A stretch of DNA of 64,000 nucleotides from Sulfurovum sp. (GTDB lineage: Bacteria; Campylobacterota; Campylobacteria; Campylobacterales; Sulfurovaceae): assembly GCA_027068485.1 (NCBI GenBank), contig JAMOSB010000033.1, forward strand, positions 1 through 64,000, in the 5' to 3' direction. The translations under genes were made by a program, and so were the position numbers. Below are positions 1-64,000 of this stretch, piece by piece (position 1 is the first letter of the stretch; each line of letters opens with the position of its first letter). The notes under the pieces are model-generated. The model was not told where the DNA came from. It saw only the letters and a program-made list of their open reading frames with translations, and searched no databases.

Positions 1-1
1 C

Positions 2-2300
2 TCTGAGTTTAACCGTTCGATTGAAGAGAATGTAACCATCGGTACGGTAGTTGGAGAGATTAGTGTAGTGGATGGTGGGGATAGTGCGATTAGTGAGTTT
101 AACCTCAGTGACACGACCACCTTTGAGATCAATGGTTCAGGGGTGATTAAAACCAAAGTAGACCTCGACTATGAGACGACTACAGAGTATAACCTCACGG
201 TTACGGCGACTAATGATGAGGGGGTAAGTAACGAGGTGAATCTCACGATTCATATCACTGATATTGCCGATATTGTACCTACCCTATACGATAGCAATCT
301 CAGTGTAGAGGAGAATGCAACGGCAGATACCGTGTTAGGTTCGGTTACTGTTGATAGTATTGGAGATAGCAATATCACAGAGTATACGCTTAGTGGATTG
401 GGTGAAGGAAACTTCTCTATCGATAATGAGGGTAATATCACGGTAAGTGCTGAAGCAACCCTTGATTATGAGCAATACCCTGAGTATAATCTCACCGCAA
501 TAGCAAAAAATAGTGCAGGATGGAGTGACGAGGTCAATATTACGATTAGAGTAGAGGATATCTCAGACATCGTCCCAACCCTAGAGGAGTTTAATAGCTC
601 TATCGAAGAGAATGCAACAGTGGGTACCATTGTAGGAGCAGTAACGGTTGTAGATGAAGGGGATAGTGCAATTAGTGAGTTTAACCTCAGTGACACGACC
701 ACCTTTGAGGTGAATGGTTCAGGGGTGATTAAAACCAAAGTAGATCTTGATTATGAGACCACTACGGAGTATAACCTCACGGTGACGGCAACCAATGAGG
801 CAGGAGTAAGTGACGAGGTGAATGTTACGATTCATGTCACTGATATCGCAGATGTTATACCCACCTTGGAGAACTTCACCGTATCGATTGAAGAGAATAG
901 TACTATCGGTAGTGTCGTAGGTGTGGTGAGTATTGTAGATACTGGTGATAGTGCCATTACAGCCTTTGATCTCAATGAGAGTAGTCTCTTTGATATCAAT
1001 GCTTCAGGGACGATTACGACTACCGTAGAGTTTGACTATGAGACAAAAAATCAGTATGACTTGACTGTCACCGCGACCAATGGGGCAGGGGTTAGTAGTG
1101 AAGTCAATGTCACGATTACTATTACAGATATTGCGGATATTGTACCTACACTTGATAACTTTACCGATTCGATAGAGGAGAACAGTACGATTGGTAGTAT
1201 TGTGGGAAGTATCAGTGTCGCAGATCAAGGTGATAGTAATATCACTACCTTTACGCTGAGTGACGAGAGTAATTTTGAGATCAATGCGAGTGGTGTCCTT
1301 AAGAGTGTGAGTGAGTTTGATTATGAGACAACCACAGAGTACAATCTCACTGTTACCGCGACCAATGATGCTGGAGAGAGTGAAGAGGCAAATATCACGA
1401 TCACCATCATGGATATTGCCGATGTAGTTGCCGTATTAGAGGAGTTTAACGACTCTGTAGAGGAGAATGTGACCATTGGAAGCCTAGTAGGATATGTTAG
1501 CGTTGCAGATCAGGGAGATAGCAATATCACCGCCTTTACTCTGAGTAGTGATACAGACTTTGAGATCAATGCCTCAGGAGCGATTACAACCAAAGTAGAT
1601 CTTGATTATGAGACAACGGCAGAGTACACTCTCACTGTGACAGCGACTAATGGGGCAGGGGTGAGTGATGAAGCCAATGTTACGATCCATATACTCAATG
1701 TTGTCGATACCGTAGCGACACTCCTTGACACAACACTAACTGTAGATGAGAATGCAACTGCTGATACCCTTGTTGGATCGGTTTTGGTTGATAGTGTAGG
1801 GGATAGTAATATCACAGAGTATAACCTCTCAGGTCTAGGGGAGGGGAACTTCTCTATCGATAGTGAAGGAAATATCACGGTGAGTGCAGAGGCAACGCTT
1901 GATTATGAGGTATACAAAGAGTATAACCTTACTGCCAAAGCGAAAAATGATTCGGGGTGGAGTGAAGAGGTCAATCTCACCATTAAGCTCAATAATATTG
2001 CAGAGACTGCTCCTGTGATTGCAGAGCTCAATAGCTCAGTCGATGAGAATGCCACCATTGGTACACGCGTAGATACAATCCCTGTGATTGATAGTGGAGA
2101 TACTGCCATTACCTCATTTACACTCAGTGGTACAGGGGCAGATAGCTTTGATGTCTCAGCAGATGGTAATGTGACCATTGCTCAAAAACTAGACTATGAG
2201 AGTGTCCATGAGTATAACCTCACAGTCTACGCTACCAATGATTTTGGAGATAGTAATGAAGTCAATGTCACCATCCATGTCAATGATATCTATGATCCAC
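2..2300 (+). repeat. Tandem ~290-bp cadherin-like repeat units within the CDS
   Basis: Near-identical DNA blocks, e.g. 'attagtgagtttaacctcagtgacacgaccacctttgag' near 90 and near 671; 'gattatgagac(c/a)ac...gagtataacctcac' recurs. Confidence 0.85.
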
Positions 2301-3103
2301 TCCTCACGATTGTAGGAGCGACCTATGATACCAATAGAAGTGCAGAGGAAGCAGATGATACCTTGGTACTCTACTTCAATAAAAGAGTCAATACCCAATC
2401 ACTTGATGATAGCGGAGAAGAGCTAGGAGCATGTTTTGATCTCAATGGTTCAGGTAGTATTGAAGATGGAAGTAGCTATCTTTATGAGGATAATGAGTCA
2501 CATCGTATGGTAATTAGTTTGGCAGCAGGTAGCTCCTTTGAGAGTGGTGTAACACAGATTACCGTGACCGCTTCAGACTGTATTGAAGATATTGATGGGA
2601 TTAGTCCTGATGAGAGTGTGATTGAGTCACCCCTCTATGTTGTAGCGACAGGGTTAGGTGCGACAAGCTACCCAGATGATAGTGCTGATGATAGAGATGA
2701 TGGTCACTATCATCTTGGACTTGTCAAAGAGACCACCCGCGATGGAGACAATGAACTCGTTAGTGAAGCAGTGATGCTCTTAGAGTGGCAAGATGATGAG
2801 AATGCCACTACCCAAGAGCTCAACCAAACCGATGCGATTACATTCTGTGAGAGTATGGATAAAAATGGTACAGGATGGAGACTCCCTACGATTACAGAGC
2901 TCCAAAGCATTGTAGACTATGCCGAGACAAGTGAGACGATTGATGATGCGTTTGCTGAGAAGGAAGGGGAGAACTACTGGTCAAGTACCGAAGACAATAC
3001 CGCTTCAGATGAGGCGTGGTTGATTGACTTTGGTGTAGCCGAGACCTTTACCAAAGAGAAGAGTGATGCCTATCATGTCCGATGTGTTAGAGAAGCCCCA
3101 TAA
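2..3103 (+). CDS. Cadherin-like repeat surface protein with C-terminal DUF1566/Lcl-like domain (5' end outside window)
   Basis: Reading frame is open from base 2. At least seven ~97-aa repeats with ...SIEENATVGTIVG..., LDYETTTEYNLTVTATN, SDEVNVTIHVTDIAD; C-terminus WRLPTITELQSIVDY...YWSST...VRCVRE is DUF1566-like. Confidence 0.85.
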   Translation, partial: SEFNRSIEENVTIGTVVGEISVVDGGDSAISEFNLSDTTTFEINGSGVIKTKVDLDYETTTEYNLTVTATNDEGVSNEVNLTIHITDIADIVPTLYDSNLSVEENATADTVLGSVTVDSIGDSNITEYTLSGLGEGNFSIDNEGNITVSAEATLDYEQYPEYNLTAIAKNSAGWSDEVNITIRVEDISDIVPTLEEFNSSIEENATVGTIVGAVTVVDEGDSAISEFNLSDTTTFEVNGSGVIKTKVDLDYETTTEYNLTVTATNEAGVSDEVNVTIHVTDIADVIPTLENFTVSIEENSTIGSVVGVVSIVDTGDSAITAFDLNESSLFDINASGTITTTVEFDYETKNQYDLTVTATNGAGVSSEVNVTITITDIADIVPTLDNFTDSIEENSTIGSIVGSISVADQGDSNITTFTLSDESNFEINASGVLKSVSEFDYETTTEYNLTVTATNDAGESEEANITITIMDIADVVAVLEEFNDSVEENVTIGSLVGYVSVADQGDSNITAFTLSSDTDFEINASGAITTKVDLDYETTAEYTLTVTATNGAGVSDEANVTIHILNVVDTVATLLDTTLTVDENATADTLVGSVLVDSVGDSNITEYNLSGLGEGNFSIDSEGNITVSAEATLDYEVYKEYNLTAKAKNDSGWSEEVNLTIKLNNIAETAPVIAELNSSVDENATIGTRVDTIPVIDSGDTAITSFTLSGTGADSFDVSADGNVTIAQKLDYESVHEYNLTVYATNDFGDSNEVNVTIHVNDIYDPLLTIVGATYDTNRSAEEADDTLVLYFNKRVNTQSLDDSGEELGACFDLNGSGSIEDGSSYLYEDNESHRMVISLAAGSSFESGVTQITVTASDCIEDIDGISPDESVIESPLYVVATGLGATSYPDDSADDRDDGHYHLGLVKETTRDGDNELVSEAVMLLEWQDDENATTQELNQTDAITFCESMDKNGTGWRLPTITELQSIVDYAETSETIDDAFAEKEGENYWSSTEDNTASDEAWLIDFGVAETFTKEKSDAYHVRCVREAP

Positions 3104-3113
3104 GGAGAGAGAG

Positions 3114-3551
3114 ATGAAGAGAATAGTTATACTAATGGCGATGGTGAGTAGCCTGCTACTAGCAGATATCTGGAGAGATCCACAGAGTGGTATCGTAGTC
3201 GATACACAGCGATACCTTCAGTGGCAAGATGACTATAGTGATAATGGTGATACAATCACAAAAGATAATTGGGAGAGTGCCATCGCCTATTGTGAAGCAT
3301 TGACACTAGGAGAGCATGAGGATTGGCGACTCCCCAATGTCAATGAGCTACTGAGCCTTGTTGATTATGATAAATCTGATACGGTTGTCATTGTTGATGG
3401 ATTTGAGAAGAGTGTAGCCTCAGACTACTGGTCTGCTACAAGTAAAGATGGAAACTATAAGTATAGTGTGGATTTCACTTTTGGAACAGCCAGTACCAAG
3501 AGTGATAATGGTGATAGCTATATTCGTTGTGTCCGAGCAGGACGAGAGTAG
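3114..3551 (+). CDS. Secreted standalone DUF1566/Lcl-domain protein
   Basis: Signal peptide MKRIVILMAMVSSLLLAD after SD 'aaggagagag'; WRLPNVNELLSLVDY...YWSAT...YIRCVR. The listed start 3063 overlaps the upstream gene; ATG at 3114 is preferred. Confidence 0.75.
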   Translation: MKRIVILMAMVSSLLLADIWRDPQSGIVVDTQRYLQWQDDYSDNGDTITKDNWESAIAYCEALTLGEHEDWRLPNVNELLSLVDYDKSDTVVIVDGFEKSVASDYWSATSKDGNYKYSVDFTFGTASTKSDNGDSYIRCVRAGRE

Positions 3552-4844
3552 TTACTCTCTCCAGATGACACGCCCCTCTTGGAGTAGATAGGAGGGGGAC
3601 ATATTGACTGCGTGGTAGATAGTCGTATGATACTTTCTACTGTAGTATTGAAGTAGTAGTCGTTGGAGTGTTGGCTCAGTTGAGGGGACAAACCAGCCAT
3701 TGTTGCTTAGTACAATCATCTGCTTAGGACTCCCTTGGTAGAGCAACTCACTTGTCGCTTCAAAACAGATCGCATTACGATAGACAACCCCATCGATACG
3801 ATAGTCTACCACATGGCTACTCGCCTGATAATCCACCGCCCCATCATAAAAAACCTCATTGACCCAATCACTCAAAAAATCTGGAAGAGGATTGCTCTCT
3901 CCAAATGGTACAAGTAGGACTTTATTTGCCACCGTGATATGAGAGTGGGAGAAGATATAGGTAGAGTTGCGTGGTACTTTGCCATCCCAATAGAGTCCTC
4001 CTGTGACAATGGTAATCTTCTCTGCACGCTCTTGGAGCTTGGTGAGTAGTGTGGGGGTTTGATTGATAAAGCGTGGGAAGACCGACTCAGGAAGGATAAT
4101 GATACGCTGATGGTTGGCAATGGCTTGATCGATATGATCTAAAAGTATGGCAAACTGTGCAGGCTGTAGGGTGGTATCCCACTTTTGAGAGACGGGTGTC
4201 TTGGTGGAGAGGATGGTGATATCTTTTGGTGGTATGCGTGTTGAGAGTATAGTGGGTTGATAGGCGATACCAAGCAGTAGCAGATAGATAGAGCAGTGTC
4301 GCCAGTGTGTGAGGGCAACCCCTAGCAGTATCACAGCAAATTGCCACTTTTGTGTCCCCAGATAGCTCTCTTGAAACATCAGCTCGGGCTTAAACCAGTC
4401 AAATCCAAAGGGGTGAATATAGCTCAACACGAGAAGCCCCATACTCTTGATTAGTAGTCGTATGAGAGAGTGTATGGGGGGAGAGATAGAGGTGGGAAGC
4501 TTGGCTGTCACTCTGTGTGCTACTTGTGCAATGGCTAAAAAGAGTAGACCATACCCTAGTGCTATAAGGAGTATGACCAAGGGGATAGCCCATGGCATAT
4601 GATAGTGGTTGAAGCTCAATCCAATCCACCAAAACCATAAAATCCCTATAAAAAATCCCGACCAAAACCACACTTTTGGAGTCGATTTCAGAAGAAGAAA
4701 AAGGGCTACAATAGCCAAAAATGTCGTCAGAAGAGGGGTGGAGAGACCCCACCATGCCAGATAGATAAAGGCTGAAGCTAAAAGTGCTATCAAAAAGCCT
4801 CTTGTTAGTACAAAAGTGTTAAGATACTGTCTAATTTTATTCAA
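3552..4844 (-). CDS. lnt: Apolipoprotein N-acyltransferase
   Basis: N-terminal TM segments plus nitrilase-like domain (ILPESVFPRF, NSTYIFS, VLLVPFGESNPLP, NAICFEAT). Start codon is TTG. Confidence 0.85.
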   Translation of the reverse strand: MNKIRQYLNTFVLTRGFLIALLASAFIYLAWWGLSTPLLTTFLAIVALFLLLKSTPKVWFWSGFFIGILWFWWIGLSFNHYHMPWAIPLVILLIALGYGLLFLAIAQVAHRVTAKLPTSISPPIHSLIRLLIKSMGLLVLSYIHPFGFDWFKPELMFQESYLGTQKWQFAVILLGVALTHWRHCSIYLLLLGIAYQPTILSTRIPPKDITILSTKTPVSQKWDTTLQPAQFAILLDHIDQAIANHQRIIILPESVFPRFINQTPTLLTKLQERAEKITIVTGGLYWDGKVPRNSTYIFSHSHITVANKVLLVPFGESNPLPDFLSDWVNEVFYDGAVDYQASSHVVDYRIDGVVYRNAICFEATSELLYQGSPKQMIVLSNNGWFVPSTEPTLQRLLLQYYSRKYHTTIYHAVNMSPSYLLQEGRVIWRE

Positions 4845-4855
4845 AGGATTCCCTT

Positions 4856-5137
4856 ATGGAAAGTAATGGATTGGCTTCTTTTTTACCCCTTATATTCTTG
4901 TTTGCGATTTTTTATTTCTTGATTATCAGACCGCAACAAAAACATCAAAAAGATCACGCTGCAATGCTTGATGCACTCGAAAAAGGTGATAAAATTATCA
5001 CCGCTGGTGGTCTGGTTGCTACCATCGTAAAAGCTGAAGAGGATTTTATCAAAATCAAGCTAAATGATGACACTGTGGTTAAACTCGATAGAGCATATGT
5101 ATCCAAAAAGGTTGAACTAGGTAATGAAAACGCTTAA
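4856..5137 (+). CDS. yajC: Preprotein translocase subunit YajC
   Basis: FAIFYFLIIRPQQKHQKDHAAML...GDKIITAGGLVATI; directly upstream of secD. Confidence 0.95.
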   Translation: MESNGLASFLPLIFLFAIFYFLIIRPQQKHQKDHAAMLDALEKGDKIITAGGLVATIVKAEEDFIKIKLNDDTVVKLDRAYVSKKVELGNENA

Positions 5138-6704
5138 TTTTAGAGTCGTTATTTTTGCATTTGCGTTTATCTTTGGTGTCGTCTTCTCTATCCCTTCACT
5201 CACACAGAGTGAGAGTGGCAAGAAGATTACCCTTGGACTCGACCTGCAAGGCGGGCTTCATATGTTGCTGGGTATCAAGAGTGAGATTGCGATTGAGTCG
5301 CGTATGAAGTCGATTGCTGCGAGTATTAAGTATCTTCTGGATGATGAGGAGATTATCTTTGATGGTCTGCGTATGGTAGAGAGTGAGTCGGTTATCTTTG
5401 AGCTACTGGATGCGGATGATGTGCTTAAGACCAAAGAGATCCTCAAAAAAGAGCTACCTGGAACCCTCCTTAGTGAAAAGGGGTTGAACTTCTCCTTGCA
5501 GATGACACCTGAAGAGATTGTGCGTACCAAGCAAAATGCCATTCAGCAAGCCGTGGATACTATCCGTAATCGACTCAATGAGTTTGGACTTGCCGAGCCA
5601 ACTGTAGCCAAACAAGGTACCGATAAGATCCTTGTTGAGGTACCTGGTATCAAGACCCAAGCAGATGAGCAACGCATCCGTGAGTTGATCGCCCGTGCTG
5701 CCCATCTTCAGTTGATGGCAGTCGATGAGGATCGTATCGCACGCGTGAGTACGATTAGTGTAGGTGAGGCGAAGAGTTATGGAGATGTAGTACTCCCCGA
5801 TGTCAATACCAAACAACAGTATCTCCTACGGGCGATTCCTGTACTCGATGGCTCTATGCTCACCGATGCCAAAGTGGGATTTGATGAGAGTAACCAACCC
5901 GTGATTAACTTCACCCTCAATGGACAGGGTGCCAAGATATTTGGTGACTTTACAGGCAAGAGTGTTGGTAAACGCATGGCAGTTGTCTTGGATGACAAGG
6001 TCTACTCTGCTCCCAATATCAATGAGCGTATTGGTGGTGGGCGTGTACAGATCTCTGGACGCTTTAGTCTAGCGGAGGCACATGACTTGGCGATTGCGTT
6101 GCGTTCGGGGGCTCTCTTGGCTCCTGTCTATGTGATGGAGAAACGCTCGGTTGGACCAAGCCTTGGAGCTGATAGTATCAAAGCGAGTTCGATTGCACTG
6201 GTACTTGGATTTGTCTTGGTTGTAATCTTTATGGTACTCTATTATGGTATGGCAGGGGTCGTTGCCAATGTTGCCTTGATTGGTAACCTCTTTTTGATCT
6301 TAGCGATTATGTCACTCTTTGGTGCGACCTTGACACTCCCTGGTATGGCGGGTATCGTCTTGACCGTGGGGATGGCTGTTGATGCCAATGTGATTATCAA
6401 TGAGCGGATTCGAGAGTTACTTCATGAGGGGCGTTCGATTGGCAAAGCGATTGAAGATGGCTACGACAACGCCTTTACTGCGATTTGGGATGCCAATGTC
6501 ACAACACTTATCGCTGCGACGGTACTCTATGCGTATGGTACAGGTGCGATCAAAGGGTTTGCATTGACGATGAGTATCGGTATCTTGGCCTCGATGCTTA
6601 CTGCGATTATTGGTACCCATGGTATCTATCAGTGGTTGCTCCCTCGTATCGATAAACAGAGACTAGACTTTTGGTTTGGTATCAAGTCCAAAGGGGGTAA
6701 GTAA
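5124..6704 (+). CDS. secD: Protein translocase subunit SecD
   Basis: LGLDLQGGLHMLL, RNRLNEFGLAEP, GMAVDANVIINERIRE. Confidence 0.97.
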   Translation: MKTLNFRVVIFAFAFIFGVVFSIPSLTQSESGKKITLGLDLQGGLHMLLGIKSEIAIESRMKSIAASIKYLLDDEEIIFDGLRMVESESVIFELLDADDVLKTKEILKKELPGTLLSEKGLNFSLQMTPEEIVRTKQNAIQQAVDTIRNRLNEFGLAEPTVAKQGTDKILVEVPGIKTQADEQRIRELIARAAHLQLMAVDEDRIARVSTISVGEAKSYGDVVLPDVNTKQQYLLRAIPVLDGSMLTDAKVGFDESNQPVINFTLNGQGAKIFGDFTGKSVGKRMAVVLDDKVYSAPNINERIGGGRVQISGRFSLAEAHDLAIALRSGALLAPVYVMEKRSVGPSLGADSIKASSIALVLGFVLVVIFMVLYYGMAGVVANVALIGNLFLILAIMSLFGATLTLPGMAGIVLTVGMAVDANVIINERIRELLHEGRSIGKAIEDGYDNAFTAIWDANVTTLIAATVLYAYGTGAIKGFALTMSIGILASMLTAIIGTHGIYQWLLPRIDKQRLDFWFGIKSKGGK

Positions 6705-7675
6705 TGGAAATCTTTAAATATCAAAAACCATTTTCACTGATGGAAAAGAGTAAGCGTTTTGGAATGCTCTCAATCGCTATTTTGATCCTCTCGATTGGGT
6801 TGGTGATTGGTAAGGGCTTCAACTATGGTATCGACTTTGCGGGTGGTACACTCATTCAGATACAGTATCAGCAGAAAGCCCCTATCCAGAAAGTCCGAGA
6901 AGCGATCGCTCTAGATAGTGCCTATTCGGGTGCGACAGTAACCTTTTTTGGGGGAGAGGATGAGGTAGTGATTCGTACGAAGACCTCTTCTAAATCCCTA
7001 GGTGAAGATATCGGTGACCGTGTACGCACACTGCTTCAAGGTACAGGAGAGTTCAAAGTCCGACGGGTCGATATGGTAGGAGCCAAAGTAGGCTCTGAGC
7101 TTCGTGAGCAGGGACTGATGGCGATGGTACTCGCGATTATTGGTATCCTTATCTATGTCTCTTTTAGGTTTGAGTGGCGTTTTGCCGTTGCTGCGGTGAT
7201 GGCACTTGTCCATGATGTTACCATTGCGATGGGAATGATAGTCCTTGTAGGAGTAGAGGTCAACCTCGATATCCTCGCTGCACTCCTGACGATTTTGGGA
7301 TACTCTCTGAACGATACCATTATCGTCTTTGACCGTATTCGTGAAGGGATTCGTACGATCAAAAATCCTGATTTGGGACATATCATTGATGAGTCGGTCT
7401 CTCGTACCTTATCGCGTACGACCTTGACCTCATTGACGACTTTCTTTGTGGTCTTGACTCTTTACCTTTTTGGTGGTGAGATTATCAATGGGTTTAGCTT
7501 CACCCTCCTTGTGGGGATTGTCGTGGGAACCTACTCCTCTATCTTTGTCGCCTCGCCCATCTTGATGTGGCTTGGTTTCTCTGTGAGTGGGTTCAGAGAG
7601 AAAGAGGCGGAGAAGCTCAAACGCGAAAAAGAGAAAGAGAAGATGCGTGCGATGTATGAAAATGGTACACTGTAG
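6704..7675 (+). CDS. secF: Protein translocase subunit SecF
   Basis: NYGIDFAGGTLIQI, LGYSLNDTIIVFDRIRE; overlaps secD stop. Confidence 0.97.
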   Translation: MEIFKYQKPFSLMEKSKRFGMLSIAILILSIGLVIGKGFNYGIDFAGGTLIQIQYQQKAPIQKVREAIALDSAYSGATVTFFGGEDEVVIRTKTSSKSLGEDIGDRVRTLLQGTGEFKVRRVDMVGAKVGSELREQGLMAMVLAIIGILIYVSFRFEWRFAVAAVMALVHDVTIAMGMIVLVGVEVNLDILAALLTILGYSLNDTIIVFDRIREGIRTIKNPDLGHIIDESVSRTLSRTTLTSLTTFFVVLTLYLFGGEIINGFSFTLLVGIVVGTYSSIFVASPILMWLGFSVSGFREKEAEKLKREKEKEKMRAMYENGTL

Positions 7676-7693
7676 TTTGGTAAGGGAGTAGCG

Positions 7694-8032
7694 ATGCACT
7701 GGGGTAAAGTATTTTATATCTTTTTTACACTGATGAGTCTAACCACCTCCGCAGCGTTTCTCTATGATCATGCGGAGGTAGCCCTCTTTATTGCAGGCTC
7801 TGTCAATGTCGTCTCCACCATTATGAAGATAGGGATTCGCAATATTCTCTCTGCGGAGCTTCTTGCAGGTTCACTCGTAGCAGACCTACACCTAATCCCC
7901 GCATTTTTTGTATTTCACTTCTACGAAAATATCAATCTTGCGGTTGGTTTTGTCATTGGGGCGGTTATCGCCAATCTCTATACGATTGTTATCTCAATGA
8001 TAGAGAGTTCCAAAGAGAAGACTGAGTTTTAG
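7694..8032 (+). CDS. Small integral membrane protein (DUF6394-like)
   Basis: Multiple TM segments; downstream of secF. Confidence 0.6.
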   Translation: MHWGKVFYIFFTLMSLTTSAAFLYDHAEVALFIAGSVNVVSTIMKIGIRNILSAELLAGSLVADLHLIPAFFVFHFYENINLAVGFVIGAVIANLYTIVISMIESSKEKTEF

Positions 8033-8039
8033 TGAGGTC

Positions 8040-9518
8040 GTGACTGCATTGAGACTTTTTCTACTACCGCTTCTTTTTCTTCTGTTTTCGCCTCTCTTTG
8101 GGGCGTTACCTGCACCTATTCAAGCACTACTTAACGATTCCAAACTTCCCTCTGAAGATGTCAGTATCTATATCAAAGCACTCGATAGTGGAGAGGTTGT
8201 TGCCTCTCACTATGCGGATAGGATGCGACGACCTGCCTCTGTGGTCAAGGTGATGACTACCTATGCGTCACTTCTCAAGCTAGGATTTGAGTATCGTATC
8301 CCAACAGAGTTTTATATTACAGGGAGGATAGAGCGAGGAAGTGTAGATGGAGATCTGGTTATCAAGGGGTATGGGGATCCTACCTTCTCCTCTGAGCATC
8401 TTTCGCGTATCGCACGGCAGATTGCTCAGAAGGGCATTAGAGAGATTACGGGGAGTATCCTTATCGACCGCTCCTATTTTGAGGTGGGGGATGCTCAAAG
8501 CTCTCACTTTGACAACTACACCTACAGTGCCTACAATGCGATGCCCGATGCGGTGATGTTTAATGAACACACCAGTACAGTCTGTATCACACCGCGTCAG
8601 GCATCGGTACACAAAGCGTTAGGTGATCCTGCCTATCGTCTTGTCAATAAGATAGAGTTTGTCAACCGTGCGTGTCGTGGAAAGTATGCGTGGGTCAACT
8701 CCGCAGTGGGCAACCGTAATGGGGAATCGGTCTTGACACTCAAAGGGAAACTCTCCAAACGGTGTGGAGAACGCAAAGTGTGTAAGATCGTCACCAAGCC
8801 TTATAAGAGCCTCTACTATGCGTTGAAAAAAGCCTTGAGAGAGCAGGGGGTGGTGGTGCGTGGGGGGATGCGACTTCAGCGGGTACCGCGTCGTGCTACA
8901 CTGCTCTTGAGACACTACTCTGCACCCCTTGAGCAGATCGTCTCCAAGACAGCCAAAAAGAGTAACAACCTCTACGCAAGACACCTCCTCCTTCATCTTG
9001 GTGCCAAGATGTATGGGGCTCCTGCGACACTCTCCAAAGGGCGAAAGGCTATCTTGAGACTACTCTCTCAGGTAGGAGTCATAGGGGAGCATCCACCCTA
9101 TATCGAGAATGGTTCAGGACTCTCTCGGATGGCAACACTCTCAGCTAGACAGTTGAGCCGTCTCTATGAGAGTGCCTACCAACACTTTGGTATGCGTTGG
9201 CTTCAGACTCTCTCTATTGCAGGAGTGGATGGGACAATCAAAAAACGCTTTAGAGGTAAACCCGCAGAGGGGAGAGCATGGATGAAGACGGGGACACTCA
9301 AACATGTCAAAAATATCGGAGGCTATGTCCAGAGTAGGGGGGGACGCTACTACAGTGTCGTTGTACTAGTCAACACCACTCAAAAACGCTACTATGGTGC
9401 CAAGCTCCAAAATGATATCATCAACTACTTAGCGATGCAACAGACACATGGGGTGAGTGTGGCACACGAGCAAACCCCACCCAATTTTCACCAAGAAGAA
9501 GCGTTGGATTTATGGTGA
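8040..9518 (+). CDS. dacB: D-alanyl-D-alanine carboxypeptidase / PBP4 type
   Basis: RPASVVKVMTTYASL (SxxK), KKSNNLYARHLL (SxN), MKTGTLKHVKNIGGY (KTG). GTG start. Confidence 0.88.
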   Translation: MTALRLFLLPLLFLLFSPLFGALPAPIQALLNDSKLPSEDVSIYIKALDSGEVVASHYADRMRRPASVVKVMTTYASLLKLGFEYRIPTEFYITGRIERGSVDGDLVIKGYGDPTFSSEHLSRIARQIAQKGIREITGSILIDRSYFEVGDAQSSHFDNYTYSAYNAMPDAVMFNEHTSTVCITPRQASVHKALGDPAYRLVNKIEFVNRACRGKYAWVNSAVGNRNGESVLTLKGKLSKRCGERKVCKIVTKPYKSLYYALKKALREQGVVVRGGMRLQRVPRRATLLLRHYSAPLEQIVSKTAKKSNNLYARHLLLHLGAKMYGAPATLSKGRKAILRLLSQVGVIGEHPPYIENGSGLSRMATLSARQLSRLYESAYQHFGMRWLQTLSIAGVDGTIKKRFRGKPAEGRAWMKTGTLKHVKNIGGYVQSRGGRYYSVVVLVNTTQKRYYGAKLQNDIINYLAMQQTHGVSVAHEQTPPNFHQEEALDLW

Positions 9519-9574
9519 TGTTACGCTTTTTTTGGTTATAATCAGGCACGCAAACAATACTAAAGGAGTTTTAT

Positions 9575-10321
9575 ATGAAGCGTATGATTAAAGGAAGTCT
9601 TTTGGCCTGTGTTGCTACAACAGCAATTTATGCAGGAGGAGATATCGGAGAGCCGATTGAGCCACGCGTAGTGATCCCTCAGATTGTAGAGGAGCAACCT
9701 GCTACAGATGATCAATACAATGTTGCACTTAAAGTAGGAACCTTGGGTGTAGGTCTTGATGCCTCTAAAGCGATTAATGATCAGTGGGCAGTACGATTTA
9801 ATATCAATGGATTTAAGTATAGTATGGATGAGGAGATTGATGATGTTGATTATGATGCAGATCTCAACCTCTTAACCGCGGGTATCTTAGTCGACTACTT
9901 CCCCTTTGAGAATGACTTTAGAGTGAGTGGTGGACTCTACTACAATGACAACAACTTTGAAGGGACAGCTAAACCAACAGCGACAACCACCGTTGATATC
10001 AATGGTGTAGCGTATGGTCTTGCCGATATTGGTGCGTTAAATAGTGATGTAACCTTTAATAAGGCCGCTCCATACCTTGGTATTGGTTGGGGTAATGACA
10101 GCCGTGAAAAGGGTTGGGGCTTTACCTTTGACTTGGGTGTAATGTACCATGGTGAGCCTGATGTTGATCTAGATGTAGAGGTCAACCCAGCGGTTGCGGG
10201 GACGCCACTTGAAGCAACAATCCAAGCCAATGTGGATAAAGAAGCAGAGCAGTTCCTCGATGAGGTCAAAGACTATAAGTTCTACCCTGTTGCGATGATT
10301 GGTGTCAACTACACTTTCTAA
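9575..10321 (+). CDS. Outer-membrane beta-barrel-like protein
   Basis: Signal peptide; amphipathic repeats; C-terminal aromatic ...MIGVNYTF. Confidence 0.65.
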   Translation: MKRMIKGSLLACVATTAIYAGGDIGEPIEPRVVIPQIVEEQPATDDQYNVALKVGTLGVGLDASKAINDQWAVRFNINGFKYSMDEEIDDVDYDADLNLLTAGILVDYFPFENDFRVSGGLYYNDNNFEGTAKPTATTTVDINGVAYGLADIGALNSDVTFNKAAPYLGIGWGNDSREKGWGFTFDLGVMYHGEPDVDLDVEVNPAVAGTPLEATIQANVDKEAEQFLDEVKDYKFYPVAMIGVNYTF

Positions 10322-10330
10322 GCACCCCCC

Positions 10331-10359
10331 CTCTCTCTCCTAGGAGAGGGAGAGTTTTT
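10331..10359 (+). terminator. Rho-independent terminator
   Basis: CTCTCTCTCCT/AGGAGAGGGAG stem (one wobble) followed by a T-rich run. Confidence 0.75.
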
Positions 10360-10407
10360 ACTTTTTAACACCAACTACGCTATACTTTCATTAAAAATAG
10401 GGCTTTT

Positions 10408-11535
10408 ATGAACTTTGAAACCTACCCTTTTGAAAAACTCAATCAACTACTCGAACCACTCACCCCAAACCGTGACTACAGCCCTCTGAGTCTTACCATT
10501 GGTGAACCCCAATTTGCCACCCCTGAGTTTATCCTTGACGCATTGAAAACTCATGCTTCACAACTCAATAAATACCCCAAAACCGCAGGAGAGAAGGTAC
10601 TTAAAGAGGGGATGTTAACCTATCTTCAGAAGCGTTTTGCGTTGAGCTTAGAGGAGAGTGAGATTATCCCTACTTTTGGGACACGCGAAGTCCTCTTTAA
10701 CTTCCCTCAGTTTCTCTTACATGAGATAGAGAACCCTCTGATGCTCTTCCCCAACCCCTTCTATCAGATCTATGAGGGAGCAGCCAAAGCGAGTCGGGCA
10801 GAGGTGGTCTATCTCAATCTCACCCAAGCAGAGGAGTTTCAGCCTCTAGTCGATGAAGCAGTCTTGGCACGAGCCGACTTTGTGATCCTCAACTCTCCCA
10901 ATAACCCGACCGCTTCGGTGATGAGTCTAGAGCAGTTAAAGGTGTGGGTCAACTTGGCACTCAAGCATGATTTTGTCCTGCTCAATGATGAGTGCTATAG
11001 TGATCTCTATCTCGATACTCCTATCCCCTCGTTGCTCAATGCGAGTATCGCAGTGGGGAATGCGTCATTCAAAAATATCCTAGTGATAAACTCCATCTCC
11101 AAACGCTCCTCTGCTCCAGGGCTACGATCTGGATTTATCGCAGGAGATAGAGCAATACTCAAAGCCTATATGACCTACCGTACCTATGTAGGGTGTGCTT
11201 CACCACTCCCACTACAGCAAGCTGCAGCCGTGGCGTGGGCAGATCAGTCTCATGTCGCGGTGTTTCGAGCCAAGTACCAAAAGAACTTTGAGATCGCCCA
11301 AGAGATACTAGGAGTGACACCTCCACAAGCGACCTTCTATATCTGGCTCAAAGTAGCAGATGAGATCGCCTTTACCACCGTACTCTATGAGCAGTACAAC
11401 CTCAAAGTCATCCCTGGCTCTTTCTTGGGACGAGAGGGAGAAGGAGAGGGATTTGTACGGCTTGCACTCGTACATGAAGCCCCACAAACACGCGAAGCAC
11501 TAGAACGAATCAAATTAGCATTGGAGAACCAATAG
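10408..11535 (+). CDS. PLP-dependent aminotransferase, probable succinyldiaminopimelate transaminase
   Basis: Class I/II aminotransferase: NSPNNPTASVMS, NDECYSDLY, SISKRSSAPGLRSGF. Confidence 0.8.
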   Translation: MNFETYPFEKLNQLLEPLTPNRDYSPLSLTIGEPQFATPEFILDALKTHASQLNKYPKTAGEKVLKEGMLTYLQKRFALSLEESEIIPTFGTREVLFNFPQFLLHEIENPLMLFPNPFYQIYEGAAKASRAEVVYLNLTQAEEFQPLVDEAVLARADFVILNSPNNPTASVMSLEQLKVWVNLALKHDFVLLNDECYSDLYLDTPIPSLLNASIAVGNASFKNILVINSISKRSSAPGLRSGFIAGDRAILKAYMTYRTYVGCASPLPLQQAAAVAWADQSHVAVFRAKYQKNFEIAQEILGVTPPQATFYIWLKVADEIAFTTVLYEQYNLKVIPGSFLGREGEGEGFVRLALVHEAPQTREALERIKLALENQ

Positions 11536-12138
11536 ATGAATATGCCTGAGATACATGTAGAAGAGTTAAAAAAAGACCCAGAGTTTCTAGCTAATATCAA
11601 ACGCTTAGAGCAGGAGTGTATAGCTGAAGAGAGTATCGCTAAGGGGTATCAGCTTCTCGATGCTCAGTTGGTGATTGAAGCCCCTGAAGAGGAGATCAAT
11701 GATATCTTCACCTTTATTGTCAATACTGCGTTTGATCGTCTTGCTGAGTACCTCACCTCCCACAAGAAGTTTGATGTCACCCATGATATAGAGGAGCGTG
11801 CGATCGCTAGAGCGATCTATGAACATGCGATACAACGCTATAGTGAAAATGATACCAAGTCTGCCAAAGAGATGTTCTTGGTACTTCACCACACCTTTGA
11901 GCTTGCCGAACTCAAAGATGCGATGATGGTACATGCGTGTGCGGTGATGGCAGGGAAGGCGTTTGAGGAGTTTATCGAGACGATGGTCGATGTGCGTGGT
12001 ATCGATGCGCAAGACCCCTTGGCATTCTTTATCCAGAGTTTTACCCAGCCTACAGATATCTTACTGACGATGTTTGCCAAGCAGGTAGCGATAGCCAAAG
12101 AGGAGCTGAAGGTACTCGAAGCCTCTAGCGATGCCTAG
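11536..12138 (+). CDS. Conserved hypothetical protein next to murC
   Basis: ORF with normal codon usage; position resembles the hypothetical gene beside murC in Helicobacter. Confidence 0.6.
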   Translation: MNMPEIHVEELKKDPEFLANIKRLEQECIAEESIAKGYQLLDAQLVIEAPEEEINDIFTFIVNTAFDRLAEYLTSHKKFDVTHDIEERAIARAIYEHAIQRYSENDTKSAKEMFLVLHHTFELAELKDAMMVHACAVMAGKAFEEFIETMVDVRGIDAQDPLAFFIQSFTQPTDILLTMFAKQVAIAKEELKVLEASSDA

Positions 12139-12151
12139 TGGGAGTTGGCTG

Positions 12152-13465
12152 ATGAAAACACACTTTATTGGGATCGGTGGGATAGGACTCTCTGCGTTGG
12201 CAAAGTTTCTGCACAATGATGGCGATAAGATCTCAGGCTCAGATATCAAACAGACTGAGATTACCAATGACCTCGCAACCAACTTCGATGCGAAGATTAC
12301 GATACCTCACCATGAGGACTCCGTAGAGGGGGTCGATCGTGTTATCTACTCTGCGGCGGTACGCCCCAATAACCCTGAGTACCAAAAAGCTAAAGCGTTA
12401 GGGATAGAACTCTTCTCGCGTAAAGATGCCTTGCGATTTATCCTCAAAGAGAAAGAGGTCTATGCCGTTGGGGGAGCCCACGGCAAGAGTACCACCTCGG
12501 CGATGCTTTCGGCTCTTCTACCACACTCCAATGCCCTCATCGGTGCGATTAGTAAGGCATTTGGCTCCAATGTCCGTAACTACCCCAATGATAAGGTCGT
12601 TTTTGAGGCAGATGAGAGTGATGAGAGTTTTCTCAACTCCAACCCCTACCTCGCAATTGTCACCAATGTAGAGCCTGAGCATATGGAGTACTATGCGTAT
12701 GATGAGACGCGTTTTTATACCGCGTATACCAACTTCCTCGCACTTGCCAAAGTTCGTGTAATCAATGCCGAAGATAGCTTCTTAGCCTCATTGGAGATGC
12801 CAAGTATCAAGCTCTACCCCTCAAGGGATATTTACAATATTGCGTTTGTTTTGGTTGATGGGGAGCCTCATACTAGGTTTGAACTGTTGGATTTTGGACT
12901 CTTTGAGGTCTTTGGATTTGGGGAACATATCGCACTCGACGCGGCTCTAGCGATACTCTCAGCACGAGAGCTAGGGGAGGAGATAGAGGATATCCGCACC
13001 AATCTACTCGCCTACAGAGGGATCAAAAAACGCTTCGATATCATCCAAAACCGTGAAGCGTGTGTGGTGGTAGATGACTATGGACATCACCCCACAGAGA
13101 TCAAGGTCACGATGGCATCGCTTCAGACCTATAAGGCACTACGAGGACTCACACAGCTCAATGTCATCTGGCAACCCCATAAGTACTCACGCACCATGGA
13201 CAACCTCCACGCCTTTGTGGAGTGCTTTGAAGGGGTTGATGAGTTGGTAGTCTTACCCATCTGGGCAGCAGGTGAACTAGAGGTGGAGATCGATCTCAAA
13301 GGGGCATTTAGTCGCTATACCTTACTGATGGCAGATCATGTAACCAAAGAGGATGGTATCGTCAAAGTGTTCAAAGATGGGCATGTGGTACGAGAGTATA
13401 GTGAGGGACTTGTGTGTGCCTTTGGGGCAGGGGATATCACCTATCAGATACGCGGTGAGGGGTAG
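12152..13465 (+). CDS. murC: UDP-N-acetylmuramate--L-alanine ligase
   Basis: HFIGIGGIGLSALAKFLHNDG, VGGAHGKSTTSAML, VDDYGHHPTEI. Confidence 0.95.
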   Translation: MKTHFIGIGGIGLSALAKFLHNDGDKISGSDIKQTEITNDLATNFDAKITIPHHEDSVEGVDRVIYSAAVRPNNPEYQKAKALGIELFSRKDALRFILKEKEVYAVGGAHGKSTTSAMLSALLPHSNALIGAISKAFGSNVRNYPNDKVVFEADESDESFLNSNPYLAIVTNVEPEHMEYYAYDETRFYTAYTNFLALAKVRVINAEDSFLASLEMPSIKLYPSRDIYNIAFVLVDGEPHTRFELLDFGLFEVFGFGEHIALDAALAILSARELGEEIEDIRTNLLAYRGIKKRFDIIQNREACVVVDDYGHHPTEIKVTMASLQTYKALRGLTQLNVIWQPHKYSRTMDNLHAFVECFEGVDELVVLPIWAAGELEVEIDLKGAFSRYTLLMADHVTKEDGIVKVFKDGHVVREYSEGLVCAFGAGDITYQIRGEG

Positions 13466-13472
13466 TCGTGAG

Positions 13473-13491
13473 GCTACCCGCTAGGGGTAGC
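13473..13491. terminator. Hairpin between convergent murC and adk
   Basis: GCTACCC...GGGTAGC perfect 7-bp stem between convergent genes. Confidence 0.45.
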
Positions 13492-13501
13492 GTGGGTGTG
13501 G

Positions 13502-14065
13502 TTAGAGTTTGCTAGCAAGAAAGCTATCGATCTGGGAGACCACGGCATCAAGTGACTGCTCTCCGTCAATGACTTTGAGGATATCTTGCTCTTTGTAGAA
13601 CCTCTCAATCTCCTCAATCGTCTCTTGGTAGGCACGCATACTATGCTCAAAGACCTCTTCGCTCTCACCTGTCGCAAGGAAACGCTCTTTGGCAGTCGCT
13701 TCACTCACTTTGACTTCGATGACAGAGAGTAGCTCAATCTCTTTATGGTTGAAGAGGATATCTCCAAAGCGTTGCATCTGTTTTGCTTTGCGTGGGAAGC
13801 CATCGATGAGTACGATATCCGTCGGGGCTTTTTTGATCGCATCCATCACCACATCGAGGATAATAGCCGTGGGGACAAGGTCACCATGAGAGAGGAAATT
13901 CTCTTCGATTTTTCCGACCGCACTACCACTTTGGCTCTCTTGTTTGAGTAGAACACCTGTTGAGTAGCTCGTGATCTCTTTGGCATGATTTTTGGCGACC
14001 AACGCACCATCAGTGGTTTTCCCTGAACCAGGTGCTCCAATCAGTAGTATAAGTTTCTTTGACAT
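13502..14065 (-). CDS. adk: Adenylate kinase
   Basis: LILLIGAPGSGKTTDGALVA, STGVLL, LIDGFPRKAKQM. Confidence 0.92.
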   Translation of the reverse strand: MSKKLILLIGAPGSGKTTDGALVAKNHAKEITSYSTGVLLKQESQSGSAVGKIEENFLSHGDLVPTAIILDVVMDAIKKAPTDIVLIDGFPRKAKQMQRFGDILFNHKEIELLSVIEVKVSEATAKERFLATGESEEVFEHSMRAYQETIEEIERFYKEQDILKVIDGEQSLDAVVSQIDSFLASKL

Positions 14066-14166
14066 CGTGACTCCTTTGTCTCTTTTTGAGGAGATTATAT
14101 CAGATTAAGAGTAAATTATAACTACAATAGTATAATTTTGTTTTAATAAAAGTAAAGGATTACTAT

Positions 14167-14937
14167 ATGTCTCAAAAGGGTACTATAGAGAGCCTCACGG
14201 GCAAAAATAGTCAAAAGAAAAAGAGTAGAATCCCTGCCAAAATGGATTTTTTGCAGAGTGCAACAGGTGCGATCTTGGCACTCTTTATCACCTTTCATCT
14301 CCTCTTTGAATCCTCCATTCTGTTGGGTAAAGAGAGTATGTATCACCTCACAAAGTTTTTTGAGGGGGAGTTTCTTATTGAGGGGGGATCCCCCCTCTTT
14401 ATCGTCTTTTTGGCACTGGGTATCTCGGTGGTGTTTATCCTCCACGCACTCCTTGCGATGCGTAAGTTTCCCTCCTCCTATCGGGAGTATCAGCGGTTTC
14501 GTACCCATGCCAAACTGATGGGACACCAAGATACCAATCTCTGGTTTATTCAGATTAGTAGTGGATTTATGCTCTTCTTCTTGGGGTCGATTCACCTCTT
14601 TACGATGATGACCCAAGCACAAAACATCGGTCCTTTCGCCTCTTCTGATCGTATCTATAGTGATATGGCGTGGCCGATGTATCTGATGCTTCTGGTCTCG
14701 GTGGTACTCCATGCAGGGGTAGGGGTCTACCGTCTGATTGTCAAGTGGGGGTGGTTTGATGGTAGTGATCCTAGAGCTAGCCGACGCAGACACCAAAAGA
14801 TCATCAAAGGGGCGGTACTCTTCTATCTGCTGATTGGACTCTTCTCTTTGGCAACCTATATCAAGATAGGGTATGAGCATCAAGCAGACTATGGAGAGCG
14901 ATATCATTTGAAAGGGGAGGTAACCCATGCAGATTAA
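14167..14937 (+). CDS. frdC: Fumarate reductase cytochrome b subunit
   Basis: Multi-TM with conserved His; immediately precedes frdA and frdB. Confidence 0.93.
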
Positions 14938-16909
14938 GTATGCTGATGCACTGATTATTGGGGGTGGTTTGGCGGGGCTTCGCTCTGCGATAGCTACAGG
15001 AGCAAAAGGACTCGATACGATTGTACTGAGTCTTGTGCCTGTGAAGCGTTCACACTCTGCTGCTGCTCAAGGGGGGATGCAGGCGAGTCTTGCCAATAGT
15101 ATCATGGGGGAGGGGGACAATGAAGATGTCCACTTCTCTGATACCGTCAAAGGGAGTGACTGGGGGTGTGACCAAGAGGTCGCACGGATGTTTGTCACCA
15201 CCGCCCCCAAAGCGATACGCGAACTCGCCGCGTGGGGTGTGCCGTGGAGTCGTGTCCAAAAAGGGGATCGAGAGGTAGTCATCAACACCAAGCAGACCAC
15301 CATCACCGAGAAAGAGGAGGCACACGGACTCATCAATGCGAGAGATTTTGGGGGAACAAAGAAGTGGCGTACCTGCTACACCGCTGATGCGACAGGACAC
15401 ACCATGCTCTACGCTGTTGCCAATGAGGCGATGCGTCTAGGGGTGAAGATCGAGGATAAAAAAGAGGCAATCTCACTCATTATGCAAGAGGATCAGTGTG
15501 TGGGGGCTATCGTGCGTGATCTCAAAGATGGGACACTCTGTGCCTATGTTGCCAAGGGTACGATGATCGCTACAGGGGGCTATGGGCGTATCTACAAGCA
15601 GTCGACCAATGCCACTATCTGTAAAGGGACAGGACACGCCATCGCCATCGAGGCGGGAGCCTATATGGGCAATATGGAAGCGGTGCAGTTTCACCCCACG
15701 CCTATTGTCCCTTCGGGTATCTTGCTCACAGAGGGGTGTCGTGGAGATGGTGGAGTCTTGCGTGACAAAGATGGCTACCGCTTTATGCCTGACTATGAGC
15801 CAGAGAAAAAAGATCTTGCCAGCCGTGATGTGGTGAGCCGTAGGATGTTAGAGCATATCAAGAAGGGCAAAGGGGTTCCCTCACCGTATGGGGATCACCT
15901 CTGGCTTGATATCTCTATCTTGGGGCGTGAGCATGTAGAGAAGAACCTGCGTGATGTGCGTGATATCAGTATGACCTTCAATGGTATCGACCCCGCTGAC
16001 CCTGCGGAGAAGGGGTGGATGCCTGTCCTCCCGATGCAACACTACTCTATGGGTGGTATACGCGTCACCCCTGAGGGGCATAGTGTCAATATCAAAGGAC
16101 TCTTCTCGTGTGGTGAGGCAGCGTGTTGGGATCTTCATGGTTTTAACCGCCTTGGGGGCAACTCTGTGAGTGAGACGGTCGTCTCTGGGATGATTATCGG
16201 GAACTACTTCGCAGACTACTGTAACACCACCGAGATCACCATCTCCACCGCTGCGGTACATCAGGAGCTTGACAAACAGCAACGCTACCTAGAGAGCCTC
16301 TTGGAGCTAGAGGGTGAGGAGAATATCTACAATATCAAAGATGAGATGCGTCGGATTATGCAAGAGAAGGTAGGGATCTTCCGCAACGGTAAGGATCTCG
16401 AAGATGCCGTTAGTGAGCTAAAGGCACTCCTTCAGAAAACCAAGCAGATTCGTATCACCAAAAAAGAGAGCCATCTCAACCAAGAGCTAGAGGAGGCATA
16501 CAAAGTCCCTATGATGCTCAAGGTGGCTCTGTGTGTCGCCAAAGGGGCAAGAGATCGTACTGAGAGTAGGGGGGCACACTACCGTGAGGATTATCTCAAG
16601 CGAGATGATGCCAACTGGCTCAACCGTACCCTCAGCTACTGGGCAGCGGCGGATGACCTAGAACCGACACTGAAGTATGAACCACTCGATATCATGAAGA
16701 TGGAGATGCCTCCTGCCTTTAGAGGGTATGGTAAGAAGGGGAACACCATCGAAAACCCTCTGAGTCAAGTAAGACAAGAGGAGGTTGATAGCATTGTAGC
16801 TAGCCATCAAGGCGATCGCTTCACCCTTCAAGAGAAGCTAATGCCTTTCAAGTTACAACCAGAGTATAAGCGTCAAAATGAGAGAATAGGAGAGGATAAT
16901 AATGGGTAG
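14927..16909 (+). CDS. frdA: Fumarate reductase flavoprotein subunit
   Basis: [44 protein letters not shown]. Confidence 0.97.
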
Positions 16910-17618
16910 AGAGATTACAATAAAGGTACTCAAGTACAACCCCACCGATAGCCAATCAACACCAACCTTTGTCGAGTACACACTCGAAGAGACACCAGGG
17001 ATGACCCTCTATATCGCCTTGACCAAAATCAAGTCGAGTATTGACCATGATCTCACTTCTGATTTTGTCTGTAGAGCAGGGATCTGTGGTGCGTGTGGAA
17101 TGCTTGTCAATGGGAAGCCTCAGCTGGCGTGTCGTACACTTACAAGTGACTTTGAGGGGGGGAAGATAGAGTTACTTCCTCTTCCGACCTTTAAGCTGAT
17201 CAAAGATCTCTCTGTCGATACAGGGGCGTGGATGGAGAAGATGAGTCTGCGTGTCCATAGCTGGATAGAGAAGCACGAAGAGACCGACCTTGCCAAGCTA
17301 GAGAAGCGGGTAGAGCCTGCCGTAGCCGATGAGGTCTTTGAGCTTGATCGCTGTATCGAGTGTGGTATCTGTGTGGCGAGCTGTTCGACGGCGATTATGC
17401 GGGAGGATTTTGTGGGGGCAGTGGGACTCAACCGTGTCGCACGCTTCTCGATCGATCCGCATGATACCCGTACCGATGAGGACTTCTATGAGCTGATAGG
17501 GGATGATGATGGGATCTTTGGGTGTATGAGCCTGATGGCGTGTGAAGACCACTGCCCCAAAAACCTCTCCCTTCAGAGCAAAATCGCTTATATGCGACGC
17601 AAATTGGTTATGAGCTAG
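16902..17618 (+). CDS. frdB: Fumarate reductase iron-sulfur subunit
   Basis: [41 protein letters not shown]. Confidence 0.97.
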
Positions 17619-18419
17619 ATGAGAGCTATAGTGACTAGCCTCCTGCTCTTGGTCGGGCTAGGGAGTGTAGAGGCGATGGCTGAGGATGTCAATGGCGTGG
17701 CAGTCGTAGATGTCCAACAACGCTATATCCCTGATGTCTCTATCGCGACAACCCCAACACTCCAACAGCGTATTGACCTTGGGTTTGCCAACACCTCAGG
17801 CAATACTGAGACACTCAATTTCAATGGTAAGTACCAACTCATTAACCATACGCAAGGGTATCATGGAGAGATGCTTCATATCGGAGTAGAGGGGGGGCTA
17901 CTCGTCACCAAAGATGGGGGTAGCACCACCAATGAGGAGTACACCACGACCTTCAAGCTCGAACAGGAGTTTGCCAATGCGTGGAGCCTCTATTTTCGGT
18001 TGGATTGGCTACGAAACCGCTTCAAAAACTTCAATCATAAGATTATGATAGGCAAGGGAGTGGGCAAAGAGATTTTGAGTGGCTCCTATGGTACGCTCAA
18101 GCTCAAGTTGGGGGGAGCCTACAATATCCAGCACTATCACAACACCCAAGCGAGTGACTATTTTGGTTCATTTACGCAGTACCTATCCTATCAGCGAGTC
18201 TTTCAAAATCAGAGTAACTTCTATATCAAGGTAGGGGCTTCTGAGAGTTTTGAGGAGCTAAAGGATTATGAGATTATTGGTGTGTTGGGGGTTACCTTTC
18301 AACTGGGTGAAGGGTTTCATCTCGTAGTAGAAGAGGAGATGGACTATGATGCCTTGCCTGCTGTAGGGTTTGAGACGCATGATAGCAAGACGATTGTCCG
18401 ATTAGGATATCGATTTTAG
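17619..18419 (+). CDS. DUF481 family outer-membrane protein
   Basis: Signal peptide; IDLGFANTSGNTETLNFNGKYQL; C-terminal IVRLGYRF. Confidence 0.75.
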   Translation: MRAIVTSLLLLVGLGSVEAMAEDVNGVAVVDVQQRYIPDVSIATTPTLQQRIDLGFANTSGNTETLNFNGKYQLINHTQGYHGEMLHIGVEGGLLVTKDGGSTTNEEYTTTFKLEQEFANAWSLYFRLDWLRNRFKNFNHKIMIGKGVGKEILSGSYGTLKLKLGGAYNIQHYHNTQASDYFGSFTQYLSYQRVFQNQSNFYIKVGASESFEELKDYEIIGVLGVTFQLGEGFHLVVEEEMDYDALPAVGFETHDSKTIVRLGYRF

Positions 18420-18456
18420 TCTGCCCTCTATCTAGGGCAATAAAGGAGCGTGACGC

Positions 18457-20685
18457 GTGTCAGATAAACAATCAAGCCAAAAGAGTATGATTCAAAAGTT
18501 AGACCTTGATGGCTATATCAAGAGGTTTGAGCTATTTTTAGCTCGTCCCAAAGCAGTGGCGATGATGGGAGATATCAACCAACACTACCGCTATATCCAA
18601 GCCCTCTCCAGTGTGACCTTCCCGCTCCCCTCTCCTGTGCCTACGCTTGATCGAGAGCTCAATCTCATCGCCAAGCAGGGGGTACTCTCGCTTGAGGAGA
18701 TCTTTGCGTTTGTAACGATTTGCTCCTACCTCAATCAGCTCAAAGCCTCCAAGCTCCCTGAGCCACTAGGTGGGTGGATTGGGGGGATTGAGATCCCTGA
18801 GGAGGTGATGGCGATCCTCGACCTCTTCACCCAAGAGGGGGAGATCAATCCCCAAAAAGACCCCGAACTCCTACAGCTTGATCACGCACTCAAACAGAAC
18901 AAAAAAGAGACCAAAGAGAAGCTCTACCGTCTGGCACACTCCTCCACACTGAGAGATTATCTCGTTGATACACAGGTACACTACAATGGTGGAGAGGAGA
19001 GTCTATTGGTGCGTGGGGGGTTCAATAGCGTGATCAAGGCCACGGTGATTGCTCGTAGTTCAGGAGGCTTCTTCTATATCGTCCCTCAGAGTATCTCCCA
19101 CCTCAAGAGCAGAGCCTCTGAGCTTCAAAGTACCAAAGAGGCACTGATCTACCGCTACTGCAAAGAGATCTCTGCGGTCTTTTTGAAGTGGGAGCGGTTT
19201 TTACGCTTTGTCAACCAAGCGTTTGATCGCTTTGATCACTACCAAGCACGGGTGAGTTTCGCACGGGCGTATGAGTATGAGTTTGTCCTCCCTAGCAAGC
19301 GTAAAGGGGTGAAACTCACCGCCTTTGCCCACCCTGCCATAGAGAACCCTATCCCCGTGACGATCACTATGTCCAAGCCCGTGATGCTCATTACAGGGGT
19401 CAACGCAGGTGGGAAGACAATGCTACTCAAATCGATGCTCTCAGCGGTCTATATGAGTAAGTATCTCCTCCCCTTTCGGTGTGATGTCACCCAGACAGAG
19501 GTGGGACACTTTAAGCAGATTGAGGCAGTCATCGATGATCCCCAATCGGTCAAGAATGATATCTCCACCTTTGCAGGACGGATGCAGGAGTTTGCTAAAC
19601 TCTTTGGCAAAGAGCATGCGATCGTAGGGGTTGATGAGATTGAGCTAGGGACAGATAGTGATGAGGCTGCGAGTCTCTTTCGGGTGATGCTTGATGCCCT
19701 CCAAGAGCGTGGGATCTGGTTTATCGTGACGACCCACCACAAACGCCTTGCGTCGCTAATGGCGAGTGATACGCGTGTCGAACTCATCGCGGCACTCTAT
19801 GATGAGGAGCGTCGTCTCCCCACCTATACCTTCCTCCAAGGGAGTATCGGAAAGAGTTACGCCTTTGAGACGGCTCAACGCTACGGGGTGCCTATAGGGA
19901 TTGTCAATCGAGCCAAGAGCGTCTACGGAGAGGACAAAGAGAACCTCAATGAACTGATCGAACGCTCTACCGCACTAGAACGGGAGATGCGAGAGAAGAT
20001 CGGACGCGTAGAGGAGGAGCTTCACGCGATCGAAAAGCAAAAGCAGAAGCTTATCGATGAGGAGGTAGAACTCAAAGAGCGTCACCGTAAAGCGATCGCC
20101 ACCCTCGAAAATCGCTATAATGCAGCGACCAAAAAAGCACGCGAAGCCCTCAAGGTCAAAGAGTCTACCGAGGGGAGAAGACTGCTCAATGTCGCCCACA
20201 AACACAAGGCGTTTGAACCCAAACCACTCGATACCCCTAACGCCGTCCCTCTCAAAGTGGGGGATAAGGTGAAGTACCGCTCTCACAAAGGGGAACTCGT
20301 TGGTCTGAGAGGTAAAGATGCCACGATCCTTGTTGATGGACTCAAGATGCGTGTCCCCCTCTCCTCGCTCAAACATCGTGGAGAGGTCGCCCAACCTAAG
20401 CTCAAACCCAAACCCCGCACCCCCAAAGCCAATGTCAATGTCGAAAAATCAGGGGCTTCAGTCTCTGTCAAGCTCTTGGGGATGTATGCGGATGAGGCGA
20501 TCGATACGGTCGATAAGTTCCTCTCCGATGCCTTGGTCAATAACCTCAATGAAGTACAGATCATACATGGCACAGGAGGGGGTGTTCTCTCCAAACTCAT
20601 AGGGGAGTACCTCAAACGCCACCCCAAAATCCAAAAGTTCTACCGTATGAAAGGGAACTTAGGGATTACGATAGTGGAGTTGTAA
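18457..20685 (+). CDS. mutS2: Endonuclease MutS2
   Basis: MLITGVNAGGKTMLLKSML Walker A, C-terminal Smr domain (DEAIDTVDKFLSDAL...EVQIIHGTGGGVL). GTG start. Confidence 0.9.
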   Translation: MSDKQSSQKSMIQKLDLDGYIKRFELFLARPKAVAMMGDINQHYRYIQALSSVTFPLPSPVPTLDRELNLIAKQGVLSLEEIFAFVTICSYLNQLKASKLPEPLGGWIGGIEIPEEVMAILDLFTQEGEINPQKDPELLQLDHALKQNKKETKEKLYRLAHSSTLRDYLVDTQVHYNGGEESLLVRGGFNSVIKATVIARSSGGFFYIVPQSISHLKSRASELQSTKEALIYRYCKEISAVFLKWERFLRFVNQAFDRFDHYQARVSFARAYEYEFVLPSKRKGVKLTAFAHPAIENPIPVTITMSKPVMLITGVNAGGKTMLLKSMLSAVYMSKYLLPFRCDVTQTEVGHFKQIEAVIDDPQSVKNDISTFAGRMQEFAKLFGKEHAIVGVDEIELGTDSDEAASLFRVMLDALQERGIWFIVTTHHKRLASLMASDTRVELIAALYDEERRLPTYTFLQGSIGKSYAFETAQRYGVPIGIVNRAKSVYGEDKENLNELIERSTALEREMREKIGRVEEELHAIEKQKQKLIDEEVELKERHRKAIATLENRYNAATKKAREALKVKESTEGRRLLNVAHKHKAFEPKPLDTPNAVPLKVGDKVKYRSHKGELVGLRGKDATILVDGLKMRVPLSSLKHRGEVAQPKLKPKPRTPKANVNVEKSGASVSVKLLGMYADEAIDTVDKFLSDALVNNLNEVQIIHGTGGGVLSKLIGEYLKRHPKIQKFYRMKGNLGITIVEL

Positions 20686-20893
20686 TCTATTACAACAGGA
20701 GGCTAGATTAGTTTAGAAGTTTTTTATAACCTAATATAAGCTCTCAATGTAAGGGGGTCATTTTAAATATAGGATTATGCAAGAAGCCTAATCTTTTTAA
20801 GATTCTCACTTTATTGTCTAGTTAAGACTAATCTAACTCTATAACTCCACACTGTATAATATTAGGTTAATTAACCAATTTAGGAGATCTCCC

Positions 20894-21460
20894 ATGGATA
20901 TCGCAGATGTAAAAAGAGAGTTGAGTAGTGATGAGAAGGTACTTGAGAGTGCGTTTAAGCTAGAGACATTGTATAAAAAGTATAAGGTCTTACTCTGGGG
21001 TGTTGCGGTGGCGGTGGTGCTGTTTTTTGTGGGGAGAAGTGCACTCGATGCCCTACAGCAAGCGAAACTTGCAGAGGCAAATGAAGCCTTTTTGACACTT
21101 CAAGAGAAGCCTGACAATGCGGAGGCGTTGGCGACACTAGAGGCGAAAAACCCCGCACTCTTTGAACTCTTCTCCTATGCACAAGCGGTGAAATCGGAGG
21201 ATGTGAAGCAACTAAGAGTACTTCAAAAGAGTCAAAACTTTGTGATATCAGATCTCAGTAGCTACAGTGCCAATACCCTAGAGCGAAAACCCGCTACGAG
21301 TCAACTCTATAAAGAGATGGCACTACTCAATGAGGCGTATCTTGCACTCAAAGTGGGTAATACACAAGAGGCACAGCGTAAGCTTGAGGGGATTGGTCAA
21401 CGCTCCGTAGCCAAAAATATCGCCACACTCCTTCAACACGCGACACTCAAGGTCAAGTAG
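20894..21460 (+). CDS. YfgM-like single-TM protein with TPR-type periplasmic domain
   Basis: Short cytoplasmic N-terminus, one TM (VLLWGVAVAVVLFFVGRSAL), helical C-terminal domain; followed by a BamB-like lipoprotein. Confidence 0.55.
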   Translation: MDIADVKRELSSDEKVLESAFKLETLYKKYKVLLWGVAVAVVLFFVGRSALDALQQAKLAEANEAFLTLQEKPDNAEALATLEAKNPALFELFSYAQAVKSEDVKQLRVLQKSQNFVISDLSSYSANTLERKPATSQLYKEMALLNEAYLALKVGNTQEAQRKLEGIGQRSVAKNIATLLQHATLKVK

Positions 21461-22474
21461 ATGAAACGCAGTCTGTTAGCAACCCTTGGCGTGAGTGCAT
21501 GGCTCCTGTTGGGGTGTAGTGGTAAGCAGTATTTTGAAGCACCCAAGAGCTATGATCCACCTGCAGTGGCGACTACGACCTATCAGAGTACAATTGTCGA
21601 TCTCAGTCGTGATGGGGCGACACTTAGAGATGGACGCTATATCGGCAAGCAGGGGGTGAGTCGACAGCACTTAGGGGAGGGGTATCGCTATCTGAGTGAA
21701 AACTCCGCCTATCTCCTCGCAGGTAATGATGCGGGTATCTTGAAGATCATCGATAAGAGTCTAGGGGAGAGTGTGCGAAGTGTGGCACTCCATACCCCTA
21801 TCGTCTCTGCGACAATCCACAAAAATACCATCGCCTATATCCTCAATAACAACGCCTTTGGACTCTACCATATCAAGAGCAATAAGAAGATTATGGAGAA
21901 CCGTGCTAAGCGTACCTTTGCGATCAATACCCGTGCGGCAAGTCCGATGTTTATCGATAACCTTGTAGCGATACCGACACTCGATGGGAAGCTCATCGTG
22001 TTGGATTCGCACAATACCGATAACGCTAAGGTGATCTATCTAAGTAGTGAGAAGGTCTTCAACAATGTCGTCCACCTCTCTCGTATGCATAACCGCCTTA
22101 TCGCAGCGACAGCCAAAAAGGTGATTACGCTTGGGGGAGCAGAGCAGAAGGAGTATAGTGCCAATATCTCTGAAGTGACAGTCGCGGGTGGCTTTGTCTA
22201 CCTCTTCACGATTGAAGGTGAGATAATTAAGCTCGATAGAGAGCTAAGAGAACTCAAGAGCAAACGCTTCAAGCATGCCCACTTCTCTGCGGCGACGGCA
22301 TTTGATGGAAAGATCTATGCACTCGATCAGACAGGACAGCTTATCGTCCTCTCTGATGATCTCACTACCCATAAGGTCTATGATCTTGGTACGATCAGCT
22401 CCCCTGTCTTGATAGTCTCTAAGCACCTCTACAAAGATGGCAAAGTGATCAATCTAGCTAGCTTGGGACTATGA
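21461..22474 (+). CDS. BamB-like beta-propeller lipoprotein
   Basis: Lipobox LLLGC; repeated blades (SAYLLAGNDAGILKIID, DNLVAIPTLDGKLIVLDS, GGFVYLFTIEGEIIKLD, FDGKIYALDQTGQLIVLS). Confidence 0.6.
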   Translation: MKRSLLATLGVSAWLLLGCSGKQYFEAPKSYDPPAVATTTYQSTIVDLSRDGATLRDGRYIGKQGVSRQHLGEGYRYLSENSAYLLAGNDAGILKIIDKSLGESVRSVALHTPIVSATIHKNTIAYILNNNAFGLYHIKSNKKIMENRAKRTFAINTRAASPMFIDNLVAIPTLDGKLIVLDSHNTDNAKVIYLSSEKVFNNVVHLSRMHNRLIAATAKKVITLGGAEQKEYSANISEVTVAGGFVYLFTIEGEIIKLDRELRELKSKRFKHAHFSAATAFDGKIYALDQTGQLIVLSDDLTTHKVYDLGTISSPVLIVSKHLYKDGKVINLASLGL

Positions 22475-23286
22475 GTGAACTCCTAGAGGGATTTGGGGTC
22501 TATCTGCGTGTCGTCAAGGCACTCGATAGCCTCAGTGTCTCCTCCTATCTAGGGGATCTCAAACAGCTCGAATCCCAAAGCTCCAAATCCCTCAACCAAC
22601 TCTCTACAGAGGAGATTGTGAAGTTCTTGGCTACCTTTGCCAATAAGCGTACCCTCAACCGTAAACTCTCCTCAATCAATGCGTTTTTTGCGTTTTGTCA
22701 TAGTGAGCATATTGCCCATGAAGCGATTGCGATTCCGATGGCAAAAGTCCCCAAGGATCTACCTAAGTATCTCTCCTATGAGGAGATAGCCCGTGGGTTG
22801 GAGCAGATCGATCGTAGTAGTCGTATCGGGTTGCGTGACTATGCGTTGATCCTCTTTTTGTATGCGAGTGGGTGCCGTATCTCAGAGGCACTCAGTGTCC
22901 AACGGGCAGATATCTCAGGGGAGTGGCTCAAGATACGGTTTGCCAAGGGGCAGAAGGAGCGGATGGTACCTTTGGCTCCTGTGGCACTAGAGGCACTTCT
23001 GGCGTATCTGGCTAAGGAGTCTATGGCAAACAGCTACCTCTGGCTCAACTACAAAGGGGGGGTACTGAGTCGTATCTCTGCCTATAAGATTGTCAAGAAG
23101 TATCTTGGGGTCTCTCCCCATGTCCTGCGACACTCGTTTGCCTCCTCGCTCATCATCGGTGGGGCAGACTTGCGTGTGGTGCAGGAGCTACTAGGGCATA
23201 GCTCCCTAGAGACGACACAGATCTATACCCATATACAGAAGCGTCATCTATCCGATACGATGCACGCCTATCACCCCTTGGCATAA
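22471..23286 (+). CDS. Xer-type tyrosine recombinase
   Basis: SGCRISEAL, SPHVLRHSFASSLIIGGADLRVVQELLGHSSLETTQIYTH (RHRH-Y). Confidence 0.9.
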   Translation: MSELLEGFGVYLRVVKALDSLSVSSYLGDLKQLESQSSKSLNQLSTEEIVKFLATFANKRTLNRKLSSINAFFAFCHSEHIAHEAIAIPMAKVPKDLPKYLSYEEIARGLEQIDRSSRIGLRDYALILFLYASGCRISEALSVQRADISGEWLKIRFAKGQKERMVPLAPVALEALLAYLAKESMANSYLWLNYKGGVLSRISAYKIVKKYLGVSPHVLRHSFASSLIIGGADLRVVQELLGHSSLETTQIYTHIQKRHLSDTMHAYHPLA

Positions 23287-23301
23287 AAGGAGTTTGTAAC
23301 A

Positions 23302-23640
23302 ATGAAAGCGATGGTAGAGTACCTCCATACGAGAGGGTTGATTTTTAAGTCATTTCGGGAGATTACCCCCAAGGAGCTAGGCTCTCGCAAACAGGTCACA
23401 CTCTATCTCGGGGTGGATCTGAAGGGCTACTATGCGTTGGTGATGGAGATCTCCAAAAAGAGCCGTATCCTCCGCAAAGAGGCAGATGAGCTGATGCGAC
23501 TCCATACTACACTAGAGCAGTATATCCAGAGTCGTATCACCAAGCAGTATCTACGCGTCAACGCACCACTCTGCTCACATGCCAAAACGAAGCTAGAGGA
23601 GGCGGGGTGGAGAGTCTGGCATAAAGTCCCAAAGGAGTAG
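23302..23640 (+). CDS. Hypothetical protein
   Basis: ORF in operon context. Confidence 0.6.
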   Translation: MKAMVEYLHTRGLIFKSFREITPKELGSRKQVTLYLGVDLKGYYALVMEISKKSRILRKEADELMRLHTTLEQYIQSRITKQYLRVNAPLCSHAKTKLEEAGWRVWHKVPKE

Positions 23641-23643
23641 CGT

Positions 23644-24267
23644 GTGTTGTTAGCAGATATCGGTAATACCCACTCTCATATCTATGATGGGGTGCGTGTG
23701 GAGCATCTCACCCATGAGGAGGCGATCGCCAAGTATCGCCACCACCCCCTCTACTACATCTCCGTCAACCAATCACTTCACACCCAACTCAAGGCGATAG
23801 CGTGTTGGGAGGATCTCTCTGATAGGATAGTCTTGTCAGGGGCGTATCCCACTATGGGGGTCGATAGAAAAGCCCTCTGTCTGAGTCGTGCGTGTGGGGT
23901 CTTTGTTGATGCAGGATCGGCTATCACGGTGGATGTGGTAGAGGAGGGTGTCTATCAGGGGGGCTATATCTTAGCAGGGCTTACCGCGACGCTTGAGAGC
24001 TATCGAGCGATCTCTCCCGCACTCGATACCTCACTCAACAGAACAATCTCACTCACCCAACTCCCTACCACAACTAAAGATGGGATAAGCTATGGTATAA
24101 TCGCGTCGATAAAAGCACTCATCGAGTGCCATAGAGCAGATAAACCCCTCTATTTTACAGGTGGAGATGGTCACTTCCTCAGTACCTTTTTCACGGGTTC
24201 ACACTATGATGAATCCTTGGTATTTGAGGGGATGCGTAAGGTAATAAAGGAACAAAAGAGATGTTAA
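23644..24267 (+). CDS. coaX: Type III pantothenate kinase
   Basis: LLADIGNTHSHIYDG, VDAGSAITVDVVEEGVYQGGYILAGL; GTG start. Confidence 0.85.
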   Translation: MLLADIGNTHSHIYDGVRVEHLTHEEAIAKYRHHPLYYISVNQSLHTQLKAIACWEDLSDRIVLSGAYPTMGVDRKALCLSRACGVFVDAGSAITVDVVEEGVYQGGYILAGLTATLESYRAISPALDTSLNRTISLTQLPTTTKDGISYGIIASIKALIECHRADKPLYFTGGDGHFLSTFFTGSHYDESLVFEGMRKVIKEQKRC

Positions 24268-24881
24268 CTGTAGCACTTCCAAAGGGTAGAATAGCAGAGC
24301 AGACACTAGAGATTTTTGCAGAGATTTTTGGTGGAGAGTTTAAGTTTGAGGGTAGAGAACTTATTTTGGAGATGGGTGAGTTTAGGTTTTTGAATGTCCG
24401 AAACCAAGATGTTCCCACCTATGTAGAGCATGGAGCTGCGGATATTGGTGTGGTAGGACTCGATGTCATTACCGAAAAGGAGCTAGATATTATCCAGCTC
24501 CTCGATATGCAACTAGGTCGTTGTAAAGTCGCCATTGGGATCAAAAATGAAGATGAGCTAGATTGGTCACGCCCCAATATCAAAGTCGCTACCAAGATGG
24601 TCAATATCACCAAAAACTACTTTGCCAAGAAAGCCGTAGGGGTTGAGGTAGTCAAGCTCTATGGCTCTATCGAGCTAGCACCACTCGTAGGGTTGGCAGA
24701 TGCGATTGTCGATATCGTCGAGACGGGAAGTACCATGCGAGAGAATGGACTCAAGGTAGCCGAGGATATTATGGACTCCTCTGCCCATCTCATCGCCAAC
24801 AAAAACAGCTTCTATGCCAAAAAAGGGGAGATACTCTCTCTCTATGAGCAGATCAAGCAGGTAGTCCAGAGCCGTGGCTAG
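24261..24881 (+). CDS. hisG: ATP phosphoribosyltransferase (short form)
   Basis: LTVALPKGRIAEQTLEIF, DIGVVGLDVI, LADAIVDIVETGSTMRENGL. Confidence 0.95.
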   Translation: MLTVALPKGRIAEQTLEIFAEIFGGEFKFEGRELILEMGEFRFLNVRNQDVPTYVEHGAADIGVVGLDVITEKELDIIQLLDMQLGRCKVAIGIKNEDELDWSRPNIKVATKMVNITKNYFAKKAVGVEVVKLYGSIELAPLVGLADAIVDIVETGSTMRENGLKVAEDIMDSSAHLIANKNSFYAKKGEILSLYEQIKQVVQSRG

Positions 24882-25575
24882 TACAACGGCATCACTCGAT
24901 CTCTACGCCAAAGTAGAGGATCTTCTCGGTGTCAAGGAGTCCGCACCCAAACTCTATGCACACTATCTCCTCACCCTTCAATCCTTCGCCCCCACAAGCC
25001 TTCTTGATGTAGGGTGTGGCTCGGGGGAGTTTCTCCAGCAGATGCACCAAGCCCTTGCGATACCCCACCTCAAAGGAGTCGATCTGAGTCCGATTATGGT
25101 AGCGCGTACCCGTGCATTAGGGATAGAGGCAGAGGTCTCTGATCTGTGTAGCCTGAGTGGATCGTATGGGGCGATTAGTGCGGTCTTTGATATGCTCAAC
25201 TACCTGAACCCCCACGCCCTCACAGAGTTTTTGGTGTGTGTCGCTTCACTCCTAGAGGAGGGAGGAGTGTTTGTCTGTGATATCAATACCCTCTATGGAT
25301 TTGAGAGTGTGGCAGTAGGGGCGTTTATTGTTGATGATGGAGATCGTTTTTTGACGATTGATAGTGACTTTGAAGTGGGTGAGTACAGTGCGGAGTTTAC
25401 CCTCTTTGAGGCGGAGGGGAGTGGCTTTGTGAAGTCTCAAGAGACGATCAAGCAGTACTACCACAGTGTTGAGGAGATTGTACGCCTATCGGGGCTTACC
25501 TTGCTAAGTTGTGATGCGGTCAACCTCTATGGCTTAGAGGAGTCCGATAAGCACTTTTTGGTGTTGCAAAAGTAG
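24874..25575 (+). CDS. SAM-dependent methyltransferase
   Basis: LLDVGCGSGEFLQQM. Confidence 0.8.
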   Translation: MASTTASLDLYAKVEDLLGVKESAPKLYAHYLLTLQSFAPTSLLDVGCGSGEFLQQMHQALAIPHLKGVDLSPIMVARTRALGIEAEVSDLCSLSGSYGAISAVFDMLNYLNPHALTEFLVCVASLLEEGGVFVCDINTLYGFESVAVGAFIVDDGDRFLTIDSDFEVGEYSAEFTLFEAEGSGFVKSQETIKQYYHSVEEIVRLSGLTLLSCDAVNLYGLEESDKHFLVLQK

Positions 25576-25576
25576 G

Positions 25577-27211
25577 CTACTTGGCAATCAGTGTCACCCC
25601 TGTATGCCCATCGAGTAGCAGATCAATGGTGATCTCTCCTGTGGCATTCTCCTCTACACAGTAGTAGTAGTTTCCGTGGGGTGCGATAGCTCCTAGCGTA
25701 GTGGCGATAGCGGGTGGTGGGGTGTAGTTGAAGAAGTTGATAGACCCCATCTTATAGGTGCTGTTTTGGTAGGTGCTGTAGGTGAAGTCCCCTGTGTTGT
25801 AGCTCTTTGCGGGTGTGGGACTCTGATGGTCTGAGAGGAGGACTGCTACCCCCCACTCATGGAGCAGGGTATCAAACGATTTATCCTCTCCATTGGCAGA
25901 TTGGTGTACCGCCTCGATAATCGCCTGCTCATCACTGTAGCCATTGTGCATGATATCGTGAAGGAGTTTAACCCCTCCGTAGTTGCGGATGAGATAGGCA
26001 CCAAAGGCGTTGACTTGGGCATACCCCTCTAGGGTGTTGTTCCACGCTGTGAGTGTCTGGGTGTTGTGGGTATTGAAGAGTGGAAATCGTCCATTGGTGT
26101 TGCCATGCTCTCCCGCACTCCCATTAGTCGATTCGACCCCCCGACCCCCCATACACCCCATCTTGTTTGCGATGAGATCTTCTGTGGTGACAGAGAGCAT
26201 CTCTTGGATCCATAGATCCATCTCCGCCTCTTGGAGGATATGTTTTTGGTAGAAGTTGATCATATGTTGAAACTCATGTGCCAAGGCTCTAAGCGTCTCT
26301 TTGGGCCAGAAGCTATAGATACTCCACGGCTCCGTCGTATTGGCAAACATCACCGCATCGATATAGAACATAATCTTCTCATTGGAGCCTGCGATAGAGG
26401 ATTGGTGGAAGTTGTCTTTGGACCAGAAGAACCCTACTACACGCCCCTCTCCATTGTGCGGTACCCCATCATTGTTGATATCGGTTAGAAGAATCGTAAT
26501 CTCATCGGTCGCATCGATCAGGTTGCTATATTTGGCAGAGGCATCCGCTCCCCACTCCTCACCATAGATATTGGTCACCCAGTCGTAGATATCATTATCC
26601 TCCCCCACTTGTAAGAAGGTATCGACAGCACTATCAATCATATGTTGGGTGACACACTTCTCTTTGGCACACCCTCCACCACTATCAAAGCTATCATCAG
26701 AGACCCAGATACTAAGTTGTTTGGTGCCTAGTCGTGTCGAGACACCACTCACGATTTTGCGTACCGTTGCCAGAGTCGTCTTCGTGGCATTGGCATCCAA
26801 AAAGAAGCGATGCTGATCCCCTGTATCTGCGACTTTGTGGTGTGGGGTAGGGGAGGTCTGTTTGGTCTGTTTGATCAGTGGATAGTGAGTCGTGGTTATT
26901 GTTTGGTCTGGGGGGAGTACCATCGCGTAGTGTGGTTTGGTATTCGTCGTCTGCCCAAGTATGGGGGTGGTGGCATCCTCCTCGTAGTTGCTCAGTAGGA
27001 GGTAGAGGCTTTTGGGGGTGTTGGGGAGTGAGAGTTTGAGATGGAGTTCCGTGGGTGTCCCAAGACTCTGTATGTGGTAGTCTGAGGAGATGACGATAGA
27101 GGTCTCTGGTGTGGTGGGTGTCGTAGTAGACTCCCCTCCGCCACCTCCACAACCATAGAGTAGGATGATAGAGAGTGTGATAAGTAGTCTATAAAATTCT
27201 TTTTTTAGCAT
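25577..27211 (-). CDS. Putative lipoprotein metallopeptidase (hyicolysin/M30-like)
   Basis: Lipobox LLYGCGGGGG; zinc motif ALAHEFQHMINFYQ; MLKKEFYRLL start after GGGGGAAC SD preferred over the listed start. Confidence 0.65.
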   Translation of the reverse strand: MLKKEFYRLLITLSIILLYGCGGGGGESTTTPTTPETSIVISSDYHIQSLGTPTELHLKLSLPNTPKSLYLLLSNYEEDATTPILGQTTNTKPHYAMVLPPDQTITTTHYPLIKQTKQTSPTPHHKVADTGDQHRFFLDANATKTTLATVRKIVSGVSTRLGTKQLSIWVSDDSFDSGGGCAKEKCVTQHMIDSAVDTFLQVGEDNDIYDWVTNIYGEEWGADASAKYSNLIDATDEITILLTDINNDGVPHNGEGRVVGFFWSKDNFHQSSIAGSNEKIMFYIDAVMFANTTEPWSIYSFWPKETLRALAHEFQHMINFYQKHILQEAEMDLWIQEMLSVTTEDLIANKMGCMGGRGVESTNGSAGEHGNTNGRFPLFNTHNTQTLTAWNNTLEGYAQVNAFGAYLIRNYGGVKLLHDIMHNGYSDEQAIIEAVHQSANGEDKSFDTLLHEWGVAVLLSDHQSPTPAKSYNTGDFTYSTYQNSTYKMGSINFFNYTPPPAIATTLGAIAPHGNYYYCVEENATGEITIDLLLDGHTGVTLIAK

Positions 27212-27362
27212 GATAGTTCCCCCTTCTTGTACTATTATAGCCAACCATTATTACTTCAATAGGTAATAGAGTGCTAGAGAGGTGAAGGGGGATAAAGTAT
27301 CTGAGTAGAGAGGGGGAGAGGTGTGGGGTCTACCACTCCAAGAGGAGCGGTAGGGGGTCGAT

Positions 27363-27626
27363 CTATCTTACATTTTCAAATGGAGATTCTACAACATTCT
27401 TTCTATCAACAATATATGGGATAAGGGCTGTTTGTCTCGCTCTTTTGATCGCTACAGTCACAAGCTCTTGGTGTTTTTTACAGTTTCCTGTCAATCTTCT
27501 TGGCATGATTTTAAAACGCTCACTAAGTGAGAATTTGAGTTGTGCCAAATCTTTGTAATCGATGAAGTCTACTTTTGCTTCACAGTACTTACAATATCTC
27601 TTTTTAAATTTTCTTCTTTCTGCCAT
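27363..27626 (-). CDS. rpsR: 30S ribosomal protein S18
   Basis: [22 protein letters not shown]...[11 protein letters not shown]. Confidence 0.97.
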
Positions 27627-27635
27627 GGTGTTCTC

Positions 27636-28130
27636 CTAAAACGGTATTTCATCTTCGTTGATGTCAATTTCTGGGATGTGTGACGCTTGTTGCTGTTGCC
27701 GTTGTGGCTGAGGAGCAGGTGGTTGGTTATAAGCAGGAGCAGGTTGCGCGTAGGTATCCCCTGTGGTAGGCTGATTGTATCCGCCACCATTTGCTTGTGC
27801 TTCATCACGGCTACCGAGCATCTGTAGGTTCTCTACTGTGACGGAGTGCTTGCTTCTTTTTGTACCATCCTGTGCTGTCCACTGATCGAGCTTCAGTCGT
27901 CCATCTACTAAAACTTTACTCCCCTTACGCAAATATTGATTGGCAATCTCAGCAGTCCGACCAAAGAAGGTAAGGTCAACAAAAAGCACTTCCTCTTTCT
28001 GCTCACCTGTTTGAGATTTGAATTTACGAGAGGTTGCGATGGCAGTATTACCAATAGCACTTCCGCCCTGTGTGTATCGTATCTCGATATCTCTGGTAAG
28101 GTTTCCTGCTAAAATTATTTTATTGTACAT
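27636..28130 (-). CDS. ssb: Single-stranded DNA-binding protein
   Basis: MYNKIILAGNLTRDIEIRYTQGG; acidic C-tail EDEIPF. Confidence 0.97.
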   Translation of the reverse strand: MYNKIILAGNLTRDIEIRYTQGGSAIGNTAIATSRKFKSQTGEQKEEVLFVDLTFFGRTAEIANQYLRKGSKVLVDGRLKLDQWTAQDGTKRSKHSVTVENLQMLGSRDEAQANGGGYNQPTTGDTYAQPAPAYNQPPAPQPQRQQQQASHIPEIDINEDEIPF

Positions 28131-28151
28131 AAGGTTCTCCTAAAAGTTTAA

Positions 28152-28556
28152 CTATGCTTCTACACTCTCTGTTACAGCTTCAACTTCAACTTCAGTTTTA
28201 GCTTCTGCTTCAGGTTCACTGTTTTTGTTTGCTGCTGCAACCAATTTATCAAATTGAGCTATCTCTCTTGTATTGCTATATTTTACAGTTAAGAATTTGA
28301 TTACATCTTCGTTGATTTTAAGATTTCTCTCAAGCTCGTTGATGACACTTCCTTCCGCTTTAAAGAAAAGGATTGTATAGTATCCTCTCTCATTTTTTTG
28401 TACAGGATAGGCGAGTTTTCTCATACCCATGTCATCTGTAGCAAGAAGCTCTGCACCCTCTTTAGCAAGTACTGCTGTTACTTTTGCAACTTGTGCTGCT
28501 GTCTCTTCGTCTGTAAGTGTAGGTTTAACTACAAACAGTGTTTCATAACAATTCAT
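28152..28556 (-). CDS. rpsF: 30S ribosomal protein S6
   Basis: MNCYETLFVVKPTLTDEE...rpsF-ssb-rpsR order. Confidence 0.97.
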   Translation of the reverse strand: MNCYETLFVVKPTLTDEETAAQVAKVTAVLAKEGAELLATDDMGMRKLAYPVQKNERGYYTILFFKAEGSVINELERNLKINEDVIKFLTVKYSNTREIAQFDKLVAAANKNSEPEAEAKTEVEVEAVTESVEA

Positions 28557-28677
28557 GTTGTTCCTTTTGGTTTAATAGCCCATGGTATGCATAGTCGTGC
28601 AACTATGTCCAAAAATGAGCAAGAATTTTGGAAGCAGTAGTTTATCTTAAGATGGCTTGTGGGTAGCTGAGATGTCG

Positions 28678-29733
28678 CTATCCCAAGAGAAAGAGAGCAA
28701 TCTCATCACTCACAAAGAAGTTTGGGTTGTAGTAGTGGGTGCTATCTTGGGTGAGTTTCTGCTCATGGCAGAGGAGTGTGGCACGCTCCTGCATCGCCTG
28801 AGTGAGAAGTGATTTGGCAACCCCGATACTACTGCGTAGCCCCAAAAATATCCTCTCGGTGAGAAGCTCTTGAGGGGTGAGAGGCTCTTGGGTTATGGTG
28901 AGGGGGTCGTGGATAAACGCTTCGATACGCTCTTGGGGGTAGTAGCGTGTATCGTGCTTAAATCCCACCGCTCCCGCTCCCGCTCCAATATAGTCCTTGA
29001 GTTGCCAGTAGCCTTGGTTGTGTCGACTCTGGTAGGAGCCAAAGTTGGAGATCTCATAGTGGCTAAATCCCCGCTGTTTGATAGCCTCAGCAACAAAAAA
29101 GGCGATACGATCACTCTCCTGTCTCACCTCGGGAGTCTGGCTAAAGGGGGTACCCTGCTCAATCGTCAACTCATACGCAGAGAGGTGGTCGATAGGAAGG
29201 CTAAACGCCTCATCGATATCGGAGCGTAGCAGTGCTTGGGTGTCGCCTTGGTAGTTATAGATCAGATCGAGTGAGAGATGCTCGAAGCCTACCTGCTTCG
29301 CCTCCTCTATGGCTCTGCGTGCTTGAGCGGGGGAGTGTGCGCGTCCGAGTGCTTTGAGTTTGTCTGCGTTGAAGCTCTGCACCCCAAAGCTCACACGGTT
29401 AACCCCTAGGTGGTAGATCCCCTCTAGCCAAGTGCGTGTGGCGGAGTTGGGGTTGGCTTCGATGGTGATCTCTGCATTAGCTTGGAGATAGGGGGCGAGG
29501 AGGGAGAAGATCGGAGCATAGAGCTGGGGTGTGATGGTCGAGGGGGTACCCCCCCCAATAAAGAGACTCTCAATCGTCTGAGGTGCTACGGCAAAACGCT
29601 CAAGCTCATAGGTGAGTTGGCGGTGGAGTGCATCCATATAGGCACGACGGGTATCGAACTTATCGACATAGGAGTTGAAGCTACAGTAGTGGCATTTGGA
29701 GTCGCAGTAGGGAATATGGATATAGAGTAGCAA
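28678..29733 (-). CDS. hemW: Radical SAM HemW-like protein
   Basis: LYIHIPYCDSKCHYCSFNSY, IESLFIGGGTPSTI, RVSFGVQSF. Confidence 0.9.
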   Translation of the reverse strand: MLLYIHIPYCDSKCHYCSFNSYVDKFDTRRAYMDALHRQLTYELERFAVAPQTIESLFIGGGTPSTITPQLYAPIFSLLAPYLQANAEITIEANPNSATRTWLEGIYHLGVNRVSFGVQSFNADKLKALGRAHSPAQARRAIEEAKQVGFEHLSLDLIYNYQGDTQALLRSDIDEAFSLPIDHLSAYELTIEQGTPFSQTPEVRQESDRIAFFVAEAIKQRGFSHYEISNFGSYQSRHNQGYWQLKDYIGAGAGAVGFKHDTRYYPQERIEAFIHDPLTITQEPLTPQELLTERIFLGLRSSIGVAKSLLTQAMQERATLLCHEQKLTQDSTHYYNPNFFVSDEIALFLLG

Positions 29734-29830
29734 ATATGCTCGCTTTCAAAAGGTTATAACTGAGTTTTGGGTAAAATAATACCCAAAATAATTTAACCCT
29801 CTACCCAGAGGTGAGCGAAATGAGTAAGAT

Positions 29831-30304
29831 ATGGAGAGTAAAAAGTGTTATCGCCCTAATGTTGCTGCTGTGATACTCTCGTCTCGATATCCTGATGCGT
29901 GTGAGTTCTTTATCGCACATCGTAGTGATATTAAGAATGCATGGCAGTTTCCCCAAGGGGGCATCGACAAGGGAGAGACACCCCATGAGGCACTCTATCG
30001 GGAGTTGCAAGAGGAGATTGGTTGTAACGATATAGATATTTTAGGAGAGTTTCCTGAGTGGATAGCCTATGACTTCCCACCCAACTCAAAAGGGAAGATC
30101 TACCCTTTTGATGGACAGATCCAGAAGTACTTTTTGGTACGACTCAGAGAGGGGGCAGAGATTGACCTTCAACAGCATGATATTCCAGAGTTTGAGGAGT
30201 ATGAGTTTGTCCCGTATGATGCACTATTTAAACGGGTGACATACTTCAAACGCAGTGTCTATCGCAAAGTGATTGATTATTTTATGGAAGAGGGGTTAAT
30301 TTAA
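29831..30304 (+). CDS. rppH: RNA pyrophosphohydrolase (Nudix)
   Basis: [27 protein letters not shown] Nudix box. Confidence 0.92.
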
Positions 30305-31509
30305 TGTTAGTAGTACATAAGTACGGTGGTACCAGTGTCGGTAATCTCGATCGTATCGAAAATGTAGCAAACCGTGTCGCCAAAGCAAAAAAGGCGGGGA
30401 GTGATGTCGTGGTGGTGGTCTCTGCAATGAGTGGAGAGACCAATAAGCTAGTAGGCTACGCCGAACACTTCACCTCGACCCCTGCCAAAAAAGAGATGGA
30501 TATGTTGCTCAGCTCAGGAGAGCGTGTCACCGCGGCACTCCTCTCTATCGCATTGCAGTCCCAAGGGGTCGATGCGGTCGCGATGAGTGGACGACAAGCG
30601 GGTATCGTTACGGACAATCGTCACACCTATGCACGGATTGAGTCGATTGACCCCACCGCGATGCAGGAGGCGATCAACGCAGGCAAAGTCGTCATTGTAG
30701 CGGGCTTCCAAGGGATCAACAAAGACGGCTCGGTAACGACGCTTGGACGCGGGGGATCTGACCTCTCTGCGGTTGCACTTGCGGGTGCGTTGCAGGCAGA
30801 CCAGTGTGAGATCTACTCCGATGTCGATGGGATCTATACGACCGATCCACGCATCGAACCCAATGCCAAAAAGCTCGATACGATCTCCTATGATGAGATG
30901 CTAGAGCTCTCGTCACTCGGGGCGAAGGTACTACAGAACCGTTCGGTAGAGCTGGCAAAAAAGCTCAATGTCAAACTATACGCTAAGAGTAGCTTTAGCG
31001 ATAATGAAGGAACACTGATTATAAAGGAGAGTAATAGCATGGAAGAGGTATTAGTAAGTGGCGTAGTGCTAGATAGAAACCAAGCAAGAGTGACCCTTAG
31101 AGGGGTCTCTGATAGACCAGGTATTGCGGCGGAGATCTTTACGAAGCTCGCCGATGCCAATATCAATGTCGATATGATTATCCAAAATGTAGGAACAGAT
31201 GGAGCGACCAATCTAGGCTTCACTGTACCACAGAGTGAGCATCTCAATGCCCGTAAGATTATGGAGGGGTTTGACCATGATATCGAGGGTATGGATTTTG
31301 ATGAGCATGTCTGTAAGGTCTCGGTTGTGGGTGTTGGGATGAAGTCACACTCAGGGGTGGCAGCGACAGCCTTTACGACTTTGGCAAAGAGCAATATCAA
31401 TATCGAGATGATCTCGACTTCAGAGATCAAGGTCTCTATGGTGATCAATGATAAGTATGGTGAACTCGCAATCCGTGCCTTGCACGAGGCGTATGGGTTA
31501 GATCAGTAG
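30304..31509 (+). CDS. lysC: Aspartate kinase
   Basis: VVHKYGGTSVGNLDRI, LGRGGSDLSAVALA, two ACT domains. Confidence 0.95.
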   Translation: MLVVHKYGGTSVGNLDRIENVANRVAKAKKAGSDVVVVVSAMSGETNKLVGYAEHFTSTPAKKEMDMLLSSGERVTAALLSIALQSQGVDAVAMSGRQAGIVTDNRHTYARIESIDPTAMQEAINAGKVVIVAGFQGINKDGSVTTLGRGGSDLSAVALAGALQADQCEIYSDVDGIYTTDPRIEPNAKKLDTISYDEMLELSSLGAKVLQNRSVELAKKLNVKLYAKSSFSDNEGTLIIKESNSMEEVLVSGVVLDRNQARVTLRGVSDRPGIAAEIFTKLADANINVDMIIQNVGTDGATNLGFTVPQSEHLNARKIMEGFDHDIEGMDFDEHVCKVSVVGVGMKSHSGVAATAFTTLAKSNINIEMISTSEIKVSMVINDKYGELAIRALHEAYGLDQ

Positions 31510-31513
31510 CCCA

Positions 31514-32062
31514 ATGCAACAACTTTTAAAATGGACACTTGAGACGATACGAGAGGATGAGTCTTGCTTCTCATGGATGGAGGAGTATCGCTACGAGTGG
31601 GCACCTCTTGTCAAGGGGGCAGTCTCTCAAGTGTTAGAGGGCAAAACGGTACTGATTGTCACAGATGAGTCGCGTAAGTGGTTTGGGAAGTATATCCTCA
31701 ACACCATTAACGACCTCTCCAAAAATCGACCACTTCTCCCCTTTTATCAGCTCTCAGAACTCTTCCCCAATCTCCAAAAACTCCACCATACCCAAGAGAT
31801 AGAACTCCTAGAGGATATGCTTGATATCTCCTACCCCAATGGCTACTATATCTGGTATATTGGACGCGGAGACCACCCCTATACCAAGCTTGCCTATCGT
31901 AATGATGATAGCTTTTTGTGGATTATGGATGAGGAGGTGCAAAACAGCTTCCCCCTGCGAAGTCACGATACCCTTATCGATATCAAGCTACTTCAGCTCT
32001 ACCGACTCTTTGACAATACCCTCTCCGTAGCACTCTTTGGGGATTTAGACCTCGAATTATGA
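31514..32062 (+). CDS. hobA: DnaA-interacting initiation factor HobA
   Basis: WTLETIREDESCFSWMEEYRYEWAPLV; between lysC and holB as in other Campylobacterota. Confidence 0.85.
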   Translation: MQQLLKWTLETIREDESCFSWMEEYRYEWAPLVKGAVSQVLEGKTVLIVTDESRKWFGKYILNTINDLSKNRPLLPFYQLSELFPNLQKLHHTQEIELLEDMLDISYPNGYYIWYIGRGDHPYTKLAYRNDDSFLWIMDEEVQNSFPLRSHDTLIDIKLLQLYRLFDNTLSVALFGDLDLEL

Positions 32063-32679
32063 CACTCTCACTCATTAGCCAAGTGATTATTACGCAGGAT
32101 ATCCCTGCGACAGTGAAGCGACTGGAGTCACTGGCGACGCGGGAGCAGTTTGTCAAGATCCTCAAGGAGGAGAGCTTCTTGGTCGAGGATGTGAAACTCG
32201 CTATTGAGAAAGCCTATCTTGCCAGCCAAGAGCAGACCATCCTCCTACTCGGTGCCAAACTCTTCTCTGAGGTGGTACAAAATCGCCTACTCAAAGTGAT
32301 CGAAGAGCCACCCAAAAACAAACGCTTTATCCTCCTTACCCCCTCCAAAGCGACTATTTTACCTACGATTCGGTCACGGTTGCCTATCACAGTAGTGGAT
32401 GATATGGTGGCAGATGAGGTGTTGGGATTAGAGCTAAGTACCCTCTCACTTGAGACACTCTACGCCTTTGTCCAGACCCATAAGCGTACCGATAGTACGA
32501 TGATGAAACGGATAGTAGAGCAGATTGTTAAGTCGGCACTCTATAGTCAGAAGTACCACCTCTCAGCTCAAACCCTCCAGCTCTGTAGTGATAGCTTTGA
32601 GGCACTCGACCGAGGCTCTCCCCCACAGTTTGTCCTCACGGCTCTCCTACTCAAACTACTTACACAACAGAAACGATAA
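32059..32679 (+). CDS. holB: DNA polymerase III delta' subunit
   Basis: AKLFSEVVQNRLLKVIEEPPKNKRFILLTPSKATILPTIRSR. Confidence 0.85.
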   Translation: MTLSLISQVIITQDIPATVKRLESLATREQFVKILKEESFLVEDVKLAIEKAYLASQEQTILLLGAKLFSEVVQNRLLKVIEEPPKNKRFILLTPSKATILPTIRSRLPITVVDDMVADEVLGLELSTLSLETLYAFVQTHKRTDSTMMKRIVEQIVKSALYSQKYHLSAQTLQLCSDSFEALDRGSPPQFVLTALLLKLLTQQKR

Positions 32680-32688
32680 GGTATACCT

Positions 32689-33828
32689 ATGGATCTCTAT
32701 CAACTTAGTGGTATCTCAGATGCCCACGCGACCCTCAAAGCCCTTGGAGTAGAGTCGGGTGGGGTGGCTATTATGGCAAAAAAGATGCGACACTATTACA
32801 TCGCTATCAAAGAGCTCAAAACCCCCGCAGTGATTATCCTCAAGCAAGATGCCCTGAGTATCGGTGCAGAGTTGGCGGTACCTAGTGGGGTGATTCTCTC
32901 CCAGAAGCCCACCTATGATTGTCTACTGATTGCCAACCAAAAGCAGATGGAGATTCTCGCCCAAAAGGAGCTCTCACAACCCTTTGGACTCAAAGCTGTT
33001 GCCGTGGAGCTTAAGCGGTTGCTTAGGAGTGAAACTTACCCCATTCAGATTATGGGGGTGATCAATGCCAATGAGGATAGCTTTTTTGAGGGGAGTCGCT
33101 TTGAGGCAGATGGTGCGATGGAGAGGATAGAGCAGATGATAGCCCAAGGGGCGACCCTCATCGATATCGGGGCGGTCTCTTCGCGTCCCAATGCCCCTCT
33201 GGTGACTCCGATAGAGGAGCTATCGCGTATCCAACCCCTCTGTGATGCCATCGCCTCATCTCGACTCTATGAACAAGCTACTTTCTCAATCGATAGTTAC
33301 ACTCCTGAGGTGGTTGCTTATGCGTTGGAGTCTGGCTTTAGCCTGATCAATGATATCACAGGAGCCAGTGATGAGAGGCTCATCGCCTTGGCGGTGAAGC
33401 ATGGTGCCAAGCTCTGTATCATGCATATGCAAGGCACCCCCCAGACGATGCAACACAATCCACACTATGAGGATGTGATGGTTGAGGTGAGTAATTTCTT
33501 TGCGGAGCGTATCGCCAAGTGTGAAGCGATGGGACTAAGGCGAGAGGATATTATCCTGGATGTGGGGATAGGGTTTGGTAAGAGCCTTGCCCATAACCTC
33601 ACCCTCATCAAACATATGAGACACTTTACCCACTTTGGGTGTGAACTCTTGGTCGGAGCAAGCCGTAAATCGATGATAGATAGGATCATTCCCACCCCCG
33701 TAGCGGAGCGACTCGCAGGCACCTTGGCGATCCATCTCAAAGCGGTAGAGCAGGGGGCAACTATCGTACGGTGTCACGATGTAGCAGAGCATCAGCAGGC
33801 GTTGGCTGTGGCTGAGGCGTTGAAGTAG
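32689..33828 (+). CDS. folP: Dihydropteroate synthase
   Basis: IMGVINANEDSFFEGSRF, LIDIGAVSSRPNA, ILDVGIGFGKSLAHN. Confidence 0.93.
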   Translation: MDLYQLSGISDAHATLKALGVESGGVAIMAKKMRHYYIAIKELKTPAVIILKQDALSIGAELAVPSGVILSQKPTYDCLLIANQKQMEILAQKELSQPFGLKAVAVELKRLLRSETYPIQIMGVINANEDSFFEGSRFEADGAMERIEQMIAQGATLIDIGAVSSRPNAPLVTPIEELSRIQPLCDAIASSRLYEQATFSIDSYTPEVVAYALESGFSLINDITGASDERLIALAVKHGAKLCIMHMQGTPQTMQHNPHYEDVMVEVSNFFAERIAKCEAMGLRREDIILDVGIGFGKSLAHNLTLIKHMRHFTHFGCELLVGASRKSMIDRIIPTPVAERLAGTLAIHLKAVEQGATIVRCHDVAEHQQALAVAEALK

Positions 33829-33839
33829 AAAGAGAGTAG

Positions 33840-35792
<1,953 letters not shown>

Positions 35793-35862
35793 AGGCATTG
35801 TAATTTATTGAGAATAATGTTATCATAACGCAAAAATAATAAATTGTGTTATAGGACTCTTT

Positions 35863-36443
35863 GTGAAAAAAAATACTCTATTCAAAGTGCCATTTCACTT
35901 TTCACATATTAGATATGCTATTGATAAAAACTATGAGTATCTTTTGAAATATAGAGAGGTAGACTCTAAGGGTAGATATCTCTTTTGGGATGAGTTTAAA
36001 TATAGAGTATCGCAAGAGGATGATGCACAAATCGCTTGGTGGGAAACAAAGTGGAATAGCGTCTCAAAGATGAAGTCTATCGATTACCTAGATAAGGAGA
36101 AAACCCCTTTTTCCTTCTGTATGCCTGATCCACTCCATGCCAAACTACATAAAATCTCTACCCTCTCCTCACAAGGTATCGTTCCGCATAACTCCATTAA
36201 AAGAAACTACTTAATCTCTTCGTTGTTGATGGAAGAGGCGATTAGTCGTTCGCAATTAGAAGGAGCATCTACTACTTTGAGTATGTCTCTATCAGTAAGC
36301 TACTAAAGTATGCTCCCACTCAATATGGTAAATCTTTTTTGTATCGTGAAAATGATGATAATGATTTAACCTATTTTATTTTTTATCAAGTCGATATTAT
36401 TATTAGAGTGATTGATAAACTCTTGAAGTATCTACAGGTATAA
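35863..36443 (+). pseudogene. Fic-family protein, internally deleted and frameshifted
   Basis: N-part 35863..36306 ends ...EEAISRSQLEGASTT. A second frame, 36273..36443, encodes YFEYVSISKLLKYAPTQYGKSFLYRENDDNDLTYFIFYQVDIIIRVIDKLLKYLQV*, the Fic C-terminal part; the HPFxxGNGR core is missing. Confidence 0.8.
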
Positions 36444-36544
36444 GCGAGGTTTTAAAGCGTAGTTAAGTGTATGGTTTTGAATTTTAAGGATCTACTACGA
36501 TGGGTAGTGGAGTAAAAAATAGTTAATAGTATAAAGGAGATAGA

Positions 36545-37258
36545 ATGAGATTAGACAAGTACCTTGTAGAAGAGGGTTATTTTGAGAGTCGGACGCGGTC
36601 GCATGAGGCGATTACGGCGGGGCGTGTGCAGGTCAATGGAAAGCGAGCCAAAGCGTCGATGAAGATCGATGAGAATACACAAGTCGAAGTGGAAGATGCG
36701 AAGTTTTATGTAAGTCGTGCGGGGCGTAAGCTAGAGGGGTTTTTGGATGCCTATCCGCTCAGTTTTGAGGGGAAGCGGGCATTGGATATCGGCTCTAGTA
36801 CGGGGGGATTTGCTCAGATGGTCTTGGAGCGAGGGGTGGCATCACTGGTCTGTGTCGATGTGGGGCGTGATCAGCTTCATATCTCGTTGCGTCCTGAGAG
36901 ACGACTTAGCCTCTATGAGGAGCAAGATATCCGTGACTTTAGCAGTGAGGAGCCGTTTGAGCTGATTACTTGTGATGTTTCGTTTATCTCGATGATGCAG
37001 ATCACCGAGTCGATTGATCGATTGATAGCAGTGGGGGGGGATATGGTGATCCTCTACAAGCCACAGTTTGAGGTGGGCAAAGATGTCAAGCGAGACTCCA
37101 AGGGGGTGGTACAAGACCTCGATGCGATCGCTAGACGCAAAGAGGCGTTTGAGGCGGAGGCTCAGAGACTCGGATGGGTAGAGCAGACCCAAGCACGCTC
37201 TACGGTGACAGGCAAAGAGGGCAACCAAGAGTACCTCTACCACTTTACCAAATCCTAA
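36545..37258 (+). CDS. tlyA: S4-domain rRNA methyltransferase TlyA
   Basis: MRLDKYLVEEGYFESRTRSHEAITAGRVQVNG; RALDIGSSTGGFAQM. Confidence 0.9.
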   Translation: MRLDKYLVEEGYFESRTRSHEAITAGRVQVNGKRAKASMKIDENTQVEVEDAKFYVSRAGRKLEGFLDAYPLSFEGKRALDIGSSTGGFAQMVLERGVASLVCVDVGRDQLHISLRPERRLSLYEEQDIRDFSSEEPFELITCDVSFISMMQITESIDRLIAVGGDMVILYKPQFEVGKDVKRDSKGVVQDLDAIARRKEAFEAEAQRLGWVEQTQARSTVTGKEGNQEYLYHFTKS

Positions 37259-37267
37259 GGGGCTCCC

Positions 37268-38095
37268 GTGCGTTATACCAATACCATACGGGCTATTGCG
37301 ATAGGCTCATTTGATGGGGTACATATCGCCCATCAACGCCTTATTGCTCAGGTCGATGCGGTGGTGATTATCGAGCGAAATAGTGGGGAGTTGACCGCAG
37401 GGTATCGCCGTGCCAACCATGTCACCAAACCGTGCTACTTCTACCACCTTGATCGGGTGAAGGGGGTGACACCTCAGGCGTTTGTCTCACGCTTGATGGT
37501 AGATTTCCCTCAGCTTGAGCGGATTGTGGTGGGGTATGACTTTGCGTTTGGTCGAGCCAAGTCAGCCGATGTGCGAGAGCTTGATAGGATCTTTGAGGGG
37601 GAGGTAGTCGTCATTGAGGAGGTGCGGGTAGAGGGGATCTCCGTACACTCTCGTACGATCAAAGAGGCACTACGCACAGGAGCGATAGCCAAAGCCAACC
37701 AACTACTCGGCAGAGCCTACGCTATTGATGGAGCGGTGATTACTGGGCAGGGGATTGGGGCGAAGTCACTACTCCCTACGCTCAATCTCTCTCCCTCAGG
37801 CTATCTGCTACCCCTCTCAGGAGTCTATGCCACCCGCACGAAGGTTGCAGGGGTCTGGTATGACTCGGTGAGCTTCTTGGGGCATCGGGTCACGACAGAT
37901 GGGACATATGCTGTGGAGAGTCATATCTTGGGGGTGGAGTTGGGAGTCGTTTTAGGGCAGGTGGTGATTGCCTTTGTCGCCTACTTACGAGCTAATCAGA
38001 AGTTTGAGAGCCTCGAAGCCCTCAAAACACAGATCGTGACCGATTGTGCTACGGCAACGCTTAGGCTACAGGAGAGAAGTACGCCACACCAATGA
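37268..38095 (+). CDS. ribF: Riboflavin kinase / FAD synthetase
   Basis: AIAIGSFDGVHIAHQRLI, VVGYDFAFGRAKSADV; GTG start. Confidence 0.88.
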   Translation: MRYTNTIRAIAIGSFDGVHIAHQRLIAQVDAVVIIERNSGELTAGYRRANHVTKPCYFYHLDRVKGVTPQAFVSRLMVDFPQLERIVVGYDFAFGRAKSADVRELDRIFEGEVVVIEEVRVEGISVHSRTIKEALRTGAIAKANQLLGRAYAIDGAVITGQGIGAKSLLPTLNLSPSGYLLPLSGVYATRTKVAGVWYDSVSFLGHRVTTDGTYAVESHILGVELGVVLGQVVIAFVAYLRANQKFESLEALKTQIVTDCATATLRLQERSTPHQ

Positions 38096-38321
38096 GTGTG
38101 ATGACCAAGATGAGCCAAAAGGTAGGGATAAGTCGATACTTGAGCTGTACGGTGTGAAGCTCCATAAAGTAGTCGATGACCAGTTGCCCCTTGAGGAAGG
38201 TGGTGAAGAGTAGCACCACGACAAAGAGGCTATTGATCGCGTGAAAGTAGCCTAGTAGGAAGGCAAAGAGGGTCAAGGCTACGAGTGTAATCCATATCCA
38301 TTCTAATCGTTTTTTCATCAT
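38061..38321 (-). CDS. norF: Small membrane protein of the NO reductase cluster (NorF / COX4-like)
   Basis: 86 aa, three TM segments; adjacent to norE. Confidence 0.6.
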   Translation of the reverse strand: MMKKRLEWIWITLVALTLFAFLLGYFHAINSLFVVVLLFTTFLKGQLVIDYFMELHTVQLKYRLIPTFWLILVITLIGVAYFSPVA

Positions 38322-38326
38322 AGCTC

Positions 38327-38917
38327 CTAGCGAATAATATAGATAAGTGGGAAGAGGACAATCCAGAGAAGATCGACCATATGCCAGTAGGAGGCACCTG
38401 TCTCTAGCCCACTACACGCTGTGGCAGTGTAGGCTTGGCTCTTGGTTCTCTGATAGAGGTTGAAGAGGATAACGGAGCCTAGCAGTACATGCATAAAGTG
38501 AAACACCGTCAAGAAGAGATAGAACATAAAAAAGGTGTTGGTACTGAGGCTAATCCCCATGCCAAAGATGGCACTAAACTCAGTGAGCTTAAGTACCAAG
38601 AAGACCCCTCCAAACCCCAAGGCTCCAAGAAGCCAACGCGACGCACGCAAACTCGCTTGGGCGTGTGTGGAGGCTTGGCTCTGCTTGATACTCTGTACCG
38701 CTTTGACCACAAAGAAGCTACTGGTGATGAGGATGAGGGTATTGACAAAGCCAATGGTCTGGTTGATGACCAGTTGAGAGGCGTTGAAGAGGGCTACATC
38801 AAGTCGCCGTGAGAAGGCATACCCCAAAAAGAGCAACGCAAAAGTAATCAACTCCACATAGATGATAATCCAAATCGCAAAATCCCCTGGAGGGTGTCCT
38901 ATCTTCTTGCTAGGCAT
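38327..38917 (-). CDS. norE: Cytochrome c oxidase subunit III-like protein NorE
   Basis: PPGDFAIWIIIYVELITFALLFLGYAFSRR; HFMHVLLGSVIL; WHMVDLLWIVLFPLIYIIR. Confidence 0.8.
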   Translation of the reverse strand: MPSKKIGHPPGDFAIWIIIYVELITFALLFLGYAFSRRLDVALFNASQLVINQTIGFVNTLILITSSFFVVKAVQSIKQSQASTHAQASLRASRWLLGALGFGGVFLVLKLTEFSAIFGMGISLSTNTFFMFYLFLTVFHFMHVLLGSVILFNLYQRTKSQAYTATACSGLETGASYWHMVDLLWIVLFPLIYIIR

Positions 38918-39701
38918 GGGAGTGCTTTGGGAAGTGAAGTAGGATCAGTTTCTCAAGGACAGCTAACAGCTCCTCCTCATCACTCAGGGATGCGACGATA
39001 GAGTGCATACACGCCTCATAGGGATCGAAGCCTTTGACGATGAGCTTACCTGCATAGATAAGTAGGCGTGTAGAGACTGCCTCTTGGATATCAGTATCAT
39101 CAAGCTGTCGTATCTCCCCTGCAATAGCGATGAGCTTGGTGGCAATCTCTAAGTCTACGCCACTCTCTTTGATCAAAATCTCTTGCTCAATAGGGGCTTT
39201 GGGGTAGTCGAAGCTTAGCGCGATAAAGCGTTGTTTGGTACTTGGCTTCATCCCTTTGAGGATATTTTGGTAGCCAGGGTTGTAGGAGACAACGAGCATA
39301 AAGTCAGGATGTGCCTCGATCACCTCCCCAGTTCTATCGATAGGGAGGACACGGCGATAGTCTGCGAGTGAGTGGAGGACGACGGTGGTATCCTTGCGTG
39401 CTTCGATAATCTCATCAAGGTAGCAGATACCGCCGTGGCGTACTGCTTTGGTGAGGGGACCATCTTGCCAGTAGGTACCGTTTTCGTCGATGAGGTGTCG
39501 TCCGACCAAGTCCGCAGCACTGAGGTCATCGTGACAGACCACGGTATAGACGGGGCGGTTGAGTCGTTCTCCCATATGTTCGATAAAGCGAGTCTTTCCA
39601 CACCCTGTAGGTCCTTTGATCAAGATAGGGAGGTTCATCGAGGCGGAGGCTTCAAAAAGCTCTACCTCATTGCCTTGTGCTAAGTAGTAGTGTTGTGACA
39701 T
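38910..39701 (-). CDS. norQ: NO reductase activation AAA+ ATPase NorQ
   Basis: ILIKGPTGCGKTRFIEHM; ICYLDEIIEARKDTTVVLHSLADYRR. Confidence 0.88.
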   Translation of the reverse strand: MSQHYYLAQGNEVELFEASASMNLPILIKGPTGCGKTRFIEHMGERLNRPVYTVVCHDDLSAADLVGRHLIDENGTYWQDGPLTKAVRHGGICYLDEIIEARKDTTVVLHSLADYRRVLPIDRTGEVIEAHPDFMLVVSYNPGYQNILKGMKPSTKQRFIALSFDYPKAPIEQEILIKESGVDLEIATKLIAIAGEIRQLDDTDIQEAVSTRLLIYAGKLIVKGFDPYEACMHSIVASLSDEEELLAVLEKLILLHFPKHSHA

Positions 39702-39713
39702 GGTTTCTCCTTG

Positions 39714-42882
<3,169 letters not shown>

Positions 42883-43329
42883 TTACCCTTCGATTGTTGG
42901 TGGCCAGTCATTGGCATTGACTTTTGATGTCCAAATAAGGAAATCAGACAAGTTATCGACCTCTTCATCACTTAAGTGAAATTGTGGCATTTTTCTTCGG
43001 TTTGGTACCGCGAGAGGTTGTGATGCCATCCAGCCTTTCATATAGGCTTTGAAGGCACTCTCATCCGAGCCACCGCGTCTTTGGAAGACATTCATTAATT
43101 CAGGTGCATAGTATGCTCCTTCACCTATTAGGGTATGACAACCAACACAGTCGTTCTTTTCCCAAATCTTTTTACCCATTACGACAGACTCAGTCATTTT
43201 GACCTCATTGGATCGTTGGGGTATCTGCTTTACAGTATCCAAAGTAAGGGCAAGAAATATTAAGAGGGCAAATGTACCACCACCATAATAGATATTCTTA
43301 GCCATACTTTTCGTTATACGCTCAGTCAT
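42883..43329 (-). CDS. norC: Nitric oxide reductase cytochrome c subunit
   Basis: CVGCHTLIGEGAYYAPEL; MTERITKSM start after AAGGATT SD. Confidence 0.9.
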   Translation of the reverse strand: MTERITKSMAKNIYYGGGTFALLIFLALTLDTVKQIPQRSNEVKMTESVVMGKKIWEKNDCVGCHTLIGEGAYYAPELMNVFQRRGGSDESAFKAYMKGWMASQPLAVPNRRKMPQFHLSDEEVDNLSDFLIWTSKVNANDWPPTIEG

Positions 43330-43344
43330 AGAGAATCCTTTTTC

Positions 43345-43415
43345 TAATTCTACCATTAAGATAGTCATTGAAATAGTATCAAAATTTTATTAATTCTACC
43401 TTTCAGTAGTAATTA
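43345..43415. promoter_or_regulatory. Candidate operator region between norC and the Rrf2 gene
   Basis: Direct repeat TAATTCTACC at 43345 and 43391; the second copy forms an imperfect inverted repeat TAATTCTAC-N6-GTAGTAATTA. Confidence 0.35.
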
Positions 43416-43466
43416 GTTAAAGTTTTATTATAATTTGGCGAATAAACTCCCAACAAAAGGTTTTCT

Positions 43467-43877
43467 ATGCAACTGAGCAATACTTCCCAATATGCGATAC
43501 GCACTTTGACTTATATGGCGACGCATAAGGAGGTTCAGATGAATGCCACACAGCTCTCTAGAGTGCTTGATATTCCGTATAAGTTTCTTACCAAGATTAT
43601 GACCGATCTCGTGAAGGTTGATCTTGTCGAGTCGATACGCGGTCGAGAGGGGGGCTACCTCCTCAAGAAGCAGAGTCGGGAGATTGCTCTGCGTGATATC
43701 CTCACTGTGTTTCATGATGGGATTGAGCAGGAGCAGTGTATCTTGGGGATAGGGGTCTGTAGTAGCCTCTGTAAGTGTGCTTTACATGACCAGTGGGTCG
43801 CCCCAAAACAACAGATACAGCAGATGTTTGAGCAGACGACACTCGCAGACATCGCAGGGCAAGGGTGCAAAATCTAG
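43467..43877 (+). CDS. Rrf2-family transcriptional regulator (NsrR candidate)
   Basis: LSNTSQYAIRTLTYMA; IREGGYLLKK-type wHTH; Cys cluster QCILGIGVCSSLCKC; divergent from nor genes. Confidence 0.85.
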   Translation: MQLSNTSQYAIRTLTYMATHKEVQMNATQLSRVLDIPYKFLTKIMTDLVKVDLVESIRGREGGYLLKKQSREIALRDILTVFHDGIEQEQCILGIGVCSSLCKCALHDQWVAPKQQIQQMFEQTTLADIAGQGCKI

Positions 43878-43912
43878 GAGGCTTTAGGGGAGCCTTATGG
43901 TAAAATAGCACG

Positions 43913-44620
43913 ATGAAAGATAAAGTATTTGAGAAACCTATTGTAAAACAGTTTGAGTTTGATGAGGCGGTCGCTTCGGTCTTTGATGATATGCTCTCAC
44001 GATCGGTGCCTTTTTATGATGAGGTACGCAGACTTGTGATCGCGGTGATTATCTCTCGTGAGGCAGAGGGCAAGAAGGTACTCGATCTTGGCTCCTCTAC
44101 GGCGAAGTTTTTGCTCGATCTCCATAGCAAAATGGGGGTAGCGATGCACCTCAAGGGGCTAGACAACTCCCAAGCGATGCTAGATCGTGCTAGACAGAAG
44201 TGTCACGCATTTGGTGCGGATATCACCCTAGAGCTTGCCGATATGCTCTCTTACCACTATGCAGATGAGGATATTATTGTCGCCAACTACACACTACAGT
44301 TTATCCGCCCTATGCAACGCCTAGAGCTGATCAAAAAGCTCCATCAAGGACTCAATAAGGAGGGGATTTTTATCTTCTCTGAGAAGGTGGTGTTTGAGGA
44401 TAAACAGCTTGATAAGGAGCTGATCGATATCTACTATGGTTACAAAAAAACACAAGGCTACAGTGAGTATGAGATCGCTCAGAAGCGTGAAGCACTCGAA
44501 AATGTCCTCATCCCCTTCACCATCGAGGAGAATATCCAGATGTGCAAAGAGGCGGGTTTTTCTGAGGTGACGACCCTCTTTCAGTGGGCGAATTTTGTTA
44601 CATTCTTAGCCAAGCGATAA
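43913..44620 (+). CDS. cmoA: tRNA (cmo5U34) synthase CmoA
   Basis: [57 protein letters not shown]. Confidence 0.9.
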
Positions 44621-44705
44621 TCAATCCCTCTACTTTTACTTATACCCCATCGAGCTTTCATAGTTTTTCAGTTATAATTGCATAATTTATTTTTAAGGAT
44701 ATACC

Positions 44706-46052
44706 ATGAGTTGGACACCTAGCAGTTGGAGGGATTTTCCCATCAAACAACAGCCAACCTACGAAGATCAAGACGCACTTAAAAAAACTGAAGCGATGTT
44801 AAGCTCCTATCCTCCACTTATCTTTGCAGGTGAGGCGAGACGACTCAAAGAGAAACTTGCTGCAGCAGGACGCGGTGAGGCATTTTTGCTTCAGGGTGGA
44901 GATTGTGCGGAGAGCTTTGCTGATTTTAATGGTAAAAATATCAAAAATCTCTTCAAGCTTATGCTTCAGATGAATATGATATTGATGTATTCTACGGGTA
45001 AACCTGTCGTGAAAGTAGGGCGTATTGCAGGGCAGTTTGCCAAGCCTCGCTCCTCTGACTTTGAGGAGATCGATGGGGTGAAGCTCCCAAGCTACCGTGG
45101 AGATATCATCAATGGGATTGAGTTTACCCCAGAAGCGAGAATCCCTAAACCTGAAAATATGATTCAAGCCTATAGTCAAGCGGGTGTTACGCTCAATCTC
45201 TTGCGTGCCTTTTCGCGTGGTGGCTTAGCTGATCTCAATAAAGTCCACCAGTGGAACCTCGACTTTATCAAAGATAATCCACTTGGTAAACGCTACGATG
45301 AACTCAGTGATACTATCGACCACTCGATGAAGTTTATGTCTGCGTGTGGACTCAATAGCGATATCATGCCACAGCTTCATCAAACAACACTCTACACTTC
45401 ACATGAAGCGTTGTTACTCAACTATGAAGAGGCATTGACACGACGCGATAGTGAGACCAATGAGTGGTATGACTGTTCTGCTCATATGCTCTGGATCGGG
45501 GATCGTACCCGAGATTTGAGTGAGGCACACATCGAGTACTTCCGAGGGATCGCCAACCCTATTGGATGTAAGGTAGGGCCAAGTATGCAAGAGGATGAAC
45601 TCATCGAACTTATCGATGCACTCAACCCCAACAACGAAGAGGGACGACTCAACCTTATCGTCCGTATGGGTGCGAGTCAGATACGCGACTACTTCCCCAA
45701 CCTCCTCAAACGCGTACGCGATGAGGGGCGTAATGTCGTCTGGTCATGTGATCCGATGCATGGTAATGTTGAGAAGAGTTCAACAGGCTATAAGACCCGA
45801 GACTTTGATAATATCCTCTCAGAAGTGGAGCAGTTCTTTACTATCCATAAAGAGATGGGAACGATTGGAGCGGGTATCCACTTAGAGATGACAGGTAATG
45901 ATGTCACTGAGTGTACGGGGAGTACCTCATGTGCGATTACCCCTGAGGGGCTAAGTGATCGCTACCATACACAGTGTGACCCACGATTGAACGCCTCTCA
46001 AGCGTTGGAACTCTCCTTTATGCTCTCGGATGTGATAGCCGATAGTGAGTAA
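44706..46052 (+). CDS. Class II 3-deoxy-7-phosphoheptulonate synthase
   Basis: [43 protein letters not shown]. Confidence 0.95.
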
Positions 46053-46061
46053 TCTCTACTA

Positions 46062-46112
46062 GGCTTATACCACACGGTATAAGCCAACTCTCCATCTCTG
46101 CCCCTTTGGGCA
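46062..46112. terminator. Tandem hairpins between convergent genes
   Basis: GGCTTATACC-ACAC-GGTATAAGCC (46062-46085), then TGCCC-CTTT-GGGCA (46099-46112) followed by TCTTCCTCTTTTT. Confidence 0.6.
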
Positions 46113-46123
46113 TCTTCCTCTTT

Positions 46124-47320
46124 TTATGATGTGATAGAGAAGCGATTGATCCCCTCATGATGTGTATAGTGTAAGTGCATCTGATGGATATCCAAGATAC
46201 TCTTAACGATATAGAGACCCAGTCCTAGACCCTTTTGGGAGCTATGAAAGGGTTCAAAGTAGTGGGGGAGTGGTTGGGCTAGTGGGGTGGCGTGGTTGTC
46301 AAGGGAGAGTGTTTTATGCTCGATTAGGACAGTGACATGTCTATCCTGACTATATTTGATGGCATTATCAAGAAGGTTTTTGATAACCAGTGTAAAGAGT
46401 TCAAAATCGACCTGAAGGATATAGTCCTCTTGGATATGGGTGGTGATATAGTGCTTGGGGTGTTCAATCATCAGCATATCGATACTCGCCTCAAGGAGGT
46501 CACTCATCTTATAGGGTTTGATGGTCAGCTCAAAGTTTTTGGAGGTGATCTTCTCAATCTTGGCAAACTCATCGATAAGGAGATTGAGTCGCTCAAAGAT
46601 ACTATGCATGCGTTGTTTGTTTTTCTCATCATGGAGCATCTCGCTGACGAGTCGTCCCTTGGCGATAGGGGTTTTAAGCTCATGCATAATCGCACGCAAG
46701 AAGAGCTGGCGGGAGTGGAGTAGCTCTCGTATCATCGTCACGGCGTGATCAAACTCATTGGCGACCTCGGCAATCTCATCTTTTTTATCACTGCGACAGG
46801 CGATATCAAGATTGCCGTTGGAGAAGGTCTTGATCTTGTTTTTGAGTTCGGAGAGGGGTTTGAGGCTTCGTATCACCCAGAAGTAGAGCATCAAGATCAA
46901 GAAGAAGACGATACTAAAGATAATCACCCGTTTGAGTGGGTAGTGAGATTTGTTGCGGTTCTCCAAAATAAGTTTGAATCGATCGTTACGGATGAGGATA
47001 ATGCGTTTGAGGTGGTAGGTGGTGACCGCGTAGTGTTTGGCTTTACCCTTCTCTTTGAAGTGTCGTTCGATCTGGATGATACGCTCCTTATCGGTTACAA
47101 GAGAGACATTTTGTGCTTCGAGGTAGGCTTTGTCTATTGTGCCATACTTAAGATAGTAGTTGTAGAGGTAGTGAGAGATTGCCCGCTCTTGTACTTCTGT
47201 ACTCTCTTCATACTTCATACGATCATATTTGATAGAGATGATAAAGAGTAGTGCGAGTAGGAGGAGGGTGATACTAAAGACCAGTTTGATTTTGCTATGG
47301 AGAGAGGTAAACCCGCTCAT
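46124..47320 (-). CDS. Sensor histidine kinase (ArsS-like)
   Basis: HAMP, RAIMHELKTPIAKGRL H-box, GLGLGLYIVKSILD. Confidence 0.85.
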   Translation of the reverse strand: MSGFTSLHSKIKLVFSITLLLLALLFIISIKYDRMKYEESTEVQERAISHYLYNYYLKYGTIDKAYLEAQNVSLVTDKERIIQIERHFKEKGKAKHYAVTTYHLKRIILIRNDRFKLILENRNKSHYPLKRVIIFSIVFFLILMLYFWVIRSLKPLSELKNKIKTFSNGNLDIACRSDKKDEIAEVANEFDHAVTMIRELLHSRQLFLRAIMHELKTPIAKGRLVSEMLHDEKNKQRMHSIFERLNLLIDEFAKIEKITSKNFELTIKPYKMSDLLEASIDMLMIEHPKHYITTHIQEDYILQVDFELFTLVIKNLLDNAIKYSQDRHVTVLIEHKTLSLDNHATPLAQPLPHYFEPFHSSQKGLGLGLYIVKSILDIHQMHLHYTHHEGINRFSITS

Positions 47321-47970
47321 ACGAGTTTGTACCCCACACCGCGTACGGCTTGGATGCGTTTGTTGTCCCCTAGTTTAGTGCGGATCTTGGAGATGATGAC
47401 ATCAAGGCTTTTGCCTTGGGAGTCGATACTCATTGTCCCAGAGGTGTTGATGATCTGCTCACGGGACTGAGTGATGCCTTGGTGTTTGGCAAGGAGTGAG
47501 AGGACTTCGAACTCCGCAGGGGTGAGGTGGAGTGCTTCTCCTTTGAAGTAGATGGTGTCCCCCTTGATTTCAAAATCCCCTTGGGGTTCACTGCTCTTAG
47601 CGTGTTCGGCTTTGCTGTAGCGACGCAGGAGTGAGACGATGCGTGCGTACATCTCTTTGGGGTCGTAGGGCTTAGGGAGGTAGTCATCTGCTCCAAGGGC
47701 AAGCGCATCGACTTTGTCATTGATATCTGAGCGTGCGGAGGAGATAATGATAGGGATATCATACTTGGCTACCACCTCTTCACATACCTCTAGCCCATCC
47801 ATCCCAGGGAGCGTAAGATCTAAGATTAGTAGATCATACTTCTTCACCCCTGCACTCAGTCCTAAGTAGGGATCCTCAAAGTTGGTCACCTTGATATCAT
47901 ACTGTGCGAGGTATTCACTTAGAAGCTCTGCAAACTCTGGATCATCTTCAATCATGAGGATATTAATCAT
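47317..47970 (-). CDS. OmpR-family response regulator (ArsR-like)
   Basis: MINILMIEDDPEFAELL..DLLILDLTLPGMDGLEV; winged-helix C-terminus. Start 47970 follows AGGAGAAGAG. Confidence 0.88.
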   Translation of the reverse strand: MINILMIEDDPEFAELLSEYLAQYDIKVTNFEDPYLGLSAGVKKYDLLILDLTLPGMDGLEVCEEVVAKYDIPIIISSARSDINDKVDALALGADDYLPKPYDPKEMYARIVSLLRRYSKAEHAKSSEPQGDFEIKGDTIYFKGEALHLTPAEFEVLSLLAKHQGITQSREQIINTSGTMSIDSQGKSLDVIISKIRTKLGDNKRIQAVRGVGYKLV

Positions 47971-48025
47971 CTCTTCTCCTTTTATGCTATTGTAGTGGTC
48001 TAGGGTTAATTGAAGTAAAATAGCC

Positions 48026-50002
48026 CTAGAGGGGTAGTTTGATGGTAAAGACCGCTCCTGTCTCATCGTTGTAAAAGCCAATGGAGCCGTGGAGGTGTTG
48101 TTGGACAATCACCTGTGACATATAGAGTCCTATTCCCGTCCCATCTTTCTCTTTGGTGGTGAAGTAGAACTCAAAAATCTTCTCTTTGATCTCCTCAGGG
48201 ACACCCCCCGCATTATCTTTGACTCTGATCTGTAGCATCTGCTTCACGACGGTACACTCTACGCTGATAGCTCCTGCGGGGATCTCCCGCTCGATAATGG
48301 CATCTTGTGCGTTTTTGATGAGGTTGAGTATCACCTGTTTGAGTTCATTGGGGTAGGAGAGGAAGGGTTGGATATTGGGTGCGATGGTGGCGGTGAGGGT
48401 GGTACCTCTACAGCGGTAGATATTGCCAATGAGCCAGTCGATTCCTGCGATAATCTCCCCGATATCAGTCAGCTCTTTGCGTCTATCGGGTTTGAAAAAT
48501 CCTCTAAAGTCATCAATAGTAGCACTGAGGTGTTGAACATAGCCATTGATATCTTCAAGCTTCTCATCGAGGATCTCATTGGTGAGGCTATCGAGCTGTC
48601 GCTTGAGGATAAGTGAGGAGGCGACTGCGGAGATGGCATTGAGTGGTTGTCGCCACTGGTGGGCAATCATTCCGATCATCTCCCCCATCTGGGCGAGTTT
48701 GGACTGTTGGAGGAGGAGTTGATCCTTTTGTCTATTCTTCTCCACCTCATACTGGATGAGTGAACTCTGTTGGGTATTGATATCAACAAGCTCTTGGGTG
48801 GTCTGTGCAATGAGGTGTGAGAGGGCATTGATAGTCTTCATCGCATCGCTACTCTCAACACGCTTGGTGGTAGGTGGGGTGGGGAGGCATCGATCGGGAC
48901 TTTCACTTAGGAGCAGTAGGGTCTTGGTCTCATTGAGTAGTTGGGTGCGGTGCTGGGTATGGTAGAACTCCCCATGGGTAAAAAATCCACTGAGTGTTGA
49001 GAGGTGTGCGTAGGGGGCGATCTCATCGATATTGTTGTTGCCTAGGAGTCGTCGGCGTGCCATACAGGAGTAGATGAAGATCGACTCAATGGGACATGCT
49101 TTGAGGCGTTGGAGGGAGTTGGCTTGCTCTTGGAGAATATTTTCGATATTGCCATACCCAAACCGTACCTCCTCCCCCTCATAGAGATTTCCCGCAAAGG
49201 AGAGAGAGTTGTCAGGGTGTTTTTTGAGGACAGCTCGAGCGGTTGCGATACCGTCGCGTTGGATAATCAATGGAAACTCAATCCCTGTAGCGGGGAGTTG
49301 ATCACTGATCTCACCCCCGATATACTTGGTGTAGATTTTGACTGCATCGATACCGTTGATGGTGTAGATACGGTTTTTGGTACTTTTGGTGATGGTGAGT
49401 CCCTTGCCTATCTGCTCCCACCCAAAGCTGTAGTCATTGTGTACGATAAGATCCTCTCCATAGAGGATTGCCACTACTGCCCCATTGGAGCTTATCCCCT
49501 CTTCAGAGAAGACAAAAGTCTCCCTAAAAGTCCCATTGTCTGCGGCCATTCCCCCTGCGATAAGTATCTCTTGATTGAGGCTACAGAGTCCATCTAAAAA
49601 CTCCTCTCCATTGGTATGGAGTCCATCACATAGACAGATGGCTGTTTTGATAGGGAGGTGGGGGGGGAGTTGAGAGAAGAGGGCTCTTCCTAGAGCATAG
49701 CTTGTGCTACTTTTGTGTTGGATAAAGCTCTCAACTTGGGTCGTCTCAAACTCAGAGAAGACCAGTAGTGTCTCATACTGTAGGATCGTCTGGTTATCGA
49801 TCATCCCATCACTGGTCGCCCCAATAATCTTACCGTGGGGGAGGAGGGTGGTGAGTGTGTTGAGAAGCTGAGAGATGAAGTCATGATCAACCACCCCCGT
49901 AAAGACCTGTATCAGAAGGGCGTGTTTGTCATGGTAGTGGTGGGTCTGGATGAAGGTCTGGAGTGCCTCATCGGAGGTGTAGCGTAGGTTGCGTGTCTTC
50001 AT
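48026..50002 (-). CDS. FIST-domain sensor histidine kinase
   Basis: FIST-like N-terminal half (KALLIQVFTGVVDHDFISQLLN...GKIIGATSDGMI...CPIESIFIYSCMARRRLLG) followed by GMIAHQWRQPLNAISAV H-box and HATPase. Confidence 0.85.
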   Translation of the reverse strand: MKTRNLRYTSDEALQTFIQTHHYHDKHALLIQVFTGVVDHDFISQLLNTLTTLLPHGKIIGATSDGMIDNQTILQYETLLVFSEFETTQVESFIQHKSSTSYALGRALFSQLPPHLPIKTAICLCDGLHTNGEEFLDGLCSLNQEILIAGGMAADNGTFRETFVFSEEGISSNGAVVAILYGEDLIVHNDYSFGWEQIGKGLTITKSTKNRIYTINGIDAVKIYTKYIGGEISDQLPATGIEFPLIIQRDGIATARAVLKKHPDNSLSFAGNLYEGEEVRFGYGNIENILQEQANSLQRLKACPIESIFIYSCMARRRLLGNNNIDEIAPYAHLSTLSGFFTHGEFYHTQHRTQLLNETKTLLLLSESPDRCLPTPPTTKRVESSDAMKTINALSHLIAQTTQELVDINTQQSSLIQYEVEKNRQKDQLLLQQSKLAQMGEMIGMIAHQWRQPLNAISAVASSLILKRQLDSLTNEILDEKLEDINGYVQHLSATIDDFRGFFKPDRRKELTDIGEIIAGIDWLIGNIYRCRGTTLTATIAPNIQPFLSYPNELKQVILNLIKNAQDAIIEREIPAGAISVECTVVKQMLQIRVKDNAGGVPEEIKEKIFEFYFTTKEKDGTGIGLYMSQVIVQQHLHGSIGFYNDETGAVFTIKLPL

Positions 50003-50733
50003 ACCTGCTCTTGAAGCATGGTGATCTTGTAGCCTTGTGTACGGTTGTTGCTAAAGAGTGCATAGGAGACTTTGGCTTTGAGTCGCTTGAGTATCCCATG
50101 GACAGCATTATTACTAAACTCTTTGGAGGGTTCATCTATAAAGAGGTGAGCAAAAATCTCCTCTAGGCTAAAGTAGCTCTGGGGGTTGTTCAAGAAGAGT
50201 TCTAAGAGGCGTACCTCTTTTTTGGTGAGCTTGATAATCTCATCTCCTCTCAAGAGCTTTTTGGCAAAGAAGTCGTAGCAGTACCCCTCTGGGAGCTCTA
50301 TGATCTTCTCCTTCTCCTGCTCATAGAGCTTGCCAATCAGGTTGAGAAGTTGATCGAGTGAGAGGGGTTTTTTGATAAAACCATCGATACGCAGATTGAT
50401 AATAGGGACGAGATACTCCTCTGTACGGTAGGCAGAGATGACAAAGATCTTCTGTTTGGGATACTTTTTATAGATCGCTTTGATTAGCTCTATCCCGTTG
50501 AGGTCAGGCATCTTGATATCAGTAATAATCAGATCAAAGTAGCATCTATGCTCTTGGTGATACGCCTCATAGAGGCTGAGTCCCTCACGACCATTTTTAC
50601 CGATGGTAACACTCTTAAAGAGATCTTCAAAGAGGGGTTTGGTTGAGATAATATTTTGGAGATTGTCTTCGATATACATCACATGAAGGGTGTTGGAGTA
50701 GGCGATAATCTCTTTGGTTGTAGAGTTCATCAT
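49999..50733 (-). CDS. Response regulator with DNA-binding C-terminus
   Basis: VMYIEDNLQNI, FDLIITDIKMPDLNGIELI; LTKKEVRLLELFLNN wHTH; 4-bp overlap with the FIST kinase. Confidence 0.85.
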   Translation of the reverse strand: MMNSTTKEIIAYSNTLHVMYIEDNLQNIISTKPLFEDLFKSVTIGKNGREGLSLYEAYHQEHRCYFDLIITDIKMPDLNGIELIKAIYKKYPKQKIFVISAYRTEEYLVPIINLRIDGFIKKPLSLDQLLNLIGKLYEQEKEKIIELPEGYCYDFFAKKLLRGDEIIKLTKKEVRLLELFLNNPQSYFSLEEIFAHLFIDEPSKEFSNNAVHGILKRLKAKVSYALFSNNRTQGYKITMLQEQV

Positions 50734-51527
50734 AGGCTAAATGCCCTCCTCATATGGGGTTCAATCTCCTCAAAGCTATAGCGGTAGTCACAGAAGTGTT
50801 CAAACGCGATAATCCCTTGATACAGAAGCATATCGCTACCATCTTGTGTCGGTTTGTTGTAGGATTTGGCAAGGCGTAAGAAGGGGGTCTCTTTGCCATA
50901 GATCACATCAACACAGGCACGGCTTTGGGGGATGAGTAGATCGAGTAGGGGTTGGGGGCAGGGGAGTAGCTCATCCTCTAGTCCTGCGGAGGTCATATTG
51001 ATGATGAGGTCATACGCTGTAGGAGTAAACGCCTCAAAAGTGCTACAGACAAACCCCATCTCCTCAAAGGGTTTGAGTCGTCCACTACTACGGTTGAGTA
51101 GGGTGACCTCATAGCCTGCATCCCGTAAGATAATCGCAGTCGATTGAGCTGTACCCCCTGCACCCAAAAAGAGTACCTTCTTGATCCCATCAAAGCGTGA
51201 GAGGGCTTTGAGAAACCCTGGTGCATCGGTATTGTAGCCGTGGAGTTTTCCCTCTCGTTGGACAATGGTATTGACCACTCCGACCTTTTGGGCAAAGGGG
51301 TCTAGCTGATCGCACGCTTCGTAGGCCGATCGCTTGTGGGGTACGGTGATATTGATACCCTTGAGATTGAGTTGGATGATACGCTCTTTGAGAGTGGATC
51401 CATCCTCTAAGCGGTAGCGTGTGTAGCACCCTCTCATGCCCAAGCCACCAAACGCGAGGTTGTGCATGAGAGGGGATTTGGAGTGAGAGACGGGGTTACC
51501 GACTATCGCAAATAGCTCTTGAGTCAT
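50730..51527 (-). CDS. aroE: Shikimate dehydrogenase
   Basis: FAIVGNPVSHSKSPLMHN, GINITVPHKRSAYE, LFLGAGGTAQST. Confidence 0.93.
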   Translation of the reverse strand: MTQELFAIVGNPVSHSKSPLMHNLAFGGLGMRGCYTRYRLEDGSTLKERIIQLNLKGINITVPHKRSAYEACDQLDPFAQKVGVVNTIVQREGKLHGYNTDAPGFLKALSRFDGIKKVLFLGAGGTAQSTAIILRDAGYEVTLLNRSSGRLKPFEEMGFVCSTFEAFTPTAYDLIINMTSAGLEDELLPCPQPLLDLLIPQSRACVDVIYGKETPFLRLAKSYNKPTQDGSDMLLYQGIIAFEHFCDYRYSFEEIEPHMRRAFSL

Positions 51528-51530
51528 AAT

Positions 51531-52937
51531 CTAGAGTCCCTCCATCTCTTTGAGTGTGGCAAGCAATGCCCCTAGCTTGTTGCGTACCTCAAGGTACTCT
51601 AGCTCTGGGATAGAGTCTGCAACCACCCCCGCACCCGCTTGGAGGGTGATGGAGTCGGGTTTGATGAGTGAGGTACGGATGGTGATCGCTGAGTCCATAT
51701 TGCCATTAAACGAGAAGTAGCCTACAGAGCCTGAGTAGAATCCGCGTTTGAGTCCCTCATACTGAGCGATGAGTTTCATCGCTTCGATTTTGGGTGCTCC
51801 TGTCATCGTCCCTGCGGTAAAAGTCGCACCAAAGAGGTCAAACATATCTTTCTCCTCTTGGAGCTGTGCTTCGACATCTGAGACCATATGCATCACATGT
51901 GAGTACTTCTCTACACGCATTAGATCGGTCACTTCGACGCTACCTGTCTTGGCGACCCGTCCGACATCATTGCGTCCAAGGTCGACTAGCATCAGGTGTT
52001 CGGCACACTCTTTGGGGTCATGGAGCATCTCCTGCTCTAGCTCATGGTCGCGGTGGTGGGTCTTCCCGCGTTTGCGTGTCCCTGCGATAGGGCGTAGGAG
52101 TATCTCCCCCTCTGTGAGGCGTACCATTACCTCAGGAGAGGAGCCACAGATACTAAACTCCTCATAGTCGAGCAAAAAGAGATAGGGAGAGGGGTTTTTG
52201 GAGCGGAGTACGCGGTAGAAGCTCAGAGGGTCGATCTGCCCCTTTTGGGTATAGCGGTTGGCGAGTAGTATCTGGAAGATATCTCCTGAACGGATATGCT
52301 CTTTACACTCATTGACCATCGCTTTGAAACGCTCCTCACCGATACTAAACTCCCCCTCACTTGCGAGTGTAACAGGCTGAAGAGGGAGTGGATTACATGG
52401 CTCTTCTAATATGGCGATGAGTTGCTCAAATGCCTCTTGCCTTGTGGGGTCATTGAGTAGCAGTGTGAGTGTAGCACTCTTGTGTGCATAGGCGATGATA
52501 ATTTGTGGGCGTACGAGATCGAGATCGGGGGTGTTGAGTGGATCGCGTAGATTCTCCATGCTCTCTTGAAGGATTGGCTCAAAGATGCGTACCATATCAT
52601 AGGCGATAAACCCGATAAACCCATCGACAAAAGAGAAACCAACCTCTTGGGCTTTGGCTTGGTAGAGGGCTTTGTCTACCCCTGCGTAGTAGGCTTTGAG
52701 AAAGCTAAAGGGGTCTTGATTCAAGATCTCTTTGGTGCCGTGGTTCTTTTGGTAGGTGGTGGTATCGTTGTGGTAGCTTAGACGCTCTTGCGCCCCAATG
52801 GTAATGAAACTAAAGTTACCATCACTGCTATTGACCACACTCTCAAAGAGCATGGTGATCTCTGAGGGGAAGAGCTGTTTGATCTTCCCATAGAGTGCGA
52901 CAGGGGTGAGTTGGTCAAAGAGGACTTTTTTGTACAT
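51531..52937 (-). CDS. trpE: Anthranilate synthase component I
   Basis: Chorismate-binding: RPIAGTRKRGKTHHRDHELEQEML, FTAGTMTGAPKIEAMKLI, QAGAGVVADSIPELEY. Confidence 0.85.
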   Translation of the reverse strand: MYKKVLFDQLTPVALYGKIKQLFPSEITMLFESVVNSSDGNFSFITIGAQERLSYHNDTTTYQKNHGTKEILNQDPFSFLKAYYAGVDKALYQAKAQEVGFSFVDGFIGFIAYDMVRIFEPILQESMENLRDPLNTPDLDLVRPQIIIAYAHKSATLTLLLNDPTRQEAFEQLIAILEEPCNPLPLQPVTLASEGEFSIGEERFKAMVNECKEHIRSGDIFQILLANRYTQKGQIDPLSFYRVLRSKNPSPYLFLLDYEEFSICGSSPEVMVRLTEGEILLRPIAGTRKRGKTHHRDHELEQEMLHDPKECAEHLMLVDLGRNDVGRVAKTGSVEVTDLMRVEKYSHVMHMVSDVEAQLQEEKDMFDLFGATFTAGTMTGAPKIEAMKLIAQYEGLKRGFYSGSVGYFSFNGNMDSAITIRTSLIKPDSITLQAGAGVVADSIPELEYLEVRNKLGALLATLKEMEGL

Positions 52938-52941
52938 GGTG

Positions 52942-53676
52942 CTACCTTTTGGTCACAAAAGCACCTTTGAGGATAAGGTCTTTGACTTTGGGGAGTGCGT
53001 GGTTGGCAGAGGATTTTGTCGTATAGGGACCGATCAAAAGACGCTTGATACCATTACGGTTTGGTTTGGTAATCGTATGGTGGAAGCCATGCTTTTGGAT
53101 TGTACTCAAGAAGCGTTTACTTGGGGTTTGTCTAAATGACCCTACTTGAATAAAGTAGTGACCTCTAGGGGCATGGGTCGTGGTGACAGGGTGCTTTTTG
53201 GGTGCTTTGGCTGGGGTGGGTGTAGTTGTAGGTGTAGGCTGTTTGGGTGTAGTGTGTGGTGTGGTGGTTGTCTGTTGTGTGCCTGCTTGAGGGGTGATGG
53301 TCTGCTTTTCTGCTTTGATACGCTCTTCTCGGATACGCTGATAGTTTTGGGTATCGTGTGGTGTCGGTGCCGTCATGCTTGGTGTCGCCTGCTCTTTTGG
53401 TGCAGATGGCTCATGGGCAGAGAGGTCAGAGAGTGTTAGCTCTTGGTGTTTTGGAGCAGGTTTGGTAGAGGGTTGGAGTGCGAGTTCAGGGGAGAGTATC
53501 GCGGTACTATTGGTCTCCTCAAGAGGAGTCGCATCATCGAGTATCATTTTGGTGAGGATAATCGTAGTGATCAAGACAATAATCAGCAACGCAATAATGG
53601 TAAGAAAACTCTTGGTCTTAGTGCTTTTGGGTTTGATATCATCGACGATTAGGTCATCTAAATTGTGATCATTCAT
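52942..53676 (-). CDS. SPOR-domain membrane protein
   Basis: Single TM, Pro/Thr-rich linker, C-terminal GHYFIQVGSFRQTPSKRFLSTIQKHG...RLLIGPYTTKSSA. Confidence 0.8.
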   Translation of the reverse strand: MNDHNLDDLIVDDIKPKSTKTKSFLTIIALLIIVLITTIILTKMILDDATPLEETNSTAILSPELALQPSTKPAPKHQELTLSDLSAHEPSAPKEQATPSMTAPTPHDTQNYQRIREERIKAEKQTITPQAGTQQTTTTPHTTPKQPTPTTTPTPAKAPKKHPVTTTHAPRGHYFIQVGSFRQTPSKRFLSTIQKHGFHHTITKPNRNGIKRLLIGPYTTKSSANHALPKVKDLILKGAFVTKR

Positions 53677-53884
53677 AGGGGGAGAACTCCAGATTTTATT
53701 TTGCGTTGATTATAGCATAGTTCCCCCTAGTAACCAAAATAATTTTTGTGAAGAGTGGTTAGGGTGATGCTCTTTGAGTTGTTTCTTTAATGCCTAGATA
53801 GTGACAATAACTGTAAAAATAACGGTTAATGCTCCAGAATTTTTATTTAAAAAATCTATGTATTCTATGAAATATCCTTTTTTC

Positions 53885-53990
53885 TTATAACGGGGGCGCG
53901 GGTGAGCAACGCCCACATGGCAAAGCTTGGTTTGGCTGGTGGGTGATTGCTCCTCCCGCTTGTTGTCTGGTGCGGAGCGTCCAGAGCAAC
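53885..53990. repeat. GC-rich long imperfect palindrome, attC-like, plus adjacent hairpin
   Basis: AAC-GGGGGC-GCGGG-T-GAGCAA-C-GCCCAC ... GTGGGTGA-TTGCTC-CT-CCCGC-TT-GTT; then GTTGTCTGG-N10-CCAGAgCAAC, in otherwise AT-rich intergenic DNA. Confidence 0.45.
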
Positions 53991-54035
53991 TATTTAATAG
54001 AGGACATTGTGTCTGATGATTTTAGGAGTAAATTT

Positions 54036-54122
54036 ATGGAAATTAAAAAAAAGTTATTAGATATTGTGCGTGATAAGATTTGTGTAAAACATTACAGTAT
54101 CTGTCTAAATTCTAAATTCTAA
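54036..54122 (+). pseudogene. Truncated integron-integrase-like (IntI) N-terminal remnant
   Basis: SD TAGGAG then MEIKKKLLDIVRDKICVKHYSICLNSKF*; matches the IntI N-terminal pattern 'LLDxVRDxIRVKHYSIRTE' with both Arg as Cys (CGT->TGT). Confidence 0.55.
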
Positions 54123-54127
54123 ATTCT
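54104..54127 (+). repeat. 7-bp tandem repeat TCTAAAT x3
   Basis: TCTAAAT TCTAAAT TCTAAAT TCTT at the point where IntI similarity stops. Confidence 0.9.
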
Positions 54128-54237
54128 TAAGGTAATCCTCTCATTTAATAATATTTTACTATACATAATCTCTACTTTCTTTAGTATACTTGTTCTATTC
54201 CCCTCTACTATCAATACAATCGTATATCATTTTTATG

Positions 54238-54732
54238 TTAAAGTGGTGCGTAGGGGAGCGTGACGATATTGTAGGCATTGGGGAGTGTGGGAGAGGGGAG
54301 GGTTTTCCATCTTTTGGTGAGTTTGGCTTGGAGGGCGTTACTTAGGGTGGTGAGTTGTTTGTGGGCATCTGATAGCTTCATCGGCTCTACGGGGATAAAG
54401 AGCTGAATCTTCTGAGGCTCTGCTCCTTGGTAGAGGTGATAGGTGGGGATACCGAGTGTGGGTAGGAGGTATTTGGTGAGGTGGCAGAAGCGTTGAGCCT
54501 CATCACCTTTGTACTCGATGACGAGATAGCGGGTTTTGCCCTCTTGGAGTAGGGGAACGGCGATCGTGTAGTCACGCTGAAGATGTTGGGTGAGGAGTAG
54601 GGGGGTGAGGGGCTCCTCTATGCGTTCAAATTTGGCATAGAAGGTACGATTGTCAAAGGAGATACGCTGGACAATCGTACGGCGTTTGATATAGTAGCAG
54701 GTATCATAAAGCTCTAGATCAAAAACTTCTAT
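54238..54732 (-). CDS. DUF1882-like conserved Campylobacterota protein with no canonical start codon
   Basis: Open frame after glyA stop: (ATA)EVFDLELYDTCYYIKRRTIVQRISFDNRTFYAKFERIEEPLTPLLLTQHLQRDYTIAVPLLQEGKTRYLVIEYKGDEAQRFCHLTKYLLPTLGIPTYHLYQ...; AGGAGG SD just upstream. Confidence 0.7.
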   Translation of the reverse strand: MEVFDLELYDTCYYIKRRTIVQRISFDNRTFYAKFERIEEPLTPLLLTQHLQRDYTIAVPLLQEGKTRYLVIEYKGDEAQRFCHLTKYLLPTLGIPTYHLYQGAEPQKIQLFIPVEPMKLSDAHKQLTTLSNALQAKLTKRWKTLPSPTLPNAYNIVTLPYAPL

Positions 54733-54744
54733 GATACCCTCCTG

Positions 54745-55995
54745 CTAATAGATAGACTTTTCGTAGATGACGAAGTTGGAAGCGAGTGCTTTCATCTCCT
54801 CTTTGATCGTTGCGTGGAGTTGGGTGTCATTGACATTATCGAGGACATCAGCGATCTTGTTGGCGATGATCTCAAACTCCGCCTCTTTCATCCCACGACT
54901 CGTAAGAGCAGGTGATCCGATACGCACACCTGAGGTGACAAATGGACTGCGTGTCTCACCTGGTACGGTGTTTTTGTTGACAGTGATTCCTGCATTACCA
55001 AGGGCAGCGTCCGCATCTTTTCCTGAGAACTCTTTGTTGAGGAAGCTTACAAGGACGAGGTGGTTATCTGTCCCACCACTCACGACATCATACCCACGAG
55101 CCACGAGAACTTCAGCGAGTTTAGAGGCGTTGGCTTTGACCTGCTTAGCGTAGACCTTCCACTCATCAGAGAGGTTGTATTTAAATCCAACCGCTTTAGC
55201 TGCGATAACATGAACCAGTGGTCCCCCTTGAAGTCCTGGGAAGATAGCAGAGTTGATCTTCTTTGCAATCGCTTCATCGTTGGTCATGATCATCCCACCA
55301 CGAGGACCTGCGAGTGTCTTGTGAGTGGTTGTTGTGACGACATCCGCATAAGGGAATGGACTGGGGTGTTCACCAGCACAGACAAGCCCTGCGATGTGTG
55401 CGATATCAGCAAAGAGGATAGCACCTACTTCATCCGCGATCTCTCTAAACTTCTTGAAGTCTATCTCTCTGGCATACGCAGAGGCACCACAGACGATGAT
55501 TTTAGGTTGGACAGTTTTGGCGATACGCAGTACCTCTTCGTAGTTGATACGACCATCAAGCTCTACACCATAGGTAAAAGAGGAGTAGTTTTTGCCTGAG
55601 AAGCTTGGTTTGCTCCCGTGTGTGAGGTGTCCTCCGTGGCTGAGATCCATCCCCAAGATCTTCTCTCCTGCTTTGAGGAGGGCTGCATAGACGGCACCAT
55701 TGGCTTGGCTTCCTGAGTGAGGCTGGACATTGGCGTAGTTACACGCAAAGAGTTCACATGCTCTATCAATAGCAAGTTGCTCTACCGTATCGGCAAACTC
55801 ACATCCACCATAGTAGCGTTTATAGGGGTATCCCTCTGCATACTTATTGGTAAAGACAGAACCCATCGCTTCCATTACAGCAGGAATGGTAAAGTTCTCT
55901 GAAGCGATCATCTCAAGGTGGTTAGTCTGTCGCTCTCTCTCGTTCTCAATGGCTTGAAATATCTCTGGGTCAAATGTCTCGATTGCATAACTCAT
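54745..55995 (-). CDS. glyA: Serine hydroxymethyltransferase
   Basis: [56 protein letters not shown]. Confidence 0.97.
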
Positions 55996-56051
55996 ATGTT
56001 GCTTCCTTTAGTCGGTTTGTTATTGGATTTATATCTAAAATCTTCTTGAAT

Positions 56052-57704
56052 CTACTTTTTTTCCATGGCTCTTTTTTTGCACGCTGCCCCATCGATACAG
56101 AACATCCCTTTGCCTTTTTTGGCAGGTTTGAGTTCGATGAGGTTTTCGTTTCCACACTTTTTGCACTGTTGTGTATTGGCACAGAGAGGGGCAAGCTCTT
56201 CGGTGGGGGCTTCAGGTTTCATCGCAGGAAAGAGAAGGACATCACGGATAGAGTGCTGGTTGGTGAGCATCATCACGAGGCGATCGATACCGATACCCTC
56301 TCCCGCTGTAGGGGTCATACCGTAGCTGAGTGCTTTGACATAGTCTTTGTCCATGTGCATCGCCTCATCATCTCCTGTCGCCTCTTTGGCATCGACTTGT
56401 CCCTTAAATCGCTCATACTGATCGATAGGGTCATTGAGCTCAGAGAAGCCATTGGCGATCTCTTTGCCCGCCATAAAGAGCTCAAATCGTTCGGCGATAT
56501 CGGGGTTCTCATCAGAGCGTCGAGCCAGTGGAGAGATATCGACTGGGAAGTCGGTGATGTAGGTTGGGTTGATCAGTTTCCCTTCGACAAACGCATCAAA
56601 GAGTTCTGCTTGGAGGTAGCCTAGGGTGAGGTTCTCATCGACATGTACCCCCTTCTCTTTGAGGTAGGCGAGGGCTTTGAGCCGATCGGTTGCGACCTCT
56701 TGGGGAACTTCCCCAATGGTTGTGAGTGATTCGATATAGGGGACTTTGGCAAATGGTGTTGAGAAGTCTATCTCTAGCTCACCATAGGGGAGTTTTCGCT
56801 CAAATCCAAGGTGATCAAAGAGATAATCAAATAGCTCCTCTGTAATCTCCATCAGATCTGTATAGCGGTGGTATGCCCAGTAGAACTCAATCATCGTAAA
56901 CTCAGGGTTATGGGTATGATCCATCCCCTCATTACGGAAGTTTCGGTTGATCTCAAAGACCGCTTCCATCCCTCCGACAATGAGGCGTTTGAGGTAGAGT
57001 TCGGGTGCGATACGCAAGTAGCGTTCAACATCAAGTGCATTGTGATGGGTGATAAACGGCTTGGCATTTGCACCTCCAGGGATCGGGTGCATCATCGGTG
57101 TCTCTACCTCTAAGAAAGATTTCTCTTCAAAGAAGCGTCGTACGAGTGAGACGATCTTAGAACGCATAATGAAGTTCTCTTTGACATCGGCATTCATAAT
57201 CATATCAAGGTAGCGTTGACGATAGCGTAGCTCATGGTCTTGGAGTCCGTGAAACTTCTCAGGGAGTGGGGAGATCGCTTTGGTGACCATCTGCATACTT
57301 TTACAGTGAAGTGTCAACTCCCCTGTCTGTGTCACAAAGGGGTAGCCTGTCACTTCGATGATATCACCCACCTCGAAGAGCTTTTTGGCGATGGTATTAT
57401 AGAATCCCTCAGGGAGTTCATCTCGGTTGTAGTAGATCTGTACCATCCCTTGGCTATCTTCGATCTTTGCAAAGGCGGCTTTACCCATGATACGGATAAA
57501 TTTCAGTCGACCTGTCAGAGAGTAGTGCTTGGAGTCATCTTTTTTCTCCTCCGCATCAAGGGTTTTGACATACTCACACTGGTGTAGAAACTCTTGTGAG
57601 GGGGTACCTCGACGGATCTGATTTGGGTAGGGGTTGATGCCTTCATCTCTTAGGCGTTGAGTTTTTTTTAGTCTCTCTTGGATATATTGATTTTCAAATA
57701 TCAA
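56052..57704 (-). CDS. lysS: Lysyl-tRNA synthetase (class II) with Cys-rich C-terminal tail
   Basis: [68 protein letters not shown] start at 57704 preferred. Confidence 0.93.
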
Positions 57705-57738
57705 GGTGTCTCCTCGTATAGTAGTAGATTTGGTTGTG

Positions 57739-58182
57739 TTAGGATTGGCACTTTTCACAAAGTCCAATGATCTTCATCGTATGGTCTCGCATCTGAAAGT
57801 TAAACTGCGTTGCGATAAGTTGCTGTTGCTTCTCAATGGTCTCATCATAAAACTCAATAATCTCTCCACACTCTGTACAGATGAGATGGTCATGATGTTT
57901 TTTGAGACCGAGTTCATACTTCTTCCCTTGGGTACCAAAGGAGATAGAACTGGTGATTTTGGACTCCTCAAGTAGGGTAAGGGTACGATAGACCGTGGCG
58001 ATACCAATATTGATGGTGGGGTAGGCTTGTTTGAGTTGCATATAGATATCTTCAGGAGTGAAGTGTCCCTCATTCTCGTAGAGAAACTTCACGATAAGCT
58101 CACGCTGTTTAGTAAACTTAAGTTGGTTACTTTTGAGCAGTGCTTTAAACTTCTCCAAAAGAAGAGGGTAGGTAATCATCAT
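57739..58182 (-). CDS. fur: Fur-family regulator
   Basis: [44 protein letters not shown]. Confidence 0.9.
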
Positions 58183-58188
58183 AGCCCT

Positions 58189-58836
58189 TTAGTAGTTTGC
58201 TAGGCTCTGGTTGTACTCAGTTGGTACTACGGTTGCGTTGGACTCAGCGGTGTTCTCCTCTACCTCTTGAGTCGGTGTGGTTTGGCTAGCAGGCTTCTTG
58301 ATATGAAGTTCAAGTACCTCAGGGTCGATATTGATAATGGTAGTCCCCACCTCTTTAAGATAGGGGTAGAGGATAGAGTTTCCAAGATATTTTTGGATCT
58401 TGTCTTGTACGAGTGTGACATTGGAGAGTGCCGTCACAATGAGTGCAAAGATCAAGAAGTACTTCCCACCCCCTGCGATAAATCCAAAGAGGCGATTGAG
58501 AAAGCCTAGAGCACTTGCACTGGTAAGCTTGGAGAGGAGTGCCCCTACAATCGTAGCACTCAGCCAGATTACCGTAAGGATAGCGAGGAATCCCACAAGC
58601 TTTAGGAGGGCTTCATTCTCTATGGGGAGGAAGTTGGCACTGATGAAGGTTGCGGTCTCTCCTGCAAATCGTGAAGCGAAATAGACCCCACCTACAACAC
58701 CAAGCAGTCCAAAAAACTCTTTGATGAAGCCATTGACAAAGCCTTTGATACCTAAGATGAGAACAATAGAAGCGATGGTGACATCAAAGTAGTTGAAGTC
58801 GACCATTGAGAAGTTCTCAAGTGAAAAGTTTTCCAT
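58189..58836 (-). CDS. CvpA family membrane protein
   Basis: NYFDVTIASIVLILGIKGFVNGFIKEFFGLLGVVGGVYFASRF. Confidence 0.85.
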   Translation of the reverse strand: MENFSLENFSMVDFNYFDVTIASIVLILGIKGFVNGFIKEFFGLLGVVGGVYFASRFAGETATFISANFLPIENEALLKLVGFLAILTVIWLSATIVGALLSKLTSASALGFLNRLFGFIAGGGKYFLIFALIVTALSNVTLVQDKIQKYLGNSILYPYLKEVGTTIINIDPEVLELHIKKPASQTTPTQEVEENTAESNATVVPTEYNQSLANY

Positions 58837-58875
58837 ATATTTCCTTTATTCGTTAATTAAGTACTGGGTGAGTCG

Positions 58876-59934
58876 TTAGATATTTTTGGCGACTTCATCG
58901 GGTTTGTTGGCATACTGTAAGGCAATCTCTCGACTCACCTTACCATCTTTGTAGAACTTCACAATTGCTTGGGTCTGTGTCTGCATCCCTGTATCTCCTT
59001 GACCTAGTTGCATCTGAGAGTAGATCTGGTGGACTTTGTCCTCACGAATGAGGTTGGAGATAGCGTTGTTTGGGATGAGTATCTCTGCTGCGGCGACACG
59101 CCCTCCACCGAGTTTAGGGAGGAGCATCTGAGAGATGACCCCTGCAAGTGAAGAGGCGATCATCGCACGAATCTGTGGCTGTTCGTCTCCAGAGAAGACA
59201 TCGATGATACGGTTGATCGTCCCTGGTGCAGAGGAGGTGTGTAGGGTACCAAAGACAAGGTGACCTGTCTCCGCTGCGGAGAGTCCCGCTTCAATGGTGA
59301 CTCTATCCCGCATCTCCCCAATGAGGATGATATCTGGATCTTGTCTCAGGGCATACTTGAGTGCCGCAGCAAAGCTTTTGGTATCATCGCCTACCCCTCT
59401 ATGAGAGAAGACCGATTTTTTGTTACGGTGGATAAACTCCACAGGATCTTCGACGGTGAGGATATGCTTATGCTCGGTGAGGTTGATCTCATTGAGCATG
59501 GCTGAGAGGGTGGTAGATTTACCCGATCCTGTTGGTCCTGTGACCAAGATTAGACCCTTTTCGCGTTTGACAAGCTTCTTGTAGATAGCTGGAGCCCCTA
59601 GCTCATCGAGTGAAGGGATCTCAATAGGAATAATCCTAAACGCCGCAGCGGGGTTGCCTAGGGTACGGTAGTAGTTGGCACGGAAGCGTCCAATCCCAGG
59701 GAGTACGACTGCAAAGTCAAGCTCATTCTCCTCTTCAAACTGCTGTTTTTGCTTTTCTGTAATGAGTGAGTAGCACATCTCCTCGATATCCTCACCTGTT
59801 AGGACAGGGAGATTGACAGGCTTGAGTGTCCCACTCAGTCTGATTTGGGGTTCTGAACGGCTTACAAGGTGTAGATCTGATGCGCCGTGTGTGACGACAC
59901 TCTGAAGCAATTTTTTGATATCGAAAACAGCCAT
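58876..59934 (-). CDS. pilT: PilT-type twitching ATPase
   Basis: GASDLHLVSRSEPQIRLSG, LVTGPTGSGKSTTLSAML, ILIGEMRDRVTIEAGLSAAETGHLVFGTLHT. Confidence 0.93.
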   Translation of the reverse strand: MAVFDIKKLLQSVVTHGASDLHLVSRSEPQIRLSGTLKPVNLPVLTGEDIEEMCYSLITEKQKQQFEEENELDFAVVLPGIGRFRANYYRTLGNPAAAFRIIPIEIPSLDELGAPAIYKKLVKREKGLILVTGPTGSGKSTTLSAMLNEINLTEHKHILTVEDPVEFIHRNKKSVFSHRGVGDDTKSFAAALKYALRQDPDIILIGEMRDRVTIEAGLSAAETGHLVFGTLHTSSAPGTINRIIDVFSGDEQPQIRAMIASSLAGVISQMLLPKLGGGRVAAAEILIPNNAISNLIREDKVHQIYSQMQLGQGDTGMQTQTQAIVKFYKDGKVSREIALQYANKPDEVAKNI

Positions 59935-59959
59935 GGTTTATCCTTTGAAGTGTGAAGTG

Positions 59960-60250
59960 TTACTCAATAATGGCAGGAACGATAAAGAAATCATCCTGAC
60001 TTTTGGGTGCGTGAGAGAGGATATCTTCTGCGACACTGGTACGCTCTCGTATCGTATCTTCTCGAAGGGGTGTCCCCCCCTCAAGTGTCGAAAAAGTGGC
60101 ACTAAGCCCTTCTGTATCTAGTTCATTGAGGTTTTCAATGTAGCCAAGTATCTCTGTGAGTTGACCCATCACTTCCTCTTTTTTTGACTCATCTATCTTA
60201 AGATGAGAGAGTTTCTCTAGTTTTGCCAAAACAGCATCGTCTATTTGCAT
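59960..60250 (-). CDS. gatC: Asp/Glu-tRNA amidotransferase subunit C
   Basis: VLAKLEKLSHLKIDE...LTEILGYIENLNELDTEGL. Confidence 0.92.
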   Translation of the reverse strand: MQIDDAVLAKLEKLSHLKIDESKKEEVMGQLTEILGYIENLNELDTEGLSATFSTLEGGTPLREDTIRERTSVAEDILSHAPKSQDDFFIVPAIIE

Positions 60251-60391
60251 CTGATTTCTACCCTACTCTAGTAATTTGGGATATTATATATTAATTTAGT
60301 TTAAGGGTACCACAACCCACCCCTCCAAGGAGATAATAATAATATATGACTATAATTCACTTTTATACTTAAGTAGTGTTAAAGGAAATCA

Positions 60392-60736
60392 GTGAATAAG
60401 TTTTTAGCCGTTGAGGGTGTCACTTCTATGGAGTTGGAACGACTGTTACTCTTGCGGGAGCAGGGTGAAGTTGCGTTTGTTTTGGTCGATGTACGGGAGG
60501 TAGAGGAGTATCAATTAGGTGCTATCGCAGGGGTGGATCAGCTCCATCCCACCTCTACCTTTCAGAGATGGGGTCAGTCGCTTTTAGAGGAGCTTAGAGA
60601 GCAGACGATCATCTTTACCTGTCGTTCGGGTAATCGTAGTGGTCAGATACAGCAACGCTTTAGACGCAGTGGTCATCCTAGTGTCATCAATCATATAGGA
60701 GGAATTCTCTCCTATAAGGGAAAGGTAGTAAGGTAG
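60392..60736 (+). CDS. Rhodanese-like domain protein
   Basis: VLVDVREVEEYQLGAIAGV; IIFTCRSGNRSG. GTG start. Confidence 0.85.
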   Translation: MNKFLAVEGVTSMELERLLLLREQGEVAFVLVDVREVEEYQLGAIAGVDQLHPTSTFQRWGQSLLEELREQTIIFTCRSGNRSGQIQQRFRRSGHPSVINHIGGILSYKGKVVR

Positions 60737-60739
60737 CGT

Positions 60740-61852
60740 ATGGAAGTAGTAGATCTGTTAATCAAGTTATTGAGTTTTGAGTCGGTTACGCCTGATGATG
60801 GTGGATCGTTGGCATTTATAGAGAAGTACCTTGAGGGGTATGAGGTGATCTATCACAACCAAGGAGGGGTCAAAAACCTCTTTTTAAGTAAGCAGTTCTC
60901 CATGGGAGAACACCTCTGCTTTGCGGGGCATGTCGATGTGGTGCCTGCGGGAGAGGGGTGGGAGAGTAACCCCTTTGTCCCGATGATCAAAGAGGGGGCT
61001 ATCTATGGGCGTGGAGCCCAAGATATGAAGAGTGGGGTCGCGGCGTTTGTCGCAGCGTGTGCCAATACGACAGCATTTGAGGGGAGACTCTCTATCCTCC
61101 TCACCTCCGACGAGGAGGGGGAGGCGACGCATGGGACAGTCATCATGCTCGAACACCTTAAGGGGCTAGGGCTTCTGCCTGACTACTGTGTGGTAGCAGA
61201 GCCGACTTGTGAGCAGGTTTTTGGGGATGCAATCAAGATTGGACGACGCGGTTCTATCAACGGCTACTTGACTATCAAAGGAAAACAGGGACACGCAGCC
61301 TATCCCGAAAAGGCGATTAACCCCGTCCATCAGATCGCTCCACTGCTCGTAGAGCTAGCGGGGGTCAATCTCGATGAGGGGGATGAGGATTTTGCTCCAA
61401 GTCAGATGGTGATTACTGATATTCGTGGGGGGATGGAGGTGACCAATGTCACCCCTAGTAGTCTCAAGCTGATGTTTAATGTCCGTAACTCAACCAAGAC
61501 AACCCAACAAGAGGTTAAAGCCCATATCGATCGTGTGCTTAAGGGAGTGGAGTATCAGTTGGAGTTGACCCAAGGCTCCTACCCCTTTGTGACCAATCGA
61601 AGCTCTAAGCTTGTCACGCAGTTAGCCAAGAGTATCGAGGAGGTCACCCAGATCAAGACGAAACTCTCTACGGCAGGAGGGACAAGTGATGCGCGTTTTA
61701 TGGGGGCGTATGGTATCGATGTGGTGGAGTTTGGTGTCATCAATGATACCATCCATGCCCCCAATGAACGCACAACTATTGAGGAGGTGGAGAGGCTCTA
61801 TGCAATCTTTTGCCACCTTATAGCAGGATTTAATCAAAGGGGTGAACAATGA
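60740..61852 (+). CDS. dapE: Succinyl-diaminopimelate desuccinylase
   Basis: LCFAGHVDVVPAGEGWESNPF, YGRGAQDMKSGVAAF, TSDEEGEATHGT. Confidence 0.93.
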   Translation: MEVVDLLIKLLSFESVTPDDGGSLAFIEKYLEGYEVIYHNQGGVKNLFLSKQFSMGEHLCFAGHVDVVPAGEGWESNPFVPMIKEGAIYGRGAQDMKSGVAAFVAACANTTAFEGRLSILLTSDEEGEATHGTVIMLEHLKGLGLLPDYCVVAEPTCEQVFGDAIKIGRRGSINGYLTIKGKQGHAAYPEKAINPVHQIAPLLVELAGVNLDEGDEDFAPSQMVITDIRGGMEVTNVTPSSLKLMFNVRNSTKTTQQEVKAHIDRVLKGVEYQLELTQGSYPFVTNRSSKLVTQLAKSIEEVTQIKTKLSTAGGTSDARFMGAYGIDVVEFGVINDTIHAPNERTTIEEVERLYAIFCHLIAGFNQRGEQ

Positions 61853-62244
61853 AGCGATTGGTAGGGGTAGTGCTACTCCTCTCCACACTGCTGTTGGCAG
61901 ATAAGACCGCGTGGGTTGAGGGAGTTGATGAGGCGTTTGCTCGGGCAAGTAGAGAGCATAAGATGGTGATGCTCTTTGTGGAGAGTAGCCACTGTCGATG
62001 GTGTAAGCGGATGAAGGAGCGAACCCTTGATGATGTGATGGTACAGCAGAAGCTCTCGGGCTATGTTGCGGTCAAGGTGCAGAGAAGTGACCGCGAACTC
62101 CTCGCCTCATTTCCTCAGATTCAAGGGGTGCCTACAATCTTTTTGATGACACCCAAACGAGAGATTATTGAGTCGGTGATTGGCTACTTTACTATAGAGG
62201 ATTTCCTAAGCTATCTGGATGATGTCGAAAAAGAGATGCACTAA
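61849..62244 (+). CDS. Thioredoxin-fold secreted protein
   Basis: Signal peptide; MLFVESSHCRWCKRMKERTL (CxxC); GVPTIFLMTP. Confidence 0.8.
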   Translation: MKRLVGVVLLLSTLLLADKTAWVEGVDEAFARASREHKMVMLFVESSHCRWCKRMKERTLDDVMVQQKLSGYVAVKVQRSDRELLASFPQIQGVPTIFLMTPKREIIESVIGYFTIEDFLSYLDDVEKEMH

Positions 62245-62247
62245 GCG

Positions 62248-63267
62248 ATGCTATTTCGTCCCCGTTTTAGTGAGTATGTTACCGCTCGTATTGTGACGAT
62301 TGGGGTGGTGCAGTTTGCACTCTTTGCTCTGGTGATGATACTGCTCTTTGAGAACCGCTCAGATGCCTTTTTTGCGATACTCCTCTTGGGGGTAGGGTTT
62401 GTGACCTTTGTCGTCTCGATTGTGCGTGGAGCCAAGCGGATGGAGCGGGAGCTACGCACTATCAATACCTATCTTGCCAACCTAGAGAAGATCGATGAGA
62501 TAGACTACACCACCCACTTCTTCACCCAAGAGTTTGAGCAGATTAACCAAAATCTCATCAAAGTCCTCAAAAAGTCTAAGAAACGAGAAGATATTAAGCA
62601 ACGCTACAATGCCAAACTCAAACTTAAAAACCGTCAAAGAGCCGATATGCTTTCGGCTATTGCTCATGAGTTTCGTAACCCTATCGCTTCGATTATGGGG
62701 TATGCTCAGACACTACAAGATGACCCTGCTATCCCCGCACCCCTACAGGAGAAGTTTCTCGGTAAGATCTACAATAATGGCAATAAGATTGAGAGCCTTT
62801 TGGCTCGGTTGATACTCTGGAATAAGTTTGAGAGTGGTGAGGCGACACTCCATAAGAGTAGTTTTGATCTTCTCAGCCTTGCCCAAGAGAGTAAGCTCGC
62901 CCTAGAGGAGAGCTACCCTAGTCGAGAGATTGTGGTGGAGGGGGAGCCGTGTCGTATCAAAGCCGATCGTACCCTTATGGAGGTGGTACTTAAAAATCTC
63001 ATAGAGAATGCCCTCAAATACTCACGAGAGAGTGTGGTGGTCTCGATCGAGGGGCATCGAGTCATGGTGCGAGATCATGGGCAGGGGATTGCTCCTGAGG
63101 AGCTTAGCAAGATCACCAAGAAGTTCTACCGTACGATGGACAATAGCTGGGACAACTCTATGGGGCTTGGACTCTCTATTGTCAAGACGATACTCACCCT
63201 CCATAAGAGCAAACTCATAATTGAGAGTACACTCGGTGAGGGGTCGACTTTTGCGTTTGAGATCTAA
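62248..63267 (+). CDS. Membrane sensor histidine kinase
   Basis: SAIAHEFRNPIASIMGYAQTL H-box; GLGLSIVKTIL; two TM segments. Confidence 0.85.
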   Translation: MLFRPRFSEYVTARIVTIGVVQFALFALVMILLFENRSDAFFAILLLGVGFVTFVVSIVRGAKRMERELRTINTYLANLEKIDEIDYTTHFFTQEFEQINQNLIKVLKKSKKREDIKQRYNAKLKLKNRQRADMLSAIAHEFRNPIASIMGYAQTLQDDPAIPAPLQEKFLGKIYNNGNKIESLLARLILWNKFESGEATLHKSSFDLLSLAQESKLALEESYPSREIVVEGEPCRIKADRTLMEVVLKNLIENALKYSRESVVVSIEGHRVMVRDHGQGIAPEELSKITKKFYRTMDNSWDNSMGLGLSIVKTILTLHKSKLIIESTLGEGSTFAFEI

Positions 63268-63390
63268 GGGGATGCGGAGGGATATCCTCTAACCTTAGTC
63301 ATAATCACTAAACTTTCTTTCTGAAAAACTTGAAATATTTAAAACAATAGTGTATAATCCCGAAAAATCACACTTAAAAGGAATAGACAG

Positions 63391-64000
63391 ATGGCAAAAC
63401 ATCAGTTTCAAACAGAAATAGGTCAGCTTTTAAAACTCATGACACACTCACTCTACTCAAACAAAGAGATCTTTATCCGTGAGCTTGTCTCCAACTCAAG
63501 TGATGCACTCGATAAGTTTAACTACCTTAGACTCACCGATGATGCGTTTAAAGAGCAGGAGTGGACAGGACGCGTCTCTATCAAGCTTGATAAAGAGGAT
63601 GGGTCACTAACGATTGGTGATAATGGTATCGGTATGAATGAGAGTGATTTGATGGATCACCTCGGAACCATTGCTAAGTCTGGTACCAAAGCGTTTATGG
63701 AGAATCTCACAGGCGATGCGAAGAAAGATAGTAATCTTATCGGACAGTTTGGGGTAGGGTTCTACTCGGTCTTTATGGTAGCAGAGCAGGTTGATGTCAT
63801 CTCCAAAAAAGCGGGAGAGGATCAAGCCTATATGTTCTCTACCGATGGGTCAGGTGAGTATGAGGTGAAGCCTGTGACCAAAGAGGAGCATGGTACGGTA
63901 ATCTATATCAAGCTCAAAGAGGATGAGAGAGAGTTCCTCGATAAATGGCGTACACAAGAGGTGGTCAAGAAGTACTCTAACCATATCGCCTACCCTATTA
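63391..64000 (+). CDS. htpG: Chaperone HtpG (3' end outside window)
   Basis: MAKHQFQTEIGQLLKLMTHSLYSNKEIFIRELVSNSSDALDK...GTIAKSGT...GQFGVGFYS; open to window end so absent from the ORF track. Confidence 0.97.
   Translation, partial: MAKHQFQTEIGQLLKLMTHSLYSNKEIFIRELVSNSSDALDKFNYLRLTDDAFKEQEWTGRVSIKLDKEDGSLTIGDNGIGMNESDLMDHLGTIAKSGTKAFMENLTGDAKKDSNLIGQFGVGFYSVFMVAEQVDVISKKAGEDQAYMFSTDGSGEYEVKPVTKEEHGTVIYIKLKEDEREFLDKWRTQEVVKKYSNHIAYPI

Follow-up and report, generated by a model that had tools for sequence, protein, structure and literature searches.

The window analyzed here (the whole stretch of 64,000 nucleotides; contig C33 of a 1.73 Mb genome) contains at positions 53888-54122 a short series of features in the order truncated neighboring cassette, structured cassette of a family that we call Y, attI core, ribosome-binding site and first 22-23 codons of an integron integrase gene, intI. 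The evidence supports reading this series as the wreck of a chromosomal integron. Just 22-23 N-terminal codons are left of the integrase gene; as an intact gene is missing, the locus is named a remnant and not an integron. Its features are as follows.

53794-53887, minus strand: next cassette, with a probable ORF that is truncated (...KKKGYFIEYIDFLNKNSGALTVIFTVIVTI, stop), assigned from its position.
53888-53891, plus strand: far boundary TAAC, the bottom strand of a G^TT cassette junction; (T/C)AAC in nearly all Y copies.
53892-53990, plus strand: deletion copy of the Y cassette, about 100 of about 156 nt, found with covariance model R1; in the orientation given, this is the array's bottom strand.
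53898-53959, plus strand: long hairpin by DNA folding, the P2/P3 arm closed by GCGGG/CCCGC; earlier described as an attC-like hairpin.
53962-53990, plus strand: chimeric hairpin in which the 5' half of P4 is joined to the 3' half of P5, from alignment with whole copies (L051, L052, L058).
53991-53998, plus strand: remnant of the attI core, TATTTAAT; the core is TATTTATT in relatives.
53999-54035, plus strand: 5' untranslated region of intI, including the ribosome-binding site AGGAG at 54024-54028, from alignment with L052, L054, L055 and L057.
54036-54104, plus strand: intI pseudogene fragment, codons 1-22/23, with 20/28 identity to intact IntI and a 22-residue tblastn match.
54104-54129, plus strand: TCTAAAT-type tandem repeat (direct repeat family D3) at the intI break point, where IntI similarity ends.

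Translation of 54036-54122 gives MEIKKKLLDIVRDKICVKHYSICLNSKF, followed by a stop. Of the first 28 residues of an intact integrase from a congener's integron (L053, G012:C28), 20 are identical in this translation (E = 2e-11). This is the IntI match on which the first-pass annotation, made from the letters of the window, had made its IntI-like N-terminus depend. The same annotation explained two lost arginines by C->T changes; this holds for the first, which is Arg in relatives (DKIR), and not for the second, where relatives have Ser or Lys. In several congeners, DNA similarity reaches about 35-40 nt upstream of the ATG. The remnant is thus homologous both to intI and to the region upstream of it. 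Downstream of the break, tblastn detected no further IntI fragments up to 54260, and approximately 300 intI codons have been lost from the locus.

In relatives, TATTTATT is conserved about 253 nt upstream of intact intI, after the Y element or the first cassette. From the cassette junctions, we infer that this motif is the attI core. An attI beside intI is therefore recognizable in the window by its conserved core, with shortened spacing. The distance from core to intI is 45 nt here as against about 253 nt in intact integrons, indicating that about 208 bp of the attI-intI spacer were deleted. Comparison of the distances places this deletion upstream of the 5' untranslated region at 53999-54035.

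On the other side of the remnant, the minus-strand ORF has the position and direction of the cassette ORFs found beyond the Y element in relatives. As no homologue of this ORF was found, its identity is drawn from position. The SPOR and DUF1882-like genes flanking the locus had been described as neighbors in Campylobacter jejuni. They are adjacent in some congeners (G003, G027), but further genes lie between them in others, which makes this a variable site. None of the relatives examined has an integron there: the gap holds efflux-pump genes, other genes or nothing. The frame of the DUF1882-like gene (54238-54744) is open, with ATA where relatives start with TTG and a good ribosome-binding site before it.

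The palindromes had initially been taken for an attC-like site starting at 53885. Both hairpins are present, but AAC starts at 53889. Together, 53898-53959 and 53962-53990 fold with z = -4.3 on the plus strand and -3.6 on the minus strand, and none of 200 shuffles was as good. Covariance model R1, built exclusively from relatives, matched 53888-53991 with E = 2e-6 in the window's own genome, and 53874-53985 is 91% identical to a relative's sequence (G036:C31). The boundary had previously been set at a GTT near 53968, but whole Y copies continue beyond it, through a further GTT and up to a terminal hairpin; at this end, the window copy is short of about 50 nt. The deletion junction lies in the chimeric hairpin near 53978. 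This fusion of P4 to P5 took away the 3' half of P1, and the remainder forms the long hairpin.

An ordinary attC was also considered as the identity of the palindrome, and was rejected with model R2. This covariance model of ordinary attCs from the integrons of relatives gave no match in the window up to E 0.1, so the attC assignment is not retained. The palindrome derives, by deletion, from a gene-less cassette with a branched fold and is no simple attC. Nor is the GC-rich element an unrelated dispersed repeat; the same element occurs with intI and attI in Sulfurovum-type genomes. Searching plasmids with the block gave no match. The vestigial integron originally proposed is well founded: in other Sulfurovum-type genomes, intact intI with the same N-terminus, the TATTTATT core and the same structured element are found together.

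The intact congener counterparts of the integrase match TIGR02249 with E about 1e-124, and two of them reach 415 and 417 bits, the cut-off being 265. An integrase above this cut-off is present in 20 of the 78 genomes of the genus, and fragments in many more. The window's own genome has no IntI over the cut-off anywhere. Model R2 detected two canonical attCs in this genome, a strong one at C7:107-173 and a weaker one at C17:978-1046. The former scores 74 bits and adjoins the end of a small ORF and a transposase-like zinc-binding fragment. At the opposite end of the same contig is a second decayed head (C7:173390-173471; L102:5391-5472), which has a deletion copy of the Y cassette, an attI-like core, and then the ribosome-binding site and start of intI, beginning MEIK and fused to another ORF. 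On its far side lies an HNH-endonuclease cassette, and a near-identical HNH fragment occurs on C17 (L258). Moreover, several congeners (L062, L065, L066, L067, L069) have two to four attI-like heads with the Y cassette and no intI nearby. With several such heads per genome, it would seem that heads multiply, or that integrases are repeatedly lost, within one genome. Integrons are already on record for Campylobacterota among other phyla (PMC8618304), and an integron in decay is an ordinary finding.

The whole Y cassette is about 156 nt long. Stem P1 closes arms P2/P3 and P4 in a three-way junction, which is followed by a terminal hairpin, P5. Among 59 distinct copies, 47 of the 57 pairs of this fold show two-sided changes, and 94.2% of cells are paired, versus 80.1% after shuffling and 39-46% with partners slid; as the copies are related by descent, these covariation and agreement counts are of non-independent events. 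Within the pairs, G.T cells outnumber A.C cells by 253 to 26, that is about 10:1 in favor of the bottom strand. The strand in the intI direction, which is the bottom strand of the array, was the more stable one in 40 of 40 copies with both RNA and DNA parameters. Ordinary attCs of the same arrays (n = 20) have the same bias (39 versus 5). Of the two strands of an array, the bottom one is known to be the substrate of integrases in recombination (PMC2727003). The simplest interpretation of the bias is hence that the folded bottom strand is under selection for recombination. There may also be an RNA in the bottom-strand direction.

In its bottom-strand fold with AAC/GTT-bearing R boxes, Y resembles an attC. 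However, the local attC covariance model, which finds dozens of sites in the arrays, never finds the Y element. P1 is paired up to AAC/GTT, so the most stable fold lacks the unpaired central spacer, a trait of every attC characterized. In the attC of V. cholerae, recombination is reduced when the central spacer is fully paired (PMC2727003). A split fold, consisting of two tandem hairpins each lying between AAC and GTT, would hold such an unpaired spacer, but it is about 11 kcal/mol weaker on average, and the branched fold wins in 77 of 78 copies. P4 and P5 share the same R-box GTTNNN in 64 of 76 copies; in shuffles, which leave the kinship of the copies uncontrolled, the count is 20. This suggests that the two hairpins are kept alike, either through descent from two fused minimal cassettes or through use of either arm. 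Finally, the curated Rfam models gave no relevant match to the window, its relatives or the Y element.

Y behaves as a cassette by its position. Its two ends lie at G^TT junctions (AAC when read on the bottom strand) beside attI or attC. Under a strict rule, Y directly adjoins attI in 32 of 90 contexts and a canonical attC in 38; the other 20 are mostly looser placements at attI or attC, with a few reverse-strand shadows of other copies. Among the integrase loci with enough upstream sequence, Y comes first in some and not in others, and is thus optional. One genome (G097) has three tandem copies at attI with shared boundaries, and in another (G335), Y lies between different cassettes in three identical copies. 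Such tandem and repeated copies are suggestive of mobilization by IntI. In a further genome (G295), Y has CTAC at its near end and GTAG to match it in P5, but AAC is retained at the far boundary. The near end thus co-varies with its hairpin partner and the far AAC stays constant, indicating that the latter belongs to the neighboring cassette.

The distribution of Y was assayed with the covariance model, which found it in 13 of the 78 genomes of the genus; in the order, 23 of 299 genomes have it, representing 11 of 81 genera and 6 families. An exact pattern for Y, searched over 84,980 species genomes, occurs in 63 stretches, and Sulfurovum, Sulfurimonas, Nitratifractor and unnamed Campylobacterota account for nearly all of these; no viral contig has a Y pattern. 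Y is thus conserved in integrons across several families of sulfur-oxidizing Campylobacterota. One cultured carrier is Sulfurimonas indica NW8N (L199). It was also seen in MAG contigs labeled Gracilibacteria and Peptostreptococcaceae (L214, L240, L217, L223, L251). The Gracilibacteria-labeled contigs have long ORFs ending at TGA, and from one of the source datasets (4559-240), Y-bearing bins of Sulfurimonas and Campylobacterales were obtained too. Therefore these contigs are likely mis-binned Campylobacterota, and no spread of Y beyond this phylum is claimed. Campylobacterota integrons (PMC8618304) and gene-less cassettes were both known previously. To our knowledge, the gene-less branched Y cassette is undescribed so far; a search of open-licence papers found no description of the element.

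Altogether, we consider it probable that the locus is a dead chromosomal integron with a gene-less Y cassette that was moved by IntI and persists as a recombination substrate. In this history, IntI would once have taken up cassettes at the attI of the locus, and deletions that followed would have cost the locus its attI-intI spacer, the greater part both of intI and of the next cassette, and about one third of the first one, Y. Y itself is a unit between G^TT junctions with hardly any sequence outside a branched fold of the array bottom strand, and IntI would move this unit as a cassette by way of the folded strand. It would persist as an efficient or hard-to-lose recombination substrate, not through coding. 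The data show the identity of the integron and the element family with its fold, strand bias, position and breadth; that IntI is the agent, and that Y lasts through recombination, we infer. The best reading of Y would thus be a gene-less cassette mobilized by IntI and consisting of nearly all recombination structure, with a putative function in recombination. The mismatch with the local attC model and the fully paired central region of the stable fold count against this explanation. A more specific proposal, on which we are tentative and lean somewhat to the doubtful side, is that Y is a cassette cut down to its recombination structure, whose two R-box copies give two attC-like folds, and which spreads gene-free through Campylobacterota integrons by occupying attI in a selfish or switch-like manner.

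Other explanations concern either the remnant or Y. Survival of merely 22-23 IntI residues would leave room for a XerD/XerH-like fragment lying beside an unrelated GC-rich repeat, with no integron at all. However, DNA and protein are specific to congener IntI, the order and type of spacing are those of intact integrons, and the same genome has a second decayed head of like make-up; this explanation is already contradicted and scarcely credible. Y might instead be a regulatory cassette, acting in transcription as a non-coding RNA or as a terminator or insulator, with IntI merely its carrier. At attI, P5 followed by TATTTATT does resemble an intrinsic terminator facing intI (L176:6402-6432), and Y takes the first position in about 40% of contexts. 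Yet about half of the copies are inside arrays, there is no Rfam match, and the wobble pairs favor the bottom strand, which transcription from the cassette promoter does not read, while recombination alone explains the like strand bias of ordinary attCs. We regard a regulatory cassette as rather unlikely.

A MITE-like or REP-like element of another transposase (IS200/IS605-type Y1 or IS110-type) is unlikely as well. It would hit the folded bottom strand of attI or attC, inserting 3' of (T/C)AAC without target duplication, and a target tetranucleotide on the left with an element-borne copy on the right would also fit insertion of the IS200/IS605 type. In one genome (G016), a Y1 gene (PF01797) and an IS110 gene adjoin intI, and an IS110 gene identical to this one adjoins another Y-attI head (L058:9079-11229, L069:1721-2800); the Y1 transposase of G016 is of the REP-associated type. 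However, both genes are missing beside other Y-bearing integrons (e.g. L053, L055). Moreover, TAAC and CAAC must be common genome-wide, yet nearly all Y copies are at integron junctions, and IntI alone explains the preference for attI and the tandem copies.

In integron theory, a cassette is a gene plus an attC, and the attC is one hairpin whose bulge is defined. A gene-less, branched cassette, conserved and sitting at the attI of many integrons in several families, would put the structural needs of IntI to the test, and likewise the question whether integrons harbor parasites of their own. Y is, in addition, a marker for integrons with decayed intI: it exposed two dead heads in a genome without an intact IntI.

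The remnant and Y can be compared with known systems. As in sedentary chromosomal integrons, the congeners have intI, attI and attC-bordered cassettes; as in CALIN elements, attachment sites remain where intI has been lost. Unlike CALIN elements, the window lacks even a canonical attC, and its best-kept part is a gene-less structured cassette with an attI core. Y shares with attC sites (VCR and other taxon-specific ones) the AAC...GTT ends, the folded bottom strand, the G after AAC and the strand bias, but attC is a single imperfect hairpin, whereas Y is a three-way junction whose stable fold has no unpaired central spacer and goes unmatched by the local attC model. Group IIC-attC introns and IS1111-attC insertion sequences are, like Y, found specifically at integron attachment sites; Y differs in carrying neither a reverse transcriptase nor a transposase gene, and in having no Rfam group II intron match. 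Finally, the gene-less cassettes of Vibrio and of an oral metagenome are likewise ORF-less units between integron recombination junctions. These are diverse in sequence and have promoter activity, whereas Y is one family spanning 11 genera, with a near-fixed length and a strongly conserved fold.
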